A stretch of DNA of 34,473 bases from Lachnospiraceae bacterium (lineage in GTDB: Bacteria > Bacillota > Clostridia > Lachnospirales > Lachnospiraceae): positions 1-34,473 of the forward strand of contig SVFB01000054.1 of NCBI GenBank assembly GCA_015057085.1, given 5' to 3'. Both the position numbers and the translations under genes were made by a program. The notes under the pieces are model-generated. The model was not told the DNA's origin. It ran no database searches and saw nothing but the letters and a program-made list of their open reading frames with translations. The stretch's first letter is position 1; every line of letters begins with the position of its first letter. This document shows positions 1-34,473 of this stretch, piece after piece.

Positions 1-1
1 C

Positions 2-91
2 ATTTCAAAAAAAGGAACTTCTCATTTAAGTGAATGCACTCAGGCCCTTATATTGATTGCCAAGGAACAACAGCGATTGCTAGCTGCATAA
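2..91 (+). CDS. C-terminal end of an unidentified protein (partial)
   Basis: An open frame runs in from the window edge and stops at TAA (89-91), giving 29 residues that end KEQQRLLAA. The tail looks like a single amphipathic helix. Its start and family lie outside the window, so I cannot name it. It is followed by hairpin repeats and a strong terminator at 267-314, the normal arrangement for the 3' end of a gene. It could be chance, because the frame is short. Confidence 0.4.
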   Translation: MSKKGTSHLSECTQALILIAKEQQRLLAA

Positions 92-149
92 ACAAACCAA
101 ACACCTAAAGGTGAATTTACACCACAAAAAGGACTTGACCCGGGGGAGT

Positions 150-258
150 GAGAGCAGTCAGCAGAAACAAGATAAAAAAGAAAATCTGCTGACGAATTTT
201 TGCCCGCCCAGGAGAGCGGTCAGCAAAAAGCGGATAAAGAAGAAAAGTCGCTGACTAA
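150..258 (+). repeat. Two tandem hairpin-forming repeats, about 62 nt apart
   Basis: Two copies (about 150-197 and 212-258) share roughly 80% identity. Each starts GAGAGC and contains GTCAGC followed, after a purine-rich loop, by GCTGAC. In copy 1 the stem is GTCAGCAG (157-164) with CTGCTGAC (186-193). In copy 2 it is GTCAGC (219-224) with GCTGAC (250-255). The loops are A-rich. The unit spacing is not a multiple of three and the differences are not synonymous, so the repeat is more likely structural than coding. The rest of 92-266 shows nothing else I can support. Confidence 0.5.
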
Positions 259-266
259 TCTTCATC

Positions 267-314
267 AGACTTTCACGATTTGTTGTTAATACAAATTGGG
301 AAAGTCTTTTTTTT
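267..314 (+). terminator. Intrinsic terminator
   Basis: AGACTTTC (267-274) pairs with GAAAGTCT (300-307), and an inner stem of about 8 further pairs forms between ACGATTTGT and ACAAATTGG. A run of T follows (306-314). It ends the transcript that enters from the left edge and isolates the muramidase promoter downstream. Confidence 0.85.
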
Positions 315-351
315 ATAAAGGATAGAAAGTGATAGAAAAAAACGATTTAAC

Positions 352-381
352 TTGTGAAAAAAGTACTAGAAATGTTATAAT
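352..381 (+). promoter_or_regulatory. Sigma-A-type promoter of the muramidase gene
   Basis: The -35 TTGTGA (352-357) and the perfect -10 TATAAT (376-381) are separated by 18 nt. Transcription should start near 388, giving a leader of about 50 nt before the ATG at 441. The ribosome site GGAG (429-432) lies 8 nt upstream of that ATG. Confidence 0.75.
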
Positions 382-440
382 ATAGTTGCTCTCTATGGGC
401 GCCAATAAATTTTTAGTAATACGGAGTTGGAGAACGATTT

Positions 441-3400
441 ATGAAGAAGAAATTTGCTTCCATCTTGTTGACTTGGGGAATTGTTGCAGCAGTGGCTATT
501 TCTGCAACAGAGTTGACCGGAAACCTTGGAAATACGACAGAGGAGGAGTCGAAGGAGGCTGTAGCGGTAGCGATACCGGATGAAAATGGATTAAAAACAC
601 AGTCAGTATCCACTGCGGAAAATGTCACAGATGATACCGCGGATGGTACGGCGGATGATACCACAGATGAAAGCGAGGATGTAATCAGTGATAGCTCTGA
701 GGAATATCTGGAAGCTTTCGAAGTGAACGAAATCATAAATGGAGATGATACGATTTCCATCGATGTTGAAAATTATGATGTTGATGCAAACGTTGATCAT
801 TATGATGAAGAGACTTTAGCGATTGTGGAGGATCTTCAGAATGCAGTTACAACATCTGAGGAATATGAGAAGTACGAGGATGAGGATTGGTCTGATTATA
901 TCGCTGTAAAGAGTGCACGTGCAGAGGAAAGCGGAAAGTCTGTAGATATAGAGGACTTGATTGCGGAGGATGAGGCTGAAGCCGCCAGTGCCGCATTGCA
1001 AAATGCAGATACTCATACCAGCACCACATCTGGAATTTCACTTGTGACTGCAAGCACAGATAATCCAGGCATTATCTCACCGGTTTCTGCTGTAAGTATT
1101 GTGAATACAGTTGGCGGAGAGGGATTAACTCATGAAAGTCAGTTCGCTACCAGTAAAAAGATTTATGGAATTGATGTGTCCAAATGGGACAAAGAAATTA
1201 ACTGGACAAAGGTAAAAAATGCTGGCGTGTCCTTTGTAATTATTAGAGCAGGAAATAGATATTCAAATACTGGAAAATTGGACAAGGATCCGTATTTTGA
1301 TACATATATGCAAGGCGCTCATGCAGTTGGTCTGAAAATTGGTGTTTATTTCTTCTCACAGGATATTACAACAACAGAGGCAAAGGCATCTGCCAATTTT
1401 GTGATTGATTTAATTGATGATTATTCATCTTATATTTCTTATCCGGTTTTCTATGATATGGAGTTGATCGATGGAGGAAGATTGGATAAGGCTAATTTGA
1501 CAAAATCACAGAGAACTAAGATTTGGTGCGCTTTCTGTGATACGGTTGCTTCAGCAGGTTATACACCTGGTGTATATGCATCTTATTATAGTTATTATGA
1601 TCATGATAGTAATGCTATAGATTCGTCTCATGTAAGTACAAGTACTTTTGAGGAAAAAGGTTACTATATCTGGCTTGCTCGTTACAATACACGAACCTAC
1701 AGTTCCAGACCTTACAGTATGTGGCAGTATTCATCCACCGGTAAGGTGAGCGGTATTAGCACGGATGTGGATTTGGATGTGGCATATGTACAGACAAAGC
1801 CGGCGAAGGTTTCTACTGTAACAGAAACTGCTGCGACAACCACGTCTATGACAATTGGCTGGAATAAGGTGACTTATGCGGATGGTTATTATTGTGCATT
1901 ATATACATCAGACGGCACAAAGGTGTTCGGAAAGTCTGTATCAACCAACTCTATTACCATTACGCAATTAACAGATGGAACAGCGCTTTCTGCGGGCAAG
2001 GGTTACACCTTTAAAGTGAAAGCTTATTTCTCCGGGGAAAATACGACAACCGGATCAAAAGTTTACGGTTCCTATTCAACAGGGGTGACTGTTCGTACTC
2101 TTCCGAATACGGTCAGCAACTTTACTGTAACGGAGAATTCAGAAAGTGCAAATGGAGCTACTATTACCTGGAGCAAGTCATCAGGGGCTACCGGTTATTA
2201 TATTTCTTACAAAGCAGAGGGAGGTTCTTACGCGAAGCTTGCCAGCGTGACAGGAACTTCATATACGATAAAGGAGTTTTCTCCTAAGACAAAATATTAT
2301 GTCAGAATCAAACCTTATGTTACTGTAACCGGAAAGAATATATATAGTTCCTACACCACCGCCATCAGTTTCTGCACCAAACCTGCAACTGTTTCCGGCA
2401 TCACCCAGGCGTCGACCACGACAAATTCCATTACCATCAATTGGAAGGCGCAGTCCGGTATTCTCGGATATCAGGTTTATCTGTATGATGCAAGCGGTAC
2501 CAGATTGACAGGTCCGATTACGATTGAGGATCCGACTGTTTCGACCTATACCTATTCCGGTCTGACAGCAGGAACCGCATACAGCTGTCGTGTGCGTGCG
2601 TACTATACAAACGCAGATGGACAGATGATGTACGGAAGTGTGGGCAAGATTTCGATTAAGACGCGCCCAGGACAGGTGACCGGTTTGAAGCGTTCTAAGA
2701 GTACTTATGATAGCACCACATTGACATGGACAAAGGTTTCCGGAGCTGATGGATATCGCATTTATCGATATGATACTTCAACCAAGAGTTGGAAGTATTT
2801 GGCTACCACAACCAAGAATTCTTATACGAATTCTAAGTTGACATCTGCGAAGAAATATACTTATCGTGTGCGCGCATATGTGTTGACGAATTCCATTTAT
2901 GGATTCGGTTCATACTCATCATCCTATGAGAGTGCCACTACAGCGACGAAGCCAAAGACAGTGACTGTGAAGGCCAATGCAGCAACCAGTGTGACCTTAA
3001 ACTGGTCAAAAGTATCAGGTGTTTCCGGATATCGTATTTTGATTTACAACACAAGCGGCAAATTATTAGGTCAGAAGACCACCACCGCTACCACTTATAA
3101 AGTTTCGGGTCTGACCGCCGGTAAGACATATCAGTTCTATGTGCAGCCGTATATGAAAACTTCATCCACGACTGTTTATGGAGCAAAATCAAAAGTTTTA
3201 TCGATGACAACCAAACCTGCGAAGGTGACAAATGTGACAGCTTCTGCCACATCCACAAGCAGCATCACTCTTTCATGGGATAAGATGACCGGTGCAACAG
3301 GATATTATATTTATCGCTATTCTGCAAGCACAGGAAAGTCCACTAGGATTGGAAGCACGAAGTCCACATCCTATAAGATTAGTGGACTTTCAAAGGGAAA

Positions 3401-4076
3401 GACTTATCGTTATCGTGTAGTGGCTTATCGCAAATATAGTGGAACCATTTATAAAGGTTCTGCAAGTGATGTCTTTGTGGTATCCACAAGGACTGCAAAG
3501 GCAACCGGATTGACTGCGACTTCAGTGACCAAGAATTCGATTACATTGGCTTGGTCGAAGGTGACTAGCGCGAAGGGTTATCGTCTATATTGCTATGATG
3601 CATCCGGTAATCTTGTGGAGCGCAAAGATGTGAAGACCACCAGCTATACATTTAGCGGATTAGATGCCGGTAGTTATACATTTAAGGTGCGTGCTTATCG
3701 TCAGCCGGCGACTTACAGAACTTATGCAGCAATGTCGTCAGCCTATGTGGCATGCACGAAGCCTGCAAAAGTAGATGGAATTGGAATTATTTCGGAGGCT
3801 ATCAAAGAGGATGGAAGCGTGACTACCAAGATTTCCTGGGACGCAGTGGAAAATGCAACCGGATATCGGATTTATTCTTACAATCCATCCACAGGAAAAT
3901 ATACATTGTTAGGAACTACCACTTCTTGCAAATACAATATCAAAGGGCAGGAAGAGGGGCGCACCGCATATATTTGTGTGCGCGCATATACAACGGCAGG
4001 AGGAAAGAATTATTATGGCTCCATGTCGTCACAATTTATTTATGAAGCAGGGATGACGATTACAGCAGTTGGCTAG
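441..4076 (+). CDS. Secreted GH25 muramidase (lysozyme) with eight Fn3 domains
   Basis: The 1211-residue protein probably cleaves the beta-1,4 bond between N-acetylmuramic acid and N-acetylglucosamine in peptidoglycan, outside the cell. It has an N-terminal signal segment (about 1-24), an acidic Ser/Thr-rich linker to about residue 235, then a GH25 domain (about 240-450). The GH25 motifs are visible: GIDVSKW (D245), FYDMEL (D339 and E341, the DxE catalytic pair), MWQYS (427-431) and DVDLD (442-446). Eight fibronectin type III-like repeats of about 85-95 residues follow to the C-terminus, most starting with a P-x-x-V motif and containing a conserved W and GY. No LPxTG anchor is seen, so wall attachment is presumably through the repeats. 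The same Fn3 type recurs in the protease at 5558. The stop is followed at once by a structured repeat and the L,D-transpeptidase gene. Confidence in the GH25 call is high; its role in wall turnover or separation is inferred. Confidence 0.93.
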   Translation: MKKKFASILLTWGIVAAVAISATELTGNLGNTTEEESKEAVAVAIPDENGLKTQSVSTAENVTDDTADGTADDTTDESEDVISDSSEEYLEAFEVNEIINGDDTISIDVENYDVDANVDHYDEETLAIVEDLQNAVTTSEEYEKYEDEDWSDYIAVKSARAEESGKSVDIEDLIAEDEAEAASAALQNADTHTSTTSGISLVTASTDNPGIISPVSAVSIVNTVGGEGLTHESQFATSKKIYGIDVSKWDKEINWTKVKNAGVSFVIIRAGNRYSNTGKLDKDPYFDTYMQGAHAVGLKIGVYFFSQDITTTEAKASANFVIDLIDDYSSYISYPVFYDMELIDGGRLDKANLTKSQRTKIWCAFCDTVASAGYTPGVYASYYSYYDHDSNAIDSSHVSTSTFEEKGYYIWLARYNTRTYSSRPYSMWQYSSTGKVSGISTDVDLDVAYVQTKPAKVSTVTETAATTTSMTIGWNKVTYADGYYCALYTSDGTKVFGKSVSTNSITITQLTDGTALSAGKGYTFKVKAYFSGENTTTGSKVYGSYSTGVTVRTLPNTVSNFTVTENSESANGATITWSKSSGATGYYISYKAEGGSYAKLASVTGTSYTIKEFSPKTKYYVRIKPYVTVTGKNIYSSYTTAISFCTKPATVSGITQASTTTNSITINWKAQSGILGYQVYLYDASGTRLTGPITIEDPTVSTYTYSGLTAGTAYSCRVRAYYTNADGQMMYGSVGKISIKTRPGQVTGLKRSKSTYDSTTLTWTKVSGADGYRIYRYDTSTKSWKYLATTTKNSYTNSKLTSAKKYTYRVRAYVLTNSIYGFGSYSSSYESATTATKPKTVTVKANAATSVTLNWSKVSGVSGYRILIYNTSGKLLGQKTTTATTYKVSGLTAGKTYQFYVQPYMKTSSTTVYGAKSKVLSMTTKPAKVTNVTASATSTSSITLSWDKMTGATGYYIYRYSASTGKSTRIGSTKSTSYKISGLSKGKTYRYRVVAYRKYSGTIYKGSASDVFVVSTRTAKATGLTATSVTKNSITLAWSKVTSAKGYRLYCYDASGNLVERKDVKTTSYTFSGLDAGSYTFKVRAYRQPATYRTYAAMSSAYVACTKPAKVDGIGIISEAIKEDGSVTTKISWDAVENATGYRIYSYNPSTGKYTLLGTTTSCKYNIKGQEEGRTAYICVRAYTTAGGKNYYGSMSSQFIYEAGMTITAVG

Positions 4077-4086
4077 TCGAACATTC

Positions 4087-4131
4087 AAGTCTCGCTCGCG
4101 AGACTTGGCGCGAGATTTGCGTCAGCGTAGC
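4087..4131 (+). repeat. Structured dispersed repeat, copy 1 (shortened)
   Basis: These 45 nt are identical to the reverse complement of 34400-34444. They contain hairpin A (AAGTCTCG, CTCG loop, CGAGACTT; 4087-4106) and the 5' half of hairpin B (GCGCGAGATTTGC and GTCAGCGTAGC). The 3' half of B and the downstream modules found in copies 2 and 3 are missing. The copy fills the gap between the muramidase stop and the next gene's ribosome site. Confidence 0.85.
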
Positions 4132-4152
4132 GGAGAATTGGAGGCGATAGGT

Positions 4153-5517
4153 ATGAAGAAATGGTTGTTGGGTTTGATTATGATGGCAGGATTGGTATTT
4201 CTTGTACCGCATGCAGTTTATGCTGATGAACTGTTAAGCGGTTTGGTGGAAATAGGCGGTCAGTATCAATACTACGATCCGGATACCAATGTCATGGTGA
4301 CCAACCAATGGGTGACAATTGATTCAAAACTTTACTATTTTGGGGAAGATGGTTATGCATACACGGATGGGCTTCATACGATAGCCGTAGATGGGGTGAA
4401 TTACGTCTATTATTTTGAAGCGGATGGCACAGCATTTACATCCGGATTAAAGAGCGTAACTGTCGGTTCAAGCAACTACTATTATTATTTTCAGTCGAAT
4501 GGTCAGGCCTATACTTCAGGCTTGAAGGCAATTACGATTGACTCAGCCAAGTATTACTATTATTTTCAGTCAAACGGCAGAGCGTATACGGCAGGTTTAA
4601 AGGCAATCAGGATTAATTCGACCAAGTATTACTATTATTTTCAGGCAAATGGCAGAGCACATACAAACGGCCTCAAGAAAGTAACAGTCAGTAGCGGAAC
4701 GTACTATTATTATTTTCAGAAAAACGGACGGGCGTACACAAAGGGCTTCAAGAAGCTGACCGTAAACGGGAAGCAGTATTATTATTACTTTAGAACCAAC
4801 GGACGCGCTTATGCGAATTGCTTGAAGAAGATTAAGATTAAGAGCGGAACCTTCTATTATTATTTTCTGAAGAACGGTCGTGCGTACACAAACGGCCTTA
4901 AGAAGGTTACGGCAAATGGCAAGACAAACTATTATTATTTCAAGAGCAATGCGCGTGCTGCAACCGGCCGCGTGAAGATTAAAGGAAACTATTATTTCTT
5001 CAATTCAAAGGGTGTGCGCACCAGCGGTTGGCACAAGACGAAAAATAAGTGGTATTACTACGATACCAAGACCTTCAAGCAAACCTTTGCAAACAACAAT
5101 TTGCATCGCGCACATTCTCGCATCAAGAATAAATCAAGCGATACCAAGTATTACATTGTGGTGGATACCGAAGATTGCTGGTTGTTCATTTTTAAAGGCG
5201 AAAAAGGAAATTGGAAGCCGATTAAGTGCTGGCGCTGCAGTCCGGGCGCACCATCTTCGCCGACTGTATTGGGCTATTATAAAGTTGGCATTAAGGGATA
5301 TTCCTTTGGACGGGGCTTCAGTTGCTATTATTACACGCAAATCCTTGGCAATTATCTGATGCATTCCGGAACTTATCGCCAGGGAACGGATATCCTGTTA
5401 GACGGACGAATGGGTGTGAAGATTTCCCATGGTTGCGTGCGATTGGATATCGAGAACGCGAAATGGATTTATGATCACATTCCGCGGGATACACAGATTT
5501 ATATCTATGATAAATAA
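4153..5517 (+). CDS. Secreted L,D-transpeptidase (YkuD) with wall-binding repeats
   Basis: The 454-residue protein has an N-terminal signal peptide ending near a VYA-DE junction. It then has about eight Tyr/Gly-rich repeats of roughly 24 residues (pattern YYYYFQxNGRAYTxGLK), of the choline/cell-wall-binding repeat type. A C-terminal YkuD domain (about 330-454) carries H404 and the catalytic signature SHGCVR with C428. YkuD enzymes form 3-3 peptidoglycan cross-links or attach proteins to meso-DAP. The ATG at 4153 is chosen because GGAGG (4140-4144) lies 8 nt upstream and the signal peptide begins there. An in-frame TTG at 4069 would add 28 residues encoded by the dispersed repeat and is unlikely. 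Only a structured repeat separates it from the muramidase, so co-transcription from 352-381 is plausible. One repeat has a Cys in place of Gly (ANCLKK). Confidence 0.92.
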   Translation: MKKWLLGLIMMAGLVFLVPHAVYADELLSGLVEIGGQYQYYDPDTNVMVTNQWVTIDSKLYYFGEDGYAYTDGLHTIAVDGVNYVYYFEADGTAFTSGLKSVTVGSSNYYYYFQSNGQAYTSGLKAITIDSAKYYYYFQSNGRAYTAGLKAIRINSTKYYYYFQANGRAHTNGLKKVTVSSGTYYYYFQKNGRAYTKGFKKLTVNGKQYYYYFRTNGRAYANCLKKIKIKSGTFYYYFLKNGRAYTNGLKKVTANGKTNYYYFKSNARAATGRVKIKGNYYFFNSKGVRTSGWHKTKNKWYYYDTKTFKQTFANNNLHRAHSRIKNKSSDTKYYIVVDTEDCWLFIFKGEKGNWKPIKCWRCSPGAPSSPTVLGYYKVGIKGYSFGRGFSCYYYTQILGNYLMHSGTYRQGTDILLDGRMGVKISHGCVRLDIENAKWIYDHIPRDTQIYIYDK

Positions 5518-5557
5518 TTATTGAACAGTAATTAGGATAGTAATTTGGATAAGTAAT

Positions 5558-8500
5558 ATGAGAAGAAAAACACTGTGGAAACGTACTTTAACTGCATTAC
5601 TTGCGGCAGGCCTTATCAGTTCTGCGGTACCGGACGCGCTGATGACGACTTATGCATCAGCGGGGGAAACCGGGGAAAGTGCGTCCTTTGATCCGGAGGA
5701 CGACAGTGTTGAGGAATATGATGAGGAAGTCGGATTAGATGTGCTTGCAAATACATCTTTAGATGCGAACATCGACTCGGATTCCGATAATGCTTCAGAT
5801 TCTAATAATACTTCGGATTCTAGTGATACTTCAGATTCCAATAATACTTCGGATTCTGATAATACTTCAGATTCCAATAATACTTCGGATTCTGATAATA
5901 CTTCAGATTCCAATAATACTTCGGATTCCGATAATACTTCGGATTCCAATAATGCTTCGGATTCCAATAATACTTCAGATTCCGATAATGCCTCAGATCC
6001 TAATAACACTTCAGATTCCGGCGACGTTTCAGATTCTGAGACTGCATCGGATTCTGAGACAGCTTCGGATTCTGAGACTGCATCAGATTCAGATTCCGCA
6101 GATGGTTCAATCTGGGCAGTGGATACTTCTGAAGAGAATTATATTGAAATCTATCGGGATAATTGGGTTCCGACCCTCGAGACCTATGGCAGCAGTGCAA
6201 CAGAGGGGGATGAGGCCTTTGAACTAACTGCAGCACAGGCAACGGCGGCTTCGGGAAGCGCCTATCCGGCTTCGGGCAACAGCAATGTCCTTGCGGCATT
6301 AAAGAGCAAATATCCTGCGACCAGACAGCAGTTTTCGGGATCTTGTTGGGCATATTCTACCATTGCAAGTGTTGAATTTTCCGGAATCACAAATGGTACA
6401 ATCACCACAGGCAAAAGCACGAATTTAAGTGAATATGGATTTGGCTATTTTGCATATCATTCGGTTGTGGATCCGCTTGGCGGCACAAAGGGTGATTATT
6501 ACACTTATACAACAGATTCCTCAGCTGTAAAGTGGTATGCTGCAGGACACAATATGGCCTTTACCATCCATTCGTTGAATCAATGGATTACGCTTACCTC
6601 CGAGGCAAGTATTCCGATTCCGGACAGCTATGATGTGGGCGTTTCTCCGCAACTGGCCTATGATGGGGATTATATTGTAACGAATGTCAGAATCCTTGAT
6701 ATCAAAAATGATCCGGAAGGCGTGAAGGAGAAGATTGTTTCAAACGGAAGCGTCTCCGGCGCATACTGTTCGAATGAGAAATATATCAGTGATGATGGCA
6801 CAAGTTATTATAATCCAAACAATAGTGGTGCGAATCATGCGATTGCGATAGTGGGTTGGGATGATAATTATTCGAAGAATAAGTTTTCGAAAAAGCCCAG
6901 TGGAAATGGTGCATGGCTGGTGCGAAACAGCTATACCACTTCAACCGGAATCAATTATCAAAGCTATTTTTGGCTATCATATTATGATGAAACTCTGGCA
7001 AATGCAGTATATGCCTTTGATGTAGTATCAGCCGATACCTATGATAATAATTATCAATATGACGGAGCCAATTATTCATTTGGATATCGCCTCGGATATT
7101 CATCCACCAGTCCGACCAGCAGCAACGCTCCAAAGAGTGCCAATGTCTTTACTGCTCACAGTGGAAGCGAAACCGAGCTTTTGTCTGCAGTCAATTTGAC
7201 ATTTACACAGACCGCAGGATTGAATTATCGTGTGCAGATTTATCTGGATCCTGCAAATGATAATCCGACTTCCGGAACTTATGTGCCTGAGGCAACTACC
7301 ACAGGAACCACGAATTATGCCGGAATGTATACTGTAAATTTAAAGAATCCTGTCATTTTAGATGCGGGACAGAAATTTGCAGTGGTTGTGACTGTATGGG
7401 AAGGCTCTTCCGGAAATTATCTGTATTATGCACCGGATCGGGAGTGGGCATATTCCAGTTGGGATATTCTGAATACTGATGCGGTCGCAAAGAGCGGACA
7501 AAGCTATGTCTATACCGGAGGCACCTGGTCGGAATCGCTGACAAGCGGACAATATGGAAATATCTGCATCAAGGCATTTACAAGCGATTATTCTACCAAC
7601 GGGACACCGGTGCGCGTGGTTTTATCAAAGACTTCCACGACGGTGGCAAAGGGCAAGACAGCGAAGCTTACAGCCAAAGTCACACCGGCACAGGCCACTA
7701 ATTTCAGTAAAATCAAATGGTCCTCTTCGAATACGTCCATCGCTACGGTGAACCAATCCGGTAAGATCACGGCAAAGAAAGTTGGCACTGCAAAGATTAC
7801 CGCACAGGCTTTAGATCAAAATGGAAAGGCGATTTCCGGTGTGAAGTCGGTTTGCACAGTGAAGGTTGTGATTCCTGTGACGAAGATTACGCTGAGTGCC
7901 ACAAGTGGAACTTTGCGCGTGGGTGAGACCAAGAAGCTGACTGTGAAATATACACCGACCAATGCGACAGTGAAGAAAGTGACCTGGACATCATCAAATG
8001 TCTATGTGGCCAAGGTTTCATCTGCCGGTAAGATTACCGCAGTCGGAAAGGGTACAGCCAAGATTACCGCAACCTGCGGCAGTGTGAAAGCGACCTTTAA
8101 ACTAACCGTAACCAGCGTCTATGATACCATGGCGAAACAGTCATCGGCAGCTACGGGAAGTGTGTCACTAAAGTGGCGCAAGGTGAATGTTACAGGAATC
8201 AAAGGCTATCTTATATTTGGTGCGACTTCAAAGAACGGAACCTATCTGTATCAGGATTATGTCAGCAGCGTCTCTAAGACGAATTATAAATTCACCACAT
8301 TCCGCAAAGAAGATGGCACTATGGTGAAATTAAAAGCCGGAAAGACCTATTATTATCAGGTCTATGCAGCTTATGTCCTAGGCGACAAAGTCTATTATTA
8401 TCCGTACAGCGGAAAGACCATTACGGTTACGAAGCCGGCGAAGGTTTCGGGTGTGAAGCTTGCGAAGGCCACGAAAAAGGCACTGAAGATCAAGTGGAAG

Positions 8501-8719
8501 AAGACCACCGGAGCAACAGGATATTATGTCTACGTGGCAACCAAAAAGAACGGTAAATATAAGAAAATTGCAACCATAAAGGGCGCAAGTAAAGTCACTT
8601 ATACTTATAAGGGTTTAAAATCAAAGAAAACATATTATTTCAAAATTGTAGCCTACAGGAAGGGTACCGATACATATAATGGGGCTGCGAGCACTATTTT
8701 AGCGGCGAGGACAAAGTAA
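5558..8719 (+). CDS. Secreted C1 (papain-like) cysteine protease with Ser-Asp stalk, Big_2 and Fn3 domains
   Basis: The 1053-residue protein has a signal peptide (about 1-34), an acidic segment, a Ser-Asp-Asn repeat stalk (78-179) and a papain-like catalytic domain (about 235-480). The active-site residues are all visible: Q258 and C263 in [10 protein letters not shown]427 in NHAIAIVGW, and N457 in VRNSY. A beta-rich region (about 525-680) matches the lectin-like domain that often follows such proteases in Firmicutes. Two Big_2 immunoglobulin-like domains (about 685-850, each with the WxSSN...V motif) and two Fn3-like domains finish the protein. It probably cleaves proteins at the cell surface and may supply peptides to the importer downstream, which is inference. 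The ribosome site is weak (GGAT, 5547-5550). It lies 40 nt after the L,D-transpeptidase stop with no terminator between, so the three wall genes may form one operon. Confidence 0.9.
5789..6094 (+). repeat. 18-nt tandem coding repeat (Ser-Asp stalk)
   Basis: About 17 units of 18 nt encode [12 protein letters not shown]-like hexapeptides, ending in three ETASDS-type units. Adjacent units alternate TTCGGATTCTG and TTCAGATTCCA, giving a 36-nt higher-order period. The array sits between the signal peptide and the protease domain. Near-identical units should allow length variation by slippage or recombination. Confidence 0.9.
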
Positions 8720-8741
8720 GCGACGGTCCTCGCCGTTTCTT
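8703..8741 (+). terminator. Intrinsic terminator overlapping the end of the protease gene
   Basis: CGGCGAGGAC (8703-8712) pairs perfectly with GTCCTCGCCG (8726-8735) over 10 bp, with a 13-nt loop and a T-rich tail (TTTCTT). The left arm encodes the last codons of the protease, and the stop codon lies in the loop. Confidence 0.8.
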
Positions 8742-8768
8742 GCATTTCATATTTCTTTTCGATATACT
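8740..8768 (+). promoter_or_regulatory. Promoter of the ABC exporter operon, predicting a leaderless mRNA
   Basis: TTGCAT (8740-8745), a 17-nt spacer and TATACT (8763-8768) form a good sigma-A-type promoter. The -10 ends only 6 nt before the ATG at 8775, where transcription would be expected to start. No Shine-Dalgarno sequence is present. Confidence 0.6.
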
Positions 8769-8774
8769 TTATCT

Positions 8775-9395
8775 ATGGTACAGGTCAGAAATATTTCAAA
8801 ATCTTATGGAAAACAAAAGATTCTTTTGGATGTGTCCTTTGATGCAGCTCCGGGAGAATGCGTTGCAATCATAGGCAGAAACGGATGCGGTAAATCTACG
8901 CTGATGCAGATTATGGCAGGCATCCTGAAGCCGGATGGTGGCAGTTTGCAATATTTTAATCGTTTCCCACTAAAGGAACAAAAGGCGTTTCGCGAGCTAT
9001 GCGGTTATGTGCCGCAGGCGAATCCTCTCATGGAAGAGCTGAGTGTGAAGGATAATCTGAAACTCTTCGGCGCGGATCCCGGGATAGTGGAGGATGAATT
9101 ACTGCGCCCTTTTGAACTTGGAGCGATTTTGAATCGACCGGTGGCCAAATTGTCAGGAGGTATGAAGCGGCGCGTGGCAATTGCTTGCGCTGTTTATCAT
9201 ATGCCTTCCATTCTGTTGATGGATGAACCGACTACGGCACTTGATATTTATTTCAAGGATTCAATCCATGAATGGATTCGGCAATATCAGAATATGGGAG
9301 GCATCCTCATTATGTCTACCCATGATAATTCTGAAATCAATATGTGTGCAAAGCAGATATTGATCCAAGACGGAATTTCCCGAATAAATGACTAG
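8775..9395 (+). CDS. ABC transporter ATP-binding protein
   Basis: The 206-residue cytoplasmic ATPase has a complete nucleotide-binding domain: Walker A GRNGCGKS (34-41), Q-loop region YVPQAN, signature LSGGMKRR, Walker B ILLMDEPT and H-loop STHD. It is short but not truncated, because the domain ends normally. It probably powers the two ABC-2 type permeases encoded at 11082 and 12296. The substrate is unknown; ATPases of this type serve exporters of peptides, lipids or drugs. The start matches the usual N-terminus of the family (VQVRNISKSYG) although no ribosome site precedes it, which fits the leaderless promoter just upstream. The next gene starts 31 nt downstream. Confidence 0.88.
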   Translation: MVQVRNISKSYGKQKILLDVSFDAAPGECVAIIGRNGCGKSTLMQIMAGILKPDGGSLQYFNRFPLKEQKAFRELCGYVPQANPLMEELSVKDNLKLFGADPGIVEDELLRPFELGAILNRPVAKLSGGMKRRVAIACAVYHMPSILLMDEPTTALDIYFKDSIHEWIRQYQNMGGILIMSTHDNSEINMCAKQILIQDGISRIND

Positions 9396-9426
9396 CACGA
9401 GATGAGAAAAGAAGGAGAAAAAGAAA

Positions 9427-11055
9427 ATGGAAAGAAGATTTGATCCAATGACAGGTAAGCCAATCGAGCAACCTGCACAGGAACAGCCGGTGAGAAGATT
9501 TGATCCGATGACCGGAAAACCAATTGAGCAACCACAGGCTCCGGTACAGCCGCAGCAGCCGGTACAACCACAGCAACCGGTACAGCCACAGCAGCCGGTA
9601 CAGCCACAGCAGCCGGTACAACCACAGCAGCCGGTACAGCCGCAGCAGCCATACGGTCAGCCACAGGGCGTATATAATTATGGCGCAGGTGTTCAGGTTG
9701 ATCAAAATGGTATGCCATATATGCCAAAGAAGAAGGGCAAAGCAGGCCGCATCATTGGATTGGTGATTGGATTAATTGTCCTTGTGGCAGCAATTGTATT
9801 TGGTGTATTATTCTTTACCGGCAAAATCTTTGCAAAGCCTGCAAAGAAAGTAGAGAATGCCATTGAGGCAACTTTTGAAGACAAGAGTGATTTGATGAAA
9901 GAGCTGGATTGCTCTGATATCATAAATGGTGGAATCGCAGAAATGGATTTCACTGTGGAATCAACCGAAGAAGGAAATAATGCGTTAATTGAAGGAAGCT
10001 TCATTTTCGGTGGCGACATTCATCAGCTGAGCGCACATATGACAGCACATACACCTTATCAGGATTTCGATACCGAGGCAGTATTGCAGATCACAGATAC
10101 TGAGGTGCTCTTCCAGTCACCATTGCTTGGAACCCAGATCTTCAGCTATGACTACACGACATTACCATCCGGTTATCTTGCTTCTGTATCCGATTCAGCA
10201 ACACTTACAATCGTAAATCAGGAATTGAGTGCGGCTTATGAGATGTTAAAGAGCATGAACCTTGATGATAGTGCATCCATGGATGAACTAAAGGATTGGT
10301 TCTATGATTTAGAGTTCGAAAAGGCAGATGATGCGGAGTATACCATCAACGATAAAGATGTAAAATGCAAAGGATATACCGCAAAAATCACCGGAAGTGA
10401 TATCGAAAACTTATTGGATAAGCTTGGATTAAACGAAGAAAATCAGATTTTATCCTATGTAGCAGCAGATGTGTCCTTTGATGATATGATTGCAGCAATT
10501 AATTCGATCGGAAGCATCGAATTAAACTTCTATATTTATGATGGCAAGCTTGCTTGCGTTTATGCATCTGTTTCCGGTGTTTCTGTAGGTGTAGAATTCC
10601 AGGGTGGCGATTATCGCACTCAGAATATGGTCTTATTTGCAGCTGGACAGAGAATCAAAATTTCAGGTGAAACCTCAGGTGATGTGGAGACCAGAAGCCT
10701 TTCTTATGAGGGCACAGAATATGCCGGATATACTTATGACAAAGAGTCCGGAGATTTGAAGGTGACCTTCAACGATGGATATACAGATTATACCCTCAGC
10801 CTTTCAGTAAAGAAAGAAGATGGCGAACTTCATGTGGAATTCATTGATTTGGAAGGAGAGGGCTCATTATCAAGTGAAGTCGGTGATCTCAAATGTGAAT
10901 TCGTTGTTAAGAAGGGCGAAGATGTAACAAAACTTTCCGGAGATGTAGTAGATCTCGGCTCTATGAGCGAGTCTGAGTTTACGACCATATTCTCTGAAGT
11001 TTATACCAATTTACTTGGAACAGGATTGTTTGGTTATTCAAGCTTTGACTACTAA
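9427..11055 (+). CDS. Membrane-tethered protein with Pro/Gln-rich cytoplasmic N-terminus; family not recognised
   Basis: The 542-residue protein has no signal peptide. It starts with two copies of an RFDPMTGKPIEQP motif, then six VQPQQP repeats, a basic stretch (KKKGKAGR), one transmembrane helix (about 109-131), and a region of about 410 residues predicted to lie outside the cell. That outer part is acidic and beta-rich, and I do not recognise it. A clear ribosome site AAGGAG (9412-9417) precedes the ATG. Lying between an ABC ATPase and its two permeases suggests it is an accessory or sensor subunit of that exporter, which is inference. The disordered N-terminus may dock cytoplasmic partners. 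Confidence 0.8.
   Translation: MERRFDPMTGKPIEQPAQEQPVRRFDPMTGKPIEQPQAPVQPQQPVQPQQPVQPQQPVQPQQPVQPQQPVQPQQPYGQPQGVYNYGAGVQVDQNGMPYMPKKKGKAGRIIGLVIGLIVLVAAIVFGVLFFTGKIFAKPAKKVENAIEATFEDKSDLMKELDCSDIINGGIAEMDFTVESTEEGNNALIEGSFIFGGDIHQLSAHMTAHTPYQDFDTEAVLQITDTEVLFQSPLLGTQIFSYDYTTLPSGYLASVSDSATLTIVNQELSAAYEMLKSMNLDDSASMDELKDWFYDLEFEKADDAEYTINDKDVKCKGYTAKITGSDIENLLDKLGLNEENQILSYVAADVSFDDMIAAINSIGSIELNFYIYDGKLACVYASVSGVSVGVEFQGGDYRTQNMVLFAAGQRIKISGETSGDVETRSLSYEGTEYAGYTYDKESGDLKVTFNDGYTDYTLSLSVKKEDGELHVEFIDLEGEGSLSSEVGDLKCEFVVKKGEDVTKLSGDVVDLGSMSESEFTTIFSEVYTNLLGTGLFGYSSFDY
9541..9648 (+). repeat. Six 18-nt tandem coding repeats (VQPQQP)
   Basis: Six in-frame units of the form CCGGTACAGCCACAGCAG, with only synonymous third-position changes, encode the Pro/Gln-rich segment. 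They follow two imperfect copies of a 36-nt unit encoding RFDPMTGKPIEQ (9433-9534). Confidence 0.9.
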
Positions 11056-11081
11056 AAATATTGATGTAGAAGTAATGTAAT

Positions 11082-12299
11082 ATGCGAAAAAATTATTTCT
11101 TTTTACAACTGAAAAGAAGTTTTGCAGCATTTACACGCATGATAGGAAGCGTAATCGTAATGATTGCGCTTTCTGTTCTACTGGCGTGGGGTGTGAGCAA
11201 GTCATTTTCGAATGCGCCGGTGCTTGAGCAGATCACCCTTGGAATCGGAATGGAAGAAAACGAGGATCAGACGGAGGTCTTTTTGGATTTGATCGCCGGA
11301 ATGTCCAGCGTGGAAAGCATTTGCAAGTTCGAATATATGACAGAGGACGAGGCATTTGAAAAGCTTGAAAACAAAGAGATTGAGGCCGCCATTGTACTGC
11401 CTCAGAATTTCTATGATGATGTCAATTACGGAACCAATACCCCTTTGGTCATTTATTTTTCGTCAGAGGTAGATCCGCGGACATCGTTGTTTCGTGAGCT
11501 TTTGATTGACGGAGTATCCTTTGCGAGAATCTCTGAGGCCGCCATTTATTCCGTACTTGATATGCGGGATGTTTATGCCCTGAAGATGACTGCAGGCGAG
11601 ACAAGTGATTTTCTGACCGATTTTTATATGTGGCAGATCCTTGAGCGAGGAAGCGCCTTCGACAATCGCGTGTTGGCGGCGACGGGAGAAGTGAATCTGG
11701 AGCAGTATTACATTACGGTGGGCGTGCTGATCTTTTTATTGTTAGGCAGTTTGACCTTTGGATTCTTATATAAGGAAGAGGAGCAAATGCTTTACAAGAA
11801 ACTGCGTTTGATGGGAATCACTTCAGCGCTGGTATCCGGCACTCGTGTTTTGATTATGGCAATCTATTCCTATTGCACCATGCTGCTTTCTTACGTTGTC
11901 GGCATGATTATTTCTGCCGCAACGGAGACATTCCTGTTTCAGCCAAGTGCGCTTGTGTTGTTCCTTCTGATTCCGGTTGCCCTGGCGATGGGGGCGTTTG
12001 CTAACTTGATTTATTCATTGGCAAAGAATCAATCCCAGGGGATGCTGATCAATCTGGGCGTAAATGTGGTGATGCTTGTATGCGCAGGCGGAATTTTGCC
12101 AATCTATTATTTCCCTAAAGCGATTCGTATTTTCGGGAATTTGCTTCCGCTTCGGTATTGGCTGATGCATTTGCAAATGATATTTTTTGGAAGTGCGTCC
12201 GGATTTGTAGGGAAAAGCTTTTTGATTGTCTCGGTAGAATTAGTTTTTGCAGCGATATGTTATGGCGTTTCGATTTTGATTACGGAGCATAAGAAATGA
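11082..12299 (+). CDS. ABC-2 type permease, subunit 1
   Basis: The 405-residue membrane protein has one N-terminal transmembrane helix (about 19-39), an extracytoplasmic domain of about 170 residues, then about five or six C-terminal helices, ending with a short basic tail. This is the standard ABC-2 membrane layout (YhgE/DrrB-like). It probably pairs with the permease at 12296 and the ATPase at 8775 as an exporter. The ribosome site is weak (TAGAAG), and it begins 27 nt after the tethered-protein gene. The stop overlaps the next start by 4 nt (ATGA), implying translational coupling and equal subunit amounts. Confidence 0.85.
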   Translation: MRKNYFFLQLKRSFAAFTRMIGSVIVMIALSVLLAWGVSKSFSNAPVLEQITLGIGMEENEDQTEVFLDLIAGMSSVESICKFEYMTEDEAFEKLENKEIEAAIVLPQNFYDDVNYGTNTPLVIYFSSEVDPRTSLFRELLIDGVSFARISEAAIYSVLDMRDVYALKMTAGETSDFLTDFYMWQILERGSAFDNRVLAATGEVNLEQYYITVGVLIFLLLGSLTFGFLYKEEEQMLYKKLRLMGITSALVSGTRVLIMAIYSYCTMLLSYVVGMIISAATETFLFQPSALVLFLLIPVALAMGAFANLIYSLAKNQSQGMLINLGVNVVMLVCAGGILPIYYFPKAIRIFGNLLPLRYWLMHLQMIFFGSASGFVGKSFLIVSVELVFAAICYGVSILITEHKK

Positions 12300-13336
12300 A
12301 ACAATTCGGTAGATGGTATCCACTTTTGCTGAAAGCACAATTGAAAAAAGTCGAGACCTGGATTGCCATTGTTGCGATGATTGCAATGGTGTTTATCATT
12401 CATGCGCTGAAAATTCCGGGCGGTCCGAACTGCGAAGTGGCCATTCAATGCGAGAATCCAAATCTTGCAGCAGAAATGCTTTCGCGGTTGCAAAAGCAGC
12501 AAAGCATCTTTCATTTTGTGCTGGAGGATGATTTAGAGCAGATGAAGCTCAATGTCATCAATGGCACCTATGAATGCGGCTTCGCAATCGACGAAGATTA
12601 TCAGGAAAAGTTGCTGAAGCTGGACCAAAATGATATTATCACCTACTATTGTTCAAGCTTTACAACCAGAGGCGAGGTGGCGAAGGAAACCTTGTATCTG
12701 GCACTGCTGGAAATCGAGAGTGAAATTTTTTTACAGGTCTCAGCAGATCAGATTTTTGAAAATGCGACAAAAGAATTATTAGAATTACTTAAGGCGCAAC
12801 AGGAATATTATTTAGACAGCGATGAACTTTTGTCAATTTCTTCGGAAGTAGTAGGAAAAGGAAATATTGCTCCGCAGATGAATGTCAAAAAGACTACCGC
12901 TCCTTATAACGGAACGGTCGCCCTAATCATCTTTCTGTCGATTTTCCTTGCGATGGGGGATTATCTGGGAAAGCAAAAAAGCGGATATCCAATGTATCTT
13001 GTGACAGGCGAGCGCTTCGGATTTGCCTTCACCAAAACACTGGCTGCAGTCACGCCGGTGGCCCTCATCGGTTATGTGCTGAGTCTTACAGTCGGAGAGC
13101 ATACTCACAATTGGTTTGTGATGCTATTATTGATGATTGCCATGATTCTCTATGGATTTTTGTGGTGTTATGGATTAGGAAAAATTCTTCGGAAAGAAAA
13201 TCGCTTTATGGCATCCTTATTGGCGGTTATCCTTTTGGCAGCAGTTGTGACAAACGCATACATTGATTTGGCAGAATATACACCTGCGATAAAGATAGTA
13301 AGATATCTGATGCCTCCAGGTTTATATTTGCTATAA
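12296..13336 (+). CDS. ABC-2 type permease, subunit 2 (short C-terminus)
   Basis: The 346-residue membrane protein is built like its neighbour: an N-terminal helix (about 20-38), an extracytoplasmic domain of about 170 residues, then helices from about residue 208 onward. It is translationally coupled to the first permease (ATGA overlap). It stops right after a MPPGLYLL motif that aligns with LPLRYWLMHL in subunit 1, which continues about 45 residues further and includes a last membrane helix. It may therefore lack the final helix. The downstream frames show no continuation, and a terminator starts 50 nt later. Confidence 0.82.
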   Translation: MKQFGRWYPLLLKAQLKKVETWIAIVAMIAMVFIIHALKIPGGPNCEVAIQCENPNLAAEMLSRLQKQQSIFHFVLEDDLEQMKLNVINGTYECGFAIDEDYQEKLLKLDQNDIITYYCSSFTTRGEVAKETLYLALLEIESEIFLQVSADQIFENATKELLELLKAQQEYYLDSDELLSISSEVVGKGNIAPQMNVKKTTAPYNGTVALIIFLSIFLAMGDYLGKQKSGYPMYLVTGERFGFAFTKTLAAVTPVALIGYVLSLTVGEHTHNWFVMLLLMIAMILYGFLWCYGLGKILRKENRFMASLLAVILLAAVVTNAYIDLAEYTPAIKIVRYLMPPGLYLL

Positions 13337-13361
13337 TTACAGTATTTCACGTTAAAACATA

Positions 13362-13389
13362 TTGCGTATGAAGTACGTTATGGTAAAAT
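13362..13389 (+). promoter_or_regulatory. Possible promoter of the chemotaxis receptor gene
   Basis: TTGCGT (13362-13367), a 16-nt spacer and TAAAAT (13384-13389) resemble a sigma-A promoter. The predicted start lies inside the left arm of the terminator hairpin at 13386-13431, so a transcript from it would begin within that structure. No sigma-28 consensus was found. Confidence 0.35.
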
Positions 13390-13431
13390 AGTCATATGTT
13401 ATGAGATTAGGATAACATATGACTATTTTTT
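13386..13431 (+). terminator. Intrinsic terminator of the ABC exporter operon
   Basis: A perfect 17-bp stem forms between 13386-13402 and 13412-13428 around a 9-nt loop (GAGATTAGG), followed by T residues. The arms are AT-rich and contain TCATATG. Confidence 0.85.
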
Positions 13432-13456
13432 ATTTTGGACTTATGGGGGTAAAACA

Positions 13457-14947
13457 ATGAATCAAAGTCAAATGAAGCAAGCAAATGTGGTTTTATTTAT
13501 CACATTCATGGTAACAAATTTGTTCAATATGATTGGACTATTAACACTGTACAAAAATGCAGATTACGCTGGCGTGAATCCGGCACTTCCGTTGGCTACA
13601 ATTGGATTATTTGCGGCATTTACAATTATTTGTATCGTATTCTTTACTGTAAAGAGGGGAGAGGCATATCTTCTTAATGTCTGCGTTATCATTTACCTTT
13701 GCTTATATGCATTCTCAATGATTTCACAAAAAGCAAGCACATCATTCCCGTACATCTATCCGGTTATGGCAGCCGTTATGATTTTCAGCAATCGCCGAAT
13801 CATGAATATCACAGCAATCGGACAATTGGTTGTGAATTTGATTATGGTAGGTTTGACCGGAAAGGAAGCAGCAGCAGCCGGAATGCTTCAGGCAAAGACC
13901 GAATTGATGAGTATCGAAGCCATCGTTTCAATCTTAGGATGTGTCGGCTTTATCCTGGCAAATAACCTAATCATTAAATTCCATGAGGAAGCACATCACA
14001 ATGTGGAAATTGTCGCTGAGAAAAACGAGCATATGTCACGCGATGTTGTGGATATGGCAAAGAATGTTTTGGAAATGGTTACTTCCACCAAGCAATACAT
14101 GGATCGCATCGATCATTCTGTTAGACAGGTAGACGAGTCCATGGGTGCCATCGAGGATAGCACCGGATCTACTGCAGCAGCATGTATGCAGCAGACTGAT
14201 ATGACAAGCTCTATTCAGCAGATTATCGAAGAAACTGTCGAGAAGACAAATAGCATCGTAGGCATCACCGATACTGCAACCAACGCAGTAAACGAAGGTG
14301 CTCATATCGTAGAAGAATTGAATACAAAGGCAGAGACTGTTATCGATGCCGGAAATGAAATGCAATTGGCAGCTACACATTTGCAGGAGAAATCTGTAGA
14401 AGTACGTTCTATCACAGATATGATTTTAAATATTTCAAGCCAGACCAACCTTCTTGCATTAAATGCTTCTATTGAAGCAGCAAGAGCCGGAGAGGCAGGA
14501 AAGGGATTTGCCGTTGTCGCTGAGGAAATCAGAGTATTGGCAGATCAGACCAGAAGCGCTACAGAAGAAATCACCGCAATTCTCGATACCTTGGTACAGG
14601 AAGCACAGAGTGTATCTTCACAGGTAGGCGAGAGTGTAGATATCAACCAGCAGCAGAGTGAATTGATTAAGAACACCAGCGAATACTTCAGCACCATTCA
14701 ATCTAGTATCCAGGAATTGAATGCAGAAATCGCAATGGTAAACGATATGATGAGCAATGTGCAGGATTCTAACGAACAAATCGTGGACAGTGTTGAAACC
14801 TTATCCGCAACCACAGAAGAAGTATCTGCAAGCGCTATCACAACAAAAGAACTTGCAAATGAATGTGTAGGCATCGTAGGAGAATTCGACAGCAAGATGA
14901 AAGAAGTCGAAGGCGTTATCAGAAACCTTGCAACCTACGGGGAATAA
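13457..14947 (+). CDS. Methyl-accepting chemotaxis protein with multi-helix membrane sensor
   Basis: The 496-residue receptor has about five or six hydrophobic helices in the first 175 residues with only short loops and no large outer ligand domain. A long cytoplasmic coiled-coil signalling domain follows (about 190-496). The conserved hairpin tip that binds CheA and CheW is seen as [20 protein letters not shown] (332-351), followed by [13 protein letters not shown]. No HAMP domain is evident. The membrane sensor may detect a membrane-soluble or energy-related signal, which is inference. The ribosome site GGGGG (13444-13448) is well placed. It is probably a single-gene transcript between terminators at 13386 and 14988. 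Its presence implies a chemotactic, motile cell. Confidence 0.93.
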
Positions 14948-14987
14948 TAGGAATAATAGGAATAGTTGATTCGTAAAAATGTTATAC

Positions 14988-15026
14988 AGAAGTCTGAAGA
15001 TATGCTCATCTTCAGGCTTCTTTTTT
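14988..15026 (+). terminator. Intrinsic terminator of the chemotaxis receptor gene
   Basis: AGAAGTCTGAAGAT (14988-15001) pairs with ATCTTCAGGCTTCT (15008-15021) over 14 bp with one T-G wobble, a 6-nt loop and a run of six T. Confidence 0.9.
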
Positions 15027-15179
15027 GTTTGTGAGAACAAAAAAATAAAAAAATAATAGGAAAAAAGTACCAAAATACTAATGGGACTTCTCAAGTCTCC
15101 GAAATACATAATGTGTAAAGGGAATTACACTAAATATGGTAAAAGGATTTACCAACAAACACAATATGAGGGTTTTGGT

Positions 15180-15698
15180 ATGATACTTTTATCGAACAGT
15201 GTATATGACCGCGTGGTCAGCAGTTCCTACAATTCAATAGCTCGTACAAAGACTGATGAAACTGATGCGCAGATCAAGGCTTCTCAGGAGCAAGCTTCAT
15301 TTGATGAAGAAGCTGCTACACTTGAAATTTCAAAAGAAGGAATTCGCCGCTTATCCGTGAATGAAACAGAGCAAGAAGAGGATGATGTCGAAAATGTTCT
15401 GGCACGAATTCAGAAATACATGAGCAGAAGCTTACAGTTAGAGCAAGAATCTCAAGATAAGGAATTGACACAGGCACAGCGCCGCACAATCCAAAACGAA
15501 ATCAACAAGATTAATCTTGTGGTTAATAATTTAAGCAGTACCAATGCAATGGATGTGACGGAATTGATGGCAAATACCATTCAAATGAATGGAGATCTTG
15601 TAAATCATTCCAGCCGCAATATTTTAAGCAACGCCGCTGATGCAATTTATGCGCAGGGCACAGTCAGCAACCTGGATGCGTTGGCATTACTTGCATAA
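15180..15698 (+). CDS. Small helical protein with flagellin-like C-terminus (hypothetical)
   Basis: This 172-residue protein has no membrane segment or signal peptide. The middle (about 60-125) is charged and predicted helical or coiled-coil. It includes QAQRRTIQNEINKI, which resembles the QNE-type helix of flagellin N-terminal domains. The end (AADAIYAQGTVSNLDALALL) resembles the flagellin C-terminal helix of the AxxVLAQANxxPxxVLSLL type. The likeness is by eye and could be convergent. The ATG at 15180 is preferred because GAGGG (15168-15172) lies 7 nt upstream; an in-frame ATG at 15081 has no ribosome site. The gene follows a chemotaxis receptor, consistent with a motility-linked role, but the function is unknown. 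Confidence 0.7.
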   Translation: MILLSNSVYDRVVSSSYNSIARTKTDETDAQIKASQEQASFDEEAATLEISKEGIRRLSVNETEQEEDDVENVLARIQKYMSRSLQLEQESQDKELTQAQRRTIQNEINKINLVVNNLSSTNAMDVTELMANTIQMNGDLVNHSSRNILSNAADAIYAQGTVSNLDALALLA

Positions 15699-15705
15699 TA
15701 TAGTC

Positions 15706-15894
15706 AAGACTCGCTCGCGAGTCTTGCGCGCCGGATTCGGGGCTGCTTCAGCAGACAAATTCCTGTCCGAATCCGTGCGCATCCTCGCGGAGCGTTTAAC
15801 TCAGTCGGAGCTTGTACCCCGACTGAGTATAGTTTGTCATAACCACCACCTACGCTAACGCATAGAGGTGGGGGATTTCTCCGACTGAGTTAAA
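15706..15894 (+). repeat. Structured dispersed repeat, copy 2 (most complete, with an insertion)
   Basis: Modules in order: hairpin A (AAGACTCG, CTCG loop, CGAGTCTT; 15706-15725); hairpin B, with outer stem GCGC (15726-15729) / GCGC (15777-15780), CGGATTCGG (15732-15740) / CCGAATCCG (15767-15775) and inner CTGCT/AGCAG; box C (TGCGCATCCTCGCGGAGCG); and hairpin D, with TTTAACTCAGTCGGAG (15795-15810) perfectly complementary to 15879-15894. Compared with copies 1 and 3, stems A, B and D differ in sequence but keep pairing. The loop of hairpin D carries about 60 nt absent from copy 3. Confidence 0.85.
15832..15878 (+). mobile_element. Possible IS200/IS605-type end hairpin inserted in the repeat
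   Basis: The segment contains CCACCT (about 15846-15851) and AGGTGG (about 15865-15870) around ACGCTAACGCATAG, followed by GGGATTTC. Short hairpins of this CCACCT/AGGTGG type occur at the ends of IS200/IS605 elements. It lies between a decayed arm (CCCGACTGAGTATA, from 15818) and the intact arm CTCCGACTGAGT (from 15879), as if inserted into hairpin D. No transposase gene is present. The assignment rests on resemblance only. Confidence 0.35.
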
Positions 15895-15932
15895 TAGGCT
15901 ACAACACTTTGGTGTTTTGTCATAAGTCACTT

Positions 15933-15967
15933 GACGGTCTTCTTTTATAGAAGGCCGTCTCTTTTTT
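15933..15967 (+). terminator. Intrinsic terminator upstream of the peptide importer operon
   Basis: GACGGTCTTCT (15933-15943) pairs with AGAAGGCCGTC (15949-15959) with one T-G wobble and a 5-nt loop, followed by TCTTTTTT. Confidence 0.88.
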
Positions 15968-16083
15968 ATATAAAATTTTTTGACCAATTTGCAGGAAAAA
16001 GTACTATAATAAATAGTTATAAAGAATATATATTCAAGTAATACTAACGATATTTGCATTTATTTCTAAGATGAAAACTATTA

Positions 16084-16102
16084 ATTCGTAGGATGAACGA
16101 AT
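16084..16102. promoter_or_regulatory. Inverted repeat upstream of the importer promoter (possible operator)
   Basis: ATTCGT and ACGAAT flank a 7-nt spacer about 24 nt upstream of the -35 box. A wider AAACTA/TAGTTT pair surrounds them. This could be a regulator site or an RNA hairpin from the weak upstream promoter-like sequence TTGACC-19-TATAAT (15980-16010). No gene lies in 15968-16125. Confidence 0.3.
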
Positions 16103-16125
16103 ATTTATACAATTAGTTTCCTAAA

Positions 16126-16153
16126 TTGACAAATTCACTGTGAGGTGTATAAT
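16126..16153 (+). promoter_or_regulatory. Consensus promoter of the peptide importer operon
   Basis: Perfect TTGACA (16126-16131) and TATAAT (16148-16153) boxes with a 16-nt spacer predict strong transcription starting near 16160, about 200 nt before the first gene. Confidence 0.88.
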
Positions 16154-16219
16154 ATAACACAGTTGTTCGTCAGTGGTAGACACTTGTTTTTTAGCAGAGT
16201 GGACACAAAAGATCAGAAA

Positions 16220-16315
16220 ATGTTCTTAGCGAATGAATGTGCAGTGGCAAAGGCGCCTACGGCACTTTTTTTGGTTATGGGATACTTTAACGCAATAAAG
16301 TGTCAAAGATATTAA
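16220..16315 (+). CDS. Possible 31-residue leader ORF
   Basis: ATG at 16220 opens a 31-codon frame with a hydrophobic middle (TALFLVMGYF) that ends at TAA 16313-16315. It spans both leader hairpins, as leader peptides in attenuators do. There is no convincing ribosome site, and an ORF of this length can arise by chance, so this is a weak call. Confidence 0.2.
   Translation: MFLANECAVAKAPTALFLVMGYFNAIKCQRY
16239..16272 (+). terminator. Terminator-like hairpin in the importer leader (candidate attenuator)
   Basis: GTGC (16239-16242) pairs with GCAC (16262-16265), continued inward by GT/AC and GGC/GCC around an AAAGGC loop, with one mismatch and one bulge. Seven T follow directly (16266-16272). 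It lies about 80 nt after the expected transcription start and about 90 nt before the first gene, so it may control read-through. A second hairpin, GATACTTTA/TAAAGTGTC (16281-16304), follows. AAGTGTC of that hairpin could pair instead with GACACTT upstream (about 16180-16190), a possible alternative fold. Confidence 0.55.
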
Positions 16316-16361
16316 ACTGGAGACAGTTAATATAGAAAATTTAGTTTTAAGGAGGAAAACT

Positions 16362-18527
16362 ATGAAAAAGAAGCAGTTTTTAAGCCTTCTGCTTGTTGCA
16401 GCAATGACAGTTGGCTTAACAGCATGCGGTGGAAATAATAATTCTACCGAGACAAATGCAACAGCTGCTGGTGAGATTCCGGAAGTCGTATATAGCGACG
16501 AAGAATCAGAAAAGCTTTATGATGAGAATCTTGGAGAATTCTATGAAGCTTACCAGAAAGCACTTGCAGAAACAGAAAACGATAAGCGTTATGCTCTTAT
16601 GGCAATCGCAGAGGCAAAACTCCTGGAGACAGGATTGATTATGCCTACAACCCCTCAAGGTGGTTCTTATGCGATTACTCGTACGGCACCAAACACAGCA
16701 TCCACTGTATTATTCGGTGGAGACATGAATCGTTTCGAAAATGTTCTTGTTACAACAGATTTTGTCAAGACAGAGGATTGGGATGCATTAAAGCAGAAAT
16801 TCGAAGATTTAAAGGGAACCGGAACTTACTACGAGACAGCTAAGAAATATCTTGCTGACAAGGGTTACACATTAACTGATACATATAATATTGCTTATTC
16901 AGCAGATCCTGAGACATGGGATGTATTTGCTGAATGGAATGCAACTCTTTATGAGCCACTTTGCAATACATTCGATAACTTAGTACAGTATGATTGCGAA
17001 AATGTTCTTCAGCCTGCATTAGCAGAAAGCTATGAGAAGAAAGTAAATGATGATGGAACAGTTACCTATACATTCAACATTCGTAAGGGTGTTAAGTGGG
17101 TTGATTCTCAGGGCCGTGAGTATGCAGAAGTAACTGCAGACGACTGGGTAGCTGGAGCTGAGCATTTGTTTGATGCAGGTTCAGGAATTGAAACTCTTTG
17201 GGGCGCATCAGGAGCAAACGTTTTAAATGCAGATGCTTATCTTGCAGGTGAAGTTTCTTTTGATGAAGTTGGAGTTAAGGCAGTAGACGATTACACACTT
17301 GAGTATACTCTTGCTGCAGATACCCCTTTCTTTGAAACAATGCTTACATATACAACATTTGCTCCATTAAACCGTGCTTACTACAAGTCACAGGGTGGTA
17401 CATTCTCTGAGGACGGCGATGAATATACATCAGGTGATTATGGTAAATCACAGGATAACATCCTTTACTGTGGACCATATCTTGTAACCAGAGCAGATGC
17501 AGAATCTGCAATCACATTTGACAAGAATGATACATATTGGAATGCTTCTAATATTGCCATTAAGACAATCAACTGGATCTATGATAAGCAAGATGATGTT
17601 AAGAAGACCTATGAGAACTGCAAAACAGGTGTTACTTCAAGTGTTGGGCTTTCACAGGCTATGATAGAGATTGCAAAGGAAGATGGCTTATTTGATGGCT
17701 ATGTGCATATTTCTGCGCTTGACTCAACAAGCTTTATTATTGCATACAATATCAACCGTACAGCAACTGCAAACTTTAACGATTCTTCAGCGCTTGTTAC
17801 AACAAAGGATGAAGAACAGTTAAAGAACTCTGCATTTGCATTAAAGAACAAGCATTTCCGTTTGGCACTCAGCTATGCACTCGACAGATTGACATGGAAT
17901 GAGCAGAGACGTGGCGAAGATCTTAAGGCAATCAATATTGCAAACTCATATACACCTGGTGATTTCGTTCAGTTAACAAACGACTTAACAATTGAAATTA
18001 ACGGTGAGGAAACAACATTTGCTGCAGGAACTTACTATGGAGAAATCATGCAGGCTCAGATTACTGCAGATGGATATCCAATGCAGGTTTGGAGCGAGGA
18101 AGCAAATGATGGCAATGGTGGATCAACCGGATATGACGGATGGTACAATCCAGATGAAGCTGTTAAGGAAATGGAGACTGCAATTGAAGAGTTAAAGGCA
18201 CAGGGTCTTGTAATCGATGCAGACCACAAGATTGTTCTTGAGAAGTGCGTATACTCCGGATCTGATTGGATGGTTAATCAGGCTCAGGCATACAAGCAGT
18301 CTGTAGAAGCAACTTTGGGTGATTATGTAGAAATCGTTATCAATCAGACTGAAGATGTGAATGCATATTACTATTCATGCTACTACAATGAAACCGGTGC
18401 TGAAGCAAACTTTGATATTAATGACTTTACAGGATGGGGACCAGACTTTGGTGACCCATGTACATTCCTTAATACTTTGCTTCCGGATTACAATGGAGCC
18501 TTTACCAAGAACTTTGGTATCTACTAA
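16362..18527 (+). CDS. oppA: Peptide-binding lipoprotein of a peptide ABC importer, apparently circularly permuted
   Basis: The 721-residue lipoprotein has lipobox LTAC with C22, so it should be anchored outside the membrane. It captures peptides for the permease encoded next. The solute-binding family 5 fold is visible from about residue 174: LQPALAESY, TYTFNIRKGVKWVDSQG, GVKAVDDYTLEYTL, FRLALSYALDR, then GWGPDFGDPCTFLNTLLP. The chain ends about 15 residues later. Family members normally continue with a K/D-rich helix (DxxKRxxLYxxAExxL) and a strand with a Pro (IxP). Here a matching segment sits at the N-terminus (about 45-150): ETENDKRYALMAIAEAKLLE then GLIMPTTPQGG. This indicates circular permutation. 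A strong AAGGAGG (16349-16355) precedes the ATG, fitting high expression. A stable hairpin follows the gene (18568-18600). Confidence 0.92.
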   Translation: MKKKQFLSLLLVAAMTVGLTACGGNNNSTETNATAAGEIPEVVYSDEESEKLYDENLGEFYEAYQKALAETENDKRYALMAIAEAKLLETGLIMPTTPQGGSYAITRTAPNTASTVLFGGDMNRFENVLVTTDFVKTEDWDALKQKFEDLKGTGTYYETAKKYLADKGYTLTDTYNIAYSADPETWDVFAEWNATLYEPLCNTFDNLVQYDCENVLQPALAESYEKKVNDDGTVTYTFNIRKGVKWVDSQGREYAEVTADDWVAGAEHLFDAGSGIETLWGASGANVLNADAYLAGEVSFDEVGVKAVDDYTLEYTLAADTPFFETMLTYTTFAPLNRAYYKSQGGTFSEDGDEYTSGDYGKSQDNILYCGPYLVTRADAESAITFDKNDTYWNASNIAIKTINWIYDKQDDVKKTYENCKTGVTSSVGLSQAMIEIAKEDGLFDGYVHISALDSTSFIIAYNINRTATANFNDSSALVTTKDEEQLKNSAFALKNKHFRLALSYALDRLTWNEQRRGEDLKAINIANSYTPGDFVQLTNDLTIEINGEETTFAAGTYYGEIMQAQITADGYPMQVWSEEANDGNGGSTGYDGWYNPDEAVKEMETAIEELKAQGLVIDADHKIVLEKCVYSGSDWMVNQAQAYKQSVEATLGDYVEIVINQTEDVNAYYYSCYYNETGAEANFDINDFTGWGPDFGDPCTFLNTLLPDYNGAFTKNFGIY

Positions 18528-18567
18528 AATATCTGTTAGCTATAGGGATATTAATAAAAACTACGCG

Positions 18568-18600
18568 CGGCAAGCAGTGTCTTTTTGGCACTGCTTACCG
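18568..18600 (+). terminator. Stable intercistronic hairpin after the binding-protein gene
   Basis: GGCAAGCAGTG (18569-18579) pairs with CACTGCTTACC (18589-18599) with one mismatch and a T-rich loop. No T run follows, so it is more likely a 3'-end stabilising or partial-termination hairpin. Such hairpins typically leave more binding-protein mRNA than permease mRNA. Confidence 0.55.
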
Positions 18601-18624
18601 TTGTGTTTATGAAGAGTGACTATT

Positions 18625-20196
18625 ATGACTAAATATTTACTAAAGAGACTCCTTCACGGAGTGATTTCGATTATATTCGTAGTGGCAATTGTAATGCTGC
18701 TGATTTATTCGTTTATGGACCGAAATTTGATTTTCGGTAGTGATTCGGCCTACAGTCATCAGAAGAATAATCAGAAAACATCATATGTATATCAAAAATG
18801 GGAAGATTTTGGATATTTGGATTATGTCCCATACAGTGATTATTTAAAGTCACTGGTGAGCAGTGGTGACATGGATGAAGAAACATATACTGCGGCCGTT
18901 AAACTTGGACAAACCGCTGAGAAGGATTCCGATGCAACTAAGGAATACGTAGCTCAGTTTACTGAATATTATGAATCTAAAGGATACACAATCGAACGTG
19001 TTGATGCCGTTATGCAGAGAAGAAAAGTTGCTGATGGTGGTGCATCATTGCTTTTTGCATATAAGAATATTCCTGTTACAACACGTTTGGTGAAATATTT
19101 TGCCGGATTAATCTCATTTGACAGTGTGAATGCAATTGAAGACATTGAAGGAGAGAGAGGTCTTACATGGACCTGGTATGATCCGGTTTATGGTGGAGAT
19201 AAATTTTCACCGGCATTGATTGGTAATGGAACAAAGCATAAGTATTTAATATATGTTGACAGCAGATTCCCGTTCATTCACCAGAATATGATTAGTATCA
19301 ATTTGGGTGAATCCTATACAGTGAATCAGGGAATTGAGATTACCACAACAATGACTCAGCCACAGGGTAATACCAAGAAATCTTTAATTACCTATGAGAC
19401 AGGATTGGAAGAGATGAGCGCAGATAATTTGCATTCTGCAACCTATTCTGCTACTTCATATCAGGATGATCCGATTGCAGTAGCCAGATATACAGATAAT
19501 TATACGAGTGTTTTATTAAACCGTAGCGGAAAATCCAAGTTAGGATATTCCTTCATTATCGGTATCATCGATGTAGTGCTTGCATATCTGTTGGGACTTC
19601 CACTTGGCGTCCTGATGGCTCGTAAAAAGGATAAACTGATTGATAAAATCGGTACCGTTTACATTATGTTTATTATTGCAATTCCTTCATTGGCATACAT
19701 TTTCTTGTTTAAGGCAATCGGAGGAACTGTATTCCATTTGCCAACACAGTTTGACACTGCAGCGGAAAAATGGACAATGTACATCTTGCCTATCATATCT
19801 CTTTGCTTACCGGCAATCGCAGGTTTAATGAAGTGGATGAGACGATTTATGATTGACCAGATGAGTGCAGACTATGTTAAGTTTGCTAGATCAGGTGGAT
19901 TAAGTGAGAAAGAAATCTTCTCTAAACATATCATGAAGAATGCTGCCGTTCCAATGTGTCATGACATACCTGCAAGTGTGTTGGGCGCATTGACTGGTGC
20001 GATTATTACAGAGCGTGTTTACAGTGTACCTGGTGTCGGAAATGTTTTGACACAGGCAATCAGTAAATATGACAATGGCGTTATCGTAGGTATTACGATG
20101 TTTTACGCGGTATTGTCAGTACTTGCGCTGATTTTGGGCGATGTGTTAATGTCAATTGTCGACCCGAGAATTTCATTCTCTTCAAAGGATAGGTGA
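18625..20196 (+). CDS. oppB: Peptide ABC importer permease, OppB-like, with enlarged outer loop
   Basis: The 523-residue inner-membrane permease probably forms the translocation channel with the OppC-like protein. Helix 1 spans about 9-29. The C-terminal part (about 308-523) is a standard binding-protein-dependent permease domain, with the EAA loop at DYVKFARSGGLSEKEIF and the end motif IVDPRISF. Between them lies an outer region of about 280 residues, far longer than the usual 65-75. It is charged, has no helix long enough to cross the membrane, and is not recognised. The ATG at 18625 is preferred to an in-frame GTG at 18616, because typical family starts (MxKYLLKRLL) begin there. It follows the binding-protein gene after about 100 nt, and its stop lies 5 nt before the next start. 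Confidence 0.9.
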   Translation: MTKYLLKRLLHGVISIIFVVAIVMLLIYSFMDRNLIFGSDSAYSHQKNNQKTSYVYQKWEDFGYLDYVPYSDYLKSLVSSGDMDEETYTAAVKLGQTAEKDSDATKEYVAQFTEYYESKGYTIERVDAVMQRRKVADGGASLLFAYKNIPVTTRLVKYFAGLISFDSVNAIEDIEGERGLTWTWYDPVYGGDKFSPALIGNGTKHKYLIYVDSRFPFIHQNMISINLGESYTVNQGIEITTTMTQPQGNTKKSLITYETGLEEMSADNLHSATYSATSYQDDPIAVARYTDNYTSVLLNRSGKSKLGYSFIIGIIDVVLAYLLGLPLGVLMARKKDKLIDKIGTVYIMFIIAIPSLAYIFLFKAIGGTVFHLPTQFDTAAEKWTMYILPIISLCLPAIAGLMKWMRRFMIDQMSADYVKFARSGGLSEKEIFSKHIMKNAAVPMCHDIPASVLGALTGAIITERVYSVPGVGNVLTQAISKYDNGVIVGITMFYAVLSVLALILGDVLMSIVDPRISFSSKDR

Positions 20197-20201
20197 TAAC
20201 G

Positions 20202-21170
20202 ATGGATTATGATTTAGAACAGTTTGGAATGTCAAAAGAGGAATTGTTTGCTCAGGTTGATCATAACGACTTGGAATCTGAAAAGATTACAGCTCCTCGT
20301 TACTCCTATTGGCATTCTGTATTTAGAGTGTTTTTTAAGAAAAAAATCAATATTTTTATTTTGGTATTGTTAGCAATTATTATTTTGCTTGCGTATTTAT
20401 ATCCATTATTTGTCGAATATGAAAAATATGGAAACCTGTTAGATTCGTCTACCAAGCATTTGAGCCCGGCAAAGGCAATCGAAAAGCTAGGCTTTAGTAT
20501 TCATTGGATTTTAGGAACAGGTGCATCGGGCGAATCCACCTGGGATGCGATTTGGTATGGATCAAGACTTTCAATTTCGCTTGCACTGATTTGTGCCGCA
20601 ATCAATATGACTGTTGGTGTTCTTTTTGGTGCGCTTTGGGGATTCTCAAAGAAGGTTGATGTTGTGATGATTGAGATTTACAATATCATCGCAAATGTTC
20701 CTTATATCCTTGTTGTTTCCGTAATGGTTATGATCATTTCGGCAAACTTTTGGACATTGGTATTTGCTATGACAATTACAGGATGGCTTTCCATTGCATA
20801 CTTTATGCGTACACAGGTTTTAATTATCAGAGACCGTGAGTATAATCTTGCTTCTAAGTGCCTGGGTACCTCATCCTTTAAGATTGCATTGAAAAACATC
20901 TTACCATTTTTAACTTCAGTTATTATGACAGTTGTTGCAACAGAGATTCCTTCCTATATTTCATATGAAGTATTCCTTTCATATATTGGAATGGGTATGT
21001 CTGATACATCCCTCGGCCGTATGATTTACGCTGCCGAGTCTGCGATGGTAACACCGGGATGGCAATTCGAATTCTGGAGCCCTGTAGCAGTTGCTTCTAT
21101 CATTACAGTCGTACTTTATGTCGCAGGACAGAACCTTGGAGATGCTTCCGATCCGCGTACACATATGTAA
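20202..21170 (+). CDS. oppC: Peptide ABC importer permease, OppC-like
   Basis: The 322-residue protein is a typical OppC/DppC permease: a cytoplasmic N-terminal segment, a first helix at about 48-68, an outer loop containing LGTGASGESTWD, then five helices. The EAA loop is REYNLASKCLGTSSFKIALK, and the C-terminal GDASDPR motif is present. It pairs with the OppB-like subunit. The ATG at 20202 is chosen because AGGTGA (20191-20196) lies 5 nt upstream. A GTG at 20193 overlapping the oppB stop is possible and would add only 3 residues. OppD follows 27 nt later. Confidence 0.93.
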   Translation: MDYDLEQFGMSKEELFAQVDHNDLESEKITAPRYSYWHSVFRVFFKKKINIFILVLLAIIILLAYLYPLFVEYEKYGNLLDSSTKHLSPAKAIEKLGFSIHWILGTGASGESTWDAIWYGSRLSISLALICAAINMTVGVLFGALWGFSKKVDVVMIEIYNIIANVPYILVVSVMVMIISANFWTLVFAMTITGWLSIAYFMRTQVLIIRDREYNLASKCLGTSSFKIALKNILPFLTSVIMTVVATEIPSYISYEVFLSYIGMGMSDTSLGRMIYAAESAMVTPGWQFEFWSPVAVASIITVVLYVAGQNLGDASDPRTHM

Positions 21171-21197
21171 AACGAAATAAAAAGGACATAATATATA

Positions 21198-23018
21198 ATG
21201 GAAAACAAAAAAGTTATTTTATCGATTAAAGATTTATATGTGAAGTTCCGTGTGCGTGGTCGTATTCTTACCGCAATTCGAGGAATTTCATTGGATATCT
21301 ACGATAATGAAACTATCGCCATCGTAGGTGAGTCCGGATCCGGAAAGTCTGTTTTTACAAAGACTTTTGCAGGAATGTTGGATTCTAATGGTTTCATTGA
21401 TCAGGGTTCCATCGTATTTAACGATCCGGAATTGTCTGATACAGTAGTTAAGTATGATGCTTCTGCAAAGAATAGGGTTGCAGAATTAAAGGCAAAATTA
21501 GACGAGTATTCTCATTTTGAGTTCGGTTCTGATATTCATAAAGAGATTCTTGCACTCGAAGCTGAAAAGCGTGCCAAGAATGGTCTTTCAGATGAGGAAG
21601 AGGCTGCTTATAAGAAAGAATTAAAAGCAAAGAAGGATGCCAGAGTTGAACTGTTCAACTTGAAGCAGACTTATGATCCTTCTCTTGAAAAAGATAAGAT
21701 TAAAGAAGCAGCTGCCGAGTTAAAGAAAATGGAAGCTGATATCAAAGCTTTTGAGAAGGCAAATGAAGATCTGAAGAAGCAGCGTAGAAATGCTGCTGAG
21801 CAGGATCCTGAATTCATGAAGAATTATCATGAGAAGATGCATGACTTAAAAACTCGTTATGCAGAAGCAATTAAGGCTCAGATTTCAGAAGAAACAAAAG
21901 AAAGAAACGATATTCTTGCAAAAGAGATTTATCTTTCATGCGGACGTTTCAAACTTCGCAAGCGCAGAAAAACTGTGAAAGCCCTTTTAGAGGCAATGAA
22001 GCAGGCCATGATTATGGGCGTTGACTTAAATAACATGGAAGAGCGTAACAAGGTATTTGATCCAGTTACTTTCCGTGTGAAATTTGAAAATATTATTTCT
22101 ATGGCTGAGCACATTAAGATGTTGAATCCGGAGCAGGAAATCTCTGCAGATGATTCCAGAAACAACATTGAAATGCTTCACGGCGAGTGTGTATTAAACC
22201 TCGCAAGTTTTAAGGATGCAACAGACTGGATGCAGGTTCGTGGTGCGAAAATTGCCACCGTATTCCAGGATCCGATGACTTCCTTAAACCCGATTCTTAC
22301 AATTGGTAAGCAGATTTCATCTATCATCATGAAGCATCAGGGTTGCTCTGAGGCAGATGCGAGATTGCGTGCCATCGAGATTATGGGTAAGGTTGGTATC
22401 CCGAATCCGGAACTTCGTTTCGACGATTATCCGTTCCAGTATTCAGGTGGTATGAGACAGCGTATCGTAATCGCAATTGCGCTTTCCTGCCAGCCTAAGA
22501 TTTTGATTTGTGATGAGCCGACCACAGCATTGGATGTTACAATTCAGGCACAGATTCTTCAGTTGATTAAGGATCTGCAGAAAGAATTTAATTTCACCAC
22601 CGTATTCATTACACATGACCTCGGTGTGGTTGCAAATGTAGCAGACCGTGTGGCTGTTCTCTATGCAGGACAGGTGATTGAGGTAGGAAATGTAGAAGAA
22701 GTCTTCTACAATCCGCAGCATCCATATACATGGGCACTGCTTTCCTCATTGCCACAGTTGGCAACAAAGGATACCAAGTTGTATTCAATCACAGGTACTC
22801 CGCCATCACTTTATAATGCAATCAAGGGAGATGCTTTTGCACCTCGTAACCCATATTGCATGAAGATTGATACTTTAGCAGAGCCGCCTATGTTTAAGGT
22901 GTCTGATACACATTATGCAAAAACATGGCTTCTTCATCCGGATGCGCCAAAGGTTGAAAAACCTGAAATTATTCAGGACATCCATGAGAAGCTGTTAAAG
23001 ACTTATAATTTGCAATAG
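21198..23018 (+). CDS. oppD: Peptide ABC importer ATPase, OppD-like, with coiled-coil insertion
   Basis: The 606-residue ATPase drives peptide uptake together with the OppF-like subunit. Motifs: Walker A GESGSGKS (44-51), Q-loop VFQDP (Q357), signature YSGGMRQR (415-422), Walker B ICDEPT (D439, E440), H473 in ITHD, and the C-terminal OppD/F domain with HPYTWALL. OppD proteins are usually about 330 residues. The excess lies between Walker A and the Q-loop, where about 240 residues (about 90-340) rich in Lys, Glu and Ala are predicted to form long coiled coils. All catalytic motifs are intact, so the enzyme should be active. Codon use and base content in the insertion look like the rest of the gene. 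Confidence 0.93.
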   Translation: MENKKVILSIKDLYVKFRVRGRILTAIRGISLDIYDNETIAIVGESGSGKSVFTKTFAGMLDSNGFIDQGSIVFNDPELSDTVVKYDASAKNRVAELKAKLDEYSHFEFGSDIHKEILALEAEKRAKNGLSDEEEAAYKKELKAKKDARVELFNLKQTYDPSLEKDKIKEAAAELKKMEADIKAFEKANEDLKKQRRNAAEQDPEFMKNYHEKMHDLKTRYAEAIKAQISEETKERNDILAKEIYLSCGRFKLRKRRKTVKALLEAMKQAMIMGVDLNNMEERNKVFDPVTFRVKFENIISMAEHIKMLNPEQEISADDSRNNIEMLHGECVLNLASFKDATDWMQVRGAKIATVFQDPMTSLNPILTIGKQISSIIMKHQGCSEADARLRAIEIMGKVGIPNPELRFDDYPFQYSGGMRQRIVIAIALSCQPKILICDEPTTALDVTIQAQILQLIKDLQKEFNFTTVFITHDLGVVANVADRVAVLYAGQVIEVGNVEEVFYNPQHPYTWALLSSLPQLATKDTKLYSITGTPPSLYNAIKGDAFAPRNPYCMKIDTLAEPPMFKVSDTHYAKTWLLHPDAPKVEKPEIIQDIHEKLLKTYNLQ

Positions 23019-23030
23019 GAGAGAAATATC

Positions 23031-24332
23031 GTGTCTAATAATCAAAAAACAAACAGTGCTTCCGCTTTTCCGGAGCACGGTCCTTTGGATGAGAATGGCC
23101 GCGAGATTTTACTCTCGGTCAAGAATATTGATATCACCTTTGGGAAAGGTGATTCCGCTGTTAAGGCAGTAAAGAATGCAAGTTTTGACATCTATAAGGG
23201 AGAAACTTTCTCCCTGGTAGGTGAGTCAGGATCCGGAAAGACCACAATCGGTCGTGCGGTAATCCGTGTTAATCCACTTTCCGCAGGAGAGATTGATTAC
23301 AAGGGTGTTCGTATTTCCGGTAAGATTCCAAAGAGCCTTGACCGCGAAGTAATCAGAAATGTGCAGATGGTATTCCAGGATCCTGCCGCTTCATTGAACG
23401 AGCGTGCAACTGTAGATTATATTATCTCAGAGGGTCTGACCAACTTCCATCTTTACGAAAACGAAGCAGAGCGTGTCGCTAAGGTAGAAAACATGATTCA
23501 GCAGGTTGGATTGCTTCCTGAGCATTTGACCCGTTATCCTCATGAATTCTCCGGTGGACAGCGTCAGCGAATCGGAATCGCGCGTGCCATGGTTATGGAA
23601 CCGGAACTTGTCGTAGCAGACGAACCGATTTCCGCTTTGGACGTTTCCATTCGTGCACAAGTACTGAATCTGTTAAAGAGATTCCAGAAAGAGAAAGATG
23701 TCACCTACTTGTTCATCGCACATGACCTTTCTGTTGTACGTTTTATTTCAGATCGTATCGGCGTTATCTACAAAGGTAACATCGTAGAAGTTGCAGAGTC
23801 AGAGGAACTCTTTAACTTCCCGCTTCATCCATATACACATTCTCTTCTTTCAGCAATTCCGATTCCGGATCCGAAGCTGGAGAAGAATAAGAAGCTGTAT
23901 ATCTATGATCCGGATATGCATGACTACAGTGAAGATAAGCCGGAGTTTGTAAATATCGGCCACAATCACTGGGTATGGGGTAACAAGAAAGAAATCGAGG
24001 AGTACAAGGCAATCCGTGAAAAGAATGTTCCTGTACAGTCTATTTCGATTATTGACCCGGACAAGAAAGACGAAAACGGAAATGCACAAAAGGCAACTGA
24101 ACTTCGTGCCGAAGATATTAAACTTCCGCCATTGCATGATACAGGAAGCATCTGGCTTACTATTTTAAGCTTCTTCTTGTTTATTCCTGGTATCATTGCT
24201 GCAGTATTGTTTAAGAAGCATAATTATATTCGCAATTACAAAGCTTGTAAGCTTGGTGTGAAGATCTTCTTGATTCTGTTGGCGATTGTTGTATTCATCT
24301 ACATCTTCGGATTTATTATGATTCATTTTTAA
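23031..24332 (+). CDS. oppF: Peptide ABC importer ATPase, OppF-like, with C-terminal membrane hairpin
   Basis: The 433-residue protein starts at GTG (23031), with GGAGAG just upstream. It is a standard OppF/DppF ATPase to about residue 330: Walker [10 protein letters not shown] (64-72), [12 protein letters not shown], signature FSGGQRQR, Walker [13 protein letters not shown]-loop IAHDLS, and [12 protein letters not shown]. OppF proteins normally end soon after. Here about 65 extra residues at the end form two hydrophobic helices (about 373-395 and 408-433) joined by a short basic loop ([13 protein letters not shown]). This would anchor the ATPase in the membrane independently of the permeases. 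The next gene starts 2 nt after the stop. Confidence 0.93.
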
Positions 24333-24334
24333 TT

Positions 24335-25561
24335 ATGTCAAAGAGATATGCAAAAGATAGGACCAAGGAACGCTATGGTCCAAAAATCGAAAAAGTAAAT
24401 ATTTCGGAGAAATACTTCTGGCCGCGAGTGATCGCGGCCGGAGTGCTTTTGGTCATCGGTGGAATCACGCTGGGCTATTCCTGCTCTAAATTTTTTGGCG
24501 CTGATTCCGGATGGCAGGAGATTTCTACGGATTCTTCAGAAGAGATCAACTATGGTTCAGAATTTACACTCTATTACAACATCGGTGCTTCCGGTGTCCG
24601 TGCGGGTGTGGAGAGCCGTGAATTGACTGCGCTTTATACGCAGGCACAGATTGATGCATATGCTTATTTTAATTCCGATCAGGAAAGCGGCGAGTATGCA
24701 AATATCTATGACATCAACCAAAGTCCAAACACTGTTCTGACCGTCTCAGATGCGCTTTATCAGGCTTTTGAGACAATGGAAGCGTATGATGCGCGCTGGA
24801 TGTATTTGGGGCCGATTTACGCCTCTTATAGCAATCTGTTTTCCAGTGAGGATGATGTCATAGCAGAGGATTACGACCCGTATCAAAATACTGAGCTGGA
24901 AACCTATTATGCGCAAATTGCAGCCTATGCCGCTGATGAAAGCCAGATTTCCATAGAACTTTTAGGAGATAATCAGGTCCGATTGAACGTATCTGATGAA
25001 TATATGTCCTTCATCACAGCAAATGGGATTGATCAATTGATTGAATTTGATTATATGCGAAATGCATTTGTGTCGGATTATGTCGCCGGCGTTTTGGCGG
25101 ATGCAGGATATACCAACGGATGTCTGACCAGTTATGACGGATATATCAATTATCTGGATGATGGAGAATACAGCTATTCTTATACCATCTATGATAGGGA
25201 TGGAACCTCAATCCAGAATATTGCGGAAGGTTCCATTGCCGGAATGAAATCGGCAGTGGTGTTTAAGGATTTTGCGGTTGCAGACCTAGAGAATTATCGT
25301 TATTATATTTATAGTGACGGAACTGCCAGAACTTCTTATATCAGTATAGAGGATGGTAAAGATTATGCGGCAACGCCGTATTTGTATGCGGCTTCTGACT
25401 GCAAGAGTTGCGCTGAAGTATTGCTTCAAATGCTTCCTGTCTATGTGCAGAATGAATTTGATGCGGATGCTGCCTTTGCACTTGAGAGCGAGGGAATCTA
25501 TGCTCTTTATACGAAGGATCAAAAGGCGCAGACAAACCTTCCGAATAATGAATATAATTAG
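24335..25561 (+). CDS. Membrane-anchored degenerate ApbE-like protein
   Basis: The 408-residue protein has a basic N-terminus, one transmembrane helix (about 32-51) and a large outer domain. By eye the domain follows the order of ApbE (FAD:protein FMN transferase): a segment like the 'VNPTVGPL' region (LGPIYASYSNLF); a segment like the flavin-binding GGIAKGYAVDRAAELL...NLGGNI region (IEFDYMRNAFVSDYVAGVLADAGYTN then SYDGYIN); and a segment like the HIIDPRTG...ADALSTAL region (SYISIEDGKDY then ASDCKSCAEVLLQML). The key flavin and metal residues are not conserved, so transferase activity is unlikely. There is no ribosome site; translation probably couples to oppF, 2 nt upstream. A role as an importer accessory is inferred from the operon. 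The family call needs a profile search. Confidence 0.6.
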   Translation: MSKRYAKDRTKERYGPKIEKVNISEKYFWPRVIAAGVLLVIGGITLGYSCSKFFGADSGWQEISTDSSEEINYGSEFTLYYNIGASGVRAGVESRELTALYTQAQIDAYAYFNSDQESGEYANIYDINQSPNTVLTVSDALYQAFETMEAYDARWMYLGPIYASYSNLFSSEDDVIAEDYDPYQNTELETYYAQIAAYAADESQISIELLGDNQVRLNVSDEYMSFITANGIDQLIEFDYMRNAFVSDYVAGVLADAGYTNGCLTSYDGYINYLDDGEYSYSYTIYDRDGTSIQNIAEGSIAGMKSAVVFKDFAVADLENYRYYIYSDGTARTSYISIEDGKDYAATPYLYAASDCKSCAEVLLQMLPVYVQNEFDADAAFALESEGIYALYTKDQKAQTNLPNNEYN

Positions 25562-25568
25562 ACATTTT

Positions 25569-25599
25569 AATCGCCGTTGCAAAACGGCGATTTTTTTTT
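25569..25599 (+). terminator. Intrinsic terminator of the peptide importer operon
   Basis: AATCGCCGTT (25569-25578) and AACGGCGATT (25583-25592) form a 10-bp perfect stem with a GCAA tetraloop, followed by a long T run. A TATAAT (25553-25558) with a weak -35 (CAGACA, 25529-25534) lies just upstream inside the coding end and could be a promoter, but transcripts from it would meet this hairpin at once. Confidence 0.93.
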
Positions 25600-25613
25600 G
25601 AAAGAGGCGACAG

Positions 25614-27287
25614 ATGGACCATAGAGGTAAAGAATACGAGACAATATTTCATCTGATTTATCTGGGTGTGCTAAGTGTCTTTGGAATATTACTTTTGGTG
25701 ACAGGGACAATCATCGGAAACAGTATCATCACAAGATGCATTTTGCTTGCGATGATGTTGATTGTATGGGGAATCCATTTTCTTCAAATCGGAAGCGCAA
25801 ACCAAAGGATCTATTTTTATACCATTACTGCGACCCTTTTTATGATGTATTACGGAAGCAAGCCGGCAAGTTTGACAGATATGCCATTGGTTTTATGTAT
25901 TATGATGATTATCCTGTCCGCACAGGCAGATATCGGGCTGATTTATCTGATTTCTATTTCATATCCTTTGATGATTTTGCATCATATCTTTATCACAGGA
26001 TATATTTCCTTGGATATGAACAAGGCTTCATTATCCCGCATTATTTTTGGCGCAATCGGAGTGATTGTGGCAATAGTGATTTCACGCTTTTTTAGTCGTT
26101 CCAACGAAAACAGCAAACGCGACAAGCTTGAGATGATGGATGAAATCGAAATTCAGCGCAAGAAAACGCAGGATTTGCTTTCAAATGTATCCCATGAATT
26201 GCGCACTCCAATCGGTGCTATTACTGGTGTATCCGAAATTCTTTTAAGCGAGGATTTAGATGATGATGTGGAAGCAAAGGTTTTGGATATCAATCATGCA
26301 GGCAATCGCATTTATCATCAGGTAAATAGTATTTTGGATTTCGCAGAACTGGCCACGAACAAGATGGTGCTCAATGAGCATACCTATTTGCTGCGCAGCC
26401 TGGTGGAACGATGTGTGGACGAGTTAAACGAAAACCCGAATCCGAGGGGCGTAAAATGCATTGCGAATATTCAGGATCACATGCCGCAATATTTAGAGGG
26501 CGATGATCAAAAGATTTATCGTGTGGTTTGTCTGTTGCTGGAGAACGCGCATAAGTTTACAAACAGCGGAAGCGTTACTTTGTCCATCGGGTTTAGAAAA
26601 GAAAGTTACGGTGGAAATTTGAATATTGAAGTGCGTGATACCGGACTCGGCATGTCCGATAAGCTGGTGAAGCGCTTGTTCCACGGGGTATATAAAGAGG
26701 ATTCCGAAAGCAACAGGATGACAAGCGGACTGGGAATCGGATTTACAATTGCCAGAGAGATGACACGCATTATGCATGGCTTTATCACGGTGGAGAGTGT
26801 GGAAGGCAGCGGTAGCTGTATTCGCGTATCCCTACCGCAAAAGGTTCCGGCGAAGATGCCTGAACCTGTGAAGACCAATGTGCTTCAGTCAGACTCTTAT
26901 CAGAATCTGCGCGTTTTAATTATCGACGACGAGCAGTTGAATCTAAAGGTGGTTCGAGGAATGCTTCGGACTTTTGGAATTCAGGCAAAGATTGCAGAGA
27001 GCGGATCTGAGGGATTGGCACTTTGCGAATTAGAGGATTATGATTTGATTTTGCTTGATTATATGATGCCGGAAATGGATGGCGAGGAGACTTTACATCG
27101 CATTCGTGCGGCACGCAACGGCTATTACAAAAATACGCCAATCGTGGCACTGACTGCAAATGCGGCCAGCGATGCGCGCAAAATGTTTTTGGAAATGGGA
27201 TTTGATGAATTCGTATCGAAGCCTGTGGAAATCAAAACATTAAAGGAGATGCTAGAACAAATGGTGGGAGGACAATCTTATGAGTAA
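25614..27287 (+). CDS. Hybrid sensor histidine kinase with receiver domain
   Basis: The 557-residue membrane protein has about six transmembrane helices in the first 165 residues with no large outer domain, so it probably senses a membrane or intracellular signal. A dimerisation/phosphoacceptor domain follows with H194 in NVSHELRTPIGAI. The ATPase domain shows the N box (LLENAHKF, N311), DTGLGMSD and GLGIGFT. A C-terminal receiver domain (about 433-550) carries the DDE acidic cluster and D482 in LLDYMMPEMDG, with a Lys in SKPVE. This arrangement passes phosphate from His to Asp and then needs an HPt protein. The next gene supplies one and overlaps this gene by 8 nt. A ribosome site, AAAGAGG (25600-25606), lies just after the importer terminator. 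Confidence 0.93.
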   Translation: MDHRGKEYETIFHLIYLGVLSVFGILLLVTGTIIGNSIITRCILLAMMLIVWGIHFLQIGSANQRIYFYTITATLFMMYYGSKPASLTDMPLVLCIMMIILSAQADIGLIYLISISYPLMILHHIFITGYISLDMNKASLSRIIFGAIGVIVAIVISRFFSRSNENSKRDKLEMMDEIEIQRKKTQDLLSNVSHELRTPIGAITGVSEILLSEDLDDDVEAKVLDINHAGNRIYHQVNSILDFAELATNKMVLNEHTYLLRSLVERCVDELNENPNPRGVKCIANIQDHMPQYLEGDDQKIYRVVCLLLENAHKFTNSGSVTLSIGFRKESYGGNLNIEVRDTGLGMSDKLVKRLFHGVYKEDSESNRMTSGLGIGFTIAREMTRIMHGFITVESVEGSGSCIRVSLPQKVPAKMPEPVKTNVLQSDSYQNLRVLIIDDEQLNLKVVRGMLRTFGIQAKIAESGSEGLALCELEDYDLILLDYMMPEMDGEETLHRIRAARNGYYKNTPIVALTANAASDARKMFLEMGFDEFVSKPVEIKTLKEMLEQMVGGQSYE

Positions 27288-28584
27288 ACTTCCAATCATG
27301 ATTACAACAGACAGTGTCTGCGATTTGCCACGGGATTTGGCAGCACAATATCAGATTAAAATTTTACCGTATTTTGTAGTGACAGATCATGGTCGATTTT
27401 TGGATCAGACCGAAATCGGAGGCCCGGATTTGGTTGATTATATGCGAAAAGGTAATTTCGCCAAGTCCTCGCGACCGAACGTGGAAGAATATCGAGATTT
27501 CTTCAAGGAGAATCTGCAAAAGGCAGACAGGATTCTTCATATCGCAATGGGGCGCGGAAGCAGTAGCGGATATACCAATGCAAGCATTGCAGCAGGCGAG
27601 TTGGAAGGTGTAAAGGTCTTTGATTCAAGACACCTTTCCAGTTCCATGGGAATGGTGGCCATCCGCGCGGCTGAATTGGCCAGGCTGGGACTTTCTGTTG
27701 ATGAAATCGTGGCATATTTGGAAAAGTATGTGCATCAGGTCAGCAGCTGCTTTTTGGTTAATGATATCGAATATCTATATCGAGCAAAGCGCATGCCAAA
27801 AAGCGTACGCAATTTATCTTATCGCTTTATGTTCCGCCCGATTTTTCATATGAAAAAAGGAACGATTTCGCTTAAGGGAATCATGTTCGGAAGCTGGAAG
27901 CATGTGGTGCGAAAGTATATCGCAAAGGTGCTGCGCCATGCCCGGAATGCAGATACCACAAGAGTATTTGTCACCCATGTGAATTTGAATCAGGAAACGT
28001 TAGAAGCCATTGCAGAAGAAATCTTAAAGCATGTATCATTCAGAGAGATTATTTTTATTGATGCAACCGCTGCGATTTCCTGCAACTGCGGAAGCGGCAC
28101 GGTTGGCGTATTATACGCAAAGAAAATGCCACTGCCGAATCAATCCGGAACAGTGTCACAGACTGAATCTGAAGCACAGACTGAATCTGAGGCACATACT
28201 GAATTTGCAGCAGATACAGCAAATCAAGCGGACAATCAGGATATTTTACAGAAACTGGACTTCCTGGATTGGCGCTCAGGAATGCTCTTTGTGGCAAATA
28301 ATGTGGACTTGTATGTAGAAATTCTAAAGGAATTTATCCACGATGACAGAGAGCAGAGGCTCACTGATTTTCTCGAAGCAAAGAAGTGGGAGGATTACCG
28401 AATCCTGGTGCATTCTTTAAAGAGCGCATCAAGAACCATAGGAATCGAAGATCTTTCAGAAGAGGCGCGCTTGCTGGAATTCGCATGCAAGGACGGAAAC
28501 TATGAATATGTAGAAGAAAATCATGGGGCGGTAATGGAGCATTTCCGCCAATATTGTAGCAAAATTAGTAACGTAGTGGATTAG
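27280..28584 (+). CDS. DegV-family fatty-acid-binding protein fused to an HPt phosphotransfer domain
   Basis: The 434-residue cytoplasmic protein has two parts. Residues 1-285 form a DegV domain: TTDSVCDLP near the start, a GRGSSSGYTNAS ligand-pocket loop, VFDSRHLSSSMGM, and the terminal GSGTVGVLYAKK. DegV proteins bind fatty acids, and in Gram-positives (as FakB) present them to a fatty-acid kinase. A Thr/Glu/Ala-rich linker (about 290-320) carrying TESEAQ repeats joins an HPt domain (about 325-430). That domain begins LDWRSGM and has the phosphoacceptor motif HSLKSASRTIG (H378), followed by a helix resembling LSEEARLLE. HPt domains relay phosphate between receiver domains. The flanking genes encode exactly such receivers: a hybrid kinase (8-nt overlap) and a REC-GGDEF protein (10-nt gap). 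The ribosome site GGAGG lies inside the kinase gene. I know of no described DegV-HPt protein. Confidence 0.9.
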   Translation: MSKLPIMITTDSVCDLPRDLAAQYQIKILPYFVVTDHGRFLDQTEIGGPDLVDYMRKGNFAKSSRPNVEEYRDFFKENLQKADRILHIAMGRGSSSGYTNASIAAGELEGVKVFDSRHLSSSMGMVAIRAAELARLGLSVDEIVAYLEKYVHQVSSCFLVNDIEYLYRAKRMPKSVRNLSYRFMFRPIFHMKKGTISLKGIMFGSWKHVVRKYIAKVLRHARNADTTRVFVTHVNLNQETLEAIAEEILKHVSFREIIFIDATAAISCNCGSGTVGVLYAKKMPLPNQSGTVSQTESEAQTESEAHTEFAADTANQADNQDILQKLDFLDWRSGMLFVANNVDLYVEILKEFIHDDREQRLTDFLEAKKWEDYRILVHSLKSASRTIGIEDLSEEARLLEFACKDGNYEYVEENHGAVMEHFRQYCSKISNVVD

Positions 28585-28594
28585 GGGAACAAAG

Positions 28595-29890
28595 ATGAAG
28601 ACAAACAGCACCATCCTTTTTGTAGATGACGACAATATGAATGTAAAAATCGGCCGCACCATTTTAAGCAAGCACTATCAGGTGGATGTGGCAATGAGCG
28701 GACATGAAGCTTTGGATTATTTGCGCACACATGCGCTTCCTTCGCTTATGCTGCTGGATTTGCATATGCCGGATATGAGCGGGCTTGATGTGCTTCGAAA
28801 ACTCAAAGAGGATCCCATCTATGATCATCTTCCGGTGATTATCTTAACAGCGGATGACGATCGAAGCAGCGAAGTAGAAGGCTTTAAATTAGGTGTCATG
28901 GATTTTATAACAAAGCCTATGGTACCGGATGTGTTATTGGAACGTATTCACAGAACCCTGGCGTTGGAAAAGCGCCAAAAGGAGCTGAGTACAGACAGCT
29001 TAACCGGCCTTAATATTCGAACAGTGGGCGAACTGGAAATCGAAAAGGCCATCGCAAAAACATCCGGTTATCTGGCATTTATGGATGTGGATAATCTCAA
29101 ACGAATCAATGATACTATTGGACATGAGGCAGGAGACAGAGTATTAAAGCTCATCGGCGATATTTTGCTGGCAAATGCCTCAAATGCCTTGGCATGCAGA
29201 ATGGGTGGCGACGAATTCCTGCTGTTCTTTAAGGGGGTTTCGGATGCTGAAATTTCTGAAATCATTGAGTCTATGATCGGAACCTTCCTGGAGAAAAAGG
29301 AACGCGATCCTGCAATCCGCGCGGCTTCTATTTCGGTGGGACTTGTGGCAACCACGCCGGAAACTACCTACAAAGAGGCATACAGCAAGGCAGATAAGGC
29401 ACTGTATCATGTGAAACAAAACGGAAAAGACGGATACTTCTTCTATCGCGAAAGCAATGATGAAGATGAGCAAAAGGATGAACATAATCTGGCTCGCCTT
29501 ACAACGGCACTTAAAAATTCCGGAAGCTATCATGGCGCGATGAATGTGGAATTCCGTGAATTTGCGAAGTTGTATGAGTATTTTATCAACTTAAAGAGAC
29601 GCTATAATCATGAATTTCATCTGGTGCTTTTGAATGTGGAAGAGCATCCGGATATTGTATTTGAAGAAATGGAAAATATCATGGCACTGTTAGAGCGCGA
29701 GATTCGCCTTACCGTGCGAAGTGTGGATGTCTGCACCCGATATTCATCCAACCAGTATTTGATCATCTTGATGGATCCGGGCGATATTGATCAGATTCGA
29801 ACTATCATCAGCCGAATTCTGAAAAATTTTTATACGGAATGCAAGGATTCCCGGGTGAAAATTACTACCTCAGATGCGGTTATGGAATAA
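28595..29890 (+). CDS. Response regulator with diguanylate cyclase (REC-GGDEF) and degenerate second GGDEF
   Basis: The 431-residue cytoplasmic protein starts with a receiver domain (1-120): DDD at the N-terminus, D55 in LLDLHMPDMSG, T in ILTADDD, and K in TKPM. A GGDEF domain (about 130-287) with an intact active site (MGGDEF, 203-208) and a DVDNLKRINDTIGHEAGD motif should make c-di-GMP from GTP. The inhibitory RxxD site that usually lies just before GGDEF is absent (NASN), so product inhibition by that route is not expected. The last about 140 residues look like a second GGDEF fold: LVLLNVEEHPD in place of DIDxFK, and RYSSNQYLIIL in place of RYGGDEFLIIL. It is therefore inactive but may bind a ligand or form dimers. 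The gene follows the DegV-HPt gene by 10 nt with ribosome site GGGGAA, and is the likely output of the phosphorelay. Confidence 0.92.
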   Translation: MKTNSTILFVDDDNMNVKIGRTILSKHYQVDVAMSGHEALDYLRTHALPSLMLLDLHMPDMSGLDVLRKLKEDPIYDHLPVIILTADDDRSSEVEGFKLGVMDFITKPMVPDVLLERIHRTLALEKRQKELSTDSLTGLNIRTVGELEIEKAIAKTSGYLAFMDVDNLKRINDTIGHEAGDRVLKLIGDILLANASNALACRMGGDEFLLFFKGVSDAEISEIIESMIGTFLEKKERDPAIRAASISVGLVATTPETTYKEAYSKADKALYHVKQNGKDGYFFYRESNDEDEQKDEHNLARLTTALKNSGSYHGAMNVEFREFAKLYEYFINLKRRYNHEFHLVLLNVEEHPDIVFEEMENIMALLEREIRLTVRSVDVCTRYSSNQYLIILMDPGDIDQIRTIISRILKNFYTECKDSRVKITTSDAVME

Positions 29891-29938
29891 AATTCAGAAT
29901 ATCTTAAGAAATATTGTACTATGTTTTTTCTGAAAAGA

Positions 29939-29947
29939 TGATATAAT
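29939..29947 (+). promoter_or_regulatory. Extended -10 promoter of the phosphodiester glycosidase gene
   Basis: TGATATAAT (29939-29947) matches the extended -10 consensus TGnTATAAT. No clear -35 lies at the right distance, as is common for extended -10 promoters. Transcription would start near 29954, about 30 nt before the chosen ATG. I found no convincing terminator between the GGDEF gene and this promoter. Confidence 0.6.
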
Positions 29948-29983
29948 AGGCAATAGTTTGATAAAAAAATGAACGAGGTACCT

Positions 29984-31210
29984 ATGGCGAGAAATAGACG
30001 AAAAAAGAAAAAGTCCGGCAAGCAAATCGTGGCCCGGATCTTCACAACAATCTCTATCATCGGCGTAATTGCGTTTGGAATACGTGAATATATCAGCTAC
30101 ACGAACAATGCCTTCATTGCGGGATGGCGTAGCCTTTATATCGAGACTGCGGTTACAACCCATTCCCATCAATGGCTGGCGGGACTTGTATTTCCGCGAA
30201 GTGTAATCAATGCTGTCGTAGCAGATATTAACGCCCAGACAATTGCCCAGGAAAATATGGAAAGTACTTGGAAAAACGAAGAGACCAACAAGAATGCGAA
30301 CTTAACCGGTTCCGATTGGTTCTATGCAACTTATTGGGAATTGGATACCACTTCCATTCGTGATTATCTTGATGAAAATCCAAGTGTTCTTTCATACGGA
30401 TACGAGAATATCAAAATCGATAATATGGATGGCGATTTAAACATCTATACCACAGGCGGAGACAGAGTGCTGGTTGTGGATACTGCAAACAACTTCTTCC
30501 TGACTGAAGTGACAGGAGATGGATATGTAGGTAAGATGGCATTTGTCAAAGAACCTGAACAGATTAAGCATGTACTTTCTAAGAGCTTTGGTTCTTACGG
30601 AGAAGAAATAGAAGACTTCGGAGATTCTTATGGTGCATTGCTTGCAATCAATGCAGCACCGTTTGAGGATGTGGGCGGACACGGATCCGGTGCGATTGTG
30701 CGTGGCGCATGTATCGTGGATGGTGTGGAATACGGACATCCGAACTCCATGAAGTTGTATGCAATGACCTTTGATAATTTGCTTTATGTAACAAATTATT
30801 CATCAGATAATGTTTCAAAATATCGTTGGGGCGTACAGTTCTATCCGGCGCTCATCATCGATGGCGAGAATGTATTGACCACAGATTCCGGTGGTAATGG
30901 AATTCAGCCGCGAACCATTATTGGACAGCAGTCGGATAAGACTTTTATGATGCTGATTATCGACGGACGCCAGGTGGGATATTCACTGGGTGCAACAGTC
31001 GGCGAGTGTGCAACCATTATGGAGCGCTACAAGGCTGTTCAGGCCGGAGCTTTGGACGGAGGAAGTTCTGCCGTTATGTATTATGACGGAGACTTGATTA
31101 CAAAGTCATCAAGTGTATCAGGACGCGGACGTTATTGCCCGGATTCCTTAATTGTAATCCCTGCCGATCAGGTGGATGGATGGGAAGATGAATATAGTAA
31201 TTTCCCTTAA
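29984..31210 (+). CDS. Membrane-anchored phosphodiester glycosidase family protein (NAGPA/DUF2233)
   Basis: The 408-residue protein has a strongly basic start (RRKKKK), one transmembrane helix (about 16-33) and an outer domain. Family motifs are clear: an AAPF segment after AINA, QPRTIIGQQSD, the IIDGR motif (D327), and LDGGSS (358-362) near the C-terminus, then GRGRYCPDSLIV. The family, named after mammalian N-acetylglucosamine-1-phosphodiester alpha-N-acetylglucosaminidase, removes sugars from phosphodiesters. In bacteria it often acts on exopolysaccharide or wall glycopolymers, which fits the phosphoglucomutase and LCP genes downstream. The ATG at 29984 is preferred because GAGG (29975-29978) lies 5 nt upstream. 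An in-frame ATG at 29969 has no ribosome site. Confidence 0.88.
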   Translation: MARNRRKKKKSGKQIVARIFTTISIIGVIAFGIREYISYTNNAFIAGWRSLYIETAVTTHSHQWLAGLVFPRSVINAVVADINAQTIAQENMESTWKNEETNKNANLTGSDWFYATYWELDTTSIRDYLDENPSVLSYGYENIKIDNMDGDLNIYTTGGDRVLVVDTANNFFLTEVTGDGYVGKMAFVKEPEQIKHVLSKSFGSYGEEIEDFGDSYGALLAINAAPFEDVGGHGSGAIVRGACIVDGVEYGHPNSMKLYAMTFDNLLYVTNYSSDNVSKYRWGVQFYPALIIDGENVLTTDSGGNGIQPRTIIGQQSDKTFMMLIIDGRQVGYSLGATVGECATIMERYKAVQAGALDGGSSAVMYYDGDLITKSSSVSGRGRYCPDSLIVIPADQVDGWEDEYSNFP

Positions 31211-31261
31211 GCATTTGTATTTAGAATGCTAGTTGTTGTTAAAAATAATGATATTAAACGA

Positions 31262-31300
31262 AAACCATATGTGCTAAAATAATAGTACATATGGTTTTTT
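31262..31300 (+). terminator. Intrinsic terminator after the glycosidase gene
   Basis: 31262-31276 pairs with 31283-31297 over 15 bp with one G-T wobble, around a 6-nt AAATAA loop, with a T run at the end. The left part resembles the chemotaxis-gene terminator (a CATATG core and TAAAAT in the hairpin). Confidence 0.85.
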
Positions 31301-31328
31301 ATTAGTCGAAAATAGGAGGATTCGTAAG

Positions 31329-33059
31329 ATGGATTACAAGAAGCAATATGAGACCTGGTGCAACGATCCGTATTTTGATGATGCGACAAAGGCTGAATTA
31401 AAGGCTATCGCAGGAGACGAAAAAGAAATCGAAGATCGTTTTTATCGTACACTTGAGTTTGGTACTGCGGGATTACGTGGTGTAATCGGAGCCGGTACCA
31501 ATCGTATGAATGTGTATACTGTTCGTCAGGCAACTCAAGGACTTGCAAATTATATATTATCTCAGGGAAAGGAAGCCGCAGAACGTGGTGTGGCAATCGC
31601 CCATGATTCACGTAATATGCATGATGAATTCACAGATGCAACTGCGCTTTGCCTTGCTGCAAACGGAATCAAGACTTATGTATTCCCACAGCTTGCTCCG
31701 GTTCCGGAACTATCTTATGCAGTACGCAATTTGCATACCATCGCAGGTGTAGTACTGACAGCGAGTCATAATCCAAGAGAATATAACGGATACAAAGTAT
31801 ATTGGGAGGACGGTGCACAGGTAACACCACCTCATGATTCCAATATCATGGCAGAGGTTGCAAAGGTAACTTCCTTTGATCAGGTGAAGACCATGGACAA
31901 GGAAGCTGCAATTCAGGCTGGCCTTTACAATGTGATTTCGGATGAAATCGAAGAAGGATACTTCGGAGAATTGCGTAAGCTTTCCATTCATCCTGAAATT
32001 ATCAAAGATATGGCAAAGGATATCAAGATTGTTTATACACCGCTTCATGGAACAGGACTTCGTCCGGTTCAGCGTGTATTAAAGGATTTGGGATTCGAAC
32101 AGGTATTAATCGAGCCTTCACAGGCAGTTCCGGATGGTAACTTCCCAACCTGTCCGTATCCAAACCCAGAGAACCCGGACGCTTGGAAGCTTGCACTTGA
32201 ATTGGCAAAGACAGAAGATGCAGATATCGTGCTTGCAACAGATCCGGATGCCGACCGCCTTGGCGTATATTGCAAGGATACCAAGAGTGGAGAGTATGTC
32301 ACCTTCACAGGTAACATGTCTGCAATGCTGATTGCAGAATACATTCTTGCTGAAAAGACCAAAAACGGCACAATGCCAAAGAATCCTGCAATGGTTGAAT
32401 CCATTGTCTCAACTGATTTGGCAAAGGCAATTGCAAAAGCATACAATGTGGAATTGATCGAAGTATTAACCGGATTTAAATACATTGGCGAGAAGATGCT
32501 TGAATTCGAAAAGACTGGAAGCCACAATTATGTCTTCGGTATGGAAGAAAGCTACGGTTGTCTGCCTGGAACCTATGCAAGAGATAAGGATGCTCCTGCA
32601 GCAGTTACCATGCTCTGCGAAGTTGCAGCTTACTGCAAGTCACAGGGCAAGACACTTTGGGATGCAATGATTGATATCTATGAGAAGTACGGATATTATC
32701 GTGAAGGCATTGCAACACTCGAATTAAAGGGAATTGACGGCGCGGCACAGATTCAGGAAATCATGAACAAGGCCAGAGAGAATGCACCGGCTAAGATCGG
32801 AAACTTCGAAGTGCTCGCAGTGCGCGACTACAAGGCTGACACCAGAAAAGATATGAAGACCGGCGAAGTGACAAAGACCGGACTTCCATCCTCCAACGTA
32901 CTTTATTTCGAGTTGGATAATAACGCATGGTGCTGCGTAAGACCTTCCGGAACCGAGCCTAAGATTAAATTCTACTGCGGAATTAAGGGCACTGATTTGG
33001 CAAGCGCCGATCAGGAACTGGAAGCTTTAAAGGCAGAAGTATTAAAATGCTTCGGCTAA
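31329..33059 (+). CDS. pgcA: Alpha-phosphoglucomutase / phosphomannomutase
   Basis: The 576-residue cytoplasmic enzyme interconverts hexose 1-phosphates and 6-phosphates, supplying glucose-1-phosphate for UDP-glucose and wall or capsule polymers. All four active-site segments are present: the phosphoserine loop TASHNPREYNGYK (S146), the metal loop DPDADR (305-310), the sugar-binding loop GMEESYG (404-410), and the phosphate-binding loop RPSGTEPK (538-545). Length and motifs match the Bacillus PgcA type. A strong AGGAGGA ribosome site lies 10 nt upstream of the ATG. It is followed 25 nt later by an LCP gene. Whether glucose or mannose phosphate is preferred cannot be read from the sequence. 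Confidence 0.95.
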   Translation: MDYKKQYETWCNDPYFDDATKAELKAIAGDEKEIEDRFYRTLEFGTAGLRGVIGAGTNRMNVYTVRQATQGLANYILSQGKEAAERGVAIAHDSRNMHDEFTDATALCLAANGIKTYVFPQLAPVPELSYAVRNLHTIAGVVLTASHNPREYNGYKVYWEDGAQVTPPHDSNIMAEVAKVTSFDQVKTMDKEAAIQAGLYNVISDEIEEGYFGELRKLSIHPEIIKDMAKDIKIVYTPLHGTGLRPVQRVLKDLGFEQVLIEPSQAVPDGNFPTCPYPNPENPDAWKLALELAKTEDADIVLATDPDADRLGVYCKDTKSGEYVTFTGNMSAMLIAEYILAEKTKNGTMPKNPAMVESIVSTDLAKAIAKAYNVELIEVLTGFKYIGEKMLEFEKTGSHNYVFGMEESYGCLPGTYARDKDAPAAVTMLCEVAAYCKSQGKTLWDAMIDIYEKYGYYREGIATLELKGIDGAAQIQEIMNKARENAPAKIGNFEVLAVRDYKADTRKDMKTGEVTKTGLPSSNVLYFELDNNAWCCVRPSGTEPKIKFYCGIKGTDLASADQELEALKAEVLKCFG

Positions 33060-33084
33060 AAAATAATTAAGGGATTTGTATTAT

Positions 33085-34254
33085 ATGGCAACAAATAACA
33101 GATACGGGAACCGGAGAGCTGTAAATCAGCGCAAGAAACAAAAAAAGCGCAGAAGAAAGCTTGCAGCCTTTATGCTTGAGCTCCTGGTTCTCGCCGTTAT
33201 TCTGCTGGGAATTTATGTGGTTTCTTTGGTTCGCAAGATTAACTACAATGATATGACAGCAGAAGAAGCGGGAATAAACGCGGATCTTGATGAAGAATCA
33301 TTGGAAACAATGAATGGTTATACCAATATCGCAATTTTTGGATTGGATAACCGTAGTGAAGGAAGCTACAATACCGGTAATTCTGATACAATTATGATTG
33401 CAAGCATCAACGGGGAAACACATGAGGTTAAGCTTGTATCAGTCTTTCGAGATTCCGTGCTAAATGTCGGAAACGACGAATATAAAAAGGCAAATTCAGC
33501 CTATGCAAAGGGTGGCGCAACCTATGCGGTTGCAATGCTGAATACAAACTTTGACTTAAATATTACGGAATATGTCAGTGTGGATTGGGCAGCAGTTGTA
33601 ACCGTCATTGACGATTTGGGCGGTCTGGATTTGAATTTGACATCTCAGGAAGTCGAACTCTTGAATACCTATCTGCAGGATGTGGACAATGTCACAGGCA
33701 AAAACACATCCTACTTATCAGGATCCGGCGAGATGCATTTGGACGGAACCCAGGCAGTTTGCTATGCGCGTATCCGAAAGACAGCCGGAGATGATTATCT
33801 GCGTACTTCACGTCAGAGAATTGTAATTCAAGCTCTTTTAGAAAAGGCAAAGACCGCAGGGGTAACCACCTTGCTCAAGATTTGTCAGGATACCTTTGAT
33901 GATATTTCCACATCATTGAGCTTAAAGCAGATTACAACGCTTGCAAAGCATGTGTCTGATTACAACATCGCCGCATCTACAGGTTTCCCGTTTACGGTGA
34001 CGTCGGATTCGGTATCGGGACTGGGTTCATGCGTAATTCCGTGTACACTTTCAACAAATGTTTCAAAGTTACATGAATTCCTATTTGATGAGACAGGCTA
34101 TCAGGTATCAGCGACTGTATCCGGCCTCAGCGCAACCATTGCGAATATGACCGGCTATGATTCAGAGTCGGATGCCATCGATATCAGCAGATATAACGAC
34201 ACATTGGGTGCCAACGGAACTTATTTCAAGGATGAGGAACAGTCGACACAATAG
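33085..34254 (+). CDS. LytR-CpsA-Psr (LCP) family glycopolymer transferase
   Basis: The 389-residue protein has a very basic cytoplasmic start (RKKQKKRRRK), one transmembrane helix (about 30-52) and an outer LCP domain. Motifs are NIAIFGLDNRS, NSDTIMIASI, VSVFRDS, and the pyrophosphate-binding Arg/Asp series YARIRKTAGDDYLRTSRQR. LCP enzymes attach teichoic-acid-like or capsular polymers from lipid carriers to peptidoglycan. The gene sits 25 nt after the phosphoglucomutase gene with no terminator between, so both probably act in envelope polymer assembly. The ATG at 33085 is used; the upstream in-frame TTG (33076) is too close to the AAGGG ribosome site (33069-33073). Confidence 0.93.
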   Translation: MATNNRYGNRRAVNQRKKQKKRRRKLAAFMLELLVLAVILLGIYVVSLVRKINYNDMTAEEAGINADLDEESLETMNGYTNIAIFGLDNRSEGSYNTGNSDTIMIASINGETHEVKLVSVFRDSVLNVGNDEYKKANSAYAKGGATYAVAMLNTNFDLNITEYVSVDWAAVVTVIDDLGGLDLNLTSQEVELLNTYLQDVDNVTGKNTSYLSGSGEMHLDGTQAVCYARIRKTAGDDYLRTSRQRIVIQALLEKAKTAGVTTLLKICQDTFDDISTSLSLKQITTLAKHVSDYNIAASTGFPFTVTSDSVSGLGSCVIPCTLSTNVSKLHEFLFDETGYQVSATVSGLSATIANMTGYDSESDAIDISRYNDTLGANGTYFKDEEQSTQ

Positions 34255-34317
34255 TTATGCAGATGACAATACTTTGAAGAATCAAGATTAAATTGGTTTT
34301 TCGGAGATTGTGATACA

Positions 34318-34444
34318 TTTATCTCAGTCGGAGTTACAATCTCCGACTGAGATAAACGCTCCGCGAGGATGCGCAGAGATTTGCATATGAAATATGTCAG
34401 CTACGCTGACGCAAATCTCGCGCCAAGTCTCGCGAGCGAGACTT
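34318..34444 (-). repeat. Structured dispersed repeat, copy 3 (reverse orientation)
   Basis: Read on the - strand the order is hairpin A (CGAGACTT/AAGTCTCG), hairpin B (outer stem GCGCGAGATTTGC with GCAAATCTCTGCGC, inner GTCAGC/GCTGAC), box C (CTGCGCATCCTCGCGGAGCG), and hairpin D (16-bp perfect stem, 34318-34333 with 34341-34356, 7-nt loop). The first 45 nt of the element are identical to copy 1. The remaining noncoding DNA at 34255-34317 and 34445-34473 shows nothing I can support. Hairpin D may also act as the terminator of the LCP transcript. Confidence 0.88.
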
Positions 34445-34473
34445 AAATTTTAGGAAGACGAGGGGACGAGGAA

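Follow-up and report, generated by a model that had tools for sequence, protein, structure and literature searches.

Three adjacent genes in the 34,473-nucleotide stretch of Lachnospiraceae DNA analyzed here (the window) probably encode a compact multistep phosphorelay that sets c-di-GMP, in which a DegV domain would act as a re-specified ligand sensor or relay regulator and not as a FakB protein feeding phospholipid synthesis; we assign this reading a probability of about 0.58. In the proposed mechanism, the membrane hybrid kinase would autophosphorylate on His194 and transfer the phosphoryl group to Asp482 of its own REC domain, from where it would reach Asp55 of the REC-GGDEF protein by way of His378 in the HPt domain of the DegV-HPt protein, altering the diguanylate cyclase output (cf. 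Table 1). The DegV domain, keeping its ligand-binding fold, would most likely serve as an intracellular sensor or regulator for a lipid-like or other small ligand. We infer this order of transfer, as well as the binding of a ligand and the direction of control. The relay is proposed because (i) the Pfam domains score above their cut-offs and all four candidate phosphosites are present, (ii) identical domains share one chain in several relatives, and (iii) in nearly all gene pairs of relatives the HPt domain is carried either by the partner kinase or by the DegV gene, and in none by both. The c-di-GMP output is proposed because regulators of the c-di-GMP type lie near the genes of the window clade.

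The DegV-HPt gene and its locus

Domain searches revealed that a single 434-aa ORF matches both DegV (PF02645, 154.7 bits) and Hpt (PF01627, 30.5 bits; His378) above the Pfam cut-offs, which bears out the DegV-HPt fusion claimed in a preliminary description of this DNA. The DegV match is full-length, also above the curated cut-off (PF02645/TIGR00762), and is accompanied by a DegV fold, and the HPt domain is a helical bundle with the conserved His on a helix. Further matches of the ORF, to DhaK and to the FakA C-terminal domain, are probably explained by the EDD fold that these proteins have in common. An assembly or annotation artefact that joined two genes can practically be dismissed, because the same fusion is present in three genomes and five other proteins, among them the same-genus genome G292, G637, and proteins P0001-P0005; nothing was found in favor of such an error. 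A scan of viral contigs with the window protein found no relative. The preliminary description knew of no described example, and this still holds: among the literature matches listed for DegV with histidine kinase, HPt, GGDEF, or c-di-GMP, no fusion was described, subscription papers being mostly outside the scope of the search. The accessible part of PMC3146951 presents DegV as a gene neighbor of hemolysin III, and that of PMC12688256 mentions it as a gene of a deleted region, next to a two-component pair but separate from it.

Table 1. Positions of the relay genes, their domains, and candidate phosphosites in the window
Feature	Position	Strand	Basis
Hybrid histidine kinase, 557 aa, HisKA + HATPase_c + REC	25614..27287	+	Domain search and hydropathy scan
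His194 codon (SHELRTP), expected autophosphorylation site	26193..26195	+	Role taken from the HisKA family
REC Asp482 codon, expected phospho-acceptor in the kinase	27057..27059	+	Role taken from the REC family
DegV-HPt protein, 434 aa	27280..28584	+	ORF and Pfam
DegV domain, residues 6-281, kinase-linked type	27295..28122	+	Pfam, alignment, fold
Linker, residues 289-314, pLDDT <50	28144..28221	+	Structure prediction
HPt helical domain, residues 326-434 (Pfam match 356-412)	28255..28581	+	Pfam and predicted fold
HPt His378 codon (HSLKSAS)	28411..28413	+	Alignment; invariant in 7/7 DegV-HPt proteins
REC-GGDEF response regulator, 431 aa	28595..29890	+	Pfam and motifs
REC Asp55 codon of the REC-GGDEF protein	28757..28759	+	Role taken from the family

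The three genes are tightly packed: the ATG of the DegV-HPt gene falls within the end of the kinase gene, with an overlap of 8 nt, and the REC-GGDEF gene starts 10 nt past the DegV-HPt gene, so that all four sites of a His-Asp-His-Asp relay (His194, Asp482, His378, and Asp55) are found in adjacent genes. A simple hydropathy scan indicated five TM-like segments in the kinase, and an HPt domain was looked for in this protein and not found. The GGDEF motif of the third protein is intact (from 29204, residue 204; Pfam, 114.5 bits), and Pfam also counted a second GGDEF stretch. The L049 locus has the identical three-gene order and identical flanking neighbors, which we take to be transporter ATPase genes, a membrane-protein gene, a phosphodiester-glycosidase-like gene, and a phosphomannomutase-like gene. 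The earlier proposal that the fusion is a phosphorelay shuttle stands insofar as the gene sits with a hybrid kinase and a REC-GGDEF regulator; the shuttle itself would most likely be the HPt domain, not the lipid domain.

Between the two domains, the linker contains an 18-bp tandem repeat (28157-28212) and differs in length among relatives, whose total DegV-HPt protein length ranges from 414 to 485 aa. Together with its low prediction confidence, these features argue against a rigid pocket-to-HPt contact in the window protein. With such a linker, the predicted structure gives no sign of the pocket facing the HPt domain.

The family of kinase-linked DegV proteins

The survey of architectures placed DegV-HPt as one form of a larger DegV-histidine-kinase family and not as an isolated case. 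In 299 genomes of the same bacterial family, DegV-like matches lie within frames of up to about 1220 aa, and DegV is fused to kinase domains in at least 46 genomes, a hand count for which kinase-fused frames were chosen among the matches listed. Sixty such frames (685-1152 aa), again a lower bound, were retrieved from these 46 genomes. Pfam analysis of 48 of them found DegV and HATPase in all 48 and REC and HisKA in 45 each; the other 12 contain DegV, HATPase, HisKA, and REC in 12 cases each and Hpt in 10, and the one-chain arrangement HK-REC-DegV-HPt occurs at 10 loci. The usual arrangement is a gene pair, [HK-REC-HPt][HK-REC-DegV]. When long same-strand frames beside 63 DegV genes were collected as upstream neighbors (leaving out those of L047, L099 (617 bp away), and L049, and short or cut ones), HisKA, HATPase, and REC were present in 51 of 51, and Hpt was detected by Pfam in 34 of 51. 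The long neighbor of L047 is a 769-aa, glycosidase-like frame and not a kinase.

A scan of named genomes, covering the best 80 of 294 relatives and representing one sub-clade, gave 82 DegV frames, namely 80 HK-REC-DegV (2 of them edge-cut) and 2 REC-DegV; in whole HK-REC-DegV frames, 78 of the 82, DegV lies C-terminal to REC. The neighbors of the 80 HK-REC-DegV genes were HK-REC-HPt in 63 cases, REC-HPt in 3, HK-REC in 2, and another gene in 1, and were missing or cut in 11. Relatives were labeled mostly as Lachnospiraceae or other Clostridia, with single ones as Bacteroides sp. and Thermoflexaceae, and the only kinase-size frames seen outside the family (116 order and 148 class genomes, E 1e-30) belong to G463 and G537 and have a HisKA motif in each case. 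The position of DegV varies, since it may be C-terminal, N-terminal, or a separate 283-aa gene (L084); L257 encodes a 1578-aa protein of the order DegV-dCache-HK-REC-HPt, and L053 a DegV-TM-HK-REC protein interrupted by the contig end.

When 132 DegV domains were placed in a tree, those linked to kinases formed a cluster (2 label changes vs a shuffled mean of 44), outside which the split gene L084 is placed. After the addition of L256 and L257, one group (support 98) unites the eight DegV-HPt proteins with L053 and L257, both of which have DegV N-terminal to the kinase. The simple explanation would be that DegV-HPt is an N-terminal-DegV kinase minus its middle, and the change could also have run in the reverse direction. 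The 10 HK-REC-DegV-HPt rows form one clade in the kinase tree (98), one tree setting L052 apart from the others, and the hypothesis that all DegV+HPt proteins arose once was not rejected (AU p 0.38). Several independent gains of HPt, which we had considered, are weakened by these two results.

The distribution of HPt was followed in 109 distinct pairs by means of an HPt profile built for this analysis (134 distinct loci were left after removal of 6 duplicates; 20 of them lacked a neighboring kinase and 5 were cut, and these were not counted). HPt was present only in the partner in 98 pairs, only in the DegV gene in 9, in both in none, and in neither in 2; the last two are tandem DegV-kinases, and in both the next upstream gene bears an HPt. 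Fisher's test for this placement gave p = 1e-11, a value that overstates independence because the rows are kin and the DegV+HPt proteins may have a single origin. The window, which is not among the 109, fits the one-HPt pattern, with a kinase lacking HPt and a DegV gene carrying it. Its kinase core is nearest to partner-kinase class A1 (41.8% identity, 182 bits, vs 140 bits for the best HK-REC-DegV kinase), and when the protein is compared part by part, the TM region, the kinase core, and REC all come nearest to partner-type kinases. The undivided kinase-REC stretch scored higher with HK-REC-DegV kinases (229 bits) than with partners (187), because the partners bear an insert between HATPase and REC.

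Within the DegV clade of the window, a GGDEF or HD-GYP gene is nearby in all five loci with context (5 of ten rows), REC-GGDEF in the window and L049, and REC-REC-HD-GYP in L256, L257, and L053. Across the family, the c-di-GMP link is weaker and uneven. At 97 loci where the partner kinase is preceded by 450 bp or more of sequence (6 duplicates, 21 loci lacking a partner, 14 with a shorter upstream stretch, and 2 tandem pairs were left out), the next gene upstream was HD-GYP in 62, GGDEF in 3, another in 29, and absent in 3, and REC is present in 45 of 47 complete HD-GYP frames. The notion that an HD-GYP gene usually stands upstream across the family is weakened, as it holds for 51/58 loci in the sub-clade scan (GGDEF, 1/58) but for only 11/39 when sampled evenly (GGDEF, 2/39). 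Nevertheless, since the window genome has 10 HD_5 and 30 GGDEF matches in 2.79 Mb, even 11/39 would be well above a rough expectation. Other GGDEF and HD-GYP proteins of the window genome could also be targets of the relay.

The ligand site of the DegV domain

According to the accessible part of PMC8892158, the carboxylate network of Staphylococcus aureus FakB1 consists of Thr62, Ser95, Ser171, and His270, Arg173 is a latch, Arg205 is the key FakA-binding residue and a membrane contact, and the apolar face of the membrane-inserting helix is formed by Ala177, Trp180, Val181, Leu184, and Leu185. In the window protein, the network places are taken by Ser63, Ser95, Ala169, and Asn269, the latch is kept as Arg171, and Phe203 stands at the Arg205 place; the Ser171 place is weak evidence, because 58 of 61 other DegVs have Gly there. 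The FakB1 numbering was mapped via the row of structure 4x9x, which we take to be FakB2, and motif spacing; the Ala121 place was doubtful (Ser in 58/61 others) and was left out. The 61 rows of other DegVs include 4 PDB rows and 31 top-match loci of the order and class samples.

Both Arg205 (R/K) and His270 are kept in 57 of these 61 rows, and neither is kept in 59/62 kinase-fused, 7/7 DegV-HPt, and 2/2 split kinase-type proteins. Taken singly, R/K occupies the Arg205 place in 57/61 others, 2/62 kinase-fused, and 0/7 DegV-HPt proteins, Asn the His270 place in 55/62 kinase-fused and 7/7 DegV-HPt proteins, and R the latch place in 27/62 and 7/7, respectively. An unbiased ranking of alignment columns returned the His270 place as the most different between kinase-linked and other DegVs, tied with residue 35, and the Arg205, Ser171, Trp180, Ala158, and Thr62 places were among the 22 most different columns. 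On the membrane-inserting helix, positions 177, 180, and 184 are apolar in 53, 57, and 59 of 61 others vs 17, 17, and 38 of 62 kinase-fused rows, whereas 181 and 185 stay apolar in 60 and 61 of 62; the change of the helix face is thus a partial one. Of the tunnel places, 162, 191, and 271 are apolar in 61, 61, and 51 of 62 kinase-fused rows, and Ala158 in 14/62 vs 45/61 others. Our own reading of these alignments is that the window DegV may have a re-specified ligand site without handover to FakA.

This bears on two alternatives. An ordinary FakB-like carrier that gates the HPt domain directly through the fatty acid it binds would agree with the clear DegV fold, which has fatty-acid-bound proteins among its closest structures, with the retained equivalents of Arg173 and Ser95, and with the single FakA-type gene (PF02734) of the window genome. 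It is nonetheless improbable, given the change to Phe of a residue that serves FakA binding and membrane contact (as far as PMC8892158 is accessible), the change of His270 to Asn, the three of five helix places that are mostly less apolar in kinase-fused rows, and the low-confidence, variable linker. A plain FakB was rejected, as the domain also scores under the NCBIfam FakB1 cut-off. Besides the window gene and any in kinase-size frames, the genome has six DegV genes. The kinase-linked DegV might instead be a ligand-free scaffold, i.e., a docking or dimer module bringing HPt to REC, which would be consistent with the altered network residues, the less apolar helix, the loss of apolar residues at the Ala158 place, and the occurrence of DegV at either end of the chain or as a separate gene. 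We consider this rather unlikely, since places near the pocket mouth are conserved, namely Asn at the His270 place and the other three tunnel places, which remain apolar; for an empty scaffold this would be unusual. The changed network could also mean that the pocket of the window DegV binds no ligand. The fatty-acid shuttle of the preliminary description, which took the domain for an ordinary carrier, is thus only partly supported, and so is that description overall.

Signaling role and comparison with known systems

DegV could also be the output of the relay, with phosphorylation of REC or HPt altering lipid binding in a REC-DegV effector. Its place C-terminal to REC in the scanned frames is a common one for output domains, but the path for handover to FakA seems to be gone, the loci of the window clade have separate GGDEF or HD-GYP regulators close by, and DegV is N-terminal in that clade, which makes this reading hardly likely. 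Should the ligand sensed by DegV be lipid-like, many uncultured gut bacteria would link their intracellular lipid state directly to a phosphorelay and, in the window clade at least, to c-di-GMP, and the domain would be a clean case of a metabolic carrier turned into a signaling domain. c-di-GMP often controls attachment and motility. The loss of both Arg205 and His270 would then offer a two-residue signature by which such proteins could be found and re-annotated, and the one-HPt-per-pair pattern makes the wiring of the relay testable.

The nearest system that works alike, with no family membership claimed, is RpfC-RpfG of the Xanthomonas DSF system. According to the accessible part of PMC5391125, RpfC is a five-TM hybrid kinase (HK, REC, and HPt) that detects the fatty acid DSF and has an HD-GYP response regulator and phosphodiesterase as its target, with c-di-GMP as the output; many relatives described here likewise pair HK-REC-HPt with REC-HD-GYP. 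The same part states that RpfC senses DSF via its N-terminal and membrane region and names no DegV domain for it, and no Rpf-named model was among the best 25 of 155 NCBIfam matches of the window kinase. A tentative extension of our proposal is that Lachnospiraceae possess a Gram-positive counterpart of this logic, in which a cytosolic DegV receptor would bind an amphipathic ligand, either fatty-acid-like or another one derived from the gut, and would control c-di-GMP by HD-GYP or GGDEF proteins by way of a one-HPt-per-pair relay. DegV would then add a new class to the ligand-sensing domains of histidine-kinase signaling, having evolved from a carrier of lipid metabolism by loss of the FakA handover and recoding of the carboxylate site from His to Asn.

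The ArcB, BarA, and TorS phosphorelays share the HK-REC-HPt logic, and their NCBIfam models gave matches to the kinase halves that stay below cut-off; unlike in these systems, the HPt of the window resides on a separate protein and a DegV module is present. In contrast to the fatty-acid-binding FakB/DegV proteins (S. aureus FakB1, 5uto; Bacillus subtilis DegV, 3fys), the window DegV is fused to a signaling domain and differs from FakB at the Arg205, His270, and Thr62 places. In S. aureus, cellular fatty acids influence the histidine kinase of SaeRS, and FakA and FakB did not phosphorylate SaeS or SaeR, as stated in the accessible part of PMC5539427; unlike in that system, the DegV fold of the window is physically joined to a relay domain.

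DegV genes alone, in tandem and fused to sensors

Coordinates are collected in the table below. In L084, a hybrid kinase gene lies directly ahead of the stand-alone DegV gene, and no kinase gene is adjacent to that of L073. A single chain encoded in L257 was found to unite DegV with Cache-type sensor domains, and its gene adjoins HK-REC and REC-REC-HD-GYP genes. In L048, a pair of HK-REC-HPt and HK-REC-DegV genes is located directly downstream of a chemotaxis-like cluster made up of an HD-GYP gene and genes that we take, from their sequences, to be CheA-like, CheW-like and MCP-like.

Features in the window and in L loci (loci with related DegV genes)
Feature	Location	Strand	Remark
Stand-alone DegV gene	L084:5191-6039		kinase-type residues (Asn at FakB His270 place)
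Stand-alone DegV gene	L073:5006-5860		kinase-type residues (Asn at FakB His270 place)
DegV-dCache-dCache-HK-REC-HPt, 1578 aa	L257:1308-6044	-	
Tandem HK-REC-DegV genes	L158:1463-6849		HPt-bearing gene ahead
Tandem HK-REC-DegV genes	L144:1464-6852		HPt-bearing gene ahead
Chemotaxis-like cluster including HD-GYP gene	L048:433-11319		same genome as window
TM-HATPase-DegV, 843 aa	L047:5718-8246	-	same genome as window
18-bp tandem repeat	window 28157-28212		codes DegV-HPt linker
408-aa protein gene	window 24335-25561		between transporter genes and kinase

A DegV protein near a GGDEF gene

The L047 protein gave no Pfam match to HisKA or REC, and the usual SHEL is replaced by SREL. Its gene is followed by those of a 459-aa protein and then a 557-aa protein bearing GGDEF, and L098 and L102 resemble this case. 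The L047 protein looks like a DegV pseudokinase with a tie to c-di-GMP.

Linker, upstream gene and kinase of the window

Two related DegV-HPt proteins, P0001 (484 aa) and P0002 (448 aa), are nearly identical to the window protein (434 aa), the main difference being linker length. The 408-aa protein, without Pfam matches above cut-off, is also kept in L049. Unlike the window kinase, the consensus of 51 aligned partner kinases (A1) contains an additional conserved stretch between HATPase and REC (about residues 430-550), which resembles a degenerate receiver.
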